A stretch of DNA of 64,000 nucleotides, taken from Saprospiraceae bacterium. GTDB taxonomy: Bacteria > Bacteroidota > Bacteroidia > Chitinophagales > Saprospiraceae. Below are positions 1 through 64,000 of the stretch, in pieces (within the stretch, counting starts at the first letter, position 1; each line of letters opens with the position of its first letter). Under the pieces are notes generated by a model that saw only the letters and a list, made by a program, of their open reading frames with translations, had not been told where the DNA came from and did no database searches. The position numbers were made by a program, and so were the translations under genes. The stretch lies in contig JARGNR010000024.1 of NCBI GenBank assembly GCA_029212405.1, positions 1 through 64,000 on the forward strand. The letters run 5' to 3'.

Positions 1-3000
1 GATGCTCAGACATTAGATATCACCGTTGCTTCAATTTCTCTAGGGAACCCACATTTTGTATTGATAGAAGACGATGGAACAAATGGCTGTAACAGTACAC
101 CATTAATCGGATGTAATACCACAGGAAGTATTGTTGGGCAAGTGGCTTCTCCAAATACAACGTACTATATTGGAGTTGCTTCTGGAAATGGAGTAGATGG
201 TACGTTTACTGTGACCGTTACTGCACAGAACCCTCCTTCAAATGATCTTTGTACGAATGCACTAGATATTTCCTTGGCTTCACTTGATCCTGCGAATGTA
301 GGAGTAAGCGGGACTACAACATGTGCTACGAATGATGCCAATGACTTTTGTGCCTTGGTTTCTGAGGACCATGTAGTGTACTACGAATACACAGTAGATC
401 CAGCGATTTTAACCAATAGAGATGTAATCATAAATATTGTTGGTGATGCGGTAGGAGGTAATGCAGCAACCAATTTGATTTTTGGATTATTTGAAGATTG
501 TTTTGGAACCGCATATACAAATCCAGTATTTTCTGGCGATAATTGCGATGCGCTAAGTGGTCAAGTTACCTATAAGTGTGTAGAGCCGGGAACAGTATTG
601 ACCATTGCGGTAGGTTCACCCACTGGAGGCGAAGGAGATTTTACCATTACGATTACAGAAGATGCAACAGGTCTAGCGGTCAATGATGCATGTGCAAATG
701 CTACTCCTCTTTCAGCAGGAATGGCATGTGTCGCAACAGTAGAAACTGTACCCAATAACGGTGGATGTCCAGAAACAGATAATTTAGGAACAACTTGTTT
801 GTTTTCTTCTGATAAGACTGTTTGGCATACCATTACTTTACCAGCAGGCGCCGATGAAATTGAATTTACAGCTTTAGGAGTAGGTGTTCAGTTGGCGTTG
901 TTTGAAAATACGTGTGTTCCATTGACACTTCTTGGAGGAGATTGCTTTACAGGAGACAATACATTTACAGGATTAACTCCTGGAGGTACTTATTTATTAG
1001 CGGCGAGTTTAACAGGAGCGATTGAAGGAGACATGACATTTACTTGGACTCCAATTATTCCTATTGCTAACGATGATTGTGATTTAATAAATAACCCAGC
1101 ATTGGTCAATGCAACTACTTTAAATGGAACAACGGGTTGTGCAGACAGTGATCTGAACTTTTGTAGTACGGGGACTGATGGTCATGATGTATTCTATACC
1201 TATACCAATAACACTGGTGCAAATACAAATATTACGATAACTATAAATGGAAATATTCTTACTACAGGAACAGCAACAACGGATGTATCTGTTGGAATAT
1301 ATGAAGATTGTTTAACAACCATGTTTGCACCTAATGAATGTAATACGTTAGGTACTGCCTTTACCGTGGATTGTGTATTGCCATTACAACAATTGGTATT
1401 TATTATAGGTAGCCCTGACGGTTCAGAAGGAGATTTTGATATTACTTTGACAGAAGATAATTCTGGAATAGCAGCAAACGATGATTGTTCTGGAGCAATT
1501 CCATTGTCAGTGGGAACAACTTGTGAAACTACTACAGAATCTGTAACCAACGTAAATGCGTGTCCTGAAGCAACTGGCTTAGGCGTTGTATCTTGCGATT
1601 TAACAGCCGATGCTGTTGCATGGTACACATTGACAATGCCGGCAGGAGCAACGGAATTAGAATTTTCAGGATTAGGTGCAAATGTACAGTTGTCTTTATT
1701 TGACAATGTTTGTCCAAACCCAACTGTCATCACTTCTGTAGGTGGCAATACATGTATCACTGCTGACGATGAATTCACTGGGCTTACGGGAGGAAATACA
1801 TACTTAGTTGCTGTGAGTTTAGCTTCTCAAGCACAAGGAGCAATTGATTTTAGTTGGACACCAGGTATCGTCGTAGCCAATGATGATTGCGATGCAATGA
1901 ACAATCCTGCTCTTACCAACGCTACACCAGTAGATGGTACAACGGCGTGTGCTGATGGAGATTTGGATTTTTGTGGATTAACAACGGCAACTTCACACGG
2001 TGTATTTTATACGTATACAAATAGTACAGGAACTAATGTAGATTTGGATATTACGGTAACGGCGAATACTTCTACTACAGGTGTTGCAATGACAGGCTTA
2101 GAAATATCCATTTGGGAAGATTGTACAGGAACATTATATCAACCCGAAGATTGTGGAGCTGCTTTAAATGCAGCCTACAATGTAGATTGTATTTCTCCAG
2201 GAGATCAAATCATAATATATATAGCGAGCAATGATACAGAAGAAGGAGATTTCTCTATTTCTGTTACAGAAGATACCACTCAACCTACCGATGGAAACGA
2301 CAATTGTGTAGATGCACATTCTATTGATTCAGATATATTGGGTACATGCCAGTTTTATACAATAAATGGTTCTACTGCAGAAGCGTGTCCAGAAGATACT
2401 GATTTTGGAGGTTGTTCATATACACAAGATGCTACTGTATGGTATTCATTTACAACACCAACTACAACAAATCCATTAACTGTAGAAATTCAAAATATTA
2501 TTGGAGTTTCTGGTGCGTATGCTACAATATTTAATAATGATTGTGCTGCACCTGTACCTGTTGGTGGTTGTAATACGGGTACTGGTCCATTTGGACCATT
2601 TATGGTGATGTCAAATACTACGTACTTGATTGCAGTAGGAGATGGTGCTGAAGGAGCGCACTCTTTCCAAATACAAATAAATGAATTGCCTGCCAATGAT
2701 GATCCTTGTGATGCAGAGATGGTTGCAGGTACAGCAGGAGATATGAATATTACTGTTTCAGGTACTACAGTTTGTGCGACGCAGGATTATGCGGAGCCTT
2801 CATGTGGAGCTGACAATGAAAATTCAGTTTGGTATGAATATACGGTGCCTTCAGATGCTACTGGGTTTGAAATTACATTAACTGGAACAGGAGGGACACC
2901 CTCTACAAGTGTAGCCGTAGGCGCATATAGTACTACAGCATGTGGAGGTGGTACACCAACCTTATTGGATGCCAATGTGGGAGTGGAATGTGACACGGAA

Positions 3001-6000
3001 AACAACTCTCTATCTTTCCAATGCCTTATGCCAGGAACAACAGTGTTTGTTTATGTAAGTACTTCGGACATAAACTCAGGAACATTTGATATTACGTTTG
3101 ATCCTTTGGTACCAGATCCAACCTGTATCGACAACGATTTATGTGCAGATGCTGATGTAGCTGCATTTAGTTCTTTGGTTACAGATGGAGGTCAGGTATG
3201 TATTGACGATTGTAATGCTGGAGCTTGTCCGGAAGGGTTCAGTTCAGGAGCATGTGATTATAGTATGTGGCCAACTGTATTTTATTCAGTTACAACAGAT
3301 GCTTTAGCAATAGATGCGACGATGGCTGTAAGTCTTGCAGGAATAAATACTACTACTGCGGATCCAATTTTCTCTGTATATACGAGTTGTGGAGCAGGTG
3401 CAGTAGATCCTGTTTCAGAATGTGTTGAATCAGGAACATTGACAGGCTTGGACATCATGCCAAGTACAACATATATTATTGCTGTTGCATTAGAAGATGC
3501 AGCAGGTGGAGATTTCCAATTGTGTGTAACCGTTTCTACTACATGTAACGACGATCCTTGTACACCATTCGAATTGACTCCAGAAGTAATGCCTACAGAA
3601 TGTACAACAACAGTAGGATCAACTAATGAAACATTTACGTATGATGATGGAGGATGTCCTGATGTGACAGCTTCAGAAGCTACGGTGTATTTTACATATA
3701 TTCCTTCAGAAGGAGTGTCAGAAGCTACGATTACATTTACCAATGATCCTGTAGATGGGATTACAGGAAACATGATTTTCACAGTAGTTGATTACGATGT
3801 GAATACGTGTGACATGGAACAGACGACCATACTTGGTCAAGAGTGTGGACCTGCAGGAGGCATTATGCCAATCACAATTACTTGTCCTACATTTAACGAA
3901 CCAATATTGATTCAGATTGGATCGACAACGGCAGGAGCTGGAGAGTTTGATATTATAGTGAATGAAACACTTTCTGTTATTCCAAATGAAATTTGTTCTA
4001 CTCCAGATGTGACAGCCTTCACAGCTCAAGCAGAATGTGAATGGATGGATGCGCAGGCAAACACACTCGGAGCATGTCCAGAATCATTTGATTTTACATC
4101 CGATTGTGGGTTTGATGATTTCCCTGTGGTATGGTTTCAAGCAACAGCACCAGCTGGAGCAACGGGCTTAGATATTAGAGTTTTAGGAGCTGCTGCAGGT
4201 ACACCTTTCATCGGAGTTTTTGATAGTAACCTTGACTGTGATGATGTAATAAATAGTCAATTGTTAGGTTGTCAAACTGGAACATTTGCAGACTTAGACG
4301 CTGCAGGTGAAACGCTAATAGATGTATTGCCAGGGGATGTGATTTTATTTGGAATTGGAACAAATGAACCACTAGGAAGTGCAACCATAGATTTTTCAAT
4401 AAAATGGAATGTACCACCAGTGAACGATGAGTGTGATATGGCCATTACATTGTCAGATAATACTCCAGAAGATGGTTCAACCGCATGTGCAACACAAGAA
4501 AATCCATTTTTTGCAAGTACGGCTTGTGATGTTGTGAATCAAGAAAATACAGTTTGGTATGAAATTACTGTGCCAGCAGGATCAAAAGGATTTACTGTAC
4601 AGGCTACGGCTACCGCAATGAACGGATTTACTGATCCATTGAATGTTGTAGTATTTGAAACAGCATCACCAGCGTGTGATATCAGTGGCAACTCATTTGT
4701 AGATGATGTTTGTATAAATTCTGGTGTAATTGACGAAACATTTGAATGTATAGGTGAAGGAACATATATCATAAGAATTTCAACTTCTGCAGCAAATGAG
4801 GGAGACTTCCAGTTGATTGTAGATATTTTAGATATAGAGCAACCAAATGATGAGTGTTCTTCTCCTGCTCCAATAGATCCAATATTGGAATGTGTATGGA
4901 TGGACGAAACTGCTACTACAACGGGTGCATGTCCAGAATCCTTTGATTTTATGCCAGGATGTGGATTAGACGATTTTCCGGTTGTATGGTATGAAGCAAC
5001 AGCGCCTGCTGGAGCAACCAGTATGGATTTACGAGTTACTGCTGCTGGATCAGGAACACCATTTATTGCAGCGTTTGAAGGAAACCCTATTTCATGTGAT
5101 CCACCAGACATGGTTGCTTTAACCAACTGTCTTGTAGATTTATTTGATGACTTGGTAATGGCAGGCGAGACACTTGTTCCTGTCAACCCAGGTGATGTCA
5201 TTTTAATTGCAGTTGGAACAGATGATCCAGCAGGAACTACCATAGATTTTGGAATTAAATTTATTGTAGCACCGCCAAACGACGAATGTGTTGATGCGGA
5301 AGTATTATCAAATGGACTTTCTGTGATGGGAACCACAACGTGTGCAACTGCAGAAAATCCACTTCAAGTGAGTACTGCATGTTCTGTGGATAATCAAGAA
5401 AATACCGTTTGGTATGAATTTACGGTTCCAGAAGGAGTAAATGGATTTGATGTGACGGTAACGGCTACGGCTACCGATGGCTTCATGGGAGATTTGAATA
5501 TTGTTGTATTTGAAAGTACGGCAGTAGGGTGTGTTGCAGACAACTCAACCTTTGTGGATGATGTTTGTACAACCTCAGGTATGCTCGTTGAAGATTTTGA
5601 ATGTATAGGACCAGGAACATATGTAATCCGAATATCTACTTCAGAATTAAATGAAGGAGACTTTGATATCATTATCAATGAATATACTTCGCCTGTTGTC
5701 AATGATTTGTGTAGTAATCCTACGCTTATCGATGTCAATGTAGAGTGTGAATGGATAGGTGCAGAGGCGAATACTGTAGATGCATGTCCAGAGCAGTTTG
5801 ATTTTGCTTCAGATTGTGGATTTGATGATTTCCCAGTAGTTTGGTATGAAATCAACGTAACCAATGATGATGCAACAGAAATTCAAATTAATTTAATTTC
5901 TTCCATTACGGGTGATGCGTTCTATTCAGTATTTAACGGAAATCAAATAGATTGTGATGACTTAACAGGTGAATCAATATCTGGATTCTGTGAGAATACG

Positions 6001-9000
6001 TTAGGTCAAAATACAGTAACAATAGATATTGAAGCCAATATGCCACAAACCTACCTTATTGGAATTGGTGCAGATGCCCCTGAAGGTTCAGCTAGTATTC
6101 AATTTGAAGTAAAAGTTGTAGTACCACCATCGAACGATGATCCGTGTACCCCTGAGGTGATTACAACTGTGGGAGATATCAACACTACTGTTCCTGGAAC
6201 AACCATTTGTGCAACCTTAGATTTTGCAGATACAAATTGCGGTGCAACCCAATATGAGAATACAGTGTGGTATGAATATGCAATACCCACAGGTACAACA
6301 GGATTTATTGCGACCCTAACCAGTACAGGAACTGGACAAGATTTTGCACTTGGAGCATATGAATTCCTTACAGGATGTACCAATGTTCCAACAGCTTTAG
6401 ATCCTGAAGTCACACCAGAGTGTGAATCAGAAGATGGAGATGAATTAAAATATACCTGCTTGGATGAAGGAACTGTAGTATATATTATGGTGAGTACTGC
6501 CGATGCAGAAGCGGGAGATTTTGAATTGACAATTGACCCAATCACACCAGATCCATTATGTATTGATAATGATTTATGTGATATGGCAGACGATGCTTCT
6601 ACCATAGCTACTCCAATTACAGATGGAGGTCAGGTGTGTGTATCGGATTGTAACTTCGAAGCTTGTCCATGGGACTTTAATGCAGGAGCATGTATGTTTA
6701 CAGAATTCCCAACTGTATTTTATACTGTAACTACAGATGCGAATGCAGAAGATGCAACGATGACTACCATATTATCCAGTGCAGATGGTAATCCATTCTT
6801 CTCTATTATTGAGTTAGATTGTAATAACCCAGCAGCTGTGACAGCAGAATCATTCTGTGTAGAAGGTGATGGAGCAGCAGCCAACTTAGCAAATATGGAA
6901 GTAGATGCCAATACAACTTATCTTATTGTTGTGGCATTGGATGAAATTGATGCAGAGGGTGGAGATTTTGAATTGTGTGTGAATGTGACTACAAGTTGTA
7001 ATGATGATCCATGTTCTCCTTATCCATTAGTTGATGGTGATGGTGTAAATACAATTGCTTTAGATTGTGATAACAATATTGGTTCAACCGATGAGCCATT
7101 TGATTACGTTTCTGGAGATTGTGATGATCCATTATTATTTGCCAGTACTGTATATTTCTCTTATACGGTTCCAGATAATATTTCTTCTTTCACATTATTC
7201 TATACCAATGATCCAGTAAATGGAATCCTGAATTCAGTAGGGATCAATATTATGGTTTATGATGCTGCCAATTGTGCTTTCCAACAAGTAGAAGTAGTAG
7301 ATCAACAATGTATCCAACCAGGAAATGTTGAACCAATGGAAGTTGATTGTCCAACATCTGGAGATACCTATCTGATTCAGATTACCTCAGCGGCAGGTGA
7401 TGAAGGAGAGTTTGATATTTTGATTACTGAAACCATTCAAGATGATCCGTGTGCAGCGAATGACGATTGTGATTTTGCTATGGAATTGGATGTCAGTGAA
7501 ACATGTGTTTGGTTAGAGTTCCCAGACTGTAACATTCAAGCTTGTCCTGAAGAGTTTGTAGATCCAGGAATGGAATGTGCATTTGATGCAAGTGCTGTAG
7601 TATGGTATACATTTACTACTCCACCAAACGCAGCTTCAGCTGGTATTGAGTTAGTACCAGGAACAGTAACTGACCCAACTTGGGGATTATTTACTGATAA
7701 TGGATGCGCAGTTCCTCCAACTGCAGTTACGGCGGATGTTATTTGTGTGACTACAGGAGGTGGTGGTACAGCTATTGAAGAAGACATTCCAATAGAAGAA
7801 AATACAACATACTATATAGCGGTAGGTTCAGAGACAAACATTGAGGGTGATTTTACCCTTAACATCAAAATTGATGTGCCTCCGGAAAATGATGATCCTT
7901 GTATCAATGATGACAATCCTCCTTTTGATTTATCTGGAGGTGGATCACATAATGGTACGACATGTTGTGCAAGAGGGCCGAAAGATGCAAATCCAGACGG
8001 ATCAGCAGCTGACTTTGAAAATGTAGATTGTAGTGCTGCTACAGAAGATGCAGCAGTATGGTATATTTTTACACCAAATGAGGCAGATGATGGGTATAAT
8101 ATTATCCTCGAGCCAGGTGATATTGAAGGACCTACTTCATTAGAGGTGTACACAGGTACTCCAGATGGTGGATGTACAGGTGGATTAACGTTAATAGCGT
8201 CTTCGTGTAATAGTAATAGTGCGGATATAAAATTAGGAAACTGTTTTACTCCAGGTGAAGTATTATTTGTGAAAGTTACTTCTGATGATGCGGATGAAAA
8301 TTGTGGTACGTTTATTTTAACAATAAATCCGGCATCTTGTGGACCAATGGCTGATGATTGTATAGATACAGCAATGGAAACGCCAATAATGCCGATCACA
8401 AACCCAGAATTCACATTAGATTATTTCTGTGTTCCAGGTTGTTTAGATTATGCTTGTCCTGAGGATGATGCTATGGGAGGATGTGGAGATTTTGTTCAAG
8501 CTCCAACGGTTTGGTTCCAGGTGACAACGGATGATATTGCCGCACAGATGTTTACCACAGTAGAAGCAAATGGTAACTGGACTCCAGTATGGTCGATTTG
8601 GTCAGGAACTTCTTGTGATGATTTAGAAATTGTAAACTTTGGTGGAGCTCCTCCTTGTAGTAATGGTGATAATACACCAGAATTGCATCAAGTAGGTGTT
8701 TTCGATGATGTACCAAACTATTGGATCGCAATTACGGCAACGGATATTCCACCAGAAGGAATCGATGATGGTTCTTTTGAATTGTGTGTTGCAACAACAA
8801 TTAATGCGATTATATGTCTTGGAGAAGAAATTGGAGATTGTGATGATCCAACCTTGGTCATGGAAATTATCGATAGAGAAATTGATGATCAACCATTGGA
8901 AGGACCATTCTGTCAAGGGGAAGAAGTTACGGTTAATATTAGCTTCTTTTATGATGCTTCTGAATCGGGTGCCGATTGGTTGATAGGGATTGTACCTATT

Positions 9001-12000
9001 TTTGGAAATGGGTGGGACCTTGAGAATTTTGACTATGCTGCGAATGCTCCTGTAGGAAATGGAACTACTGCAGAATGGTATGAAACGGATGGAGATTGTG
9101 CTCCTATAATTCAAGAACCAAATCCTATCCTCTGTACATTTGTTAATGCAGACGGACAACTTACTTTATGTAATCAATTATGTGATCCTTGTACGGATTG
9201 CCCTCAACAAGGGATGCAAGAAGGTGATCCTCTGCCGAGCGGTTATTTCTGGGTTTCAAATGGAGGAAATGCAGGTTGTGACAATGATTGTTCACCTGGT
9301 GAAGGATGGGGAATCGGATCAGTTCAATCGCAGATTGATTGGACGTTTACCCTGACGGTCAAAGAATTTGATAATTTTGATGATTGCTTTGAAAATAAGG
9401 ATCTAAGTATATCCTTTCAGACCTTTTCGGATGGGGTAGCAGGATGTTGGGAAGATCCAGTAGGTGAATGTATATTGGATAGAGCAATGTTTAGTCCACC
9501 ATGGGAAATTGAATGTGAAGCACCACCAGCTGTTGAAGGTCCAGATGATGAATTGTGTCATGATGGTGTTACGGATATATTCGTTCAGACGGTAGATGGT
9601 TCCACAACTACAGTAATTGTAGAAGTGGAAGATAATCCATTTGTAACAGGTGAAAATAATTATACATTTAATGGTGGTACAGGAACCATAATGGATGACC
9701 TTTTGAATTTGACAAATGATATTCAGATTGTTATTTATAATGTGTATTCTGAAGATTTAACGCTTCCATGTCCTGGGCCAGTGAATCAAATAGAAGTTAC
9801 TATTTATCCAGAATTAGTGGCTGAGTTTGATCCAACATTTGTTTGTGAAGGAGATTGTGCAGATATCACACCGAATGTTTTTGGTGGAATAGGTGTACCA
9901 TATACCTATAACTGGAGTACAGGCGAAACCACCCCTTCTATTAATGTATGCCCAGTTGTTCCTACTACTTATTTTGTAACGGTAGAAGACGCATTGGGTT
10001 GTATGGATGTGGCAGAAGTACAAGTGGATGTAAAACCTCCAGTGGAGGTATCACTCCCTGAAAGTATTGAAGTATGTAAAGACGATAACTTTGATCCATT
10101 CAATCCAGATTATATTGTTTGTTTGGATTTCTTGAGTGGTTCATCCCCTTTTGCAGTAACGTGGGATGCACCCATTGGATTAGTAGGTACTTCAGGTGGA
10201 TTTGCAGGAGAATGTTTTATTATTAATGAATTGGCTTCTTCTGAATTTGGAGGTCCGCTGGGTAATGGAGTATATACGTTAACTGCAAACGTTATTGATT
10301 TCTTTGGATGTATGGGCACCACAGAAATGACCGTATCTATTACAGGTGAATTAATCTTAGTAGTGGATTATGCAGATTTGCAATGTGGAGAAACAGAAGT
10401 TGATATAACCGCAACTGGATTTGATGCTGCTGGAAATGAAGTAACAAATTTCTTCCTTTATGGAGGATGTCCTGATGATGGGCTAGGAGACTTTTTAGAA
10501 GAATCATTTAGTAATTCAGGAGTAGTTACTTTCCCTACACAAGATTTATTAGCCTATACATGTTATACTATTGTTGCTCAAACTGATGCAGGATGTCAAA
10601 CGACTCAGGACATCACTATTCCACTTACGGAAGGAATTCCGATTGTAATAACTGGTACTCCTGAAGTTTGTATTGGAGAGGAAGCAACAATTACAATAAC
10701 AAATGCAAGTGATTATGATACATTTGTATGGACACCAGATATTGGAAATACAAGTTCAGTATCATTTACACCTGATAGTACATTTACGTATTTTGTTGAG
10801 GCTACAGACGCAACAGGTTGTGTTGCCCAAGAAGTTTTTACAGTTACTGTAAATGATCTGCCTTCGATTTCAATTGCAGGTACGACCACGTTCTGTGAAG
10901 GTGGTACAGCTTCTGTCACAGCAAGTGGAGGAGTCATGTACGATTGGACTTCAACAATAGCAGGATTCCCAATATCAGGTCCTACAATTTCTGTTGGTGA
11001 ACCGGGTGAAGTAACATTGGTCATGACCGATGACAATGGATGTTCTTCAGATACTACGTTTACGTTTACACAGGAAGATGTAATTACGATCTCATTAGGA
11101 GATGTGAATATTTGTGATGGAATGGGTGATACTGTTTTTATCAGTAACGATTTTGTTAATATAGAGTGGTTTGATGCTACACCAACCTTAGTAAGTGACA
11201 CCAATTTTTATGTCATTACTGGAGCAGGTTCCTTTACCGTGCAAGCGTTAGATGGAACTACAGGATGTGATGCTTCTGGATCATTTGAGGTTATGGATTT
11301 CATGACGCCAATGATTTCAGTTTCTGATACAGTGGAAGTATGTAGAATTGATAGTGGAATTGATTCATTGTGTGTGAATTTTAATGCACAAGTATCAGGC
11401 TCTAGTGGGTCATGGACTCAAATTGACCCTATTCCTAACTTTACAGTTGATCTATCTGATTTAAGCAATGTTTGTTTCGAAAATGCTCAAACAGGATGTT
11501 ATGCCTTTATGTTCTCTACAAATTCGGCAGAGGATCCATGTGAAGATGTGATGGATACAATGATTGTTTGCGTAAATGCATGTCCTTGTCCTAGTCCAGC
11601 AACACAACCTATAGATACACTGTGTAATATTGGAACAACAAATTTAGAGTTTGCGGAGGTCACTACCGATCCAGGAACATGGAGCGTTGAATCAGGACCA
11701 GCAACTCAGGATTTAACTGGAATATTGACAGGAACAATCTTTAACGCCTCTGGCATATTAGCTGGAGATTATGTGGTGAGGTTTACACTCGATAATCCAG
11801 GTTCACCTCCAGAATGTGAATTGTTCTCAGAACAAACCATAACTGTATTTGAAGCACCTGTGATCAACACGGTTAACGGTGTCATGTGTAATATTGATAA
11901 TGGTTCTGATCCAACTGTTTTGGATTTATATACATTATTGACTAATGCAGATGCGACCGATGGCGGTACTTGGATGCAAACAGATGGTCCAATGGTTACC

Positions 12001-14796
12001 ATTACAGGTGGTTCCACGATAATGAGTTCAGATTTATCAACGTTTCCTGTAACATTAGAATTTACATACACTTCAGGTGTAGAAGCGGGTTCGCCTTGTC
12101 CACCAGATGAAGTGACCGTGGAAGTGTTAATAAGAGATTGTAATTGTCCATTTGTAGATGTACTTCCAGATACATTATGTAATAATGGAGCATTAATAAA
12201 TTTAAATGATTTATTGGTTAATCCAGATGGACTAGCAGGAACGTGGTCTACTACAGGTACTTTGGTTGGTACTAATATGTTTGATCCAAGTGGATTGCCT
12301 TCTGGATTATATACGATTACTTATACCTTGGCAACAAGCCCAGGACCAAATTGTGACTTAGAATACTCGGATGATATATTAATACGAAGACAATCAGTAG
12401 CTGTACCAAGAATGGACGAACCTCCTTGTTCAGTAGATACAGGAAATGGACCTACGACGAGCAATCTTTATGATTGGTTAGAAGCAGGATATTCCTCTGG
12501 AACTTGGGTTCAGACAGGCGGCACTCCAAATTTACCATTTACGGATAATGGCTTGGATATGGCTATGGTTGACTTTGTAAATCAGCCTATTGGGTCGATG
12601 TTTACCTTTACATTTACAACCAATGATGCTGAGGATCCATGTACAAATATTGCCGTGGAAGTAATTATTGAAGTGGTTGATTGTAATTGTCCACCAATTG
12701 TTCTTGATCCAGCACCAGACATTTGTAACGATATGGGTATGATTGACCTATGTGAATTAGCAGAGGGCTCAGATCCTGGAACATTTACTGTAACCAGTAT
12801 TGGAGGAACGGACTTTTCTGATCGGATTGATGGATGTATTTTTGATGGTTCTGGATTGAATCCAGGAGAATTTGTACTTACGTTTACATTGGATCAATTG
12901 GTAACAGGAATTTGCGACCAATTCTTACAAGTTAACTTTAACGTCATTCAATACTTGAGTGCTGATCCTATAGAGGCAGATGAAGTTTGTAATGATCCTG
13001 ATGGAAATGGTATTACTACACTTGATTTCACTGCCTTGGTTACCAATGCAAGTATTGGAACATGGGAAGATACAGATGGAACAGGAGTAGCTATTGGTAC
13101 ATTGACAGAACTGCAAAGTGTTAGTTTCATTGGAGTACCAGCAGGGACGTACACATTTACCTACACAATAGATAATGCAGAGCCTTGTGAAGATGTAGTG
13201 TTGACGATTATTATATCTGTTACGGATGATTGTAATTGTCCTCCAATAGACCCACTGAATCCAGATGAAATCTGTAGTACGGACGGGCCAGTTGATCTGA
13301 CACAATATGACGATCCGAATAATGCAGGATTGTGGAGTAGTGCAGAATTGACGATTGAAAATGGAGTTTCTTTGATCATCGATGGAGTTGATGCTGGAAC
13401 GTATACATTGACGTATACCATTTTAGATCCTTTGCCAGATTGTCCAGTTTCTGCGGATGTGACTATAATGATTGGAACACCAGGAAATTCAGGTGTTGCA
13501 TCAGAAGCTGTACGATTCTGTGAAGGAGTTGTAGAGATCGTTGATCTTGCGTCACTTCTTACAGATGCAGATAACGGAGGCACATGGACGGAGACATCGT
13601 CTACGGCTAGTGGAACCTTTGATGCAGGAGCGGCAACAGTATCAACAAATGGAGTTGCAGCAGGAACATATACCTTTGCATATACGATCAGTAATAATGA
13701 ACCTTGTCCAGAAGTAAGTTCGGAAGTTACTGTCATCATTGATCCGAACCCTGTAGCTGATGCAGGCAGTGAGAAGTTCATTGATTGTGAGAATACCACC
13801 GCGGACATAGGAGGAGATAATACTTCTACAGGGGATGAACTTACCTATACATGGGTAAATACTTCCACAGGAGAAGATGTAGGAACTACTGCAAGTATTA
13901 ATGTATCAAATGCAGGAATTTACGAACTGACTGTTATTAATACTGAAACGGGTTGCATGGATGTAAGTACTGTAGAAGTAATTAAATCTGATGATTTACC
14001 TACCATGACCGTTACACCAATGAATATTACTTGTTTTGGTGATGATAATGGAGGCGTAACTCTTTCGGATCAAACGGGTGGTGATGGAGATTATTCCTAT
14101 TCATTGAACAATGGAGCATTTGTTTCTGACCCGAATTCATTTGGAAATTTACCTGCAGATGATTATACAATAGTTATTGCAGATGGAAACGGTTGTATGC
14201 AATCGTATTCCTTTACGATTACTGAACCAGCACCTGTAGTTGTAGACGCAGGACCAGATATTATTTTTGGAGATATTGGGGAGACATTTGAATTGTCAAT
14301 CGAACCATTTGATACTTCTACCGTGACTTCTATTGTATGGAGCTTATCGGAGAGTGGTGACACTATATGTAGTGGTTTTGACTGTACGACAATTTTTGTA
14401 AGTCCTACTGAGCTGACTACAAATTATTACGTAGAAGTCATGAATGAAAACGGATGTGTTGCATTTGATGAAGTACAGATTCAATTGGAAGTAATAACTG
14501 ATGTGATATTCCCTAATATTATCACGCCAAATGGTGACAACTCAAATGATGTATTCTATATCAAGAGTAAGGATGTTGAAACAGTCATTAGCATGAAGGT
14601 ATTTGATAGATGGGGAGAAAAGTTATTCGACGCAGAAAACTTCCCACCAAGAGATCCACAATTTGGATGGGACGGTAAGTTTAATGGAAGGAATGTGGTA
14701 TCTGGAGTTTATGTATTTATCGCAGAAGTGAAGTATTTTAATAAAAATGAAACTGAAACATTTAAAGGAGATGTGACGGTTACGGATTCAGAGTAA
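1..14796 (+). CDS. Giant modular secreted surface protein, T9SS type B (gliding-motility C-terminal domain), 5' end outside window
   Basis: The frame is open from base 1, so the true start lies upstream and at least 4931 residues are present. About twenty Cys-containing modules of roughly 140 residues (DNA 241-8810) carry NDxC at the start and VWYEYTVP-like and GDFxIxI cores. A non-repeated Cys-rich region follows (about residues 2940-3175). Then come PKD-like and Ig-like modules containing GTW and AGTYTFTYT-type strands, and a SprB-like repeat near residues 4670-4745 (ITCFGDDNGG). The last ~95 residues form a CHU_C domain (FPNIITPNGD, VFDRWGEKLF, GWDGKFNG, SGVYVFIAEV), which in this phylum directs type IX secretion and surface attachment. 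The protein is rich in Thr, Asp, Gly and Cys and poor in Lys. By architecture it is an adhesin or gliding-type cell-surface filament. No enzyme domain was recognised. A strong terminator follows directly. Confidence 0.93.
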   Translation, partial: DAQTLDITVASISLGNPHFVLIEDDGTNGCNSTPLIGCNTTGSIVGQVASPNTTYYIGVASGNGVDGTFTVTVTAQNPPSNDLCTNALDISLASLDPANVGVSGTTTCATNDANDFCALVSEDHVVYYEYTVDPAILTNRDVIINIVGDAVGGNAATNLIFGLFEDCFGTAYTNPVFSGDNCDALSGQVTYKCVEPGTVLTIAVGSPTGGEGDFTITITEDATGLAVNDACANATPLSAGMACVATVETVPNNGGCPETDNLGTTCLFSSDKTVWHTITLPAGADEIEFTALGVGVQLALFENTCVPLTLLGGDCFTGDNTFTGLTPGGTYLLAASLTGAIEGDMTFTWTPIIPIANDDCDLINNPALVNATTLNGTTGCADSDLNFCSTGTDGHDVFYTYTNNTGANTNITITINGNILTTGTATTDVSVGIYEDCLTTMFAPNECNTLGTAFTVDCVLPLQQLVFIIGSPDGSEGDFDITLTEDNSGIAANDDCSGAIPLSVGTTCETTTESVTNVNACPEATGLGVVSCDLTADAVAWYTLTMPAGATELEFSGLGANVQLSLFDNVCPNPTVITSVGGNTCITADDEFTGLTGGNTYLVAVSLASQAQGAIDFSWTPGIVVANDDCDAMNNPALTNATPVDGTTACADGDLDFCGLTTATSHGVFYTYTNSTGTNVDLDITVTANTSTTGVAMTGLEISIWEDCTGTLYQPEDCGAALNAAYNVDCISPGDQIIIYIASNDTEEGDFSISVTEDTTQPTDGNDNCVDAHSIDSDILGTCQFYTINGSTAEACPEDTDFGGCSYTQDATVWYSFTTPTTTNPLTVEIQNIIGVSGAYATIFNNDCAAPVPVGGCNTGTGPFGPFMVMSNTTYLIAVGDGAEGAHSFQIQINELPANDDPCDAEMVAGTAGDMNITVSGTTVCATQDYAEPSCGADNENSVWYEYTVPSDATGFEITLTGTGGTPSTSVAVGAYSTTACGGGTPTLLDANVGVECDTENNSLSFQCLMPGTTVFVYVSTSDINSGTFDITFDPLVPDPTCIDNDLCADADVAAFSSLVTDGGQVCIDDCNAGACPEGFSSGACDYSMWPTVFYSVTTDALAIDATMAVSLAGINTTTADPIFSVYTSCGAGAVDPVSECVESGTLTGLDIMPSTTYIIAVALEDAAGGDFQLCVTVSTTCNDDPCTPFELTPEVMPTECTTTVGSTNETFTYDDGGCPDVTASEATVYFTYIPSEGVSEATITFTNDPVDGITGNMIFTVVDYDVNTCDMEQTTILGQECGPAGGIMPITITCPTFNEPILIQIGSTTAGAGEFDIIVNETLSVIPNEICSTPDVTAFTAQAECEWMDAQANTLGACPESFDFTSDCGFDDFPVVWFQATAPAGATGLDIRVLGAAAGTPFIGVFDSNLDCDDVINSQLLGCQTGTFADLDAAGETLIDVLPGDVILFGIGTNEPLGSATIDFSIKWNVPPVNDECDMAITLSDNTPEDGSTACATQENPFFASTACDVVNQENTVWYEITVPAGSKGFTVQATATAMNGFTDPLNVVVFETASPACDISGNSFVDDVCINSGVIDETFECIGEGTYIIRISTSAANEGDFQLIVDILDIEQPNDECSSPAPIDPILECVWMDETATTTGACPESFDFMPGCGLDDFPVVWYEATAPAGATSMDLRVTAAGSGTPFIAAFEGNPISCDPPDMVALTNCLVDLFDDLVMAGETLVPVNPGDVILIAVGTDDPAGTTIDFGIKFIVAPPNDECVDAEVLSNGLSVMGTTTCATAENPLQVSTACSVDNQENTVWYEFTVPEGVNGFDVTVTATATDGFMGDLNIVVFESTAVGCVADNSTFVDDVCTTSGMLVEDFECIGPGTYVIRISTSELNEGDFDIIINEYTSPVVNDLCSNPTLIDVNVECEWIGAEANTVDACPEQFDFASDCGFDDFPVVWYEINVTNDDATEIQINLISSITGDAFYSVFNGNQIDCDDLTGESISGFCENTLGQNTVTIDIEANMPQTYLIGIGADAPEGSASIQFEVKVVVPPSNDDPCTPEVITTVGDINTTVPGTTICATLDFADTNCGATQYENTVWYEYAIPTGTTGFIATLTSTGTGQDFALGAYEFLTGCTNVPTALDPEVTPECESEDGDELKYTCLDEGTVVYIMVSTADAEAGDFELTIDPITPDPLCIDNDLCDMADDASTIATPITDGGQVCVSDCNFEACPWDFNAGACMFTEFPTVFYTVTTDANAEDATMTTILSSADGNPFFSIIELDCNNPAAVTAESFCVEGDGAAANLANMEVDANTTYLIVVALDEIDAEGGDFELCVNVTTSCNDDPCSPYPLVDGDGVNTIALDCDNNIGSTDEPFDYVSGDCDDPLLFASTVYFSYTVPDNISSFTLFYTNDPVNGILNSVGINIMVYDAANCAFQQVEVVDQQCIQPGNVEPMEVDCPTSGDTYLIQITSAAGDEGEFDILITETIQDDPCAANDDCDFAMELDVSETCVWLEFPDCNIQACPEEFVDPGMECAFDASAVVWYTFTTPPNAASAGIELVPGTVTDPTWGLFTDNGCAVPPTAVTADVICVTTGGGGTAIEEDIPIEENTTYYIAVGSETNIEGDFTLNIKIDVPPENDDPCINDDNPPFDLSGGGSHNGTTCCARGPKDANPDGSAADFENVDCSAATEDAAVWYIFTPNEADDGYNIILEPGDIEGPTSLEVYTGTPDGGCTGGLTLIASSCNSNSADIKLGNCFTPGEVLFVKVTSDDADENCGTFILTINPASCGPMADDCIDTAMETPIMPITNPEFTLDYFCVPGCLDYACPEDDAMGGCGDFVQAPTVWFQVTTDDIAAQMFTTVEANGNWTPVWSIWSGTSCDDLEIVNFGGAPPCSNGDNTPELHQVGVFDDVPNYWIAITATDIPPEGIDDGSFELCVATTINAIICLGEEIGDCDDPTLVMEIIDREIDDQPLEGPFCQGEEVTVNISFFYDASESGADWLIGIVPIFGNGWDLENFDYAANAPVGNGTTAEWYETDGDCAPIIQEPNPILCTFVNADGQLTLCNQLCDPCTDCPQQGMQEGDPLPSGYFWVSNGGNAGCDNDCSPGEGWGIGSVQSQIDWTFTLTVKEFDNFDDCFENKDLSISFQTFSDGVAGCWEDPVGECILDRAMFSPPWEIECEAPPAVEGPDDELCHDGVTDIFVQTVDGSTTTVIVEVEDNPFVTGENNYTFNGGTGTIMDDLLNLTNDIQIVIYNVYSEDLTLPCPGPVNQIEVTIYPELVAEFDPTFVCEGDCADITPNVFGGIGVPYTYNWSTGETTPSINVCPVVPTTYFVTVEDALGCMDVAEVQVDVKPPVEVSLPESIEVCKDDNFDPFNPDYIVCLDFLSGSSPFAVTWDAPIGLVGTSGGFAGECFIINELASSEFGGPLGNGVYTLTANVIDFFGCMGTTEMTVSITGELILVVDYADLQCGETEVDITATGFDAAGNEVTNFFLYGGCPDDGLGDFLEESFSNSGVVTFPTQDLLAYTCYTIVAQTDAGCQTTQDITIPLTEGIPIVITGTPEVCIGEEATITITNASDYDTFVWTPDIGNTSSVSFTPDSTFTYFVEATDATGCVAQEVFTVTVNDLPSISIAGTTTFCEGGTASVTASGGVMYDWTSTIAGFPISGPTISVGEPGEVTLVMTDDNGCSSDTTFTFTQEDVITISLGDVNICDGMGDTVFISNDFVNIEWFDATPTLVSDTNFYVITGAGSFTVQALDGTTGCDASGSFEVMDFMTPMISVSDTVEVCRIDSGIDSLCVNFNAQVSGSSGSWTQIDPIPNFTVDLSDLSNVCFENAQTGCYAFMFSTNSAEDPCEDVMDTMIVCVNACPCPSPATQPIDTLCNIGTTNLEFAEVTTDPGTWSVESGPATQDLTGILTGTIFNASGILAGDYVVRFTLDNPGSPPECELFSEQTITVFEAPVINTVNGVMCNIDNGSDPTVLDLYTLLTNADATDGGTWMQTDGPMVTITGGSTIMSSDLSTFPVTLEFTYTSGVEAGSPCPPDEVTVEVLIRDCNCPFVDVLPDTLCNNGALINLNDLLVNPDGLAGTWSTTGTLVGTNMFDPSGLPSGLYTITYTLATSPGPNCDLEYSDDILIRRQSVAVPRMDEPPCSVDTGNGPTTSNLYDWLEAGYSSGTWVQTGGTPNLPFTDNGLDMAMVDFVNQPIGSMFTFTFTTNDAEDPCTNIAVEVIIEVVDCNCPPIVLDPAPDICNDMGMIDLCELAEGSDPGTFTVTSIGGTDFSDRIDGCIFDGSGLNPGEFVLTFTLDQLVTGICDQFLQVNFNVIQYLSADPIEADEVCNDPDGNGITTLDFTALVTNASIGTWEDTDGTGVAIGTLTELQSVSFIGVPAGTYTFTYTIDNAEPCEDVVLTIIISVTDDCNCPPIDPLNPDEICSTDGPVDLTQYDDPNNAGLWSSAELTIENGVSLIIDGVDAGTYTLTYTILDPLPDCPVSADVTIMIGTPGNSGVASEAVRFCEGVVEIVDLASLLTDADNGGTWTETSSTASGTFDAGAATVSTNGVAAGTYTFAYTISNNEPCPEVSSEVTVIIDPNPVADAGSEKFIDCENTTADIGGDNTSTGDELTYTWVNTSTGEDVGTTASINVSNAGIYELTVINTETGCMDVSTVEVIKSDDLPTMTVTPMNITCFGDDNGGVTLSDQTGGDGDYSYSLNNGAFVSDPNSFGNLPADDYTIVIADGNGCMQSYSFTITEPAPVVVDAGPDIIFGDIGETFELSIEPFDTSTVTSIVWSLSESGDTICSGFDCTTIFVSPTELTTNYYVEVMNENGCVAFDEVQIQLEVITDVIFPNIITPNGDNSNDVFYIKSKDVETVISMKVFDRWGEKLFDAENFPPRDPQFGWDGKFNGRNVVSGVYVFIAEVKYFNKNETETFKGDVTVTDSE
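241..8810 (+). repeat. Tandem array of about 20 protein-coding modules (~427 bp, ~142 residues each)
   Basis: Module starts read by eye from the NDxC signature lie near 241, 679, 1069, 1477, 1879, 2290, 2692, 3118, 3540, 3980, 4420, 4840, 5275, 5695, 6130, 6560, 7000, 7455, 7885 and 8350. Modules are diverged copies. Some are clearly closer to a distant partner than to their neighbour, which shows block duplications of two or more modules. Confidence 0.8.
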
Positions 14797-14816
14797 CTGT
14801 TATTAGAATGATATTT

Positions 14817-14853
14817 AAAGTGGAATCGGTTAAAAAATCGATTCCACTTTTTT
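14817..14853 (+). terminator. Rho-independent terminator after the giant surface-protein gene
   Basis: A perfect 12-bp inverted repeat (AAAGTGGAATCG at 14817-14828, its complement at 14839-14850) encloses a 10-base loop and runs into a T tract, 20 bases after the stop codon. Confidence 0.9.
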
Positions 14854-15002
14854 ATTAGAATGATATAGAATTGGAAAATATTTTTGAGCGGAAATAATGG
14901 CAAGATAAACACATTTGATTTTTTATAATCAGTCACTATGATTCTGTAATTTTAGGATTGAAATAATTCAATTTTATATCGGGATCATCATTAGAATTTC
15001 AT

Positions 15003-15010
15003 TATATTTG
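15003..15010 (+). promoter_or_regulatory. Candidate Bacteroidota -7 box upstream of the P-domain/Ig-repeat gene
   Basis: TATATTTG fits TAnnTTTG and lies about 50 bases before the GTG start. No TTG is seen at the expected -33 distance, so this is weak. Confidence 0.3.
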
Positions 15011-15062
15011 AATATTCGATATCGTTCCCTCCACAAAAAGTATAATTCAAACACCTTTAAAT

Positions 15063-18000
15063 GTGAGATACCTCACTCTTAAATATTGCCTTATTTTTGT
15101 ATGCTTAATGTTATCCATCATGGAAGGCAAAGGGCAGTGTGCGTTTGAAGGTGACGTCATAATAGCAGATCTTGATACTACTTCGATTGCAATAATTGTA
15201 TCTGGAGCCGACTCGAACGATTTAGCCATTAACAATTCACTTAAGGCAGTTACCGTTCATTTCAAACATCAGTTTATAGGAGATATGCGTATTGAACTGG
15301 TTTCACCCAGTGGTCAAAAGGTAATGTTAGTAGGCCCTACAGCAACGCTTTCTCCCAGTACATCTTTAGTTTTTGGGTGGAATGTTCAGTTTTTTGCAAG
15401 TAGTTTAGAAGCTTTTCCAGATTCAGGATACGAAGATGTTTGGGATAATTTACAAACTTGGTTTGGATTTAAAACCTATGTTGGAAAGTATTATCCTCAT
15501 CAGGGAATGTTGGAAGATTTTAATGAAGGACCAGTAAATGGAGAGTGGACCTTTAATATCATTGATGAAGTACAATTTGGGACAGGGCATGTCTATTGTT
15601 TGGACTTGACTTTTTGTGAAGAGGACAGTATTATCAAAGAAACTTGCTCATTAGTCAATCACACACTATCTGAAAATGCAGTTATTGCATGTGAAAATGC
15701 ACCTGAATTGAACCTAGAAATAGATCCGGAGACAGATGAATCAATTAACACAGATGTCTATGGATATGGGTATGCATTGTTCCAAAACAATATATTTGAG
15801 GGCTTCATGATCGAACCTGATCTTACATCGATTGAAGAAGGAACCTATACACTGTGCGGCATTCAATATTATTTAGAAGACCTCTCTGTATTTGAAAATA
15901 TTGAACTAGGAGAAACAAAAGCTGAAATTGAATCTATGATGATCAATAATGTGATTTGTGCTAGTTTTTCAGAAGATTGTATTGAAGTTATTATTGAACA
16001 TAAAGCAGATGTAATAACGGAAACTAGAAATATTTGCCTAGGAGACTCTGTTGTTATAAATAATATCGCTTATAGTGAAACAGGAATTTTTGAGATACTC
16101 ACCGTATCAGAACCATGTGATAGCATAAGTATTCTGGATTTGACGGTTAATGATGTGGAGGTCTTAATAGATGCAGAAAATTTGCAATTGACATGTGAAG
16201 TAACTAGCATTCAATTAGATGCAAGTTTGACCTCGATACCCAATGGTGCTGCGATAGAATGGTTGACTGTTGATGGAAATATTGTGACAGATGAAAACGC
16301 CCTCATTGTGGATGTAGACCGTGGAGGTCTCTATACATTCGAAGTAAGTATAGGGGGTTGTATATTTAGTAAAGATATAGAGATAGTAGAAACGGATGAT
16401 TTTGTAGAAGTGGACTTAAGTACAAACGTTCTTACTTGCATACTGGATAGTACGTTTATTGATTTGACAGTCAGTGATACTATTGATACAATCGCATGGT
16501 CTGGCCCCTTTGAGTTCAGTACATTAAATGAAGATATTCGAGTCGGAGCAGGTGGAGTGTATACGGTAAATTTTGTTACAATTCATGGATGTGAAGTGGA
16601 ACAAGAAATTGAAGTCGTAGAAAATATTGAATATCCCGATGTTGAGATAATGGGTGATATCTTGACGTGTACCAATACTGAAGTCGTTCTTTCAACATTC
16701 CCTGCGGATGTGCTAGGATCTACTTTTCAATGGTTTGATGAGCAAGGCCAATTGTCAAACGATACTTTTTTAGTTGTCAGTACTGCAGGGCTTTATTCTC
16801 TAGCTGTGACCACTGAATTGGGATGTGAGGATACACTATTCTTTGAAGTAATTTCAGAAATACAGGAAATAGAGGCTACATTGATATCAAATGATGTGGA
16901 CTGTACCAATACCTTTGTGACGCTTGCTTATTCATCGAACATTCCAGGATTAAATCCGTTGTGGACGTTGCCAAATCAAGAGTTAGTTATTGATTCTTCT
17001 TTTATTTCCAATCAAATTGGTGAATATTCTTTGACTTTAGACGATGGTAATGGATGTATACTTGATACAACTCTCATGGTAGCGTTGGATAGCGTGGTGC
17101 CTGAAGTTTCCATTTTTGACGCTTCTTTCTTTTGTGGAGCGGATAGTATCCAATTGACTGCACAAACCAATTTTAGTGATGTTTCATATGTATGGACCAG
17201 ACCAGATGGAATTGAAGATACAAGTGCTTCTCCAATTATTTTTTCACCTGGTGAATATTGGCTGGAAGTATGCAGGCCCAATGGGTGTTGTGCTAGAGAT
17301 ACCATAGATGTAGGCGTTGACAATACTGTTCCTTCGTTGACTTTTGAGTTTGATGATTTAAATTGTAATAATGATACGGTATATATCATTCCTTCAGATA
17401 CTTCATCATTTGTTCTAGAGTGGAGTTTAAATGGAAACATAATTGCATTTGATTCTTCAATAATTCAAGTTACTTCTCCCGGTTTTTATGAGGTACTTGT
17501 AATCAATGAGGTAAACGGTTGTACTTCAAAATATTCTTTTGATATAGATAGTGATTTTACAAATGAAATAGAAAGTCTGCAAGCAGCTACGTTGAACTGT
17601 GCTATTACGGAAGTCCAAATATTTGTAACCGCAAGTAGGGAATTTGAAAATTTTAGTTGGGATGGCCCTGGATTGATAGATAGTGCATTAGAGCCTATGG
17701 TGAATTTACCTGGTGAATATATATTGGATTATGAATTTACGAATGGTTGTACAGGATCAGATACCATCATCGTCATAAAAGAAGGAGAACTTCCAAATCT
17801 GCAGGCCGACGATAAAACGATAACATGCAATGAAGATGAAGTCACCTTGAATGTTGAATATTCGTCTAGTAGTATTGCATTGAGTTGGACTGGGCCTAAT
17901 TTTACAGGTATTGGAGAATCTGTTCAAGTTTCTGAACCTGGTATATACACCGTTATTGGCGTAGCGGCAGGGTCATGTAGGGATACATTAGAAATTGAAT

Positions 18001-20432
18001 TATTTGCAGATACACTTTCTCCGATTATTTCAATTGTAGAAGATGGCGAGATTACCTGTTCAGATTCTATTGTTCAAATAATAGCAACTGTAGATGCAAA
18101 TACTGCCTCATATGAACTTACTGGGCCTGATATTTCAGATCCATTAGATTTAGATTTCGAGATAGAAATAGCAGGAATATACACGATTGAAGCTGTAGGT
18201 TTCAACGGTTGCGTTTCTACCAGGAGTGTTGAAGTTCAACAAAGTACTGACTTTCCTGAGTACTCCATTGACTTGGATTCGTTGACCTGCATACATAATG
18301 AAGTCACCGTAGGATTTAGTGCTACGGACCCGAACCTAAATGTTGACTGGCAAGGACCTATTTCGGTGATAGATGATACATATACATTTACAACCAATGA
18401 AGCGGGCATTTATACATTTGCAGTTACAAATGCAAATGGATGTATTGTGGAGGATTCATTTTTTGTTTTTCTAGATACTTTCCCTCCTGATAGTGAAATT
18501 GAATTGAGCTCCCATATAAATTGTATCAATGATGAAGCAACATTATCCTTTTCTAATTTTGATGATGATTGGGGAATCAATTGGACAGGTCCTGGAGTTC
18601 AAGATGCTTCTGCTCCTGAATTTCAGACTGGAGAAGTAGGAATGTATACATTGCAGCTTACCGCATCGAATGGATGTGTTACGGAAGATATGCTTCTATT
18701 GGAATATGATACCTTGTCTCCTCAAATTGAAATATTAGGCGATCCAATCAATTGTGCAGCGGGGAAAACATTTTTAAGAGTGGATTCGGACCTCACAATT
18801 TCAGAATATTTTTGGTCTGGTCCCAATTTATTTGATAGCAAGGAAGCTGAGCCTTTAATCTTTGAAGAAGGAATATATGCTGTTACTGTGATCTCTGAAA
18901 ATGGATGCAGTAGTTCGGACTCTATTTTAGTAGAGGATGAAAGAATATTTCCAGAAATCGAAGTAGAGAACTTCTACCTTCCATGCGATGGGGCACCAGA
19001 AAAGGTATTTACAACATTAATTTCTGAAGGCGCAATTGTGAAATGGTATGGTCCAAATGAGTACTTTTTTGATGGAGATACAGCAATGGTTGTAGATCCC
19101 GGAGAATATATAGGAATAGCTTTTAATGCCGAAGGATGTACAACTTCTGATACATTTCAAGTAATTGATGAGCCTATTTTGCCAGAATTCAATGGTTTTG
19201 CGGAGTTATTGCTCTGTTTTGGTCCTATCCCTATTACTGCTATGGATGTAGAAGACGATAGATCTCTTTATTGGAATGGACCGAATGGATTCTATTCTGA
19301 AGAAAACCCAGCTATGGTAGACGAACCAGGACTGTACAAATTGGTGGTCACATCCAGCAGAGGGTGTGTAGATTCTATGGAGGTTGAAGTCATAGATGGA
19401 AGACTTTATCCTGATGCTATTGCCTCCTTAAACGACCCTTTCCAATGTGATAATCTTGAAGTGCACTTATCAGGGGCAGGTTCTTCTGCGGGAACGAACT
19501 TTTCAGTAAGTTGGACAACGGAGGATGGGAATATTATAGAGGGTGAAAATAGCCTAAGTCCTAAAATCAATGAAGAAGGAATTTATATTTTAGCTATTAC
19601 AGATAATACGATTGGGTGTATTAGTTATGATACACTGGACGTACAAATTCAAGAGCAAAGCTTACAAGGACCTGATTTTGATGTGGTAGAACCGACCTGT
19701 TTCAACTTTGGTAATGCAGAAATAAATATCACTGCGTTTAATGGTGGATTTTCGCCCTTTACCATTTTTGTAGATGAAGAGAATTATGGAGAGCGGACAA
19801 ACATTCAGTATTTGACAAGCGGAGAACATATGCTTACGATTGTAGATAGCTTGGGATGTTTTCATGATACCTTAGTCTTTATTCCTGATGATGGTCTGCT
19901 TACGGTTGAGCTTCCAGCAGATACGACACTATGCTTTGGAGACTCTATCGTCATTGAAGCACTAATCAACTTTCCATCAGACTCGATTCAATCCATTCAA
20001 TGGTCTGATAATGTTCCATGTATTGATTGTACATCGTTTACAATGTTATTAAATGAGGATGAAATAATTATAGTCGAGGTTACGGATATTAATGGTTGTA
20101 TGGTAGAGGCTATATTTAATCTTGAAGTAGATCGACCCAATAATCTTCCATTTCCTCAAATCTTTAGCCCCAATCAAGACAATATCAATGATGTCTTTTA
20201 TTTGCCAATGACAAAAGGGATAGAATCAATAGACTATATCAAAATATATGATAATTGGGGAGGACTATTGTTTGTGAAGGAACAGATGGTCCCAGGAGAT
20301 GAAAGTCAGGGATGGCAGGGTACGATTGATGGAAAAAATGTAGAGCAAGGTGTTTATTTAGTGGAGGCTCTAGTGACCTTAGTTGATGGTAGTAAAGTGA
20401 CGTATATTGGAGATTTAACCCTCATCAGATAA
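15063..20432 (+). CDS. Secreted P-domain and Ig-like repeat protein, T9SS type B
   Basis: 1789 residues. The GTG at 15063 gives a plausible signal peptide (residues 1-25, RYLTLKYCLIFVCLMLS). The ATG at 15108 would cut the signal short, so GTG is preferred. Residues ~35-190 are a proprotein-convertase P-domain (FIGDMRIELVSPSG, GEWTFNIID, LTFCEED). From about residue 375 there are about fifteen ~84-residue Ig/PKD-like modules with LTC, WxGP and GxYTxxVTxxNGC signatures. The C-terminus is a CHU_C domain (FPQIFSPNQDNINDVFY, IYDNWGGLLF, GWQGTIDGKNV, GVYLVEA), implying export by the type IX system and attachment to the cell surface. No catalytic domain is present, so an adhesive or structural role is likely. 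It follows the giant protein on the same strand but is separated from it by a terminator and about 210 bases. Confidence 0.9.
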   Translation: MRYLTLKYCLIFVCLMLSIMEGKGQCAFEGDVIIADLDTTSIAIIVSGADSNDLAINNSLKAVTVHFKHQFIGDMRIELVSPSGQKVMLVGPTATLSPSTSLVFGWNVQFFASSLEAFPDSGYEDVWDNLQTWFGFKTYVGKYYPHQGMLEDFNEGPVNGEWTFNIIDEVQFGTGHVYCLDLTFCEEDSIIKETCSLVNHTLSENAVIACENAPELNLEIDPETDESINTDVYGYGYALFQNNIFEGFMIEPDLTSIEEGTYTLCGIQYYLEDLSVFENIELGETKAEIESMMINNVICASFSEDCIEVIIEHKADVITETRNICLGDSVVINNIAYSETGIFEILTVSEPCDSISILDLTVNDVEVLIDAENLQLTCEVTSIQLDASLTSIPNGAAIEWLTVDGNIVTDENALIVDVDRGGLYTFEVSIGGCIFSKDIEIVETDDFVEVDLSTNVLTCILDSTFIDLTVSDTIDTIAWSGPFEFSTLNEDIRVGAGGVYTVNFVTIHGCEVEQEIEVVENIEYPDVEIMGDILTCTNTEVVLSTFPADVLGSTFQWFDEQGQLSNDTFLVVSTAGLYSLAVTTELGCEDTLFFEVISEIQEIEATLISNDVDCTNTFVTLAYSSNIPGLNPLWTLPNQELVIDSSFISNQIGEYSLTLDDGNGCILDTTLMVALDSVVPEVSIFDASFFCGADSIQLTAQTNFSDVSYVWTRPDGIEDTSASPIIFSPGEYWLEVCRPNGCCARDTIDVGVDNTVPSLTFEFDDLNCNNDTVYIIPSDTSSFVLEWSLNGNIIAFDSSIIQVTSPGFYEVLVINEVNGCTSKYSFDIDSDFTNEIESLQAATLNCAITEVQIFVTASREFENFSWDGPGLIDSALEPMVNLPGEYILDYEFTNGCTGSDTIIVIKEGELPNLQADDKTITCNEDEVTLNVEYSSSSIALSWTGPNFTGIGESVQVSEPGIYTVIGVAAGSCRDTLEIELFADTLSPIISIVEDGEITCSDSIVQIIATVDANTASYELTGPDISDPLDLDFEIEIAGIYTIEAVGFNGCVSTRSVEVQQSTDFPEYSIDLDSLTCIHNEVTVGFSATDPNLNVDWQGPISVIDDTYTFTTNEAGIYTFAVTNANGCIVEDSFFVFLDTFPPDSEIELSSHINCINDEATLSFSNFDDDWGINWTGPGVQDASAPEFQTGEVGMYTLQLTASNGCVTEDMLLLEYDTLSPQIEILGDPINCAAGKTFLRVDSDLTISEYFWSGPNLFDSKEAEPLIFEEGIYAVTVISENGCSSSDSILVEDERIFPEIEVENFYLPCDGAPEKVFTTLISEGAIVKWYGPNEYFFDGDTAMVVDPGEYIGIAFNAEGCTTSDTFQVIDEPILPEFNGFAELLLCFGPIPITAMDVEDDRSLYWNGPNGFYSEENPAMVDEPGLYKLVVTSSRGCVDSMEVEVIDGRLYPDAIASLNDPFQCDNLEVHLSGAGSSAGTNFSVSWTTEDGNIIEGENSLSPKINEEGIYILAITDNTIGCISYDTLDVQIQEQSLQGPDFDVVEPTCFNFGNAEINITAFNGGFSPFTIFVDEENYGERTNIQYLTSGEHMLTIVDSLGCFHDTLVFIPDDGLLTVELPADTTLCFGDSIVIEALINFPSDSIQSIQWSDNVPCIDCTSFTMLLNEDEIIIVEVTDINGCMVEAIFNLEVDRPNNLPFPQIFSPNQDNINDVFYLPMTKGIESIDYIKIYDNWGGLLFVKEQMVPGDESQGWQGTIDGKNVEQGVYLVEALVTLVDGSKVTYIGDLTLIR

Positions 20433-20535
20433 ATGAAATAACAGTCTGAAGATTTACGTCAAACAATCAAATAAACGCATATTTCAAAGAAACTACAAGA
20501 GACTACTATTTGACTTTACGCAATTCAATTGTCTC

Positions 20536-23472
20536 TTATATCTTCATCCATTTTTTTATTATCCTTTTTTCTCCAGAAGTCACCTTTATAAAAAAGAGCC
20601 CAGTTGGAATATCTTGAGTATCAATCGTATAGGTAGAGCCACTTTTAGGTAGAAAAATCGGCGCGTTAATACTTCTTCCATCATTACTAAGTATTTCAAT
20701 GTACACATCTTCAGTTAATGGAATTTCGAAATTGATTATCAAATCATTAATTGAGGGATTTGGATATATAGTTAATGAATTTGGATCAAAAGACTCTGTG
20801 GAAGCAACTTCACATTCAGTTGTTACATCGTAAATTAGAGAGTCTATAAACGTCTCGCCTTGACATATAAATCCTGAAATGTATTGGTAGGCAAAACAAT
20901 CCTTTAATCCGGTTATAGTTATTTCATTTGTAGCGGATATTACTGTATCAAAGTCTGTAGCAAGGTCTTCTTTGTACAAGATAAGATACGATTCAACTTG
21001 TTCATTTTGAGCAGATTCAAACGTTAATGAGTTAAAATCTATATCTGTTACTGAAGTATTGAATTCTGATGGACATCCTGTGTTATCTAAAATAGTTACA
21101 CAGTATTCTTCAATTTCTCCGTAGACAAAGCCAGACTCGTCGCATGGGCCGTTCAATACATCGAATCGCATGATAATTCGCATTCTTGAAATTCCTACGA
21201 TCGCTTCTTCTGGGATTGTAAATGTTCCACTTATTGCCTCTGTAGTAGATTCATTACTAATAAAAATACTCTCGCTCTCTTCAAATTCTCCATTCTGATT
21301 ATAATCTATGTACGCAGAAAAGAACTCTGGAAATTCATTACCAGAATAACCAGGTACAAGGTTCAAAAGATATTCCTTATTTTTTAAAAGTTGGATATCA
21401 AATTGTCCTAAAAAGTTTCCATATCCAAGGTCACTTACACCTGAAATATTTTGGAAAACACTTTCAATTTCAACACTTTCGATCCATTCATCTGAGATAT
21501 TCTTCTCATCAAAAGCACAAAATTCCCTTGTACATTCTCCACAATTTCCATTCACATAAAATATTTCAGTGAATTCTGATTCAGTCCCTACATTTTCACA
21601 TTCTGATTTTATTCGTATTTCGTAAAACTCACATTCCATTATATCATTCAGTTGAAATGAATTTTCCTCACCTAATTCTACTGTAATCCATGAGGTATCA
21701 AGAATATTTTTCCATTCCGCAATGAAATTTGTAGCAGCTAACAACTCGTCCCACTCTACAATGGCAGTTTCTCCCTCCAATGTTACATTGAAAACATTAG
21801 GAATTTCACAGCAACCATCCGTTTCAAATACTCTTGAATAGGTATATTCAGCATCTGGATTACTAGGACAGATTGTCTTAGTCTGATACTCATATGAAGA
21901 ACATGCATTCAAATTGGTAAATTCAAAACCTCCTATCACATTTTCTACTTCTATCCAATCCGTATCATTTATATCTTTATAGCGTATTGAAGTAGAGCCA
22001 ATATTTCCATTATCATACCAAGTCAAAACGCCCATTTTATCAGTTATCTCACCTACTTCGCCTCCAAAAGCTTCGGTACAGTCACCGCACATAGACACCA
22101 TGTTTTCTACCGACTTAAAAGCATTAAGCTTTCCACCAGTTGTTGTTCTGCCAAGCAATGTTTGGTTGGGGGTCACTCCGTGCAAAATACAATCCTTAAC
22201 CACTAAGGCAGCTTGTGCAGGATTTGATTTTGCCAGGGCAGTAAATGATTCACAATCTGTTGAGTACAATAAAGCAGCTGTCCCAGCTACATGAGGGGTA
22301 GCCCCAGACGTTCCACCAAATCCTCCGTAGGCACTACTTGTTAATGTATAAGCTTGAGCTCCGTAAGCACCAATGTCTATAGTCCGAAGTCCATATCCAG
22401 CACCATTCACCTTTTCATCTTGTCTATTCATATTGGTTACAGAGACTAAATAGTTGCTTTCACAAGCGGTTGGCAAATCACCTTCTTCATCTACATTGGT
22501 ATTTCCATTGATAGTGGCTCCAAAATTTAATATTCCAACTTCACCTAACATATTATAAAATTCACACCAAATTGGTGCATCTTCCGGATCTCCAAAATCG
22601 ATTCCCCAACTGGCATTTGTACTTACTACAAAAGCACCTTTTTCTCCATTGGTTTCGTTGTAAAGTTTTCTCATCATATATGGGTAAGCATAAGAAGCAA
22701 GTGCCGTGGCTTCAGGACTTCCACCTCGCACAATCATGAGTTTTACATCCCAATTAACACCAGCAACTCCAATTTCATTATTTCCTTTGGCACCTACAAT
22801 TCCTGCAACTGGTGTGCCATGACTTCCATCTACATATACATTGTCTGAGTTATTATATGCATTCCATCCCCGAATATCATCAACATACCCATTTCCATCA
22901 TCATCAATTCCATTGTCCGGTATTTCTTGATAATTGATCCATAGGTTATTTCCCAAATCTGGATGTTCAGGGTTGATGCCGTCATCAATTATGCAAACAA
23001 CAATGGTGTCCCCATCGGTTGTCAATCCCCCAGTTGTAATATCCCAAGCTAGATCCATCTCTATGTCGGCTCCTACTACTCCGCCGGATTGACCTGTATT
23101 GATATATTGCCACTGATTAGCAAAATTTGGATCATTGGGAATTGCTCTGAGTTGGGTGATATGATTCTGCTGAGCCAATAGCACGTTTTTATTTTTAGCT
23201 AATGAAGTAAGGAATTTCAATTCATTTACTTCGTTGGGATTAGTTTGGACGACCCATAAATTCATTGGTTCTTTCATGATTTGTCTCGCTTTCAAAGAAG
23301 ACCGTAAAGTGGGGTCGGCGGATAATTCTTTTAACAAGCTGGAAATATTTTGGTCATTTTTTACTTTAATAATGACTTCACCTAAAACATGGTCGAGTTG
23401 CTGAGCACTCAATGTGTTGATACTAAACAGACATAGAATAGTAGAAAGAAAATAGAATTTTATAGTACGCAT
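20536..23472 (-). CDS. Secreted subtilisin-like serine protease (S8) with FnIII-like, GEVED-type and T9SS type A domains
   Basis: 978 residues. Signal peptide 1-23 (ending LSAQ), then a propeptide-like region to about 110 (GEVIIKVKND). The S8 catalytic domain spans ~115-405 with Asp163 (CIIDDGINPEHPD), His218 (GSHGTPVAG) and Ser389 (GGTSGATPHVAG), a complete triad. Fibronectin-III-like segments follow, then a Cys-containing GEVED-type domain (AYIDYNQNGEFEE and EIEEYCVTI). The C-terminal ~80 residues are a type A T9SS sorting domain (LTIYPNPSINDLIINF, ending KKWMKI). It is expected to be secreted and possibly anchored at the surface, cleaving external proteins. It converges on the P-domain gene. 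Unlike many subtilases it has no P-domain of its own. The family call is firm, the substrate unknown. Confidence 0.93.
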   Translation of the reverse strand: MRTIKFYFLSTILCLFSINTLSAQQLDHVLGEVIIKVKNDQNISSLLKELSADPTLRSSLKARQIMKEPMNLWVVQTNPNEVNELKFLTSLAKNKNVLLAQQNHITQLRAIPNDPNFANQWQYINTGQSGGVVGADIEMDLAWDITTGGLTTDGDTIVVCIIDDGINPEHPDLGNNLWINYQEIPDNGIDDDGNGYVDDIRGWNAYNNSDNVYVDGSHGTPVAGIVGAKGNNEIGVAGVNWDVKLMIVRGGSPEATALASYAYPYMMRKLYNETNGEKGAFVVSTNASWGIDFGDPEDAPIWCEFYNMLGEVGILNFGATINGNTNVDEEGDLPTACESNYLVSVTNMNRQDEKVNGAGYGLRTIDIGAYGAQAYTLTSSAYGGFGGTSGATPHVAGTAALLYSTDCESFTALAKSNPAQAALVVKDCILHGVTPNQTLLGRTTTGGKLNAFKSVENMVSMCGDCTEAFGGEVGEITDKMGVLTWYDNGNIGSTSIRYKDINDTDWIEVENVIGGFEFTNLNACSSYEYQTKTICPSNPDAEYTYSRVFETDGCCEIPNVFNVTLEGETAIVEWDELLAATNFIAEWKNILDTSWITVELGEENSFQLNDIMECEFYEIRIKSECENVGTESEFTEIFYVNGNCGECTREFCAFDEKNISDEWIESVEIESVFQNISGVSDLGYGNFLGQFDIQLLKNKEYLLNLVPGYSGNEFPEFFSAYIDYNQNGEFEESESIFISNESTTEAISGTFTIPEEAIVGISRMRIIMRFDVLNGPCDESGFVYGEIEEYCVTILDNTGCPSEFNTSVTDIDFNSLTFESAQNEQVESYLILYKEDLATDFDTVISATNEITITGLKDCFAYQYISGFICQGETFIDSLIYDVTTECEVASTESFDPNSLTIYPNPSINDLIINFEIPLTEDVYIEILSNDGRSINAPIFLPKSGSTYTIDTQDIPTGLFFIKVTSGEKRIIKKWMKI

Positions 23473-23698
23473 GTTGTGAGGTTTTTCAATTTGCTAAAGC
23501 AAATGGTATAAACGATTACGAAATATATTAATATCAAAGTGAAAATGTGGTCAATTGTTTTAATAGAATTAAAAAAGTAGGTCTTCTATGACACTTTATG
23601 CAATATTTTTGAATAAATCAGTGCCCAATAAATCGTAATTTATAAACACATGAAATAAAATCATCATATATTATCATCACGTTTACAATATTATTACA

Positions 23699-23706
23699 TA
23701 TATTTG
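23699..23706 (+). promoter_or_regulatory. Candidate -7 box for the TPR/PD40/SPOR gene
   Basis: TATATTTG matches TAnnTTTG, about 38 bases before the ATG. No clear TTG sits at the -33 position. Confidence 0.35.
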
Positions 23707-23743
23707 CTAGACTAATATTTTAAGGTCTGCAAATTTGAATATC

Positions 23744-26293
23744 ATGAACATAAAACTACGTTTTTCGTATTTGATGATTTTGCTTGTTTTGTCGAGCATG
23801 ACGCTTTCTGCTCAAAAAATACTGCATAAAGCAAATAAACAATACGAATTAAAACATTATCATGAAGCTATAGATTCCTATAAAAAGATGCTGGATAAAT
23901 ATCCAGACAACTTAGAAGCGCAATCTAATCTGGCGGAATGTTATAGAATGACCAATCAATTGGCATTGGCAGAGGAAGCCTATGCTCAAATAATGCCCGA
24001 AGAGTTTTTGGACCCGATCCACATTCGAAATTATGGAATCACTTTGATGAAGATGGCTAAGTACAATGCCGCTCATTATCAATTTGAATTGTATAAAATA
24101 TACAATCCGCAGGATGCGCAGCATTATCAATTGTCCTGTGAATTTGCCCACCATCTATATAGAACTGAAAATGTATTTGATGTTGAACTTGTCAATGTAA
24201 ATACATCAAATTCAGATTTTGGTGTTGCCTTTATGGACGATGAATTGGTCTTTTCCTCATTCAGAAATGATGTTGAATTGTCTGATGATGCGAAAAAGAA
24301 AGGTCAAGATTTAGCGGGAAACATGTTGTATGTCGCAGATTTAGATGAAAACTTGAGAGCGAGTGGTGTTCGTTTTTTACGGTCTGGAATCGCGGAAAAA
24401 AAGAACATTGGACCCATTAGTTTCGCTACGGGGGCTAAAAAATGCGCGTTCACGAGAAATAGAATTCAGGATGGAGGTGCACATGTAACAGGTGACGATA
24501 GTTATCACAGTATTTACATAGCAGATCTAAATAATGATGGATCATGGACCAATGAGCGCCCTTTTAGATATAATGAATTTGGAACTTCTACAGGATTCCC
24601 TTGTCTGGCATTCGACGGATCAGCCTTATACTTTTCCAGCAATCGAGTAGGTGGATATGGGGGATATGATATTTTCGTGAGTTATTGGAAGGATGGTGTA
24701 TGGACATACCCTGAAAACCTAGGAGAAGATATTAACACACCGGGAAATGAAATTACTCCGTTTTTCACAGATGAAGACTTATATTTTGCTTCAGATTACC
24801 ATCATGGAATGGGAGGCTACGATATTTTTCATTCGCTGGTAAAAGGAGGAAAGTGGACACACCCAGAAAATATGGCCAATGGTATAAATTCTCCAGGAGA
24901 TGATTACTACCCTGTGATTAAAAAAGGAACGGAAGGAATTTTCTTTAGTTCAAATAGATTGGGTGGAAAAGGAATGGATGATATTTATCTTGGTATTCAG
25001 AGAGAGTTTGAAGATGCACTTGCGAATGTGGGTGGTGTTCCAGAGGCAGTTTCTCTTGCAGAAATGAATAGTACAATAGAAGAAGTCATCTCAAGTAATG
25101 GAGAGGCTAGGGCTGTTGCCAATACCGAGTCTGTTGAAGTGAAAGTTGTAAACCCTACCTATACTGATACAAAGCTAGAAGATCCGAAAAAGAAAAGTGA
25201 TGTTATCGATTATGAGAGTGTGATGAAAGAAGAGGAAGAGTTATCTACTTGGGGCATTGCTCGACCTAACGAGGGAGATGTAGTATCCAATGAAAAGAGA
25301 GAATTGATAGAATCGGCTCCATTAGCTTCGATTGATTTTACGGAACGTTTTGTTCAAGAGAATACTCAATTGAGATTCTATCCGTTCGCTATGACGATAA
25401 CTTCAGCTCCAGAAAATGACTTTTTAGTGAATTTTATCATAGAAGAAGAAACAAATGAACAGGCAACAGAAGAGAAATCAATTGAAATAGTTGAAAGTGT
25501 TGAAACTGTCAATACAGATGATAGTTTTCAGGTAGAAATTGGAAAGCCAGCGCTGGTAGAAGTTGATGAAATTCCTGAGTCCTACAAATTGCCTGACTAT
25601 AAAGCAATTTCAGCAAAAAAAGCACCATTGAATTTGGATCTTGGAGGAGCAAGAAGAGTAGCTCTAGGTGAAATTTTACCTGCATCTAATGTCTACTTCA
25701 TTCAGCTAGCAGCATTGAGCAAGTCAAGTGGAAATGTCAATAAATTTAAGGCACTATCTCAATATGGAAACTTATACAAAGTTTTCAAATCAACGACGAC
25801 AAAAATTAAGTTGGGATATTTCCTTGATAAATCTGAAGCGAGTAATGTTTTGAAAAATGTAAAAGCTAGAGGATATAAAGATGCGTTCATTACTAAAGAT
25901 GATTTGAGTGCATTGCAATTGGAGTTAATTGTGGCAAATGATAGTCAAAAGACTTCATATACGACATATGATGCACCAGGAACAAAGAAAAAGGGCCGTA
26001 CTCAAACTAGCATTGACAATGATGAATATTCTTTGCACAATACAGCAAGGAACAGTTACAAGATCCGATTAGCCTCCTATGAAGACCCAATTTGGTTTGA
26101 TATTGAAAAGGCTAAAAAACTTGGGAAAATTGAACAGTGGACTAAAGGTTCTTGGACTATCTTTATTCTTGGTGGATACAACACGTATGAAGATGCTGAA
26201 AAGACGAGGATTATGGCTGTAAATAAAGGATTTACCGATGCTGAAATTGTTATTGATAATAATGGCATACTGCAGCGATTAAAACAAAATTAA
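23744..26293 (+). CDS. TPR, WD40-like (PD40) propeller and SPOR-type envelope protein
   Basis: 849 residues from the ATG at 23744; an in-frame TTG nine bases earlier is less likely. Signal peptide ends LSAQ (about residue 24). TPR repeats occupy ~25-130 (YHEAIDSYKKMLDKYPDNLEAQSNLAECYRM). A PD40/WD40-like propeller follows (ALYFSSNRVGGYGGYDIF, DLYFASDYHHGMGGYDIF, GIFFSSNRLGGKGMDDIY). A long acidic linker (roughly 430-640) leads to two C-terminal SPOR-like segments (NVYFIQLAAL and YKIRLASYEDP plus WTIFILGGY). The first half resembles the TPR-PD40-OmpA proteins of Bacteroidota such as PorE of the type IX system, but SPOR-like modules take the place of the OmpA domain. SPOR domains bind denuded peptidoglycan, so a periplasmic or outer-membrane-linked scaffold role is inferred. 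Exact function unknown. Confidence 0.8.
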   Translation: MNIKLRFSYLMILLVLSSMTLSAQKILHKANKQYELKHYHEAIDSYKKMLDKYPDNLEAQSNLAECYRMTNQLALAEEAYAQIMPEEFLDPIHIRNYGITLMKMAKYNAAHYQFELYKIYNPQDAQHYQLSCEFAHHLYRTENVFDVELVNVNTSNSDFGVAFMDDELVFSSFRNDVELSDDAKKKGQDLAGNMLYVADLDENLRASGVRFLRSGIAEKKNIGPISFATGAKKCAFTRNRIQDGGAHVTGDDSYHSIYIADLNNDGSWTNERPFRYNEFGTSTGFPCLAFDGSALYFSSNRVGGYGGYDIFVSYWKDGVWTYPENLGEDINTPGNEITPFFTDEDLYFASDYHHGMGGYDIFHSLVKGGKWTHPENMANGINSPGDDYYPVIKKGTEGIFFSSNRLGGKGMDDIYLGIQREFEDALANVGGVPEAVSLAEMNSTIEEVISSNGEARAVANTESVEVKVVNPTYTDTKLEDPKKKSDVIDYESVMKEEEELSTWGIARPNEGDVVSNEKRELIESAPLASIDFTERFVQENTQLRFYPFAMTITSAPENDFLVNFIIEEETNEQATEEKSIEIVESVETVNTDDSFQVEIGKPALVEVDEIPESYKLPDYKAISAKKAPLNLDLGGARRVALGEILPASNVYFIQLAALSKSSGNVNKFKALSQYGNLYKVFKSTTTKIKLGYFLDKSEASNVLKNVKARGYKDAFITKDDLSALQLELIVANDSQKTSYTTYDAPGTKKKGRTQTSIDNDEYSLHNTARNSYKIRLASYEDPIWFDIEKAKKLGKIEQWTKGSWTIFILGGYNTYEDAEKTRIMAVNKGFTDAEIVIDNNGILQRLKQN

Positions 26294-26316
26294 TATACGT
26301 ACCCTTCATACTTTAA

Positions 26317-26356
26317 TTAAAGCCTTGTGATTCAACTCACAGGGCTTTAATTTTTT
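26317..26356. terminator. Terminator between convergent genes
   Basis: A 14-bp stem with one G-T wobble (26317-26330 with 26337-26350), a 6-base loop, then T6 on the plus strand. It lies between two genes that end towards each other, so it may serve both. Confidence 0.85.
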
Positions 26357-26391
26357 CAATTGATAGCATCTAAAAGATATTCAGCGGAAAT

Positions 26392-27150
26392 TTATTTTTC
26401 CTTTCCTACAATTTCAATATTTTCTTCGGGTATTAAATCCTGACCAGCAAATTTCATGACCACTTGAGAGAGGGTAAGAATATCATTTTCACAATAGGTC
26501 ACAATTCGGTCCAAATCGTTGTCTTTCCAATAGACTTGACCTACCATACTTCCTTTCATATCGTCTTGTGGTGCAGGTATTCCAAGAACAGTGGACAATA
26601 AAGCAAGGGAGGTATAGCTCTTGAATGCTCCAAACTTCCACAATTCTAATGTGTCAATTAGGTGTTTGACCTGCCATGGTTTTTTGCCTGAAAGAGATAA
26701 TATTTTAGGTAAACCAAACCCATTGATTATATTCCTTTTGCAAATGAACGGGATGTCAAATTCTTTAATGTTATGTCCACACAAGAAGAATTGATTTAAA
26801 TCATCATAATGTTCATTCAGCATAGCATTGAAAGAAGATAATAATTCTTTCTCTTCTCCTTGAAACGTTTTAATTCGTAATAATGGTGGCTTTCCTCTTT
26901 TCATCGTCAAATAGCCTACAGAAATACAGACGATCTTCGAAAACTCTGCATAGATGCCTGCTTTTTGTAAATACAGATCGGATGTTTTCTTAGAATTTAG
27001 TTTAATGTTGGGATCATTTAATAATTGTTTACTTTTGTGCCACCATAGATGCTGAAGAGGTTCAGGTAGATCTGAAAAATTGGAAGTTAGTGATACTGTT
27101 TCAACATCAAGAAACAGTACATTTTTCAATGTTTTTTTCTGGATTATCAT
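26392..27150 (-). CDS. Predicted 3'-5' exonuclease, PolB-like DnaQ fold
   Basis: 252 residues, with an ATG start. The N-terminal motif FLDVETVSL gives the acidic pair Asp15/Glu17 of an RNase H-like 3'-5' exonuclease. FLCGHNIKEFDIPF is the second (Exo II-type) motif and VTYCENDILTLSQV the third (YxxxD-type). LIDTLELWKFG and SLALLSTVLGIP are also typical of the PolB-related exonuclease family common in Bacteroidota. The protein is cytoplasmic, with no signal peptide. It should remove nucleotides from DNA 3' ends, but its pathway is not known. It stands alone, transcribed towards the envelope-protein gene. Confidence 0.88.
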   Translation of the reverse strand: MIIQKKTLKNVLFLDVETVSLTSNFSDLPEPLQHLWWHKSKQLLNDPNIKLNSKKTSDLYLQKAGIYAEFSKIVCISVGYLTMKRGKPPLLRIKTFQGEEKELLSSFNAMLNEHYDDLNQFFLCGHNIKEFDIPFICKRNIINGFGLPKILSLSGKKPWQVKHLIDTLELWKFGAFKSYTSLALLSTVLGIPAPQDDMKGSMVGQVYWKDNDLDRIVTYCENDILTLSQVVMKFAGQDLIPEENIEIVGKEK

Positions 27151-27329
27151 ATTTATCAGGGTTTTCTACTAATTGGTCATACCCGTGGATTCTACCAATT
27201 CCATAAGAAATGATAAAATCGAAGAATAAAAACGGATATTTGTATCGTTATTGCATCATATAACACCATTTGGAATTAAAAAAATTCCTTAAATATTAAT
27301 AAACTCAAATAATATCTAAATCAAATAGT

Positions 27330-28301
27330 ATGAAATCTAAAAATAATTTAGCTGCATGGGCCATTATTGCCATCATTGCATTAATTGGATTGAATGGATA
27401 TCAGTGGTTTACCAATTCACAATTGAAAAGTCAAAACATAAGACAAAGTTCGGAACTCGTTGAACTTGAAAAAGTACAGGCTGAATTGGATCAAGATTAT
27501 AATAATGCATTGGAGAGTCTCGAACACATGAGAGGCGACAATAAAGAATTAAACAACTTGATAGAAAGTCAAAAGACAGAATTGCGTTCTCAAAAAGATA
27601 AAATCAATAACCTGATTTGGACAAAAAGAGAATTGAAAAAAGCAAAAGAGGAAATAGCTAATATGAATTCACGTGCAGCACAGTATGTAGCTGAAGTGAC
27701 TCAACTAAGAGAAGAGAATGAACTACTAGCTGCTAGTAATTCTGAGCTTACTCAACAAAACGCAACCTTGAGCATGCAATATCAGAATGAACAAAGGGCT
27801 AGAGAAGAAATTGAAGAAGCGCGAGCTGTATTAGCTTCGGAAAGAGAAAGATTGGCGAAGACCAATGAAGAGTTGGACGTGAAAGTAGATATGGCCAATG
27901 CAATCAAGATAAACTTCATGAAAGTGCAAGGGTACCAAAAGAAAAAAGATGGCAAGCTTAAAAAGAAGAAAAAAGCAAAAGATATCAATGTAATTGAAGT
28001 ATGTTTTACAACGGAAACAAACATGGTGACTGCACCTGGAGCCAAGGAGTTTCAAGTAAGATTGATTGATCCATTAGGAGAGACCATTGCAAGAGAAGAT
28101 ATGGGGTCTGGAATATTAACTAATAAACTAGATAATACCCAAGTTCGTTATACTGCATCTGGAGTAGTAGATTATAATAATGAAGATACAGAAGGTTGCG
28201 TACGATGGAGTTTCTCTGATCGACTTCCAAAAGGAGAGTACGACGTAGAAATTTATAACAATGGGTTTAATGTAGGGAACGGTACCTATAAAATGAAATA
28301 A
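27330..28301 (+). CDS. Membrane-anchored coiled-coil protein of unknown function
   Basis: 323 residues. One N-terminal membrane segment (about 8-27, LAAWAIIAIIALIGLNGYQW) is followed by a long coiled coil (about 35-185) rich in Glu, Lys, Gln and Leu heptads. A short basic stretch comes next (KKKDGKLKKKKKAKD), then a compact beta-rich C-terminal domain of about 100 residues (INVIEVCFTTETNM, EGCVRWSFSDRLPKGEYDV). Proteins of this layout are common in Bacteroidota and often named chromosome-segregation-like, but the name has no functional support. The topology suggests the coiled coil and the C-terminal domain extend into the periplasm. It is a single gene with its own terminator. Confidence 0.8.
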   Translation: MKSKNNLAAWAIIAIIALIGLNGYQWFTNSQLKSQNIRQSSELVELEKVQAELDQDYNNALESLEHMRGDNKELNNLIESQKTELRSQKDKINNLIWTKRELKKAKEEIANMNSRAAQYVAEVTQLREENELLAASNSELTQQNATLSMQYQNEQRAREEIEEARAVLASERERLAKTNEELDVKVDMANAIKINFMKVQGYQKKKDGKLKKKKKAKDINVIEVCFTTETNMVTAPGAKEFQVRLIDPLGETIAREDMGSGILTNKLDNTQVRYTASGVVDYNNEDTEGCVRWSFSDRLPKGEYDVEIYNNGFNVGNGTYKMK

Positions 28302-28323
28302 ATATACACATCCATAGTATATT

Positions 28324-28360
28324 AAAAGAGGCTGCTTTGATAAAGGCAGTCTCTTTTTTT
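28324..28360 (+). terminator. Rho-independent terminator after the coiled-coil gene
   Basis: AAAAGAG-CTGC pairs with GCAG-CTCTTTT around a short A/T loop (one wobble and a one-base bulge), followed by a T run. Confidence 0.8.
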
Positions 28361-28512
28361 ATGTAGGAAAAAGAGTATGATTTCCATTCTGATTTGGTAG
28401 GTAATATTAGTACATTTTTAAATTATGTAAGGTTTATATCTATCTGTTAGTGCATTAGATTGATTTTTCAGATATTAGCTTCTTATTGAACAAAACCTAC
28501 AACTTAATAAGT

Positions 28513-29907
28513 ATGACGAAGATAAAGTTTGGAACAGATGGCTGGAGAGCAATTATTGCAAAAGAGTATACAACTGATAATGTTGCAAGAGTAGCAGAAG
28601 CTACCGCAAAGTGGATGATCGAAAGAGGGATGAAAAAAGTAGTCATTGGTTACGACTGTAGGTTTGGAGGAACAATGTTTACTGATGTGGCAACTCAAGT
28701 GTTTGGGAAACATGGACTTCATATTGTCAGATCGACTGGGTTTGTTTCTACTCCTATGATTTCATTGGTTGTTGTGAAAGAAAATGCAGGTATGGGGGTT
28801 GTAATAACAGCTAGCCATAATCCAGCTAGTTACAATGGATACAAACTGAAATCTGCTTATGGTGGTCCTACGATTCCTAAAGATATTCAGGATGTGGAGG
28901 ATATGATTGCAGACACTGCACCACAAGATCTTCCCACGATAGAAGCCTTAGAAGAAAATGGACAGATCACCACTGTAGATATGGAACAAATGTATCTAGA
29001 CCATATATACGAGCACTTTGATTTAGATTTGATCAAAACATCGGGTGTTAATTTGGCCTACGATGCTATGTACGGAGCTGGACAAAATGTAATCAAGAGA
29101 ATCTTTCCCGATGCACATTTATTGCATTGTGCCTATAACCCTTCTTTTATGGGGCAAGCACCGGAACCCATTGCTCGGAATTTGAAACAAATTGCAGAGG
29201 ATTTGGCGAATAATGAAGCGTTGAATCTAGGATTGGCAAATGATGGAGATGCAGATCGTATTGGTATGTTTGATGGAGATGGAAATTTTGTGGATTCCCA
29301 CCATATCCTTTTGTTATTGTTGTATTACTTGCACGAGCATAAAGGAATGAATGGAAAAGTGATCATAACATTCTCTGTAACCGATAAAATGAGAAAACTT
29401 GCTGAATTGTATGGTTTGGAATGTGAAGTGACCAAGATAGGGTTTAAATACATTGCCGAGATCATGACAGAAGAAGATGTGTTGGTGGGTGGTGAAGAGT
29501 CTGGAGGTTTGGCGGTTAAGGGTCATATTCCTGAGAGGGATGGAATCTGGATCGGTTTGGTTATTATGGAATTTATGGCTAAGACGGGTAAATCAATCAA
29601 TGAATTGATTCAGGATGTATACGATAAGGTGGGGGAATTTGCAACGGATCGAGATGATTTACATATTGATAATGAAAAGAAATGGGCCATCATGGATAAG
29701 TGCAAAAATGGAGAAATCACTAAAATTGGCGATCGTCTTGTTATTCGTACAGAATCAGTTGATGGATATAAATTTTATTTATCAGAGGATGATTGGGTAA
29801 TGATACGTCCTTCTGGAACAGAACCTGTCCTACGTGTTTATTCTCAATCATCTAATGCTGAAGGAGCAAGAGCAATATTAGATGCCGCTCATGTAACTTT
29901 AAAGTAA
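28513..29907 (+). CDS. Phosphoglucomutase/phosphomannomutase family phosphohexomutase
   Basis: 465 residues from the ATG at 28513; the in-frame TTG upstream only adds a poorly conserved tail. The alpha-D-phosphohexomutase signature is complete: substrate-side KFGTDGWRAI near the start, catalytic phosphoserine Ser101 in VVITASHNPASYNGYK, metal-binding DGDADR at 244-249, the sugar-binding loop GGEESGG, and the phosphate-binding loop RPSGTEPVLRVY near the end. It interconverts hexose 1- and 6-phosphates and so supplies nucleotide-sugar precursors. The preference for glucose or mannose cannot be read from sequence. It is cytoplasmic and apparently monocistronic. A phosphoglucose/phosphomannose isomerase gene at 48 kb could act in the same pathway. 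Confidence 0.94.
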   Translation: MTKIKFGTDGWRAIIAKEYTTDNVARVAEATAKWMIERGMKKVVIGYDCRFGGTMFTDVATQVFGKHGLHIVRSTGFVSTPMISLVVVKENAGMGVVITASHNPASYNGYKLKSAYGGPTIPKDIQDVEDMIADTAPQDLPTIEALEENGQITTVDMEQMYLDHIYEHFDLDLIKTSGVNLAYDAMYGAGQNVIKRIFPDAHLLHCAYNPSFMGQAPEPIARNLKQIAEDLANNEALNLGLANDGDADRIGMFDGDGNFVDSHHILLLLLYYLHEHKGMNGKVIITFSVTDKMRKLAELYGLECEVTKIGFKYIAEIMTEEDVLVGGEESGGLAVKGHIPERDGIWIGLVIMEFMAKTGKSINELIQDVYDKVGEFATDRDDLHIDNEKKWAIMDKCKNGEITKIGDRLVIRTESVDGYKFYLSEDDWVMIRPSGTEPVLRVYSQSSNAEGARAILDAAHVTLK

Positions 29908-30143
29908 ATAGAATACATTTTCTAGATCTTTGCAAAATCCTTAATAGGAGAAAGGTATATTGAATTTGACACAAACTTGCTTTAAATGAGCATGTGATGG
30001 TTAATCATAAGGCCATATCAGTAAAACTAAAGAGTGATGGTTTTAGTAAGCTTATAAGAATAGATTTAAATATGCACAGGAGTTAATTCCCAAGGTTCTC
30101 CTTGGTTTTGATAGAACCAATTACTAAAGTTTAAATTCTAGAA

Positions 30144-31058
30144 TTAGACATCAAATTGAGTAAGAGTTCTGAACTTTTCAATCCGCTGTACAATTTGATC
30201 ATTGGACAAGTCACGTAGTCGTTCGATACTAAATTCTTCTACACAGAATGAAGCCATACAAGATCCATAGATCAATGCACGCTTTAAGTTTTCAAAAGAG
30301 GTATCCTCGGTATGTGCTAAATATCCAATAAATCCTCCTGCAAACGTATCACCTGCACCAGTAGGATCAAAAACTTGAGCTAGTGGAAGAGCAGGGGCTG
30401 AGAATATTTTACCTTCTGAGAAGAGTAGTGCTCCATGTTCTCCTTTTTTAATGACAATATGCTTTGGGCCCATTTTGTGAATTTTCTCAGCTGCATTTAC
30501 CAAGGAGTATTCACCTGATAATTGTCTAGCTTCTTCATCATTAATGGTAATCACATCGATTTTTGAGATGGCCTCTAATAAACTATCCATGGCTACATCC
30601 ATCCAAAAATTCATGGTGTCCAATACAATCAGTTCTTGGCTTCCATCTAATTGATTCATGACTTGAATCTGAATGTCGGGAGTTAAATTTCCAAGCAGCA
30701 CATACTTGCTGTCTTTATAGGCCTCAGGAAGAGTGGGATTGAAATCATCCAAGACATTCAAATCTGTGACAAGTGTGTCTCTTTGATTCATATTCTCATG
30801 ATACTTTCCAGCCCAGAAAAACGTAAGTCCATCTTGTTTAATTTGTAATCCGGTCATATCCACGCCTCTGTTTTCTAGCGATTTGATTTCTTCGGTAGGG
30901 AAATCAACTCCTACAATAGAACACAATCGAATGTTGTCAGTAAAGTAAGATGCAGCATAACTGGCATAAGTGCATGCTCCTCCGATTACTTTATCTGCTT
31001 TTCCAAATGGAGTTTCAATATCATCAAATGCTACGGTTCCTATGGTAAGTAAGCTCAT
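30144..31058 (-). CDS. PfkB-family carbohydrate (ribokinase-like) kinase
   Basis: 304 residues. The ribokinase-fold hallmarks are present: an N-terminal GG-containing substrate motif (KVIGGACTYASYAASYF) and the C-terminal PfkB signature DPTGAGDTFAGGF with catalytic base Asp237 and the anion hole formed by GAGD. Length is normal for the family. It phosphorylates a sugar or nucleoside using ATP. The substrate is not evident; sugar, adenosine or inosine kinases share this layout. A TACTTTTG -7 box on the minus strand (31126-31133) lies about 70 bases upstream, without a clear -33 TTG. The 236 bases between this gene and the phosphohexomutase show nothing I can support. Confidence 0.9.
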   Translation of the reverse strand: MSLLTIGTVAFDDIETPFGKADKVIGGACTYASYAASYFTDNIRLCSIVGVDFPTEEIKSLENRGVDMTGLQIKQDGLTFFWAGKYHENMNQRDTLVTDLNVLDDFNPTLPEAYKDSKYVLLGNLTPDIQIQVMNQLDGSQELIVLDTMNFWMDVAMDSLLEAISKIDVITINDEEARQLSGEYSLVNAAEKIHKMGPKHIVIKKGEHGALLFSEGKIFSAPALPLAQVFDPTGAGDTFAGGFIGYLAHTEDTSFENLKRALIYGSCMASFCVEEFSIERLRDLSNDQIVQRIEKFRTLTQFDV

Positions 31059-31331
31059 AATTGTTGTTTAAAAAAAAACAGTCAATTGAAAAGTCAATGA
31101 CTATGGATAGATTTAAATTACGGCGCAAAAGTAATTAAATTTTATTTAATCTATAAGCGATTGATTTTGATTGATGTTAAGGCAATTGTATGCAGGATAT
31201 GAAGTGAACAAGGTGAGAATCAATCTTGGAGGAAAGACTTTAGGTAGAACTATAAGACGGATTATGTATTTCGATGAATGAATCTTGCCTAACTTCTTGA
31301 ATCTCTTAAAAAAGATTGCTATTCTTGTCGC

Positions 31332-32717
31332 ATGATGAATTGGATCAATTGTATTTCAGCAAGGCGCACAGGGTATACATATACGACTTCGGCAAACATT
31401 CGATCGGATTACCAGAGAGATTATGATCGATTAATATTCTCATCCGCCTTTCGTCGTTTACAAAATAAGACACAGGTATTTCCACTTCCTGGAAGTAGTA
31501 CATTTGTTCATAATCGGTTGACTCATTCCTTGGAGGTTGCATCAGTTGGCCGTTCTTTGGGCTCTGAAGTAGGTGCATTTATTGCGCAAGAAATGGAAGT
31601 CGATGAACTGTCTACTCAATTCTATCATCATGACCTGAAAGGAGTTATTGGAGCGGGTTGCTTAGCTCATGATGTAGGAAACCCTGCTTTTGGTCACAGT
31701 GGTGAGAAAGCTATTTCAAATTATTTTATTCAAAACGCCGATGCTCACATAGGAACCAGTTCTTTGAGGTCTTATTTTTCGGATAAAGAATGGTCAGATT
31801 TAACAGATTTTGAAGGGAATGCCAATGCATTGAGAGTATTAACCCATCATTTCAAAGGCAAAATGTCTGGAGGGTTGAGTTTGACGTATACTACTTTAGC
31901 ATCCATTTTAAAGTATCCATGTGAATCGGTTGCACGAACAAAAACGAAAAAGCACAGGAAGAAGTATGGATTTTTTCAGTCCGATAAATCAATATTCAAT
32001 GAAATAGCAAAGGATACGCACATGTATCAAGAAAGTGCTGAGCCTCTTAGTTTTTTCCGACACCCATTTGTCTATCTAGTTGAAGCTGCGGATGATATTT
32101 GTTATCAGATAATAGATATGGAAGATGCACATCGTCTTAAAATCATCTCTAGAGCGGAAGTGGAACATGCGTTTCTTCAGGTAATTGCAGAGGCGGATAG
32201 ACCAGAAAATGATTTGGATAAGATCAAGAATACGTTGAGCCAATTAGGAGATGATAACGAGTCTGTTGCATATTTAAGGGCAAAAAGTATCAATACATTA
32301 GTAATGGAGAGTGCGGATGTATTTAAAGCCAATGCGGATAAAATTATTGCGGGCGCATATACATCCACATTGATGGATGATGTAGAAGAGAAGTGTGAAA
32401 GTTTGAAGGCGATACGAAACATGTCCATACATAAAATATACAACCATCACTCCGTAATAAAAGTAGAGTTGGCAGGGTATAAAGTAATGTCTGGTTTGTT
32501 AGAAACCTTTGTACCTGGGATTATCAATCCTAATCCTTCACAAATAGAAGAGAAAAGTTTAGTTCTTTTGCCAGAACAGTTTAGGACCAATAGTTCTGCA
32601 ACTCCATATGAAAAAGTGTTGGGAGTAATTGATTTTGTGTCGGGAATGACCGATGACTATGCTATTGAAATGTATCGAAATATTATGGGTATTGAGATAG
32701 CGATGCATTCAGCGTGA
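31332..32717 (+). CDS. dgt: Deoxyguanosinetriphosphate triphosphohydrolase (dGTPase)
   Basis: 461 residues, HD-superfamily phosphohydrolase of the dGTPase group. Signature segments are SSAFRRLQNKTQVFPLP near the N-terminus (typical dGTPase motif), His65 in NRLTHSLEVA, and the HD pair His113/Asp114 in CLAHDVGNPAFGHSGE. HPFVYLVEAADDICYQIIDMEDAH is the later metal-binding Asp region. The enzyme hydrolyses dGTP to deoxyguanosine and triphosphate, influencing dNTP pools and sometimes phage resistance. ATG codons at 31332 and 31335 are both possible. It lies 72 bases upstream of NAD kinase and may be co-transcribed with it. Confidence 0.94.
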   Translation: MMNWINCISARRTGYTYTTSANIRSDYQRDYDRLIFSSAFRRLQNKTQVFPLPGSSTFVHNRLTHSLEVASVGRSLGSEVGAFIAQEMEVDELSTQFYHHDLKGVIGAGCLAHDVGNPAFGHSGEKAISNYFIQNADAHIGTSSLRSYFSDKEWSDLTDFEGNANALRVLTHHFKGKMSGGLSLTYTTLASILKYPCESVARTKTKKHRKKYGFFQSDKSIFNEIAKDTHMYQESAEPLSFFRHPFVYLVEAADDICYQIIDMEDAHRLKIISRAEVEHAFLQVIAEADRPENDLDKIKNTLSQLGDDNESVAYLRAKSINTLVMESADVFKANADKIIAGAYTSTLMDDVEEKCESLKAIRNMSIHKIYNHHSVIKVELAGYKVMSGLLETFVPGIINPNPSQIEEKSLVLLPEQFRTNSSATPYEKVLGVIDFVSGMTDDYAIEMYRNIMGIEIAMHSA

Positions 32718-32789
32718 CCTCCTGTTTTGGCGTATTGTTGTATATTACATTTTTAAGGGGTACCCACTATAAAAATTGATTTGTCAGAA

Positions 32790-33674
32790 ATGAAGTTTTT
32801 CATCTACAGTAAATTATTAAAAGAGAACGATAAGCAATATGTTCAGGACTTGCTTGATGTAATGAATGAGCAAAATATTGAATATGCAGTGCTAGGAAGT
32901 TATGCTGTACAGCTAAAAGATCAAGGAGTCATATCTCGAGAATTGAAGCTTGTTGATAATTATGAAGAATTGAAAGCCTTCCAACCGGATTTGGTCATGA
33001 CTTTGGGTGGAGATGGGACGATTTTGAGTGCCATAGAAATTGTAAGAGATTCTGGTTTTCCTATTATGGGAGTAAATCTTGGCAGATTGGGATTTTTATC
33101 TTCTATTGAAAAGGTAAAAATTAAGGAAGTGGTAATAGCGGTTGTACGAGGGGACTTTTACACAGAACCAAGGGCGATGTTGAGTTTGGATTGTAATTTA
33201 CCTATTTTCGAAAACCTCCCTTATGCATTGAATGATTTTACATTACATAAGCGAGATACTTCATCCATGGTCACTATTCATACTTATGTAAACGATCGAT
33301 TTTTGAATAGCTATTGGGCAGATGGTATCGTGGTTTCTACTGCTACAGGAAGTACAGGATATTCTTTAAGTTGTGGTGGACCTATCATATTTCCGACAAG
33401 TGGTAACATTGTAATTACCCCTGTCGCTCCTCATAATTTAAATGTGCGGCCTATTGTATTGTCAGAAAATTCTAAGATCTCATTTGAGATAGAGGGTCGA
33501 TCAGAGAATTTTTTATGCACACTGGATTCTCGTTATGAAACGATCACTTCAGAGCATAGAATCAATATTCAGAAATCAGATTTTAACATCCATTTGGCCC
33601 ATCCGAATGATATTACATTTATGAAGACGATTCGAAATAAATTGATGTGGGGGCTGGATAAACGGAATCATTAG
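32790..33674 (+). CDS. nadK: NAD kinase
   Basis: 295 residues from the ATG at 32790 (an in-frame TTG nine bases before is less likely). The ATP/NAD-kinase motif GGDGTILSA is at 73-81. The second conserved stretch NDFTLHKRD corresponds to the family NE/D motif. The glycine-rich motif GIVVSTATGSTGYSLSCGGP and the later ITPVAPHNLNVRPIVL are diagnostic. It phosphorylates NAD+ to NADP+ in the cytoplasm and is normally essential. It is followed by a terminator shared with the convergent ribosomal protein operon. Confidence 0.95.
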   Translation: MKFFIYSKLLKENDKQYVQDLLDVMNEQNIEYAVLGSYAVQLKDQGVISRELKLVDNYEELKAFQPDLVMTLGGDGTILSAIEIVRDSGFPIMGVNLGRLGFLSSIEKVKIKEVVIAVVRGDFYTEPRAMLSLDCNLPIFENLPYALNDFTLHKRDTSSMVTIHTYVNDRFLNSYWADGIVVSTATGSTGYSLSCGGPIIFPTSGNIVITPVAPHNLNVRPIVLSENSKISFEIEGRSENFLCTLDSRYETITSEHRINIQKSDFNIHLAHPNDITFMKTIRNKLMWGLDKRNH

Positions 33675-33684
33675 AGGGAAATAA

Positions 33685-33718
33685 AAAGAGGCTACCTTAA
33701 TTAAAAGATAACCTCTTT
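33685..33718. terminator. Bidirectional terminator between nadK and the rpsF-rpsR-rplI operon
   Basis: A 14-bp imperfect stem (33685-33698 with 33705-33718, two wobbles) has an AATTAA loop. On the minus strand the stem runs into a T5 tract and then ATTT, so it best serves the ribosomal operon; on the plus strand it also follows nadK by 10 bases. Confidence 0.85.
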
Positions 33719-33742
33719 GTATGATTTAAAATCGATGGTCGA

Positions 33743-34189
33743 TTACTCAGCGATCAATTCAATATTCATTTTAGCGGCAACTTCTTTGTGAAATTGTAAA
33801 ACAACTTCATAGGTTCCTACCTCTTTAATATTTTCATCTAAAATAATTTTCTTTCTTTCTACTTCAGACTCAAATTGTTCTACGAGAGCGTTGGCTATTT
33901 GCAAATTCGTTACACTACCGAAGATTTTACCAGAAGTACCAGCTTTTACACCAATCTTAATTGTTTGACCTTCTAGTTTCTCTGCCATTGCTTTATAATC
34001 GTCAATTTTCGCAGATTCTTTTGCTTCGATATCGGCAAGTATTTTTTCTAATTTGCCTTTATTTGTAGCATTAGCGATTACAGCCATGCCTTGTGGGATA
34101 AGGTAATTTCTTCCATATCCATTTTTTACTGTCACAACATCGTGTTTGTAACCCAACTTATCTACATCTTTTAATAATATGATTTCCAT
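33743..34189 (-). CDS. rplI: 50S ribosomal protein L9
   Basis: 148 residues, the usual length. The N-terminal domain reads MEIILLKDVDKLGYKHDVVTVKNGYGRNYLIPQ when assembled from the first residues, matching the L9 signature (GxGxxxNYLxP type). A connecting helix and a C-terminal RNA-binding domain (GKIFGSVTNLQIANAL) follow. It binds 23S rRNA. It is the last gene of the S6-S18-L9 operon and ends 25 bases before the shared terminator. Confidence 0.97.
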   Translation of the reverse strand: MEIILLKDVDKLGYKHDVVTVKNGYGRNYLIPQGMAVIANATNKGKLEKILADIEAKESAKIDDYKAMAEKLEGQTIKIGVKAGTSGKIFGSVTNLQIANALVEQFESEVERKKIILDENIKEVGTYEVVLQFHKEVAAKMNIELIAE

Positions 34190-34219
34190 TGTTGTTAAAT
34201 TTTTAAAAAGTGGACAAAA

Positions 34220-34486
34220 TTACTTCAAAAGGTCGGCAACGTAAGGAAGCATTGCCAAGTGTCTAGCTCTTTTTACAGCTACAGCCACTTTCTTTTGGTA
34301 CTTCAATGAGTTACCTGTAATTCTTCTTGGAAGAATTTTTCCTTGCTCATTAATAAATTGAAGCAAAAAGTCCGGATCTCTATAATCGATGTGTCTGATT
34401 CCGAATTTTCTGAATCTACAGTATTTTTTTCTTTGAGAACCAATATTAGGATTGCTCAAAAATTTTATATCATCTCTTGATGCCAT
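34220..34486 (-). CDS. rpsR: 30S ribosomal protein S18
   Basis: 88 residues. The core motifs YCRFRKFGIRHIDYRDPDFL, LQFINEQGKILPRRITGNS and KYQKKVAVAVKRARHLAMLP are those of S18. It forms a heterodimer with S6 on the small subunit platform. It is the middle gene of the operon, 27 bases after rpsF and 30 bases before rplI. Confidence 0.97.
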   Translation of the reverse strand: MASRDDIKFLSNPNIGSQRKKYCRFRKFGIRHIDYRDPDFLLQFINEQGKILPRRITGNSLKYQKKVAVAVKRARHLAMLPYVADLLK

Positions 34487-34513
34487 TTTCTTTTAATTTT
34501 AGTGGTGATTAAA

Positions 34514-34984
34514 TTACTCCTCTTCTGATGCTGCAGGTGCTGGTGCAGGAGCAGGTTCTGGTTTTGGAGTAGGTTTTGGAGCTGCTTTTGCTTTCGGTGC
34601 TTCTGACTTTCTAGCTTCTTTAATCTCCTCTTTTACTTTATCTCTTTTTTTACCAATAAGACCGTTTCTTTTGTCTTCATTGTACTTGATTCCGTATCTG
34701 TCTAATCTGACATTAAGAAACCTTAAGATTCTTTCATCTCTTTTTAATGAAAGCTCCATTTTTGGTAAAAATGATCCACTAGGTGTATTGTATTCAATCA
34801 CATAGTAAATACCACTTGTTCTTTTTTTAATTGGGTATGCCAATTGCTTAAGGCCCAGGTCGTCTACATTTACGATAGAAGCTCCGTTGTCTTTGATCAG
34901 ATCTTCATATGCCTTTGCTGTCGATTTAATTTCATCGCCTGACAGAACGGGATCGACGATGAAAGTCACTTCATATTGTATCAT
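34514..34984 (-). CDS. rpsF: 30S ribosomal protein S6 with extended Ala/Pro/Lys C-terminal tail
   Basis: 156 residues. Residues 1-~110 are the S6 fold (YEVTFIVDPVLS, AYPIKKRTSGIYYVIEYN, RILRFLNVRLDRYG). The remaining ~40 residues form a low-complexity tail rich in Lys, Ala, Pro and Glu, ending AASEEE. Tails on S6 vary among bacteria and are probably disordered. S6 binds S18 and 16S rRNA. It is the first gene of the operon. A good Bacteroidota promoter lies about 50 bases upstream at 35036-35066. Confidence 0.96.
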   Translation of the reverse strand: MIQYEVTFIVDPVLSGDEIKSTAKAYEDLIKDNGASIVNVDDLGLKQLAYPIKKRTSGIYYVIEYNTPSGSFLPKMELSLKRDERILRFLNVRLDRYGIKYNEDKRNGLIGKKRDKVKEEIKEARKSEAPKAKAAPKPTPKPEPAPAPAPAASEEE

Positions 34985-35035
34985 ATACAGAAGTTATAAT
35001 TTTATGATTAATTAATAAATTTCCTTAAAGGGCTG

Positions 35036-35066
35036 CAAAAGTAATAATAATAGTTGAAACTACCAA
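35036..35066 (-). promoter_or_regulatory. Bacteroidota-type promoter of the rpsF-rpsR-rplI operon
   Basis: On the minus strand TTG (35066-35064), a 20-base spacer and TACTTTTG (35043-35036) match the -33 TTG and -7 TAnnTTTG consensus of the phylum's housekeeping sigma factor. The rpsF ATG is 51 bases downstream. Confidence 0.8.
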
Positions 35067-35263
35067 GGGGGAAGGCTTCTGTTGGATTAAGCCTATTTTC
35101 TGGTCTCTAGAATATAGAATTAAAAATCTGTTATTTGTGCTTTAATAATTCGTAGGCTAAGTTATTAATACCATACAAGAATTATGAAATGAAGTACCAA
35201 AATATTTCAGCATATCTTTTTCTGTCGATTATTCTATGCATTCTTTTTAGAAGGTAGCTTGAA

Positions 35264-35291
35264 TTGACTTTAAAATAAAAAATTACTTTTG
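35264..35291 (+). promoter_or_regulatory. Bacteroidota-type promoter of the SNF2 helicase gene
   Basis: TTG (35264-35266), a 17-base spacer and TACTTTTG (35284-35291) fit the TTG/TAnnTTTG consensus. The ATG follows at 35321. The rest of the 34985-35263 intergenic stretch shows only the opposite rpsF promoter. Confidence 0.75.
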
Positions 35292-35320
35292 CAGCCCTTT
35301 TATTGATAAGTAAATCAATC

Positions 35321-38242
35321 ATGTATCAGAGTAAGTCCTACACGATCATCATTAACCTAGAATTTAATGAGCTCCTACAACGATATATTCCCGAACCCTA
35401 CATTGTACAATTAGAAGCAGATGGGACCTTAGGAAGAATGAAGGCCCGGGCAACCTCCGTTACAGTGCCTACCTATGCGATTGCGCTTCCACAAGATCAA
35501 ATTGATGGTATTCTGCATCGTGCCAATACCTTAAGTTTGGCAGAATTGGAAAATAAATACTGCACCAAGAAAAGGAATCAAAATACATTGATCAAGCTTT
35601 TTCAAATTAATGACATAAAAAGTGTTATTCTAAAGTTTTATGATCGAAAAATTCATGAATTCTGCTTGGTGCTCAAGGATTGGAATATTCCAATGATAAT
35701 AGGTGTTGAGAGAAAGGCGAGACTCGAGGATTTGAAAATTAATCATGCTGCACATTCTGCTGAACCCATTCTTAGATTTGAGAAAACTAATCTTGGAATC
35801 AAATACTCATTAAAAATTAATGATGGCAAAATTCCATGGTCTCCTTTTCGAAAAGATGTTCATATACTGTCGAATGACAATTCTTGGATTGTGGCAGATT
35901 ATACATTAATGCACGTTAAGACGATCAATGGTAATAAATTAAAACCCTTTCTCAAGAATGACAATATTTTTATCAAAAACGAAATGGTCTATACCTATTT
36001 CGAGAAGTTTATTCTAAATGTTGCACAAAAAACAGAGATAGAGGCGGAAGGGTTCGATGTAGTACAGTACGACGAGATTGAAAACTGCCGACTGAGCACC
36101 ACCTATGATTTTGTAAATGAGGAATTGGTACTAGATATTCACTTTGACTATCATCAATCTTCATTCCTTTATAGTTCTCAAGCAAAGAATAAGACTAGGA
36201 TTAATGTCACTGACGATAAAAAGATCTCAATTATCCAGGTAAAAAGGCATCCGAAGAAGGAAGAAGAATGGATCCAACACTTACTGCAAATGGGACTAGA
36301 ATTGAACCTTTCAAAACGGTTCAAGATTCCCCAAGAGGATGATTCTTATAAAATGATCCAGTTTATTATACAAAATAAAGCAGAGCTGAAATCAAAAGGT
36401 TTTAAAATTGATCGACCCACAATTGATGGGCATACCATCTCATTGGATAAACAATCCATCCACCTTAAGTCAAATTCAGAAAGTGATTGGTTTGACATAC
36501 ATGGGGTAGTAGAAATCGGCTCTGATCGGATTCCTTTTGCTCAATTGTTAGAATCAATTAAAGATGGAAACCGTTTTTATAAATTACCAGACGGTAGGTA
36601 CTTTGTAATACCGCAGACATGGATGACAAAGTATGAGGAGATTGCAAAATTTGGAGAACAGCAAGGAGGTAAGGTACGAATCCGGAAGTCACAATATACG
36701 TTTATAGATGACTTAGAAGAATTCGAAGGGGTAGTAAGAAAGGATATTATAATTGATGCTGACATAGATTATAGTCCATCCATCCATCTCAATGCTTCGT
36801 TGAGGCCTTATCAGTTGGAGGGGGTGAAATGGTTAATAGCCCATCAGCAAAATTCGTTAGGTGCATGTTTGGCGGATGATATGGGCCTGGGTAAAACGTT
36901 GCAGACGATAGCTGTATTATCTTATACAAAAGATAGGCTAAAAAGGGATATAAAATCATCTCCTCAACAAATGACATTGTTTGGAGCTTCCATGATCGAA
37001 GAGATCAATCCTTTGAGGGCGTTGATTATCCTTCCCTCTTCTTTAGTATTCAACTGGTTTAAAGAGATAAAAAAATTCAATAGTACTTTACATACTGCTC
37101 GATTTGTGGGTGCCCAACGAAAAAAACTTAATGATACGCTCGACAAATTTGATATTGTATTGACCACCTATCATACGGTCTTAAGGGATGTAGAATTATT
37201 GAAATCGATTCAATGGGAATACATTGTTTTAGATGAAAGTCAAATGATCAAGAATAAAGAATCGAAAATGTTTAAGTGCATCAATGAGTTGGATAGCAAG
37301 CACAAAATATCCCTATCAGGTACACCGATTGAAAATTCATTATCTGATTTGTGGTCTCAAATGGAATTTATTAATCCTAAGATGCTTGGCGATTTTGCTT
37401 TTTTCAAGACCAATTACCTGATTCCTATTGAAAAATATAGAGACGAAGATGCTTTGTCCCAACTGGCCAAAATGGTAAAGCCATTTATTCTTCGAAGAAC
37501 CAAAGAGGAAGTGGCCAAAGACTTGCCTCCATTAGTGGAAACGGTGGAGTATATTAACTTGCAGCAAGCACAAAAAGACGTGTATGACAAAGTAAAAAGT
37601 GCCACTCGGAATTACTTATTGGGATTAGATAATGCGGATAGGACATATAAGTTTCATGTTTTTGCAGCATTGACAAAATTGCGTCAGATCTCCAATAATC
37701 CTATTATGGTGGATGAATCGTATGATGGAGGGTCTGAGAAAATGGACTATATTTTAACAAAGATGGAAACAGTATTTAAATCAGGACATAAGGTTTTGGT
37801 TTTTAGTTCGTTTACAAAGTTGATCAAATTGTATACAGAGCAATGTGTGGCAAACAATTGGAGCTATGTTACCTTGACAGGAAGTCATTCACAAAGACAA
37901 AGAGAAACAGCAGTTGCAGATTTTCAATCTAAAAAAGAAGTACAGTTTTTCTTTATTTCATTGAAGGCTGGGGGAGTTGGTTTAAATCTAACAGCTGCAG
38001 ACTATGTTTTTATTCTGGATCCATGGTGGAATCCATTTGCAGAAAAACAAGCCATAGCCAGAGCGCATCGGATAGGGCAAGATAAATCTGTTAATGTGAT
38101 TCGATTCATAGCGAAAGGTACCATTGAAGAAAAGATTTTGGCTTTACAAGAAAGGAAAAAGATCATCTCTGACGATGTAATTAATTTTAAGGAGGAGCGT
38201 ATAAATTTGGATCGTTTGGATTTGGAATTTGTGTTGAATTAA
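35321..38242 (+). CDS. SNF2-family DEAD/DEAH-box helicase/ATPase
   Basis: 973 residues from the ATG at 35321 (an in-frame TTG 18 bases earlier lies within the presumed leader). The N-terminal ~480 residues have no recognised domain by eye and resemble the bacterial SNF2-associated region. The ATPase core follows: Walker A DDMGLGKTLQTIA with Lys525, motif II DESQ at 638-641, motif III LSGTPIENS, then the helicase C lobe with VLVFSSFTKLIKLY, GGVGLNLTAADYVFILDPW and ARAHRIGQ (motif VI). SNF2 proteins are ATP-driven DNA translocases that remodel protein-DNA complexes; in bacteria the best known is RapA, which recycles RNA polymerase. A role here is inferred only from the family. It is transcribed divergently from the ribosomal operon. 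Confidence 0.93.
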   Translation: MYQSKSYTIIINLEFNELLQRYIPEPYIVQLEADGTLGRMKARATSVTVPTYAIALPQDQIDGILHRANTLSLAELENKYCTKKRNQNTLIKLFQINDIKSVILKFYDRKIHEFCLVLKDWNIPMIIGVERKARLEDLKINHAAHSAEPILRFEKTNLGIKYSLKINDGKIPWSPFRKDVHILSNDNSWIVADYTLMHVKTINGNKLKPFLKNDNIFIKNEMVYTYFEKFILNVAQKTEIEAEGFDVVQYDEIENCRLSTTYDFVNEELVLDIHFDYHQSSFLYSSQAKNKTRINVTDDKKISIIQVKRHPKKEEEWIQHLLQMGLELNLSKRFKIPQEDDSYKMIQFIIQNKAELKSKGFKIDRPTIDGHTISLDKQSIHLKSNSESDWFDIHGVVEIGSDRIPFAQLLESIKDGNRFYKLPDGRYFVIPQTWMTKYEEIAKFGEQQGGKVRIRKSQYTFIDDLEEFEGVVRKDIIIDADIDYSPSIHLNASLRPYQLEGVKWLIAHQQNSLGACLADDMGLGKTLQTIAVLSYTKDRLKRDIKSSPQQMTLFGASMIEEINPLRALIILPSSLVFNWFKEIKKFNSTLHTARFVGAQRKKLNDTLDKFDIVLTTYHTVLRDVELLKSIQWEYIVLDESQMIKNKESKMFKCINELDSKHKISLSGTPIENSLSDLWSQMEFINPKMLGDFAFFKTNYLIPIEKYRDEDALSQLAKMVKPFILRRTKEEVAKDLPPLVETVEYINLQQAQKDVYDKVKSATRNYLLGLDNADRTYKFHVFAALTKLRQISNNPIMVDESYDGGSEKMDYILTKMETVFKSGHKVLVFSSFTKLIKLYTEQCVANNWSYVTLTGSHSQRQRETAVADFQSKKEVQFFFISLKAGGVGLNLTAADYVFILDPWWNPFAEKQAIARAHRIGQDKSVNVIRFIAKGTIEEKILALQERKKIISDDVINFKEERINLDRLDLEFVLN

Positions 38243-38359
38243 TTTTTTCTACGCGTTTTTCTGCTGTCGATGTCTCTTAGTACTTTCGAAATGGTTTAAC
38301 CATTCACTCATGTTAATAACCACACAATCATTTATCCTACTTTAAGTCAAGGACTACTT

Positions 38360-38367
38360 TATCTTTG
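38360..38367 (+). promoter_or_regulatory. Candidate -7 box for the sensor-kinase operon
   Basis: TATCTTTG matches TAnnTTTG and lies 35 bases before the ATG at 38403. The -33 TTG is not evident. Confidence 0.4.
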
Positions 38368-38402
38368 TATATTAGTTAATCTTGAATAGTGTAAATTTAG
38401 CT

Positions 38403-41400
38403 ATGTGGTGTCGGTCCATTTTTCCATTACTAATAGTTTTATGGTGTAACAATGCACTATTAGGACAGTGGAATGGTATACGAATGACAGATGTGGGATT
38501 ATCAGACCAACTCAGTATGCAGGTCAATGCAATTGCTCAAGATAGTCTTGGCTATTTATATTTTGGCGGTAATCAAGGGCTCAAAAGATATGATGGAAAT
38601 TCAATAAAACATTATGCTGCTTTATACGGAGATAGTTCTTCCATAAGTACAGGTGAAGTCCTCGACATGAAATTTGATAAATTGGGAGATTTGTGGCTGA
38701 CCATGCGCTATGGAGGGCTCAATCGGTTTTCACCACGCAATCAATCATTCAAAAAATATACCCTTCCGAATTTACCTCCAGAATTGGAAAATAACTGTCA
38801 TGGAATATTGATAGATGAGAAGGAGGATATTTGGATAGGAAGTGGACAGATTCGTTTATATCAAGTAGATAAAGAAGCAGATACATTAATTACGTTTATT
38901 CCATCATGGCTGGAAGAGGATTTGACGGAACGTTATATCATCAATACCATTCTTCAGGATGTCCATAATAAAGATCTATTGTGGTTAAGTATTACAGATT
39001 ACGATGACTATGGAGACAGGTTATTTGAGAAAAATGGTGGATATGGAGTAGTATCCTTCAATCGGAAAACTAAGAAATTTGAAAGACACCCTATCCAAGG
39101 AAGATTAGGCCATCAGTTAAAGAATGGTACCCTATTATCAACCTACTCTCTAAACCATATTTTACATTGGAATCCAAAAACGGGAGAAGGAGAGTTGGTA
39201 AGAGTAAAATCACCGACTCGACCTGATAGAGATTTCATTACACGTAAAATTATTTCGAAGGGAGATAACTTATGGGTCAGTAATGTGGAGAATATTTATG
39301 AGTATTCACCAGAAAATAAGCCAAAATTAATTTACGAATCTGATGAAGGAGCGCCTTACATAAACACGATGTTTGAAGACAGAGATGGAAATATATGGGT
39401 TGGAACCGCACAAGGAGCGTTGGTGTACAACCCAAAATTTAATAAGATAAAAAGCTTTTCGCTCAATGCTTTTCAGGATTATCGAAGGATATATCCAGGG
39501 CGATTGGGCTATGATCCTATCCATCAATGTGTTTTATTTTCCCATAATTCGGAAATGAGTAGAGGGAGGATATATAGACTCTTTTTGGATCAAACAAAAG
39601 AAGTTGATTTTATTGATCGAAAGAGAAGCGTCAACGGATTGGGAGTATATGACCATTATTTATACGAAGCACATAGAAATGGAGTAAAAGTAACAGACCT
39701 AAAGAAAGGACTCCAATATGAAAATTTGATGTTGGACGATCAAAATTTGCCTGCTTTGTGGAATTTAAATGTTAGTGAGGGAGGAGTTATGAGCATGGTT
39801 GCGGCACATCACTTCTTTTGGAAGAAATCTCCTAATGCACCCATTGAAATTTTGGAAATCAATGATTTTGAAAACTCCTTTGGAAGAGAATTTAATGAAA
39901 TATTTGAAGGGATGGAATATTACAGTGAGCAAGAAGCTCTAGTATTTTCCATGGCTATTTATGTGGTTGACTTGGAGAATGGAAAGGCCAAAAAGCTTAC
40001 GATTGATTCCACTTTCAATCCTAGGAACGATGAGATTTTTGACGTTAAAGTAGATAGTAAAGGATTTATTTGGGCTGCGGGCAAAGATTATTTGGGGAAA
40101 TTTGAGAGAAAGAATGATCATTTAGAACTAGTAGATCGATATACAATATCTGATGGTTTAGCGATGACACAGGTAACAGAATTATTTGTAGATTATAAAG
40201 ATCGAATTTGGTGTTTTATGGCCAATGGAGTCAGTGCAATAGACCAAGAAGTTCGAGATGTTAGATCATATGGATTGAAAGATGGCTTAATTCAATTCTT
40301 TAATGACCCAAGACAAGTTATTGATCTGCCTGATAATAATATAGTTTCTGTGAATGGTAATGCTATAATAATGTTTCACCCCGATACATTATGGCAGGCA
40401 AAAAGTGTCGAAACGACAAGGGTTACCATAGATCATATTAAAGTAGATGGATTACCATCAGATTTAGGTTTATCCAGTTCAATAATTGAAATTCCATACG
40501 ACAGTAAAAGTATCGATATTAGTTTTCAAGGTATTTATTTTCCATCTGCAAAAGGACTGCAATATTCGTATCGATTAAGAGGGTTGGATGATAAATGGGT
40601 AGATATTGGTGATAATCGACAAGTGATACTAACAGGGCTTTCATCTGGGAATTATACGTTTGAAGTCAAAGTAGGACAACCCGAAACGACATCAACAATT
40701 ACAGCATTGAATCTTATCGTAGCAACTCCATTTTATACATCTTGGTGGTTCATCTTGTTGATGGCTTTGTTGTTAATGGCTTTGATTTATACGCTTTATT
40801 TTTTCCGGATTCAACAAATAAAGAAGGAAACACAAGACCAAATTGCCGTTGATAAAAAAATTGCTGAACTGGAACTTTCAGCACTGCGAGCTCAGATGAA
40901 TCCACACTTTATGTTTAATAGTTTGAATTCTATTAAAAACTTTATTCTATCGTCCAGGCCCTTAGAGGCATCAGAATACTTGTCCAATTTTGCACATTTG
41001 ATACGCATGATTTTGCAGAATTCCAAGAAGAGTACCATTTCCATAGAAGAAGAATTGGAAACGCTTGAGCTGTATGTAGAGTTGGAACAAATGCGTTTTG
41101 ATAAGGCGTTTACATTTGAATGTATCGATAATGATGAACTTCCATTGGACCAAATTAGGATTCCTCCCATGATTTTACAACCCTACATTGAAAACGCAAT
41201 ATGGCATGGATTAATGCATAAAGAAGGGAACCGAAAATTGGAACTTAGATTTGAGAAGATTGATGAAAAATACATTCGGTGTATTATAGAAGATAATGGG
41301 GTTGGACGTAAAGCAGCCAATGAAAGAAAGGATGCTTCTATGCAACGTTACAAGAGTATGGGAATGGGGATTACAAAAGAGAGAGTTGATATAATTAACA

Positions 41401-41510
41401 AAATGAGTCAAATGGGAATCGAGATTTCCATTGTGGATAGAGTGAATGATAAAGATGAGCCATTGGGAACTCAGGTGCGTTTAAAAATTCCAGTTGTTTC
41501 AGTGTTTTAA
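38403..41510 (+). CDS. Two-component sensor histidine kinase with Reg_prop propeller, Y_Y_Y domain and LytS-type kinase
   Basis: 1035 residues from the ATG at 38403; the in-frame TTG at 38382 is probably in the leader. Signal or membrane start at 1-25, then a large periplasmic sensor of ligand-binding propeller repeats (LGYLYFGGNQGLKRYDG, GDLWLTMRYGGLNRF, GNIWVGTAQGALVYNP). A Y_Y_Y domain comes next (YSYRLRGLDDKWVDIG, SSGNYTFEVKVG). One membrane helix lies at about 777-799. The His_kinase domain has phospho-acceptor His835 in MNPHFMFNSLNSIKNF, and the ATPase domain has IPPMILQPYIENAIWHG and IIEDNGVGRKA. It senses an external or periplasmic signal and phosphorylates the LytTR regulator encoded 23 bases downstream. 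Similar sensors in Bacteroidota often respond to polysaccharides, but the ligand here is unknown. Confidence 0.92.
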   Translation: MWCRSIFPLLIVLWCNNALLGQWNGIRMTDVGLSDQLSMQVNAIAQDSLGYLYFGGNQGLKRYDGNSIKHYAALYGDSSSISTGEVLDMKFDKLGDLWLTMRYGGLNRFSPRNQSFKKYTLPNLPPELENNCHGILIDEKEDIWIGSGQIRLYQVDKEADTLITFIPSWLEEDLTERYIINTILQDVHNKDLLWLSITDYDDYGDRLFEKNGGYGVVSFNRKTKKFERHPIQGRLGHQLKNGTLLSTYSLNHILHWNPKTGEGELVRVKSPTRPDRDFITRKIISKGDNLWVSNVENIYEYSPENKPKLIYESDEGAPYINTMFEDRDGNIWVGTAQGALVYNPKFNKIKSFSLNAFQDYRRIYPGRLGYDPIHQCVLFSHNSEMSRGRIYRLFLDQTKEVDFIDRKRSVNGLGVYDHYLYEAHRNGVKVTDLKKGLQYENLMLDDQNLPALWNLNVSEGGVMSMVAAHHFFWKKSPNAPIEILEINDFENSFGREFNEIFEGMEYYSEQEALVFSMAIYVVDLENGKAKKLTIDSTFNPRNDEIFDVKVDSKGFIWAAGKDYLGKFERKNDHLELVDRYTISDGLAMTQVTELFVDYKDRIWCFMANGVSAIDQEVRDVRSYGLKDGLIQFFNDPRQVIDLPDNNIVSVNGNAIIMFHPDTLWQAKSVETTRVTIDHIKVDGLPSDLGLSSSIIEIPYDSKSIDISFQGIYFPSAKGLQYSYRLRGLDDKWVDIGDNRQVILTGLSSGNYTFEVKVGQPETTSTITALNLIVATPFYTSWWFILLMALLLMALIYTLYFFRIQQIKKETQDQIAVDKKIAELELSALRAQMNPHFMFNSLNSIKNFILSSRPLEASEYLSNFAHLIRMILQNSKKSTISIEEELETLELYVELEQMRFDKAFTFECIDNDELPLDQIRIPPMILQPYIENAIWHGLMHKEGNRKLELRFEKIDEKYIRCIIEDNGVGRKAANERKDASMQRYKSMGMGITKERVDIINKMSQMGIEISIVDRVNDKDEPLGTQVRLKIPVVSVF

Positions 41511-41533
41511 TGAGGCTTAAAAAAAAATAGAAT

Positions 41534-42286
41534 ATGTTAAGGACAATAATCATAGATGACGAGCGAAGCAGTTTAGAATCATTAGAATTTGAATTGACAA
41601 ATTACTGTGATGATGTAACCGTTGTGGCCAAATATAATGATCCACTTTTAGCCATTAATGAAATACACAAACACACTCCCGATCTTCTATTTTTAGACAT
41701 TGAAATGCCTGGTTTGAATGGTTTTGAATTCTTGCAAAAACTGGACAATCGGAATTTTGATGTTGTGTTTGTGACCGCCTACGATCAGTTTGCGATTCGT
41801 GCTTTTGAGTTTAATGCGATAGGGTATATTATGAAACCTGTGCGAAAAAATAAATTAATTCAAGCAGTCAATAAGGTTCGTTCGAACAGGGATCACCAAT
41901 TTGACAATCAAAAACTATCGGCTTTAATTCAAAATATTCATGTTCAGGGAGCTGGACAACTGGATCGAGTAGCACTTCCCACGGGTGAGGGGTATTCATT
42001 GGTTAAAGTGGATGACATCACCTACTTGCAAGCGGAAAGCAATTATACTTGGGTATTTATAGCTGATGGGAGTAAGTATTTGGTGGCCAAAACATTAAAA
42101 GATGTCACAACTTTGATAAATAGAACCCAGTTTTTTAGAGCCCATAAAAGCTACTTTGTCAACCTCAATCATGTTCAGCGGTATATACGAGGTCAAGGAG
42201 GGTATCTGGTGATGGTCTCAGGAGAACAAATACCAGTTTCGCGGTCCCAAAGAAATGATTTATTAATCAAGTTGCAAGGCATCTAA
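41534..42286 (+). CDS. LytTR-family response regulator
   Basis: 250 residues. The receiver domain has the acidic pocket IIIDDE, phospho-acceptor Asp55 in LLFLDIEMPG, and the conserved Thr/Lys positions VTAYD and IMKPV. The LytTR DNA-binding domain spans about 140-248 (DRVALPTGEGYSLVKVDDI, YLQAESNYTWVF, FFRAHKSYFVNLNHV). LytTR proteins bind direct repeats upstream of their target genes. It is translated 23 bases after the cognate sensor kinase and almost certainly in the same operon. The secreted fibre-like and BNR proteins that follow on the same strand are candidate targets, as inference from position only. Confidence 0.94.
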   Translation: MLRTIIIDDERSSLESLEFELTNYCDDVTVVAKYNDPLLAINEIHKHTPDLLFLDIEMPGLNGFEFLQKLDNRNFDVVFVTAYDQFAIRAFEFNAIGYIMKPVRKNKLIQAVNKVRSNRDHQFDNQKLSALIQNIHVQGAGQLDRVALPTGEGYSLVKVDDITYLQAESNYTWVFIADGSKYLVAKTLKDVTTLINRTQFFRAHKSYFVNLNHVQRYIRGQGGYLVMVSGEQIPVSRSQRNDLLIKLQGI

Positions 42287-42395
42287 TCTCGGTGTTTTCA
42301 ATAAATATTACCATTTACTCAATTTAATTGCACAACACACATTTCTGCTTTTATTGTACTTGTTTTGCCTCTACATTTGAGGAAAATATGAATTA

Positions 42396-43847
42396 ATGAA
42401 ACAGATAATTTTCTATTGCATTTTACTTTTGCCATTGAATTTACTCGCTCAAGAAAATGTTGGTATTGGAACGGATAATCCACAAGGTAAGCTTCATTTG
42501 GAGACAAATTCAGGTGTGTCCATTCCTCAGTTGAGGCTTACAGAAACGGGCTTTGATTATGCTCGAATTAAATTTGAAAACGATCAAAATCCTGGTGTGT
42601 ATTGGGATATTGCTGGTCTGGCGGACTCAATTGCACAAAATTCAAAATTAAATTTTTATTTCAAAAGCCCAGAAGCAACAGGAGACCGATTGACCATATT
42701 AGGCAATGGAAACATTGGAATAAGTAAAACTTCTCCGGAGGCAAGACTAGATATTAAAGGAGGAAGTTGGAATTTGGAGGGAGGAAGTACAGGTGATTTA
42801 AGGATTGGAACATCGACCTACAATATGCGTTTTGGAGTCGCTACTGGCGGCGGTGGAGCTGGAATAGGAAGAATCTTCACGGGACAAGGCGTTAATAATT
42901 TGATTTTTGGTACGAATGACACAAGGAGAATGGTGATTCATGAATCTGGTAATATAGGAATAGGGCTGGATAATCCTGTTGCCAAATTGCATGTCAACGG
43001 GGATATGAGAGTAAATAATCTAGCGGGATCTGGAGATCGGAATGTTATGGTTGATAGCAATGGAAAATTCAAAATAGGAGGTTCTGGAGCGGGGGATACG
43101 GATTGGACAGAGACAGGTACACTGGTATATACAACAAAGACGGCACGTCTTTTAACCACTACAACTCAAGGTCCAGTGACAAATACATTTTACATAGATA
43201 TGAATTCTGGAGGTATTGATAGATGGTCAACTTTGGGTAGTAGTGCTCCATATGGTTCTACTTTAAATCTTCAAGGTTCAAGTTCTGGTGATCTATTTAT
43301 GGTTGAAGGAGGTGGAAATGTAGGAATAGGCGGTCCTGCTAATTCTAAGTTGACGGTCACTGGAAATGATAATAATGGAACTACAGCGTCATTGGAGATT
43401 AAGACTATTTCTGGAACAATGTTAGTAGATGACAATGAATTGGATGTGCTGGGACAAGGCCGGAAACTTCACATAAATGCCAATTCTGACAATCCTGTTA
43501 CTATTGGGACCTATTACATTCCATCGGATTATTTGCTTGCTGTAGATGGAAAAATTATCGCAGAAGAAGTGAGGGTACAAATGTCTGGAGATTGGCCGGA
43601 TTATGTTTTTAAAGAAGACTATCATTTGAAGTCATTAAAAGAGGTAGAAAGTCACATTGAAAATCATGGACACCTGCCTGGGATACCTTCGGCTATAGAA
43701 GTAGAAAAAGAAGGATTAACACTTGGAGAAATGCAGCGAAAGATGATGGAAAAAATTGAAGAGTTGACATTGTATGTAATTGAATTAGATAAGGAGAATG
43801 CATTGTTGAAAAAAGAATTGCAGGCTATAAAAAAATCAATAAAGTAA
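42396..43847 (+). CDS. Secreted fibre-like protein with repeated NVGIGT/KLHV motifs
   Basis: 483 residues. Signal peptide 1-19 (ending LLAQ). The body carries repeats of the form NVGIGTDNPQGKLHLE and NIGIGLDNPVAKLHVNG, typical of bacterial and phage tail-fibre-like beta structures. The C-terminal ~85 residues are the family tail seen in Bacteroidota (DYVFKEDYHLKSLKEVE, GHLPGIPSAIEVEKEGLTL, then a coiled coil). Such proteins probably trimerise. No catalytic residue is evident, and a surface or host-contact role is inferred. It begins about 110 bases after the response regulator. A TACATTTG box at 42372-42379 is too close to the ATG to be convincing as its promoter. It is followed 28 bases later by the BNR-propeller gene, likely co-transcribed. 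Confidence 0.8.
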   Translation: MKQIIFYCILLLPLNLLAQENVGIGTDNPQGKLHLETNSGVSIPQLRLTETGFDYARIKFENDQNPGVYWDIAGLADSIAQNSKLNFYFKSPEATGDRLTILGNGNIGISKTSPEARLDIKGGSWNLEGGSTGDLRIGTSTYNMRFGVATGGGGAGIGRIFTGQGVNNLIFGTNDTRRMVIHESGNIGIGLDNPVAKLHVNGDMRVNNLAGSGDRNVMVDSNGKFKIGGSGAGDTDWTETGTLVYTTKTARLLTTTTQGPVTNTFYIDMNSGGIDRWSTLGSSAPYGSTLNLQGSSSGDLFMVEGGGNVGIGGPANSKLTVTGNDNNGTTASLEIKTISGTMLVDDNELDVLGQGRKLHINANSDNPVTIGTYYIPSDYLLAVDGKIIAEEVRVQMSGDWPDYVFKEDYHLKSLKEVESHIENHGHLPGIPSAIEVEKEGLTLGEMQRKMMEKIEELTLYVIELDKENALLKKELQAIKKSIK

Positions 43848-43875
43848 ACATTTCAGACGCTTAAATCTAAAGAAA

Positions 43876-46365
43876 ATGAGAATTCTAATATGTATTATAT
43901 TGTTGACCTTTGGTTTTCAGGCGAATGGGCAAACATGGAGGGATATAGTAAATGCTACAGATGATTTTAAAGTTGCATGTGAAAATGCCGAAGCATATTT
44001 TGATCAAAGAGGGACAGGGAGAGGTTCAGGTTATAAACAGTATCGCAGATGGAAATTTGAGATGGAAAAACGAGTTAGTAGGGATAATAAAATGAAAAAC
44101 TTTGGGGTATTGGATTTTAAGGAGTACAAAAAAACGCAGAAGAAATTAGCCAGTCAGAATACAAGAGTCAATAGCGATTGGGAAAGTATAGGTCCCTTTG
44201 ACTACGAGGGGGCCAATAGTGGTGGGACTGGAGGAATAGGCAGAACTACTTGTACTGCTTTCCATCCCACAAATACCAACATATGGTATGTAGGGACTGC
44301 GGCAGGAGGGTTGTGGAAAACAACAGATGCGGGAAATACATGGTCACCTATGACAGACGATTTTGCTTCCATTGGGATATCTGCTGTAGTAGTGAATCAA
44401 GATAATCCAGATATTATTTATATTCTTACTGGAGATGGCAGAGCAGGAGATACTCGGTCCATTGGAGTTATAAAAACGGAAGACGGGGGGGCACATTGGG
44501 AGTTTACGGATATAGAGCTGAATATAGAGGATAAAAAGTATGGAATGGCTATGATAGCACATCCTACCAATCCAGAGATCTTATATGTAGGGATTAATGG
44601 AGATGGATTGTATAAAACAGAAAATGGAGGTACCAGTTTTAGTTTAGTGGAACCTCTAGCTAATCAAATATTTGATATTGAATTTATTCCAGGAAGTCAG
44701 GATACCATGCTAATGAGTTCAAATAGTGGGTTGTATAGATCAGAAAATGCAGGGGATAGTTGGGCGCCAATAAGCAGTTCAGTTTTTCCTACTTCATTTG
44801 ATCGTTTTGACATAGCCGTAAGCCCTTCTGCTCCCAATTATGTGTACCTTCTATTCAATGGAGATACTGGGGTGAATGGTACATTTAGAGGATGCTTTAT
44901 GTCTCTTGACTATGGGCAAAACTTTTTTATGCGATCAAATTCACCTAATATATTAGGGTGGGATGATAACGGCAATGATTCTGGAGACCAAGGAGCTAGG
45001 GATTTGGGTTTGGTAGTAGACCCTGCCAATCACTTGAGATTATTTGCTGGAGGAGTAAGTGCATGGAGATCTGAAGATGGTGGAGCTTCTTGGACCCGAA
45101 TTACAAAAAGGAAGCCGGATGCGACTACTACGCCCTATATGCATGCTGATCAGCAAAATTTTTATTACGTTAATGGAAAATTGATTGCGAATAATGACGG
45201 AGGTATATATTATTCTATTGATAATGGAAATAGCTGGACCGAAGTTTCTCCTGGCTTATGCATAAGTCAATTTTATGAAATCGATGTCTATGCCAATGAA
45301 TACATTGGCGGATTGCAGGATAATGGTACACTAAAAGATCAATTTGATGATGGAGAGGTTGCCAAAATACAAGGAGGTGATGGGTTTGGTTGCACTTGGC
45401 ATACTGGAGATCATAGTATAAAATATATCTCTACTCAAGCGGGAGTAACACGTAGGCAAGCGGGAACAAATATTACGATTAAAGAAGATAATTTTTGGTA
45501 TGCAGAAATTGAGATGCACACTACAGATCCTGATTACTTTTTTGTTGACAGTAAAAATAAATTGTATCGAGCACATGAAGTTACCTTGCTTAATTACGAC
45601 TTTGAGGATCTTGGTACGGGGCAAGTCGCAATGGATGGAGATATTTTAAGTTTTTCTCAAGCGATCATTGATGATGATGTTATGTATGTGGTCTCTAGTG
45701 ACACCTTATTAAAAACAACAAATTTGAGTGCCTCCTCTCCTGTATGGAATGTATGTAGTACGATTCCTTCTGGGGATGCGACATATTCTGATGTAGTAGT
45801 GGACCCCTATAATGTAGATAGAGTTTGGGTATCCTGTTCTTCGTATGAAGATGGAATGAAAATCTTTGAATCAATTGATGGAGGAGATTCGTGGACGAAT
45901 ATCAGTGGTAGCTTAGAAAATGTAGCTGTGAGGAATATGATATATCACAACGGAGCATACCCAGGTTTATATATAGGGACCACGATTGGTGTAAATTATA
46001 AAGGAAATACAATGAGTGATTGGATTCCTTTTTCCAATTACTTGCCAAATACGAATGTAGAAGATATTGAAATAGATGGAGGGTATCTTACCATTGGGAC
46101 ACATGGAAGAGGTATATGGAGAGCTCCATTGTACAATGCTTGTCCTTATAGTTTGAACCTTACCAATGGGAATGATCCAAGTAATGCATTGGCTATAGGT
46201 AGGCAAGATTATCATGTTCTTAATTCACTTACCTCAACTAGAGAGATACAAGGTGTACATGCAGAGGTGTATTATTCCACAGAAAATTACATAGACCTCA
46301 AACCTGGATTCATTGCTAAATCCTATACATTTTTAGAAGCTAAAGTCGATGGATGTCCAGATTGA
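43876..46365 (+). CDS. Secreted BNR/sortilin-like beta-propeller protein
   Basis: 829 residues. Signal peptide 1-19 (ending ANGQ). A short helical region is followed by repeated BNR/Asp-box motifs such as GGLWKTTDAGNTW, GLYKTENGGTSF, GLYRSENAGDSW, AWRSEDGGASW, GIYYSIDNGNSW and KIFESIDGGDSW. These form a six- to ten-bladed propeller like those of sortilin-type and exo-alpha-sialidase-like proteins. The C-terminal ~75 residues (EVYYSTENYIDLKPGFIAK) match a small beta module often found at the ends of Bacteroidota surface proteins, not a canonical type A or B T9SS domain. No hydrolase active site was identified, so binding rather than catalysis is likely. It follows the fibre-like gene by 28 bases. 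Confidence 0.83.
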   Translation: MRILICIILLTFGFQANGQTWRDIVNATDDFKVACENAEAYFDQRGTGRGSGYKQYRRWKFEMEKRVSRDNKMKNFGVLDFKEYKKTQKKLASQNTRVNSDWESIGPFDYEGANSGGTGGIGRTTCTAFHPTNTNIWYVGTAAGGLWKTTDAGNTWSPMTDDFASIGISAVVVNQDNPDIIYILTGDGRAGDTRSIGVIKTEDGGAHWEFTDIELNIEDKKYGMAMIAHPTNPEILYVGINGDGLYKTENGGTSFSLVEPLANQIFDIEFIPGSQDTMLMSSNSGLYRSENAGDSWAPISSSVFPTSFDRFDIAVSPSAPNYVYLLFNGDTGVNGTFRGCFMSLDYGQNFFMRSNSPNILGWDDNGNDSGDQGARDLGLVVDPANHLRLFAGGVSAWRSEDGGASWTRITKRKPDATTTPYMHADQQNFYYVNGKLIANNDGGIYYSIDNGNSWTEVSPGLCISQFYEIDVYANEYIGGLQDNGTLKDQFDDGEVAKIQGGDGFGCTWHTGDHSIKYISTQAGVTRRQAGTNITIKEDNFWYAEIEMHTTDPDYFFVDSKNKLYRAHEVTLLNYDFEDLGTGQVAMDGDILSFSQAIIDDDVMYVVSSDTLLKTTNLSASSPVWNVCSTIPSGDATYSDVVVDPYNVDRVWVSCSSYEDGMKIFESIDGGDSWTNISGSLENVAVRNMIYHNGAYPGLYIGTTIGVNYKGNTMSDWIPFSNYLPNTNVEDIEIDGGYLTIGTHGRGIWRAPLYNACPYSLNLTNGNDPSNALAIGRQDYHVLNSLTSTREIQGVHAEVYYSTENYIDLKPGFIAKSYTFLEAKVDGCPD

Positions 46366-46681
46366 GGAGAAGGAATTTTGGAAAACATCTAAAGATTATT
46401 GAACCCTTAAAGGAATATTGGAGGTTTCTAGATCGAAGGACAGATGTTACGGTTAAGTTCATTCACAATAAAGAAATGGAATCCACCAAAAAAAGTGATA
46501 CTATCAAAAATTCAACATCTAAAATGTGGCTGATTAACAGGATGAAAGTGTCTGATCAAGTGGTCGTTTGGATAAGCATAAGATCAAATAGTTTCCACCG
46601 TGTATGAGTTTGATTTAAACCTAAAACTAGAAAGGCAGCAACAATCAATTTGTTACTGCCTTATCATTTATTCTGTTATAA
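46366..46681. other. Intergenic stretch between the BNR gene and the DUF1761 gene
   Basis: About 315 bases between convergent genes. It contains one supported element, the hairpin at 46632-46662. An 84-codon open frame starting inside the end of the BNR gene has no recognisable product and is not called. Confidence 0.6.
46632..46662. terminator. Hairpin terminator between convergent genes
   Basis: A 13-bp stem with one mismatch (46632-46644 with 46650-46662) and a 5-base loop, located just downstream of the minus-strand DUF1761 gene. The minus-strand continuation is T-rich (TTTCTAGTTTT). Confidence 0.7.
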
Positions 46682-47104
46682 TTACCCAGCTGCAGCTTCA
46701 GCGACTGGCATCAACGCATAGACCACGCCACCTACCAGGGTAATCGCTAATACCCAATAAACTGCACCCGTCAAGATCCAAGCAATAGGTTTCTTTTCGA
46801 ATAATCCTTTACTGATCAAAACTGGGGCAACAAAGAAGATAGCTGGAGTAAATCCATGATATAAACCATGAACAAACTGACTCATTCCTTCTTGTGTATG
46901 GGAAGCATATCGTCCAATGGCCCAAGAAATGACCAGTGCCATAAGTAAGGCCCCTATCATGACCATTGGATTTGCACTTTTCATATCTTCCTCCGTAAGG
47001 CCAGCACCTTCCATCCAACTTTTTCCTAATACTTTTGGATGAAACCAAATTGTTCCTAAAATCATAACTGATGCCGCTCCTGCAATGATTGCAACATAAT
47101 TCAT
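46682..47104 (-). CDS. DUF1761-family integral membrane protein
   Basis: 140 residues with four predicted membrane helices: VAIIAGAASVMILGTIWF near the start, MVMIGALLMALVISWAIG, ILISKG-preceding TPAIFFVAPVLI, and AWILTGAVYWVLAITLVGG. The motif TIWFHPKVLGKSWMEGAGL after the first helix is typical of DUF1761. The biochemical function of the family is unknown. It is a single gene between the hairpin and a 164-base spacer in which I see nothing specific. Confidence 0.8.
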   Translation of the reverse strand: MNYVAIIAGAASVMILGTIWFHPKVLGKSWMEGAGLTEEDMKSANPMVMIGALLMALVISWAIGRYASHTQEGMSQFVHGLYHGFTPAIFFVAPVLISKGLFEKKPIAWILTGAVYWVLAITLVGGVVYALMPVAEAAAG

Positions 47105-47268
47105 AATGCGTGTTTTAAATTAAAGAATTAAATAAGTTAATTACTCTCTAATTTAAAATATATTATGGATAATAGTGAAATATGTAATCAATAGTTTTGT
47201 AATTTACATAGGTAGTAATGCTATGACTAAGGTTGTGTGTAGGAAAAGTGTTGGGTTGGAGTGAGAAA

Positions 47269-47772
47269 TTAATCTACCATTTCAAGATAATTTCCCCATA
47301 CCCATCCTTCTTTGTCCGCATATTTGATTTTACACCATTTACCGGTTTGGCCTTCCAAGACTAAAATTTCTTCGTCAAAATATAGAATTTTCACAGCGCT
47401 GCTGTCTGGAATTTTGATGACTACATCCGAAGCCAAATTAGGTTCAGATCTCAAGTTTAAAGAATTAGCAGTGGTGTTGACAATTGCTGTTCGATACGGG
47501 CTTTTGTTTTTCAATTCGACCAATTCTGAAGAAAGTGAATCTATTTTGAGATCGCGAATATCGATCATAGATTTAAGCTCTGTTCTACTTTTACTAGGAG
47601 ACTCTGTACCAACCACCCAATAATAGACTTGTGATAAAAATTCTGTAGGACTTTTACCTTGGATACTTGATCCTATGAGCCACAACAATACAAGGACAAA
47701 TCCAAGTGGAAGTATCCATTTATTCGTGTCTGGTCCTTTTTTATTACGTCTATTCTTTCGCCTGTACCCCAT
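47269..47772 (-). CDS. Membrane-anchored bacterial SH3-domain protein
   Basis: 167 residues. A strongly basic cytoplasmic start (GYRRKNRRNKKG) precedes one membrane helix at about 19-40 (WILPLGFVLVLLWLIGSS). A short helical segment leads to a bacterial SH3 domain at about 95-166 (TANSLNLRSEPNLASDVV, GKWCKIKYADKEGWVWGNYLEM). Such SH3 domains bind peptidoglycan or peptides in the periplasm. It begins 47 bases after the isomerase gene and is probably in the same transcript. Function unknown. Confidence 0.82.
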   Translation of the reverse strand: MGYRRKNRRNKKGPDTNKWILPLGFVLVLLWLIGSSIQGKSPTEFLSQVYYWVVGTESPSKSRTELKSMIDIRDLKIDSLSSELVELKNKSPYRTAIVNTTANSLNLRSEPNLASDVVIKIPDSSAVKILYFDEEILVLEGQTGKWCKIKYADKEGWVWGNYLEMVD

Positions 47773-47819
47773 ATTAAGTGAAATGCGTAGAGATGCATGT
47801 CAATTGTGCGGCGAAGATA

Positions 47820-48809
47820 CTATACTTTTGCCAATTCTCCTTTTAAATAATCGATTACATCCACTTCAATACTATCTACTCCATGCATTTCCGACATATA
47901 CCAACTTACCCAGTCTCCAAGATTAACAAAGTACATCATTTTTTCAGGTAGTGACTTCCCTTTTGAGTATACCTCAATGACATCTCCTGCTAGTTTTGAG
48001 ATAATGGTTTTATTAATGTCAATTCGAGTCGCATTTCTTTTGAAATCATCTTTATTCCTTAGGTATAGGACTGCAATATCACTTCTCTTAGCTTTCCACC
48101 CCACTAATTCATTGTGATTCATCTCTGGAATAACATGATGCCAGCACAATAACTTTGCATTTTCATTGATTTGTTGACGCAATCGTACGGCCACACTCTC
48201 CATTCTATCCGTTGTATATATAACAGGAGTCTTGCCATACAGTTTAGTAGCTATTTTTTTGGCCTCTGCTTTAATGTCATCTTGATCATACTTAATGACA
48301 TCAATTGAAGTTTTTATTTGCGCTGAAATGGTTGCACTTATAAATCCCAATTTTTCCAAGACATAAATTTGTTGAACTAAAGAGAACCCCAAACACGCTC
48401 TTGGTGAAGGCCAATCTCCTGGAACTTGAATATAGTCATATCCTGCCTCTTTAGCTCTTGCGATAACCTTTCCACCTGAAGCAATACATATAATTTTTGC
48501 TCCTGTTTTCTCCAGTAGATCAAATGCGGTTAGTGTTTCTTCTGTATTTCCAGAATAGGATGAGATTATTGCTATAGTATTTTCATCTATGTAGGAAGGG
48601 ATGGAGTATCCCTTACCAATTAGATAAGGTACTTTGCATTCATCTTTTATCATTTCAGCGACGAAATCTCCACCAATACCTGATCCTCCAAGACCAGCGA
48701 CATATATTTTATTTATTGGCTGAGTAGGTGCCGTTACGGTTGCTGCTTTCCCAATTTCCAATGCCTCTTTCAATTGAGCTGGAAATCTATCGATCAATGT
48801 ATCCATCAT
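47820..48809 (-). CDS. Bifunctional phosphoglucose/phosphomannose isomerase
   Basis: 329 residues, SIS-fold sugar isomerase. The N-terminal SIS domain reads VAGLGGSGIGGDFVAE and IISSYSGNTEETLTAFD. The C-terminal isomerase half has MESVAVRLRQQINENAK and HHVIPEMNHNELVGW, the conserved His/Glu region of the phosphoglucose/phosphomannose isomerase group. The enzyme interconverts fructose 6-phosphate with glucose 6-phosphate and mannose 6-phosphate, feeding glycolysis and nucleotide-sugar synthesis. Length is normal. Two adjacent ATG codons are possible starts. A TATTTTTG -7 box on the minus strand (48883-48890) lies about 75 bases upstream, without a visible -33 TTG. Confidence 0.9.
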   Translation of the reverse strand: MMDTLIDRFPAQLKEALEIGKAATVTAPTQPINKIYVAGLGGSGIGGDFVAEMIKDECKVPYLIGKGYSIPSYIDENTIAIISSYSGNTEETLTAFDLLEKTGAKIICIASGGKVIARAKEAGYDYIQVPGDWPSPRACLGFSLVQQIYVLEKLGFISATISAQIKTSIDVIKYDQDDIKAEAKKIATKLYGKTPVIYTTDRMESVAVRLRQQINENAKLLCWHHVIPEMNHNELVGWKAKRSDIAVLYLRNKDDFKRNATRIDINKTIISKLAGDVIEVYSKGKSLPEKMMYFVNLGDWVSWYMSEMHGVDSIEVDVIDYLKGELAKV

Positions 48810-48941
48810 ATCTTTTCGTATTTTTAAGTTATAGTAAGAATGTCAATCTGCACGAGAATACCAATCACTCCATTCTTTAGCGCAAAAATATATATTCTTT
48901 TTATAATACGTTAAACTTATTGTTAATTCTACACTAAGAAA

Positions 48942-49307
48942 ATGGCATACCATAATGATTTAGGCAAAAAAGGTGAGGAAATTGCGGTGAATTTCCTTAA
49001 AAACAAGGGGTATTCAATATTGGAGGTCAATTGGAGATACAGAAAGTCTGAAATTGATATAATAGCAAAAGATCAAGAAGTCCTCGTTTTTATTGAAGTG
49101 AAATCAAGATCAAATGACCTGTATGGACGTCCAGAATCTTTTGTTGACCAAAGAAAACAAAATTTGATTGTGGATGGGGCAACGGCCTATATGGAAAAAA
49201 TTAATCATGATTGGGAAGTTAGATTTGATATTGTTGCCGTATTTTTTCACAACGAAGTGTATCAATCTGTGGATCATTTCAAAGATGCTTTTTTTCCAGG
49301 CTTTTAG
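48942..49307 (+). CDS. YraN family protein (UPF0102, predicted endonuclease fold)
   Basis: 121 residues, usual family length. Motifs: GKKGEEIAVNFLKNKGYSIL, then the restriction-endonuclease-like core ExDIIAKDQEVLVFIEVKSR, which provides the Asp and Glu-x-Lys acidic/basic set, and DQRKQNLIVDGATAYM. The family is nearly universal in bacteria but poorly characterised, suspected to act on DNA. It is divergent from the isomerase gene. The 281 bases after it show no gene or clear signal. Confidence 0.92.
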   Translation: MAYHNDLGKKGEEIAVNFLKNKGYSILEVNWRYRKSEIDIIAKDQEVLVFIEVKSRSNDLYGRPESFVDQRKQNLIVDGATAYMEKINHDWEVRFDIVAVFFHNEVYQSVDHFKDAFFPGF

Positions 49308-49588
49308 TGACTAGGTGTTACCGCTTTATTCTATGTACCACTGCGGCTCTCGCTTACTTGTCCCAATACCCAAAGCAATAATAAATAACTTAGAATTCTG
49401 GTTAAATTAGTACACAATTTGACTCGGGAAAGTATGATGATATTTTAGTTAATTTCCACTTAACTCACACATTTTTAAAATTTTACTTATTAAATAAAAA
49501 TTTAATGTATATATTTACATTACGGTTTGTTCGTAAGCTGCGCTTATGACAATTCCGTTTTTGAATTAAAATAGAAAACTACAATCCA

Positions 49589-50863
49589 ATGGCAAAAATA
49601 TTAATCGTTGACGACGATAAGGGAATTCGTAACACCCTGCGAGAAATACTACAGTTCGAAAAATATAAGGTTGATGAAGCAACTGATGGACTTGACTGTT
49701 TAGTGAAAATTAAGCAGAATAAGTATGATGTAATCGTTATGGATATCAAGATGCCAAAAATGGATGGCATGGAAGCTATAGAACGAGTACAAATCTTAAG
49801 TCCAGATACTCCAGTAGTTATGATTTCTGGTCACGGAAACATTGATACAGCTGTGGAGGCAGTAAAAAAAGGTGCATTTGATTTCATCTCGAAACCGCCG
49901 GATTTGAATCGATTATTGATTACTATTCGAAATGCGATGGACAAATCAGAGTTGATCGTTGAAAAGAAAACCCTGCAAAAGAAAGTTTCTAAGAAAAATG
50001 TGCAAGAAATAATAGGGAAGAGTGATGCCATTTCAATTATCAAAAAGACTATTGAAAGAGTTGGGCCTACCGATGCTCGAGTTTTAGTTACTGGGCCTAA
50101 TGGTTCTGGTAAAGAATTGGTCGCTAGATGGTTGCATGAAAACAGTTCAAGGAAGGATAATAATATCATTGAAGTTAATTGTGCGGCAATTCCTTCAGAA
50201 TTGATAGAAAGTGAATTATTTGGTCATGAAAAAGGATCATTTACTTCGGCACATAAACAAAGAATTGGAAAATTCGAATTGGCTAATAATGGAACATTAT
50301 TTTTGGATGAGATAGGTGATATGAGTCTATCTGCTCAAGCTAAGGTTTTACGTGCATTGCAAGAAAGTAGAATTACAAGAGTCGGTGGCGATAAAGAAAT
50401 TCAAGTAAATGTAAGAGTAGTAGCTGCAACGAATAAAGATTTGGAAGCGGAGATACGTAAAGGTAAATTCAGAGAAGATCTTTACCATAGACTTGCAGTG
50501 ATTCCAATAAAGGTTCCTGGTTTGAATGATCGAAGAGATGATATTCCAATGTTAGTAGAACACTTTACGACTTCTATTTGCAAAGAGTACAATACTCCTG
50601 TAAAAAAGGTAGAAGGTCTTGCAATTAAAGAACTACAAAAAGTAAATTGGACTGGAAATATTAGAGAGTTGAGAAATGTTGTGGAACGACTTATCATTCT
50701 TAGCGGAAAAACGATCACTAAATCTGATGTTATTAAGAATGTTACGTCTGCAGACACGGAAAGACATAACTATAGCGAATTATTTGATCGGTTTGATAAT
50801 GTGGAGAGTTTACGAGCTTATATCACAGTGGAATATGAAAAACATATGGGGATTTTGATGTGA
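49589..50863 (+). CDS. NtrC-family sigma-54 activator response regulator lacking a Fis DNA-binding domain
   Basis: 424 residues. The receiver domain has IVDDD at 6-10 and phospho-acceptor Asp52. The AAA+ domain spans about 140-370 with Walker A GPNGSGKE at 169-176, the sigma-54 contact loop GSFTSA at 216-221 in place of the classical GAFTGA, Walker B GTLFLDEIGD at 235-244 and the R-finger region FREDLYHRLAV. The C-terminus stops at LRAYITVEYEKHMGILM, where relatives continue into a Fis-type helix-turn-helix. The stop is followed 25 bases later by a strong terminator, so the helix-turn-helix is truly absent here. It should activate sigma-54 promoters by ATP hydrolysis, perhaps without its own DNA binding. 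No sensor kinase gene is adjacent. Confidence 0.9.
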   Translation: MAKILIVDDDKGIRNTLREILQFEKYKVDEATDGLDCLVKIKQNKYDVIVMDIKMPKMDGMEAIERVQILSPDTPVVMISGHGNIDTAVEAVKKGAFDFISKPPDLNRLLITIRNAMDKSELIVEKKTLQKKVSKKNVQEIIGKSDAISIIKKTIERVGPTDARVLVTGPNGSGKELVARWLHENSSRKDNNIIEVNCAAIPSELIESELFGHEKGSFTSAHKQRIGKFELANNGTLFLDEIGDMSLSAQAKVLRALQESRITRVGGDKEIQVNVRVVAATNKDLEAEIRKGKFREDLYHRLAVIPIKVPGLNDRRDDIPMLVEHFTTSICKEYNTPVKKVEGLAIKELQKVNWTGNIRELRNVVERLIILSGKTITKSDVIKNVTSADTERHNYSELFDRFDNVESLRAYITVEYEKHMGILM

Positions 50864-50888
50864 TGAATTTTACATACAATGAAAATTT

Positions 50889-50926
50889 AAGCCCATTTCT
50901 GACCAGCAGAAATGGGCTTTTTTTGT
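50889..50926 (+). terminator. Rho-independent terminator after the NtrC-like gene
   Basis: A perfect 12-bp stem (AAGCCCATTTCT at 50889-50900 with 50908-50919), a 7-base loop, then a T7 run. Confidence 0.93.
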
Positions 50927-51064
50927 CTCCTTAATTCATTAAGCTACATTTTTTGCATTAGAATTAGAATTGCTTGTCATTTGAAACACTAAAACTGAGG
51001 ATGTTAATTTGGACTATCTAACTATTTATTATATTGAATACGACTAAACTAAATACTTTATATC

Positions 51065-51967
51065 ATGAAAAACTTTTTAATCTACCTTTTTATTTTTTTA
51101 TCCACTTACTCATTCGCACAAGAATATCCAAAAATGGTTGTCGAAGGGGCAACATGGATGTATATTGAAAAACAAGGGGGACCTCCTGATTTTTTTGCCT
51201 ATCATATAAAAGGCGATACCATAATAAATGGTTTGACCTATTCTATTTTGAATGATCAAGAAGTAGAGTTGGATTCTTTTGGATTTTTAAATTTGACCTC
51301 TTCGGGATCTCCAGCAGCTTTTATGAGAGAAGATACAACAACAAAACAGGTGTTTGCAATAATTGAGGATGAGAGTATTCTAGAATTTGGAATTGATCAA
51401 TTTGAGTTTTCATATGGGCCAGGCGCTTTTGAAGGGGAATATTTGTTATACGATTTTGGAAAAGAGGAAGGAGAGACATTGAATAATCCAGCATCATTTT
51501 TCATATCAGAAATTATTGAGGATGAAATGTTTGGGTATGATGTCCGAAAATTTAAACTGACACAAGCACAACCTGTTTATGAGATCTTTGGAGATGAAAA
51601 TGGGTTATTTTTTCCACATCAATTATTTTTTAATGGTGGAGCAGGGATTGATCTTGTTCAATATTGTGTGACCAATAACTATGAATGCTCAGTTTTTATT
51701 GAGACGAATTCTGTTCATGATTTGTTGAGTTCGGATTTTGTAGTTTATCCAAACCCAACAACTGAATATATTAGTATAAATGTACCTAAAGAGAAAATTC
51801 AGACCTTGAATTTTTTTGCACTTGATGGAAGATTATTGTTGGCGGTAAATCGTATAGATGCACATCATATTGATATCGATTTGAATACAATAGATTATAA
51901 TGGACCTATACAGATTGTAGGATCTACCGATAAATCAAAGTTTTCTTGTAGAGTTTTAAAATTTTGA
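51065..51967 (+). CDS. Secreted protein with T9SS type A sorting domain
   Basis: 300 residues. Signal peptide 1-18 (ending YSFAQ). The central ~200 residues (ATWMYIEKQGG, HIKGDTIINGLTYSILND) form a domain seen in many Bacteroidota secreted proteins, with no recognised activity. The C-terminal ~75 residues are a type A T9SS sorting domain (DFVVYPNPTTEYISINV, LNFFALDGRLLLAV, ending SCRVLKF). It is predicted to be exported across the outer membrane. It is a single gene, convergent with the sigma/CHAT locus. Function unknown. Confidence 0.85.
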   Translation: MKNFLIYLFIFLSTYSFAQEYPKMVVEGATWMYIEKQGGPPDFFAYHIKGDTIINGLTYSILNDQEVELDSFGFLNLTSSGSPAAFMREDTTTKQVFAIIEDESILEFGIDQFEFSYGPGAFEGEYLLYDFGKEEGETLNNPASFFISEIIEDEMFGYDVRKFKLTQAQPVYEIFGDENGLFFPHQLFFNGGAGIDLVQYCVTNNYECSVFIETNSVHDLLSSDFVVYPNPTTEYISINVPKEKIQTLNFFALDGRLLLAVNRIDAHHIDIDLNTIDYNGPIQIVGSTDKSKFSCRVLKF

Positions 51968-52008
51968 TCTCAACAGCAAAATAGAAAACCAGCAAAAGTT
52001 TAGACATG

Positions 52009-52039
52009 AAAAAATCCCCTTGATCCGAAGACCAAGGGG
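52009..52039 (-). terminator. Terminator hairpin with UUCG loop, copy 1
   Basis: The RNA stem CCCCUUGGUC / GAUCAAGGGG (one G-U pair) closes a UUCG tetraloop (52026-52029) and is followed by A and U6 (52009-52015). It is the 3' end of the element. Confidence 0.85.
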
Positions 52040-52078
52040 GTACATTGCTGTGCTGATAGCAATAATACTTACCTCGTT
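52034..52078 (-). repeat. 45-base identical repeat, copy 1 (partner at 58254-58298)
   Basis: All 45 bases are identical to 58254-58298. The GTAAGTATTATT stretch (minus strand, 52072-52061) is complementary to leader sequences of three secreted-protein genes at 57.8, 61.0 and 62.9 kb. Confidence 0.95.
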
Positions 52079-52148
52079 GGTGATGATATTAACACTCATG
52101 ACACTCACACCATATTAAAAGGGTAAATATTTTAGGCTAAATAAGCTG

Positions 52149-52778
52149 TCATAGTCTATTTAGCAAGGATACTGACTCATCGTGATGGTCGGCCGAAGGG
52201 TCTACGGCTAATTCGGTCAATAAATTTTTTGCTTCTTTATATTTTTTAGTTTTTAATAATAGTAGTGCTTTGTACCATTTGGCGTGATCAGTAAAATAGT
52301 AATCATTGAGATCAATAATCTGATCAAAATAGAGTGTGGAGATCTCAAATTTATCAATCTCTAAAGCCCCAATTCCAGCGAGTAAAAGTAAATCAATGTC
52401 ACCACCATTTGCTAGTGGTTGAACAATATTGAGGGCAGTTGTATAGTCTTTACTTCTATAAGCTGTCAGAAATGATACAAGGTCTGATCCTAAGGCATCT
52501 TGATTGCATCTTGATTGTATAGAAGGTGTATATTCCTCAAAATAATTGTCATATAGAGATGTCTTAGACATCCAAGGCCATCCAAAGAAAGTATTATTAT
52601 TAAAGAGGATGGAAATCGTACTTACTAGAAGTCCTAGTAATAGAATCCAAAAAGTAGTTTTAAAACAGGTGTTCACCTTCTTTGAAACAGTAGATTCTAC
52701 ACTACAAATTTGCTTTATAGTCTGACAGAGATTATTATCTTGGTGTGACTCAAATGCAATAGTAAAATCTACATTCAT
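52149..52778 (-). CDS. Membrane TPR protein, N-terminally shortened paralogue of the anti-sigma-like protein
   Basis: 209 residues. One membrane helix at about 42-59 (FWILLLGLLVSTISILF) and a C-terminal TPR-like domain of ~110 residues (FLTAYRSKDYTTALNIVQPL, HAKWYKALLLLKTKKYKEAK, ADHHDESVSLLNRL). The C-terminal half closely matches the 249-residue protein at 58375-59124. The ~40 residues before the helix align with residues ~49-80 of that protein (FESHQDNNLCQTI against FDFNQDQDLRSIL), so the first ~48 residues, the presumed sigma-binding part, are missing. The TPR part should lie in the periplasm. It could be a decoy or a second partner of the CHAT protein encoded upstream. Function unproven. 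Confidence 0.8.
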   Translation of the reverse strand: MNVDFTIAFESHQDNNLCQTIKQICSVESTVSKKVNTCFKTTFWILLLGLLVSTISILFNNNTFFGWPWMSKTSLYDNYFEEYTPSIQSRCNQDALGSDLVSFLTAYRSKDYTTALNIVQPLANGGDIDLLLLAGIGALEIDKFEISTLYFDQIIDLNDYYFTDHAKWYKALLLLKTKKYKEAKNLLTELAVDPSADHHDESVSLLNRL

Positions 52779-53019
52779 CTAAATTTTATTTGTGATGATT
52801 AAAAATTAGTACATGAATAGAGTTGGTTGATTTTGATCAAATGTAAATCTCAAAATCTATCATCGAGTTCTATTTTCGGAGAGATTAAAAATTAAAAAAT
52901 CTTTTTCCAACCGAACGTACATATCTGAATACCTTGAAAGAATAAAAAGTAATCTAAGAAATTACCTTTTCTTTAAATATACTTTTAGAAGTACGTATAG
53001 TAGTCAGAATAAGAGGAAG

Positions 53020-55875
53020 TTATGTCCTCTTTTTTTTATTTCGTACAATAATAAAAATTATAAATAATGTGGCGAATAATAGGATGAATACAAGTGAGGT
53101 ATAATTAGAAAAATCAATTGGGTTGTCATTGCCAATGTGAATCAAAGCAGCCCAATAATAAGGGTGTGATCGTAGTTTATCCGCTTTTTTAAGGTAGTCT
53201 AATTTTGAGAGTCTTAGGGCCTCAGATTTAGATTTTCCCTTTTTTAAATGATGATACATCCCAGTCACAATTTCTGAAGAAGAGTAGTCATCTATAGACC
53301 ATAGACTTGATTGCAAACCTTTTACTCCAGCCTCAAAAAATCCTCTTGAAAGTCCAATAACTCCTTCACCGTCCTGAATTAATCCAGATGCAGTATTACA
53401 AGCACTCAGAACAACGAGTTCTGGTCTAGAATTGAGATTTTGAATATCGTAATTCGTCAACGCTCCATCAGAAAAATATATTTGACTCAGCATTGGGTCT
53501 TCTTCATTGAGGCAGGCATGAGTTGCCAAGTGAACGATTTGATGACTTGAAAAATTCTGTTTTAGGTTTTCTCTATTGGCTTGATCATTATCCAAGAAGG
53601 TACCTTTAAATTGTTCTTTTAGAAAGTCGAATTCTTTTTGGGTATTAGGCAAGTCTCCAAGTACTTGATAATTACAGCTCCGTTGGTCCGTGGACAGTCC
53701 TGAGAATGCTGGTGTCAAACAGAGTACAGTAGGGTTGGAAAGGTGCACTTCACTTTGATTTTTAAAGTATTGATTCGCCGAATAATTATAAGAAACGGTA
53801 CTGGATTCAAGCACCATATTTTCAGCATCAACATTTAAGGCATCAAATGGGACTTTATTGAGAATTCCATCAGGAATAATTATGATTTTTGATGGATGAG
53901 CTTGATAATTAGAATTGTCAGTAATTAGTAGCTTTCCTAATGTATTGGATAAATCAAAAAGTCTTGTATTCCTTCCTCCAGGTTTTTGTGAAATGGCTAG
54001 ATAAAATTCTGAAACATCTTCCAATAATCTTTGTAAAGGAATTGTTCGGACAACTACCTCATTTGCGCTGATAGAAAGTACATACAATTCATTTTCCGTT
54101 TGAAAATACTCTAATAAGAGATGATCTGCTTGTAGTGTTTGTTGAATCTTTTGGTAGGTAACTTGCGTAGATAGTGAATTTTTGAAGGCATAGAATTCAG
54201 GATAATTTGTTTCTAGTTTTTGTTCATAAAGTGTCAACGAATTTTGAAGTTCGAAAAGTTTATTTTTAATGGATGCAAGATTTTCAGCATTTTGCTCGAC
54301 TTTCTGTGATTCTTCAGCTACAAGTTTGGAATAAAATGAGATGTTATTGCGAATATCTATTCCTTGATTTACTAATGAATCTGGAAGTGAAGAAGAAAGT
54401 AAAATATATTTAGTGCTTACATTTTGAAAAAGAATTTCAGCTTTATTTTTCTCAATGATATTAAACATATTTTCTAATACAGAAGCATCGTTTGACGTTA
54501 CATATGCTGAATAATTTGCGTTCAACGCATCTTCATATACAGTGGAGGCAATTTCAGCGACTTTATATTTTGACCCTTCATTTAAGAAATCAGTTTTCAT
54601 CTTATCCAAAAGGTCAATTGCTGTATTAAAGGCAGCGATACTTGAATTCAGTACATTGGAGTCGTTGTTTTCGTCATAAAGCGTGTAGAGCGTATTTGCT
54701 TTTTTAGCCAACAGCTGTAAGGATTGAGTCCCTTGAGAAATCTTTGAAATATCAGGATTGTCAGAAAAATTTTCACTCAAGTTCCCATCAAAATATCGAA
54801 GTCCATTTTGATATTCTTGTAGTGCGTTTTCTAGTTCATTTTTTGCCACATAGTAATCACCATAGATCATATAAATTCGAGCTTGCTCAGGATGTGTGCG
54901 ATTTCCTTTATACTGTTCGTTGACATGTTCCAATGCAAGCTTTATGATCGTATCTGTTGACGGAATAGTATTACTCTTTAATGCAAGAGACATGGATAAC
55001 TCATAAAATCTAAATCGATTGAAGCTTTCATTTTTGACTAGAGGTTCCAAAAGATTTAATGATTTTCTAGCATTTTCAAAATCGCGTTGAAAAAGATACA
55101 CGTCTACCATTCTGCCTAAACAATTAATTCGAGAACGGATCCCATCCTTTTCGTTATATTGCTTAGATTTTTCTAAATAAGTAAGACTTTCTGAATAGTC
55201 TTTAATGGCCAAATCATATTCTTTCAAATCTTTGTACATCAAGCCTCTAATCTGAAGCGCTCTGAACATTCTATTGTTTTTATCTCTTTTTTTTGTAAAC
55301 AATGAATCTGGAGCGTTTTTGAATAAATCAAATGACTTTGTGGAGTATAATATGGTATTTTCAGAATCTCCAAACACTCTAAAACCTGCCGCTAATTCAA
55401 GATAGGAAATTCCCATTTGAACATCATTGGCACCATTATTTAATTCGAGTTCAATATATTGTTTATTGATTTTATTGGCTTCTATCAGATTACCTTTTTG
55501 CCTTTGTACATCTTGCATTAATTGATAGGCTGTTATAACATCATTCATGTATAAGCCAGATGTATCTTGAGCAATTTGAAATGCTGCTTCAATGGCCTCA
55601 AAAGATTCGATTTGTTTACCTAGAGCACCATTGTAATGACTGAGGTAAATATTGGAGAATAATTCAACATCTCGATTTCCTTCAACGATTGCTAAGGAGT
55701 TTAACCGTTGAAACATTGAAAGCATACCTTTTTCATCCGGAAATTCTTTTATCCCAAAAATACTATCCCTTAGAGCAATTGCTTCAGAGTTTTGTGATTG
55801 AATGGAGACCGTAAAGAAAAGTGATATAAGTAGTATAAACCCATATCTATATGTTATTTGTTGCGGCGTTTTCAT
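53020..55875 (-). CDS. TPR-CHAT protein, predicted periplasmic caspase-like protease anchored by a C-terminal membrane helix
   Basis: 951 residues. Signal peptide about 1-28. Residues ~30-500 are TPR-type helical repeats (LIEANKINKQYIELEL, YDLAIKDYSESLTYLEKSK, NELENALQEYQNGLRYF), followed by a helical linker. The CHAT domain spans about 650-910: HQIVHLATHACLNEEDP with catalytic His786 and LVVLSACNTASGLIQDGEG with catalytic Cys826, then GVIGLSRGFFEAGVKGLQSSLW. A membrane helix at 927-944 and a basic end (NKKKRT) imply that the protease faces the periplasm. CHAT proteins are caspase/separase-fold cysteine proteases; TPR-CHAT forms are known effector proteases. Its substrates may be the neighbouring anti-sigma-type membrane proteins or the secreted paralogues, as inference from context. 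Confidence 0.9.
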   Translation of the reverse strand: MKTPQQITYRYGFILLISLFFTVSIQSQNSEAIALRDSIFGIKEFPDEKGMLSMFQRLNSLAIVEGNRDVELFSNIYLSHYNGALGKQIESFEAIEAAFQIAQDTSGLYMNDVITAYQLMQDVQRQKGNLIEANKINKQYIELELNNGANDVQMGISYLELAAGFRVFGDSENTILYSTKSFDLFKNAPDSLFTKKRDKNNRMFRALQIRGLMYKDLKEYDLAIKDYSESLTYLEKSKQYNEKDGIRSRINCLGRMVDVYLFQRDFENARKSLNLLEPLVKNESFNRFRFYELSMSLALKSNTIPSTDTIIKLALEHVNEQYKGNRTHPEQARIYMIYGDYYVAKNELENALQEYQNGLRYFDGNLSENFSDNPDISKISQGTQSLQLLAKKANTLYTLYDENNDSNVLNSSIAAFNTAIDLLDKMKTDFLNEGSKYKVAEIASTVYEDALNANYSAYVTSNDASVLENMFNIIEKNKAEILFQNVSTKYILLSSSLPDSLVNQGIDIRNNISFYSKLVAEESQKVEQNAENLASIKNKLFELQNSLTLYEQKLETNYPEFYAFKNSLSTQVTYQKIQQTLQADHLLLEYFQTENELYVLSISANEVVVRTIPLQRLLEDVSEFYLAISQKPGGRNTRLFDLSNTLGKLLITDNSNYQAHPSKIIIIPDGILNKVPFDALNVDAENMVLESSTVSYNYSANQYFKNQSEVHLSNPTVLCLTPAFSGLSTDQRSCNYQVLGDLPNTQKEFDFLKEQFKGTFLDNDQANRENLKQNFSSHQIVHLATHACLNEEDPMLSQIYFSDGALTNYDIQNLNSRPELVVLSACNTASGLIQDGEGVIGLSRGFFEAGVKGLQSSLWSIDDYSSSEIVTGMYHHLKKGKSKSEALRLSKLDYLKKADKLRSHPYYWAALIHIGNDNPIDFSNYTSLVFILLFATLFIIFIIVRNKKKRT

Positions 55876-56018
55876 ATATAAAATTAATGAAAATTAATTG
55901 GAGTAAAATTCCATATCGGATTTAATAGTTGGTATTCATTGAAAATCTATTTGTTTTCATTTTAAATATAAAATGATTGCACTCACGCAAAGATGAATGC
56001 AATCATAAAATATAATTC

Positions 56019-56810
56019 TTAGTGTTTATAAATTTTGAACGTTTTAATTTGTCCCTCTTCTACATATCGAACAAAGTAAATACCATTTTGGATTACTAAA
56101 TTTGAAATGTAATTTTGTATTGGAATTGTAGAATCTACATTTTTCAAAACTTTAATTTGATTTCCATGCAGGTCATAGAGGATATAATCTAAATATTTGA
56201 GATCACTGTTGGATTCTTTTTTTTCAAATTCGATGTTTCGTGTTGAATTCTCGGAATCTAGATTTGATTTCAATCCACCACCATTATTACTCCCGTCATT
56301 TTGTCGTGGCGGTAGTTCCATCTGAGTTGGATCTGAATCGGGGCAACATTTTGTGATAAGTAGATCAAATAATGAACCATTGCTAAAATAATTTACATAA
56401 TTCCCATTTGCATCTTCGCATAAGATTTCAAATTGTATAGAATTAATATCTCCATTGCACATGTTATGTATTACAACACCAGGAAAAAGAATTTCAAATC
56501 TGAATAGATATTCATCTTCAGATGAGTTATAATAATAATTTGATAAAGCTATTGTTTCATAGTCTAAACCAGGGAGTTGATATCCCACATTGAGGTCACA
56601 ACCATCCATATCTGCAAGATCTTTTATTACCACATAAAATTCGACCAGACTTGCATCGCTTTCATAATTGATGTCGCAGTCGCCGTTATTCCCGCCCCCA
56701 TCTTCTTTTCGAACTTCTGGGAGGTTTTCTTGGCTAAAAGAAATTGTTGTTATGGTTAGTGTAAAAAATAGAAATAAAGATTTAAGTAATACTTGTGAAA
56801 AATTATTCAT
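56019..56810 (-). CDS. Secreted EDGGG/CC-family protein A with short T9SS-like tail
   Basis: 263 residues from the ATG at 56810; an upstream in-frame ATG at 56864 would put 18 extra residues before the signal peptide and is disfavoured because paralogues start at the later one. Signal peptide ends SFSQ, then LPEVRKEDGGGNNGDC. A ~120-residue beta-rich domain follows with GYQLPGLDYETI and KCCPDSDP. After a polar linker comes a C-terminal segment (YILYDLHGNQIKVLKN, LVIQNGIYFVRYVEEG, ending FKIYKH) that resembles the last strands of a type A T9SS domain but lacks the YPNP start. It is the second of two paralogues upstream of the CHAT gene. No known function. Confidence 0.78.
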   Translation of the reverse strand: MNNFSQVLLKSLFLFFTLTITTISFSQENLPEVRKEDGGGNNGDCDINYESDASLVEFYVVIKDLADMDGCDLNVGYQLPGLDYETIALSNYYYNSSEDEYLFRFEILFPGVVIHNMCNGDINSIQFEILCEDANGNYVNYFSNGSLFDLLITKCCPDSDPTQMELPPRQNDGSNNGGGLKSNLDSENSTRNIEFEKKESNSDLKYLDYILYDLHGNQIKVLKNVDSTIPIQNYISNLVIQNGIYFVRYVEEGQIKTFKIYKH

Positions 56811-57024
56811 GCTGCTTTTGTTATGATTAATTAAATAAGTCGTGTTGATTACATGTGTATTCAATACGTTTTTTTAAGATTGGATTGAATGGGGGCGAGG
56901 AGTATAGCCTAAATGGAATTTCTTATGGAATTATGGTGTGAAAATGGAAATCGTTTCTTCACACGGATATGAAGAAATCTACGTAGCAAAGGCATGTTGA
57001 GCCCCTGCTACGTAGAAAGAAACT

Positions 57025-57810
57025 TTAGTTTTTATATACTTTTTCTGTGTATACTTGTCCATCTTTAAAATACTTGATAAAATAGAGTCCATTTTTTATT
57101 TGTACCCCAGTAATTAGTCGTTTCAGAGAAATCCCTTTTGGTGTATTTTTCAATGCATGGATGAAATTTCCATGGATATCATAAATGTAAAAGTCATTGG
57201 ACGTTTGATCTAAATCATTTGATTTTTTTAAGCCTTGTTTTCCAAGACTGCTCGTTTCCTCAATAGATGGGTTAGTGTTTAGTTTTCCATTATCATTTGT
57301 ATGTTGCGGATGACTAGGTCCTGATGGAATGGGGACAATTTCAGGGCAACAATTACTAAGAGAAATATCAAAGGTGGTATCGTCTCCAAAAAAGTTGGAA
57401 TAGTTGCCAAATTCATCGACACATAGAATGTCTATTTGTACGGATTTTAATTTATTGCTGCACATTGCAGTAATAATATTCTCGGGGAAGGTGATTTTGA
57501 ACCCCATAATATATTTGCCTTCCTCATCGATTGTATAATCATTGTTCAGGTCTATGGTCTCATAGTTTGATGCATACAGGGCATAGCCTACAGCAAAATT
57601 GCAGTCTAAAAGATTTTGAAAATCTGTTACTACAACACTAAAATATACTGTACTATTTCCGCCTTCATTGAGGTCACATTCACCATTGTTGCCGCCACCG
57701 TCTTCTTTACGGACTTCAGGAAGCCCATTGAAGGCATATGAATTAAAGGATATTGAAAGGGTGAAGAATACGAATAGTAGTTTAAGAATAGAGGGTGATT
57801 GAAGTTTCAT
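57025..57810 (-). CDS. Secreted EDGGG/CC-family protein B with short T9SS-like tail
   Basis: 261 residues. Signal peptide about 1-27 (ending NSYAF). The mature start LPEVRKEDGGGNNGEC is almost identical to protein A. The middle domain has GYALYASNYETIDL and NCCPEIVP. The tail has FYIYDIHGNFIHALKN, VQIKNGLYFIKYFKDG and ends KVYKN. It has its own promoter (57962-57991) and a 150-base leader whose first part after the start codon region matches the leader of protein E. Together with A it is placed between the anti-sigma gene and the CHAT gene, with gaps of 140-215 bases. Predicted to be exported; function unknown. Confidence 0.78.
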   Translation of the reverse strand: MKLQSPSILKLLFVFFTLSISFNSYAFNGLPEVRKEDGGGNNGECDLNEGGNSTVYFSVVVTDFQNLLDCNFAVGYALYASNYETIDLNNDYTIDEEGKYIMGFKITFPENIITAMCSNKLKSVQIDILCVDEFGNYSNFFGDDTTFDISLSNCCPEIVPIPSGPSHPQHTNDNGKLNTNPSIEETSSLGKQGLKKSNDLDQTSNDFYIYDIHGNFIHALKNTPKGISLKRLITGVQIKNGLYFIKYFKDGQVYTEKVYKN

Positions 57811-57820
57811 AAAATTGAGT

Positions 57821-57881
57821 TTGTAAGTATTTATGCATTATTAATCATACATGAATACCCGATTAGAATAATTGGTAATCA
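57821..57881 (-). repeat. 61-base leader segment conserved with the leader of protein E
   Basis: Aligned without gaps to 62884-62944, 43 of 61 positions agree by my count. It contains AATACTTAC (57831-57823 on the minus strand), 12 bases from the ATG, complementary to the GTAAGTATT of the 3' element. Confidence 0.7.
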
Positions 57882-57961
57882 AAAAGAAAAAATTTACTGA
57901 AATTTATATGTAGAGGGTGTAATTTGATATCAATGTGAAAATAAATTTGATCTTTCTTACG

Positions 57962-57991
57962 CAAAAGTAATAGGGGAAAGAAGATTTTCAA
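57962..57991 (-). promoter_or_regulatory. Bacteroidota-type promoter of the protein B gene
   Basis: On the minus strand TTG (57991-57989), a 19-base spacer and TACTTTTG (57969-57962) match the consensus. This implies a leader of about 145 bases before the protein B start codon. The rest of 57811-58230 shows nothing else supported. Confidence 0.7.
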
Positions 57992-58230
57992 AATTTATGG
58001 ACATCTCATTGGGGACATCCTATCAAGTTAATTTAATTTTGGTTGCTATTTTAAGCAGTTCTTCGATTATTACATGCTATGATTAACTGAGATAAAAGGG
58101 TTGATAGAAATTTTAGAAATGGGATGACTATTTATTTGATTTTTAAAATGCAACGGATTTTAAGTAGTGTGACTTTGTCTATAGGAAATAGACTTGGAAA
58201 ATGTAGATAACTATTAGTGGCTTTATAAAG

Positions 58231-58259
58231 AAAACCCCTTAGCCTAGTAGACTAAGGGG
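58231..58259 (-). terminator. Terminator hairpin, copy 2
   Basis: The RNA stem CCCCUUAGUC / GGCUAAGGGG (one U-G pair) has a 5-base loop UACUA and is followed by U4. Compared with copy 1, stem pair 7 changes from G-C to A-U, pair 8 from G-U to G-C and pair 9 from U-A to U-G. Confidence 0.85.
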
Positions 58260-58298
58260 GTACATTGCTGTGCTGATAGCAATAATACTTACCTCGTT
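58254..58298 (-). repeat. 45-base identical repeat, copy 2 (partner at 52034-52078)
   Basis: Identical over 45 bases to copy 1. The AATAATACTTAC stretch (plus strand 58281-58292) gives GTAAGTATTATT in the minus-strand RNA. Confidence 0.95.
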
Positions 58299-58374
58299 TT
58301 GCGTTGACAAAACAAACTCTTGACACTCACAGCATCTAAATAGAAGGGTAAATATTTTACGCTAAATAATTCTC

Positions 58375-59124
58375 TTAAAATTTATTTAGCAATGACACTG
58401 ATTCATCGTGATGATCTGCTTTAGGGTCTTCAGCTAACTCTTTTATTAGGGCTTTTGCCGCTGTAAATTTTTCAGTTTTAATTAGCAATAATGCTTTGTA
58501 CCATTTTGCATGATCTGAATAGTAGTAATCTTGTGATTCTATTATTTGGTCAAAATAGGTAATGGATTGGGTATATTTTTCGAGCTCTAAAGCACTTATG
58601 CCCGCTAGCAACAAAGTATTATTGTCAGCATATTTTATCAAGGGCTCGATTATGGAAAGTGATTTGTCATATTCTTGATTTCTATAGGCTGTTATAAAAG
58701 AAGCCATAACAGGGTCAATGGTGATTTCATCGCTTCTTGTTTCTGAAGAAGGGCTATAGATTTCATAGTGGCTTGCATAAAGCATTGCACCATCAATGGA
58801 GTCAATAGGGTTAGAGGAATTGGTGATAAATATGAAATAAGAAGCTAGCAATACTCCTATTAAAACGGCTGCTGCTGTAAATTTATACAGACTAAATGTT
58901 CGAGTTGGAGTTTTAATTTCTTCTTGATGAATTTGGTCGAGAATACTTCTTAAGTCTTGATCTTGATTAAAGTCAAATCCTTTGATAATATCTTCTCTCA
59001 TCTGAATTTCAAGTTGTGTAGTTGGTTGCTCCATAATGTGATTTTCTAATTTTGTCTTTTCTTCTGCAGATAAGGTTCCCAAAACGGATTTGTCCATGAG
59101 TATGTCTAATTCTTCCTTGTTCAT
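58375..59124 (-). CDS. Membrane TPR protein, probable anti-sigma factor for the adjacent ECF sigma factor
   Basis: 249 residues. The cytoplasmic N-terminus (1-79) begins KEELDILMDKSVLGTLSAEEKTKLENHI, the layout of anti-sigma domains that bind ECF sigma factors. One membrane helix lies at about 80-100 (FTAAAVLIGVLLASYFIFI). The periplasmic C-terminal part holds TPR-like helices (FITAYRNQEYDKSLSIIEPL, HAKWYKALLLIKTEKFTAAK, ending SVSLLNKF). It starts 12 bases after the sigma gene, the usual sigma/anti-sigma arrangement. The C-terminal half is paralogous to the 209-residue protein at 52149-52778. It probably holds the sigma factor at the membrane until its periplasmic part receives a signal or is cleaved. 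The anti-sigma role is inferred from position and architecture. Confidence 0.82.
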   Translation of the reverse strand: MNKEELDILMDKSVLGTLSAEEKTKLENHIMEQPTTQLEIQMREDIIKGFDFNQDQDLRSILDQIHQEEIKTPTRTFSLYKFTAAAVLIGVLLASYFIFITNSSNPIDSIDGAMLYASHYEIYSPSSETRSDEITIDPVMASFITAYRNQEYDKSLSIIEPLIKYADNNTLLLAGISALELEKYTQSITYFDQIIESQDYYYSDHAKWYKALLLIKTEKFTAAKALIKELAEDPKADHHDESVSLLNKF

Positions 59125-59136
59125 AACACATATGTT

Positions 59137-59721
59137 TTAGTAACTATTCTTGAGGTTTTTATAATAGGTTTCAGAGTTATTTAAAATAGCCCTGATTTTT
59201 TTAAGGCATCTAACTTTTTGGTTCTTTGCAATTTGCTCACTTGAAAAACCTTGGGTTTCAGCAATTTTTCTCATGCTCATTTTTTCATAATAGAAAGCCT
59301 TGAGTAAATTTTTACATCGATCACCTGCTTCTCTTAATAATTTACCAATCATTTGTTGATTTTCAGTAAACTCTAGGTCCAACTGGGCGCTTCCTTGATT
59401 TGAAAAAGAATCTTTTTCATCTTCAATGGGCGAAGTAGAAATTCTATTGTCTCTAAGTTTTTTAAGCCAAAGGTTTCGAGCTATGCTATACATGTAGGTG
59501 GATAATTTACCACTGAGTTGGAAGGATTCCTTTTTCAGATTTTTGTAAAACACCACAACACTATCTTGAAAAATATCCTTAGCATCATCTTTGGTCCCGC
59601 TATTTTTTAGAATATAATTTTCAACCATGTAATAATTATTCTTATAAAGAATTTTCAAAGCTTTAGTTCCACCTTTGAGATTATTGTTCGTAAGTATAGT
59701 AACGATCTCCTGGTCAGTCAT
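59137..59721 (-). CDS. ECF-type RNA polymerase sigma factor
   Basis: 194 residues. Sigma region 2 at ~25-95 (YYMVENYILKNSGTKDDAKDIFQDSVVVFY when joined from 30 residues; core DDAKDIFQDS and STYMYSIARNLWLKKLRD). Region 4 at ~130-185 (KNLLKAFYYEKMSMRKIAETQG, SSEQIAKNQKVRCLKKI) carries the helix-turn-helix for the -35 element. There is no region 3, as expected for the ECF group. It directs RNA polymerase to a stress or envelope-type regulon. It is the first gene of a two-gene unit with the membrane TPR protein. Its promoter is not obvious in the 470 bases upstream. It may control itself and the surrounding genes. Confidence 0.93.
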   Translation of the reverse strand: MTDQEIVTILTNNNLKGGTKALKILYKNNYYMVENYILKNSGTKDDAKDIFQDSVVVFYKNLKKESFQLSGKLSTYMYSIARNLWLKKLRDNRISTSPIEDEKDSFSNQGSAQLDLEFTENQQMIGKLLREAGDRCKNLLKAFYYEKMSMRKIAETQGFSSEQIAKNQKVRCLKKIRAILNNSETYYKNLKNSY

Positions 59722-60192
59722 AAAATGAAAGATTATCGATTTTCAGCACAAAATGTATTAATAGATACCAATTAAAATCATAAAGTAATCAAAGGAAGAA
59801 AAAGTTTTAAAATGTCTATTAACCCAGAGTGATGTATCTCTCAATAGGAAAAGTAAACAGACTTACTTCGTCATATTTCTACTTTTTGATCTTTTATAAA
59901 AAGCCTCTAATGTGTGTAAAAGTAGCGATATTACTAATAAAACAAAAAGGTTTCAATGTTTGCTGCAACAACGTTGGATATTAGTACGTATATGAATCTT
60001 AATTGCTAGATTGATTCCACATTTGTCACTTTTTTCTATTTATCAATTGAAAATAGATGATTTTAATCCAAAGAACTCGATTGCTGAAAACAATATCCGT
60101 TAAATAACAGAGGCTGCCTCATAGCGAGACAGCCTCTTGTATATTTTATAATTCAATTCAGAATGACTTGAATCATTCAATTTCTCTAGAAT
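59722..60192. other. Intergenic stretch upstream of the sigma factor gene
   Basis: About 470 bases. It should contain the sigma-operon promoter, but I see no clean TTG-N17-20-TAnnTTTG. TACATTTTG on the minus strand near 59757-59749 has one base too many. The only supported element is the hairpin at 60109-60137. Confidence 0.5.
60109..60137 (-). terminator. Hairpin terminator after the protein C gene
   Basis: AGAGGCTG and CAGCCTCT arms (60109-60120 with 60126-60137, two internal mismatches) form a strong GC-rich stem about 56 bases downstream of the protein C stop codon. The following T tract is short (GTTATTT). Confidence 0.65.
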
Positions 60193-60990
60193 CTATTGTT
60201 TAAAAACTTTTTTTGTTTTTGGTGTTGTGCCTTCCATATATCTTAAAAAGTAGATGCCAGAGCGAATGTCAAGATTAGAAATATGATCTTGAATATTTTT
60301 GAGTGAAGTCAAGTTATTTAACTGAGCGACTTGATTTCCATACATATCAAAGAGGAAGTAGGTGGTTTTAGTTGGCACAATTATTTCTACTTTCTCGCTT
60401 ATTGAGTTTTCCAAATTAAAAACACTAGGAGACAAATCATCTAGCATTTTATTGTTAGAATCAATGATAATTCCTGGATCCGTGAGGAATTGTCCAGGAC
60501 AACAAAGGTAAAGTACCCATGGATCAAATGTAAATGAAGGATCTAATAACGTATAAACTCCTCCACTTAAACAATAGAGATTGACTTCAAAACTTTGACC
60601 ACCAGTGAAGGGTTGGTCATCACATAGATCCCCAAAATCGTCAGCATCTAATATTAGTTCAAAATTATATGAGAGCTCACCACTCATTAGAACTTGTGCT
60701 GTGTTAGGACTAATATACTCTGTGTCTTGTCCTGGAATAGTATATCCAAATTGAAGATTACAAGGAAGTGTCAGAGTAGAAGGAAACACTATTGAGAATT
60801 CTATTGTATAAGGTACATCATCAATGCTGAGACAGTCCGCACCATCAGTATTCCCACCATCGTCTTCAGGTATAACAATATCAGGTAAATTTGATCCACT
60901 TCTACCGCTTTGGCTAAATGAGAATGTGGTTATTGAAAAGAAAACCAGTATAAAAAATGATCTGAGTATTAAACTTGTTAAATTATTCAT
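60193..60990 (-). CDS. Secreted EDGGG/CC-family protein C with short T9SS-like tail
   Basis: 265 residues. Signal peptide 1-27 (ending FSFSQ). The mature start reads SNLPDIVIPEDDGGNTDGADC. The middle domain contains FGYTIPGQDTEYISP and LYLCCPGQFL. The tail has YFLFDMYGNQVAQLNN, LDIRSGIYFLRYMEG and ends KKVFKQ. It is the first of three members encoded upstream of the sigma gene on the same strand. Its leader holds AATAATACTTAC (61012-61001 on the minus strand), ten bases before the ATG and complementary over 12 bases to the 3' element. Exported, function unknown. Confidence 0.78.
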   Translation of the reverse strand: MNNLTSLILRSFFILVFFSITTFSFSQSGRSGSNLPDIVIPEDDGGNTDGADCLSIDDVPYTIEFSIVFPSTLTLPCNLQFGYTIPGQDTEYISPNTAQVLMSGELSYNFELILDADDFGDLCDDQPFTGGQSFEVNLYCLSGGVYTLLDPSFTFDPWVLYLCCPGQFLTDPGIIIDSNNKMLDDLSPSVFNLENSISEKVEIIVPTKTTYFLFDMYGNQVAQLNNLTSLKNIQDHISNLDIRSGIYFLRYMEGTTPKTKKVFKQ

Positions 60991-61000
60991 AGCTTGTATC

Positions 61001-61012
61001 GTAAGTATTATT
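61001..61012 (-). promoter_or_regulatory. Putative antisense target site in the protein C leader
   Basis: The leader RNA AAUAAUACUUAC, 10 bases upstream of the AUG, pairs perfectly over 12 bases with GUAAGUAUUAUU in both copies of the 3' RNA element. Confidence 0.4.
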
Positions 61013-61127
61013 TAGATAGATAATTGATCATATTTAATGAACAATTATAAAAAGTAAAGAATTGATTATGAAGAACCGTAACTAAATCTAAACTTAAGTG
61101 TTAGTCACGATTCTTTGTCCGATAAAA

Positions 61128-61925
61128 TTAATGTTTGAACACTTTCTTTGTTCTTATTTGAGTACCATCCAGATACCTGACAAAGTAAACTCCAGACTGA
61201 ATTGAAAGTCTCGCTATTACATTTTGAAGAGAAGCTTCAGATGGACTGAATTGAATTTTATCTACTTGATTACCGTACATGTCAAATAGGAAATAGGTAA
61301 CTTCTTGTTGGATAGGTGCAGTGTTATCTTCCATTAAATCACTATCCAAAGTAAAAATATCTTTATTTGTTCCAGCATTTAATCTATTATTCAAATTATC
61401 ATCGTTTCCAGGAGATGTTAAATCTGTACCACTACAGCAAAGATTAATTTCAAATGTGCCAGTAGGAATAAATTCATCATACAATACATAGTCTCCGTTG
61501 TTAGGACAATAGAAATTGTATTCAAAACTAGTCAAATCAGTATCTTTCAATTTAGCATCACACATGGCTGCTGCATCAGCAGGTGTGATTGTCAATTCAA
61601 AAAGGTAAACAATATCTCCGTTTGGAAATCCTTCTCCAGAGATTGGGCTAATGTACTCAATGTCTGAATCTGGAATCGTATATCCAAAAACAATTGGACA
61701 TACAAGAGTTTGTGTAGCATAGTTGATAGTAACAGTAAACTGAAATGTATAGTCCGATCCATTTAGTGAAATACAATCACCATGTGTGCCTCCCCCATCA
61801 TCTTCAGTTCTTACATCTGGTAAACCTGACCCTCCTCTAGGATTTTGACTAAAAGAGTAAGTGGTTACTGAAAAGAATAAAAATAAAAAGGAAAATCTTA
61901 AAATGTAGGGCGTAAAATTTATCAT
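61128..61925 (-). CDS. Secreted EDGGG/CC-family protein D with short T9SS-like tail
   Basis: 265 residues. Signal peptide 1-27 (ending YSFSQ), mature start GSGLPDVRTEDDGGGTHGDC. The middle domain has VFGYTIPDSDIEYISP, LTITPADAAAMCDAK and NLCCSGTDLTSPGNDDN. The tail has YFLFDMYGNQVDKIQF, LSIQSGVYFVRYLDG and ends KKVFKH. It is highly similar along its whole length to protein E, so the two arose by recent tandem duplication. Unlike C and E its leader has no AATACTTAC site. Predicted to be secreted, function unknown. Confidence 0.8.
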   Translation of the reverse strand: MINFTPYILRFSFLFLFFSVTTYSFSQNPRGGSGLPDVRTEDDGGGTHGDCISLNGSDYTFQFTVTINYATQTLVCPIVFGYTIPDSDIEYISPISGEGFPNGDIVYLFELTITPADAAAMCDAKLKDTDLTSFEYNFYCPNNGDYVLYDEFIPTGTFEINLCCSGTDLTSPGNDDNLNNRLNAGTNKDIFTLDSDLMEDNTAPIQQEVTYFLFDMYGNQVDKIQFSPSEASLQNVIARLSIQSGVYFVRYLDGTQIRTKKVFKH

Positions 61926-62072
61926 AAGTTTTAATTTTTAAGGATACATTAAATCTGTGTTATTGTGATTATTGCTCCTGTTGAATGAGTAGTAAATAAG
62001 TTGAAAAAATGTATTAGAAATCGAGGCTACTTATTTTTAGAAATAGTAGTCCCGATTCCGTATTTGATTAAA

Positions 62073-62873
62073 TTAATGTTTGAAAACCTTTTGTGTTCTT
62101 ATTTGAGTACCGTCCAAATACCTGACAAAGTAGACTCCAGACCGAATTGAAAGCCTCGCTATTATGTTTTGAATAGAAGTCCCAGTAGAATTATTTTGAA
62201 ATTTGTCTACTTGATTACCGTACATGTCATATAGATAATAGGTAATTGCTTGTTGATTTGTAATTTGATCTTCTTCAATTGAATGGATATCAAGCGTAAA
62301 TACATCTGTTATTGTACCAGAATTCAATCTATTATTCAAATTGTCATCATTGCCAGAAGAAGTCAAATCTTCATCGCTGCAGCATAAATTAACACCAAAA
62401 ATGCCATTGGGTATAAATGGATCATATAATTCATAGTCTCCATTATTTGCACAATAAAAGTTGTATTCAAAAGTTGTTGGATCTTCATCTTTTAATCTAG
62501 CAGCACACATGGCTGCAGCATCTGCAGGTGTGATTGTCAATTCAAAATTGTAAACAACGTCTCCGTTGGCATATGCTTGGCCATAAATTGGATTGAGGTA
62601 TTGGATGTCTGATCCAGGAATGGTGTATCCAAAAACTATGGGACAGACCTGAGTTTGATTGGTATAGTTTATAGTAACTGTAAATTCTAAAGTGTAGTCC
62701 GATCCGTTTAATGTAATACAATCACTATGAGAACCACCTCCATCGTCTTCAGTTCTGTTAACATCAGGTAAATTTGACCCACCTCTACCATTTTGGCCAA
62801 ATGAATAGGCTGCTAAAGAAAAGAATAAAAATAAAAAGGAAATTCTAAGAATGTAAGGCGTAAAATTTGTCAT
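62073..62873 (-). CDS. Secreted EDGGG/CC-family protein E with short T9SS-like tail
   Basis: 266 residues from the ATG at 62873, chosen because its start aligns with protein D (MTNFTPYILR against MINFTPYILR); an in-frame ATG at 62915 would add 14 residues and lie within the conserved leader. Signal peptide ends YSFGQ, then GSNLPDVNRTEDDGGGSHSDC. The middle domain has FGYTIPGSDIQYLNP, LTITPADAAAMCAAR and NLCCSDEDLTSSGNDD. The tail has YYLYDMYGNQVDKFQN, LSIRSGVYFVRYLDG and ends QKVFKH. Its promoter (63031-63061) and leader are well formed. It is probably the first gene of the C-D-E cluster. Function unknown. Confidence 0.8.
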   Translation of the reverse strand: MTNFTPYILRISFLFLFFSLAAYSFGQNGRGGSNLPDVNRTEDDGGGSHSDCITLNGSDYTLEFTVTINYTNQTQVCPIVFGYTIPGSDIQYLNPIYGQAYANGDVVYNFELTITPADAAAMCAARLKDEDPTTFEYNFYCANNGDYELYDPFIPNGIFGVNLCCSDEDLTSSGNDDNLNNRLNSGTITDVFTLDIHSIEEDQITNQQAITYYLYDMYGNQVDKFQNNSTGTSIQNIIARLSIRSGVYFVRYLDGTQIRTQKVFKH

Positions 62874-62883
62874 ATGTATTAGG

Positions 62884-62944
62884 TTGTAAGTATTAATGCA
62901 TAAAATGTCAAGCATGTATACCTATTTGTACAATATGGTAATCA
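62884..62944 (-). repeat. 61-base leader segment conserved with the leader of protein B
   Basis: It aligns without gaps to 57821-57881 (43 of 61 identical by my count). It contains TAATACTTAC (62895-62886 on the minus strand), 12 bases before the ATG, complementary over 10 bases to the 3' element. Confidence 0.7.
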
Positions 62945-63030
62945 CTCAGAATAAAAAAATACTAAACCAAAATCAATAAAAAGTGTCAAATTGGCTCTAG
63001 CTCGTGTTTATATTCAATTTTACCGTGCAT

Positions 63031-63061
63031 CAAATTTAGATTTCTGGATATAGTTTTCCAA
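63031..63061 (-). promoter_or_regulatory. Bacteroidota-type promoter of the protein E gene
   Basis: On the minus strand TTG (63061-63059), a 20-base spacer and TAAATTTG (63038-63031) fit the consensus, giving a leader of about 150 bases. Confidence 0.7.
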
Positions 63062-63102
63062 ACATTCCCTATTTTCTATTCATTTTCAAAGACTTATAAT
63101 CC

Positions 63103-63148
63103 TAAAAAGCCCTAAAATGTAAAGTACTTTACATTTTAGGGCTTTTTA
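63103..63148. terminator. Perfect 46-bp palindromic terminator
   Basis: A perfectly self-complementary stretch (63103-63148) with an AAAAAGCCC...GGGCTTTTT core, which ends in T5 on either strand. It lies about 85 bases after the stop of the minus-strand protease gene. Confidence 0.85.
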
Positions 63149-63233
63149 TACTCGAAGCAATAGTTTGTCCTTACAACACTTTCTTCGTTCATTTTGCTCC
63201 AAATGATGTCAAGGGCTAATGGATTACTATATA

Positions 63234-64000
63234 TTATTTTACCACAGAGCTTCCAGCTGGGGATATAATGAGCATCGGTTTTGTGAGCAAATAATTATTT
63301 GCCGCATTGTAAGTTCCTGTCATGAGGACTACCGTATTTTCTGATCCAGAGGTAGATGCATTTTGCCCTTCTTCAATGGTGTCGTAGGGCTGAAAGGCCG
63401 TTCCTGTTTCAAAAATACTATTGCTTACATTACTGACATGAACGGTGTTGTTTCCATAAAAAGTATTGATTGCATTTTCCAAATTATCGTATTGAAATGA
63501 AATTCCTGCATTTTCATCATCAGCAGTGCATCCACCACCATCACACCCACCATTATTATGAATACCATAGGTGAATTCTAAGTTTCCCATTCTTTGGATA
63601 GCAGAACCTGAATTACCTCCTTCTGTATCAGTTTCATATTTTATAAGGACTCCTCCATTGGATAATTCCTCCACTCCGTTGTTTGGTCCATTGTGGCTTT
63701 GCTGAACAAAATTTCTATTAAGTTGACTTGAATTCATAGTGTCTCGGCCATATCCAACAATCTGAATATTTTGAGATGTATTAGGACTCAAGTTTGTCAA
63801 ATAGTAGAAATCTTCTTGAGCTTCAAATGGAGAAAGCCCCGTTTCAGCATTATTATTTACTTGGAAGAGTGTCCATTCCCTACCACAAGAACTTGTTGCA
63901 TAATCCTCCCACTGTACGGATGCAATGTTCATAGGGTACTGATCTTCAGGCAAAGCCAAATTCAAGCTTCCATCATTATTTGAAAGTGGAACATTAAATT
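63234..64000 (-). CDS. Trypsin-like secreted serine protease with beta-solenoid tail (5' end outside window)
   Basis: The frame is open to the window edge, so at least 255 residues are present and the N-terminus is missing. The visible part holds the end of a trypsin/glutamyl-endopeptidase-like fold: VQWEDYATSSCGREWTLFQV, FYYLTNLSPNTSQNIQIVGYG, and the catalytic serine motif DTEGGNSGSAIQ followed by YGIHNNGGC. The catalytic His and Asp must lie upstream. The last ~60 residues (FQPYDTIEEGQNASTSGSENTVVLMTGTYN, read in parts, and LLTKPMLIISPAGSSVVK) form one or two rungs of a right-handed beta-helix. No T9SS domain is seen at the end. Secretion is likely but the signal peptide is not in the window. 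Confidence 0.78.
   Translation of the reverse strand, partial: FNVPLSNNDGSLNLALPEDQYPMNIASVQWEDYATSSCGREWTLFQVNNNAETGLSPFEAQEDFYYLTNLSPNTSQNIQIVGYGRDTMNSSQLNRNFVQQSHNGPNNGVEELSNGGVLIKYETDTEGGNSGSAIQRMGNLEFTYGIHNNGGCDGGGCTADDENAGISFQYDNLENAINTFYGNNTVHVSNVSNSIFETGTAFQPYDTIEEGQNASTSGSENTVVLMTGTYNAANNYLLTKPMLIISPAGSSVVK

Follow-up and report, generated by a model that had tools for sequence, protein, structure and literature searches.

Introduction

CpxQ and CarZ are small RNAs (sRNAs) that derive from mRNA 3′ ends, and MicA, RybB and MicL are sRNAs of the noncoding arm of the sigma-E response. An sRNA with several mRNA targets usually follows one layout, in which a single regulator site serves several leaders and the target sites lie just before the AUG. 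The region just before the start codon is the place where the 30S subunit binds. To our knowledge, few small RNAs with defined targets have been described in Bacteroidota.

The sRNAs from mRNA 3′ ends have been reviewed (PMC9438474), and OppZ is an example (PMC7398697); a word search of the available text of the review gave neither "anti-sigma" nor "Bacteroid". FoxI/FoxJ are presented in the accessible part of PMC11005410 as the noncoding arm of the sigma-E response in Fusobacterium, FoxJ being a sigma-dependent small RNA that activates and that earlier annotation had assigned to another gene as its 5′ UTR. The Bacteroides sRNAs GibS (PMC7366714) and BatR (PMC10861873) are described as pairing around start codons, and the BatR seed, according to the available text of the latter paper, is partly occluded in the full-length RNA and opens on processing. 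A TPR-CHAT protease beside an ECF sigma factor and its inhibitor is described for the type III-E CRISPR system Csx29/Csx30/CASP-sigma (in the accessible part of PMC10028731). A literature search tied to UTR and sigma factor found no sRNA described for Saprospiraceae.

The locus studied here lies in a window of 64,000 nucleotides of a Saprospiraceae genome. It resembles the 3′-end-derived sRNAs in its 3′ UTR position, in the terminator shared with the mRNA, in a short conserved seed and in the probable targeting of translation start regions, whereas its parent is a sigma/anti-sigma-like operon of Bacteroidota and the sRNA itself is a putative one. As in the sigma-E noncoding arm, an ECF sigma factor probably controls an sRNA against envelope or secreted-protein mRNAs; unlike FoxJ as far as it is described in its source, the RNA here is the tail of a sigma/anti-sigma-like operon, and the module's own secreted proteins are the putative targets. 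With GibS and BatR, to which it is likened by their published descriptions, it shares the phylum and the pairing at start codons, and the reported occlusion of the BatR seed resembles the lock predicted here, but GibS is described as intergenic (PMC7366714) and the present element lies in a 3′ UTR. TPR-CHAT protease, ECF sigma factor and putative inhibitor adjoin one another as described for Csx29/Csx30/CASP-sigma (Craspase), a likeness drawn here from gene order and the CHAT domain.

Results

The sigma module and its 3′ elements

The features of the window are collected in Table 1. The order of an anti-sigma-like gene beside an ECF sigma gene is recurrent. The anti-sigma-like protein of the operon is predicted to contain helices at residues 3-68, a helix at 79-102 and TPR-like helices at 138-248, and its matches in Pfam/NCBIfam were just of TPR type, all below cut-off. 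In PADLOC there was a single weak match (E 3.8e-4), between the TPR part and a CARF model, and the predicted structure of secreted protein B had a pLDDT of 54.5 and was not used.

Table 1. Positions of genes, 3′ elements, seed complements and candidate promoters in the window.
Feature	Position	Strand	Remarks
ECF sigma factor gene	59137..59721	-	TIGR02937, E 1.7e-19
Anti-sigma-like gene	58375..59124	-	N-terminal helices, one predicted membrane-length helix, C-terminal TPR
Second anti-sigma-like gene	52149..52778	-	lacks the N-terminal 40 residues
TPR-CHAT protease gene	53020..55875	-	PF12770, E 2.2e-52
Secreted protein A	56019..56810	-	no site
Secreted protein B	57025..57810	-	T9SS tail just under cut-off
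Secreted protein C	60193..60990	-	T9SS tail
Secreted protein D	61128..61925	-	no site
Secreted protein E	62073..62873	-	T9SS tail
Element 1 (3′ UTR of sigma/anti-sigma-like operon)	58232..58374	-	stop codon to terminator
Element 1, conserved block after stop codon	58344..58371	-	contains AAUAUUUACC
Element 1, seed GUAAGUAUUAUU	58281..58292	-	invariant except for one base (5 elements, 4 genomes)
Element 1, hairpin adjoining seed	58265..58282	-	UUGCU-AUCAGCAC-AGCAA; loop varies in other genomes
Element 1, intrinsic terminator	58231..58259	-	stem CCCCUUAGUC/GGCUAAGGGG and U run
Element 2 (3′ UTR of second anti-sigma-like gene)	52012..52148	-	
Element 2, copy of post-stop block	52119..52145	-	
Element 2, seed	52061..52072	-	same as element 1 seed
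Element 2, hairpin	52045..52062	-	
Element 2, intrinsic terminator	52010..52039	-	
Candidate target site, B	57823..57831	-	AATACTTAC, 9 nt; 12 nt before ATG 57810
Candidate target site, C	61001..61012	-	AATAATACTTAC, 12 nt; 10 nt before ATG
Candidate target site, E	62886..62895	-	TAATACTTAC, 10 nt (13/14 nt with one mismatch); 12 nt before ATG 62873
Probable ECF promoter of B	57855..57880	-	
Probable ECF promoter of E	62918..62943	-	GATTAC-N16-GTAT
Probable ECF promoter of sigma gene	59765..59790	-	auto-regulation
Probable ECF promoter near second anti-sigma-like gene	52929..52954	-	150 nt before the gene

Both window elements are located in the 3′ UTR of an mRNA and end in an intrinsic terminator. 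A block of 45 nt is identical between them, while the anti-sigma-like proteins encoded upstream are 43% identical. Between the terminator stems of the two copies there is one paired change (A-U to G-C), besides two that affect one side only. In the block conserved after the stop codon, AAUAUUUACC is able to pair with GGUAAGUAUU of the seed, with one G-U, which is a possible internal lock on the seed; in the predicted fold of the full 3′ UTR, the seed is mostly paired in both window copies. No match at the gathering score was found in the 64-kb window with the 4227 families of Rfam.

Complementary sites and candidate promoters

The original prediction held that the seed is complementary to the leaders of the secreted proteins C, E and B at sites 10-12 bases before the AUG. 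The coordinates and lengths of all three complements were exact, and so were their distances to the ATG (Table 1). The start of E had been set by hand at 62873 before counting, and the ATG of the longest frame, at 62915, was not used. The leaders of A and D, which belong to the same secreted family, contain no complementary site.

A promoter-like motif, GATTAC-N16-GTAT, precedes the sigma gene, the second anti-sigma-like gene, B and E. From its end to the ATG there are 44 nt in E and 43-48 nt in B, in the sigma gene and in three related genomes described below (G263, G199 and G296). The motif is common to genes with and without a target site, and it is conserved upstream of the B and E sites and of the relatives' secreted genes, so that these sites lie within the probable transcribed leader. 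The motif is absent upstream of C, the gene whose complement is the longest in the window. A reading of AATACTTAC as a leaderless -10 box was rejected in favour of GATTAC-N16-GTAT.

Occurrence of the 9-mer and pairing within the genome

AATACTTAC is found six times in the window, at the three leaders, in the two element copies and once inside an ORF at 42072, compared with a mean of 0.86 in shuffles, none of which (0/100) reached six. B and E have a homologous promoter-leader, with about 70 bp of upstream DNA in common, so the three hits do not represent three independent events.

No overall enrichment of AATACTTAC was found in the 6.8-Mb genome (124 sites vs. 145 for the reversed pattern), and AATACTTAC followed by an ATG at 7-15 nt, counted over the whole genome, occurred 20 times vs. 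13 for the control. B, C and E are the only such cases in which that ATG opens an ORF of at least 60 codons, apart from one gene (L040) whose 501-codon frame extends 39 nt upstream of the ATG. When 96 of the sites outside the window were read one by one, with ATG, GTG and TTG starts and distances from 0 nt (22 of the 124 genome sites being left out), AATACTTAC was found 0-4 nt before a plausible start in four unrelated genes (L243, 2 nt; L282, 4 nt; L300, 1 nt; L273, 0 nt, GTG). Less convincing are L287, at 39 nt, and L248, at 20 nt from a doubtful GTG. The expectation from leader composition is 0.3 sites genome-wide at 0-4 nt and 0.5 at 7-15 nt, and the observed sites exceed it in both classes. 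Either the four genes are further targets or AATACTTAC is otherwise favoured near starts. The scan of start regions that had been proposed as a check came out largely in favour of the prediction: at 7-15 nt the real starts are just those of B, C and E, but the four genes at 0-4 nt are unrelated to them, so the hits are not wholly confined to this family.

A sample of 350 leaders of the same genome was ranked with a 46-nt query consisting of the identical 45-nt block and one extra base of copy 2. The longest contiguous complements were 12 nt in C (rank 1), 10 nt in E (rank 2) and 9 nt in B (joint third with one other leader). By predicted duplex energy, E ranked 2, B 3 and C 7 among the 350 leaders; per 1000 shuffled leaders, 0, 4 and 11 were as good in energy as B, E and C, respectively.

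Seed and putative target in other Saprospiraceae genomes

Three other Saprospiraceae MAGs (G250, G296 and G263) have the element as well, again following the orthologous anti-sigma-like gene, and seed and hairpin are conserved in five elements over four genomes. The leader of a secreted gene of the same module carries a seed complement in 4/4 genomes with the element. The pairing put forward in the original prediction is supported most strongly from outside the window, by three genomes that keep both the element and a complementary secreted leader. By contiguous complement, the cognate leader ranked 2/151 in G250, 1/157 in G296 and 1/220 in G263. For G296, prediction of the target from the seed came first, and the target then turned up on a separate contig with the full 12 nt; the start of this secreted gene had been set by hand at the homologous ATG before counting.

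G263 presents a compensatory change (GUAUGUAUU/AAUACAUAC), A>U in the seed and U>A in the leader, which gives 10 contiguous pairs with its own seed vs. 6 with the window seed. A single compensatory change was seen, not several. The G263 duplex is weak by energy (-10.9 kcal/mol, rank 15/220; 119/1000 shuffled leaders were as good), and the leaders of E, G296, D, B and G250 are all predicted to be better partners for this seed than its own target is. The G250 pair has just 8-9 nt of contiguous complement, lengthened by a G-U (462/5000 shuffles reach 8), and in G250 the 5′ part of the seed is predicted to be paired even in the shortened RNA. In G199, whose ortholog lacks the element, the secreted leader has no site. 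A diverged pair in this genome, UUUAAGUAGUAAAG in the 3′ UTR and UUACUAUU in the leader, was dropped because it was no better than shuffles, 116/500 being as good with 110 nt of UTR and 441/1000 with a chosen 25-nt piece.

A strict element pattern matched the own genome alone among 398 family genomes, and a relaxed one matched 16/398, including the four genomes with the element. The other 12 matches were rejected as coding-like, being in open frames of at least 112 codons; no sigma, anti-sigma-like or CHAT relative was found within about 1.5 kb of them (best E 0.4). Beyond the own genome, a BLAST search of 60 relatives with the 139-nt element turned up nothing convincing (best E 2.2e-4, 38 nt). 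A genome-specific element was ruled out through the orthologous genes, by which it was found in the relatives. No relatives of secreted protein B were found in 119 genomes except for A-E of the own genome. A profile of A-E (398 family genomes, E <= 0.01, six candidates scored per genome) matched elsewhere only the C-terminal tail and a handful of short stretches from the N-terminal or middle parts, and a search of the genome contigs confirmed nothing. Since these searches gave no confirmed relatives, covariation is not traceable via secreted-protein queries.

Pairing as a general rule of sigma/anti-sigma-like/CHAT loci was rejected. Over 41 loci of the wider module, complements of at least 10 were found in 14/481 cognate 3′ UTR-leader pairs vs. 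345/19,187 non-cognate ones, and since cognate pairs are barely enriched, the pairing is not general to such loci.

Discussion

The sequences themselves show the element and its conservation, as well as the complementarity in four genomes and a single compensatory change. The likely explanation is a trans-acting sRNA in the 3′ UTRs that pairs with the leaders of secreted proteins of the same sigma module and probably represses their translation. Such an sRNA, lying in the 3′ UTR of the ECF-sigma/anti-sigma-like operon and of the second anti-sigma-like gene, would combine a seed of 12-14 nt with a short hairpin and an intrinsic terminator. The sigma factor would drive its own operon, the second anti-sigma-like gene and at least B and E via GATTAC-N16-GTAT, and the terminator-proximal RNA would be released or transcribed as a small RNA. 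Its seed would base-pair with the B, C and E mRNA 5′ leaders just upstream of the start codon, where pairing at -11 to -22 would occlude the ribosome and repress translation. The result would be an incoherent feed-forward brake on the making of secreted proteins.

Real pairing could also work in other ways. That it activates translation or protects the leader, with no repression, has a precedent in the sigma-dependent FoxJ as described in the available text of PMC11005410, and the direction of an effect is unreadable from sequence. Since the B, E and G263 leaders are weakly folded in prediction (-4.3, -1.2 and -4.7 kcal/mol), there would however be little inhibitory structure to open. Moreover, the site sits where the 30S subunit binds, and we regard activation as rather unlikely. 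It also appears unlikely that the roles are reversed and the secreted leaders act on the tail of the sigma/anti-sigma mRNA, as a sponge or on its stability, in a feedback on the regulator. One regulator site with several leaders that carry a site before the AUG is the usual sRNA layout, and the hairpin after the seed recurs in other genomes, although the complement is symmetrical and silent on direction, the element belongs to the operon mRNA as far as the terminator, and in the full 3′ UTR of the window copies the conserved upstream block is predicted to lock the seed.

Explanations without pairing fare less well. AATACTTAC could be a motif of the DNA, of promoters or of leaders in general, or else a leaderless -10 box, common to B and E by descent, with a coincidental complement in the 3′ UTR. 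The homologous upstream DNA of B and E, a distance of 10-12 nt from the ATG, which would fit a leaderless -10 box, and the four unrelated genes with AATACTTAC 0-4 nt before the start all point this way, but GATTAC-N16-GTAT, present in genes with and without the site, is the better promoter candidate, and C, with its long complement, lacks it. The double change in G263 and the target on a separate contig in G296 would be unexpected, and complements this long are rare among the sampled leaders, which makes a motif of this kind improbable. Least probable, to a degree that we give it very little weight, is a 3′ element that acts only in cis as a terminator or mRNA-stability element, with complementarity by chance. 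It does end with an intrinsic terminator, the 41-locus test showed no broad enrichment, and short matches are frequent in AT-rich leaders; against this, conservation across genera covers the seed and not the stem alone, and the seed fits the cognate secreted leader in every genome with the element.

Around the proposed sRNA, which would pair with secreted leaders and probably repress them, a wider scheme can be drawn tentatively, which we consider possible but doubtful as a whole. The module would be a self-contained sigma switch with an RNA brake from its own operon. In the intact mRNA, the conserved target-like block that follows the stop codon would lock the seed, which cleavage would free, and the brake would restrain secreted substrates switched on by the same sigma factor in a TPR-CHAT protease pathway of Bacteroidota. 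Across genera, co-evolution of seed and targets would have continued even once their genes were no longer linked.

Conclusions

Sigma-linked sRNAs of 3′ UTRs are known already, and what would be new is such an RNA in a TPR-CHAT sigma module of Bacteroidota. The pairing is directly testable, as the sequence itself shows the putative regulator and targets together with a compensatory change that arose naturally. If the proposal is true, sigma/anti-sigma operons can bring their own post-transcriptional brake, and the locus would give a way into the TPR-CHAT/ECF-sigma modules found repeatedly in Saprospiraceae.

Gene Cluster and Promoter-like Motif

The table collects the genes of the cluster together with the RNA features and the records of the related genomes. 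By eye, all five secreted proteins (A-E) have a signal-peptide-like N-terminus and a type IX secretion tail. E and C exceeded the cut-off of TIGR04183 (NCBIfam) and B was slightly under it; all five were under the cut-off in Pfam, the only database with which A and D were scanned. They form a five-member family (56019-62873) with full-length matches, among 398 family genomes, in their own genome only; elsewhere in this set, matches are confined to the C-terminal tail and to a few short stretches. The predicted structure of the anti-sigma-like protein has helices at the N-terminus, one helix of membrane length (79-102) and a TPR-like domain, and its top PDB fold matches were mostly TPR proteins, none of them at E ≤ 0.001. 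The second anti-sigma-like gene lacks the N-terminal 40 residues, presumably the sigma-binding part, yet keeps the element and the GATTAC-N16-GTAT motif, and was perhaps retained for its RNA or as a TPR decoy.

Locations of the cluster genes, RNA features, additional 9-mer sites and related records
Feature	Location	Strand	Remark
Secreted proteins E, D, C	62873 to 60193	(-)	rightmost genes of the cluster, read right to left
ECF sigma gene	59137-59721	(-)	left of C
Anti-sigma-like gene	58375-59124	(-)	followed by element 1, then B and A
TPR-CHAT protease gene	53020-55875	(-)	left of secreted genes B, A
Second anti-sigma-like gene	52149-52778	(-)	followed by element 2
Post-stop conserved blocks	58344-58371; 52119-52145		directly after both stop codons
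Seeds of elements 1 and 2	58281-58292; 52061-52072	(-)	
Seed complements in C, E, B	61001-61012; 62886-62895; 57823-57831		
L243	G000 contig C36		AATACTTAC 2 nt before start
L273	G000 contig C109		AATACTTAC 0 nt before start (GTG)
L282	G000 contig C121		AATACTTAC 4 nt before start
L300	G000 contig C146		AATACTTAC 1 nt before start
G263	JAHDHU010000020		related genome
G199	JAHDGJ010000007		related genome
G296	CALBEE010000176		related genome
G250	CALLPN010000013		related genome

The promoter-like motif GATTAC-N16-GTAT was found upstream of B, E and the sigma gene, as well as 150 nt upstream of the second anti-sigma-like gene, with no match upstream of C, D and A in the window. When spacers of 13-16 were allowed, the window gave 4 matches, all inside 10 kb, and 400 kb from its own genome gave 7, with 4 of the 7 before an ORF. 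In the Saprospiraceae MAGs G263, G296 and G199, the motif also precedes the secreted genes, and in G263 the sigma gene too. Deviating forms were found at the G250 secreted gene (GATTACC with GGAATA) and at the sigma genes of G250 (AATTAC) and G199 (17-base spacer), and there was no match at the G296 sigma gene. Where measured, the distance from the end of the motif to the ATG is 43-48 nt, which should put the pairing site within the transcribed leader, at the binding position of the small subunit.

Seed Complements in the Leaders

The original prediction placed complements of the element seed in the leaders of C (12 bases), E (10) and B (9), each 10-12 bases before the AUG; positions, lengths and distances all proved exact. 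Among 350 leaders of the genome, the two longest contiguous complements to the conserved block belong to C and E, and B is third, tied with one other leader. RNA-RNA interaction prediction with a 20-nt core ranked E, B and C 2nd, 3rd and 7th by duplex energy in these 350 leaders. Per 5000 shuffled leaders, 4 matched the 14-nt seed as well as C did, 20 as well as E and 65 as well as B, with 218 for D and 3990 for A. The D leader (61926-61975) carries GCAATAAT more than 40 nt upstream of the ATG, an 8-nt complement to the seed's 3' half, which is the match equalled by the 218 shuffles.

The leader-side complement, the 9-mer AATACTTAC, is not enriched genome-wide (124 sites vs 145 for the reversed pattern). 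An ATG follows at 7-15 nt in 20 sites vs 13 in the control, and only B, C and E are genes of at least 60 codons starting at that ATG. Locus L040 was rejected as a fourth gene start at this distance because its long frame stays open 39 nt further upstream. When 80 further sites were inspected singly, 33 fell within an ORF in the sense direction, 23 were antisense to one, and 24 belonged to neither class. Rescanning of the other sites with GTG/TTG allowed and distances from 0 gave four that adjoin plausible starts (L243, L273, L282 and L300), the products of L300 and L273 being secreted-looking by eye. At 7-15 nt the predicted concentration in the secreted family was borne out; with the four genes at 0-4 nt counted, it is incomplete. 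Start-proximal sites are in excess, since a leader-composition model puts the genome-wide expectation at 0.3 sites for 0-4 nt and 0.5 for 7-15 nt; 3 of the 7 sites at 0-15 nt fall in the A-E family. The four others may be extra trans targets, or the motif may have another role in start regions. AATACTTAC also occurs, possibly by chance, within the signal-peptide codons of a 514-aa gene (G000:C205:3810-3818; L040, L077), which lies beside the CHAT gene at a different sigma/anti-sigma-like locus in this genome.

Element and Predicted Folding

Elements 1 and 2 share an identical 45-nt block, although the preceding proteins are 43% identical. Comparison of the two terminator stems shows one base pair altered on both sides (A-U to G-C) and two altered on one side (G-C to G-U, U-G to U-A). 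No Rfam family matches the element. Within the conserved block after the stop codons, TTATTTAGC-N-TAAAATATTTACCCTT, the stretch AAUAUUUACC is complementary to GGUAAGUAUU of the seed, and folding of the full 3' UTR predicts for the window copies a seed that is paired, largely with this block. If their RNA starts just 5' of the seed, the prediction leaves seed bases 1-4 mostly open (0.61-1.00), with part of the seed still in the hairpin stem; the shortened G250 RNA is predicted to keep the seed's 5' part paired. A lock of this kind is already on record in the phylum: for BatR of Bacteroides, a partly occluded seed is reported to open upon processing (PMC10861873).

Element and Probable Targets in Relatives

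A BLAST search with the element DNA gave no convincing match in 60 relatives. Closer orthologs were reached via the anti-sigma-like protein in 398 family genomes, and the element is present in the ortholog 3' UTRs of G250, G296 and G263. In G250 and G296, UGUAAGUAUUAUUGCU is followed by a 9-base loop of different sequence, by AGCAAU and by a long stem with no clear U run; G263 has UGUAUGUAUUAUUGC followed by a short hairpin and an intrinsic terminator. G199, of the same genus as G263, lacks the element in its 3' UTR, as its secreted leader lacks the site.

The G250 secreted gene, a neighbour of the sigma gene, carries AAUGAUACUUACA, which is complementary to the element across 13 positions (one G-U) and whose CUUAC ends 21 nt upstream of the ATG. 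The G263 secreted gene carries UAAUACAUAC 17 nt upstream of the ATG, complementary over 10 nt to its own seed and over 6 to that of the window; a seed change A>U goes together with a leader change U>A. Within 19 kb around this locus, TAATACATAC occurs twice, opposite the element itself and in the secreted-gene leader. The G296 secreted gene is not beside the sigma genes; its leader site AATACTTAC was predicted before the search, and a G250 protein query located the gene on another contig, where a 929-aa ORF follows it. With the gene start set at the homologue of the G250 ATG rather than by the longest frame, the leader contains AATAATACTTACA, which is complementary over 13 nt to the G296 element core, and the 12-nt seed complement ends 19 nt upstream of the ATG. 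Among sampled leaders of their own genomes, the secreted leaders ranked 2/151 (G250), 1/220 (G263) and 1/157 (G296) by contiguous complement; by energy they ranked 1, 15 and 2, G263 being poor.

Recurrence of the Module

Sigma, anti-sigma-like and CHAT genes co-occur in most of the first 20 loci fetched, often accompanied by a secreted-looking ORF that lies between these genes or next to them; 5 of the 20 are other places in the window's own genome, and the five closest named loci are MAGs of the same family, Saprospiraceae. The Saprospiraceae module (window 51000-63000; L076-L095, L171-L182) comprises an ECF sigma factor, a membrane anti-sigma-like TPR protein and a TPR-CHAT protease, often with at least one secreted-looking protein, and is present in several copies in some genomes. 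In gene arrangement (sigma/inhibitor/CHAT), it resembles type III-E CRISPR systems.

Proposed Circuit

In the simplest circuit proposed, the sigma factor, once released from its inhibitor, would drive transcription of the secreted genes as well as of the operon that encodes it. The tail of that operon, either intact or cleaved, would pair with the secreted leaders and limit translation, and the two tail copies would be sibling regulators. Repression is assumed by default, given the weak folding predicted for the leaders. Less probably, the pairing would activate translation, or the leaders would act in reverse on the sigma mRNA. For the B. thetaiotaomicron sRNA BTnc353, one study raises the possibility of action on a sigma/anti-sigma pair (PMC10861873), the opposite relation to that proposed for the window's element.

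Small RNAs from 3' UTRs (PMC9438474) and sigma-dependent small RNAs (PMC11005410) are well known. The openly accessible literature, mostly titles and abstract openings, gave no sRNA from a Bacteroidota sigma/anti-sigma operon tail that targets secreted proteins of the same module. Judged from sequence evidence alone, the tail RNA of this sigma/anti-sigma operon would be a novel form of these known types of small RNA.
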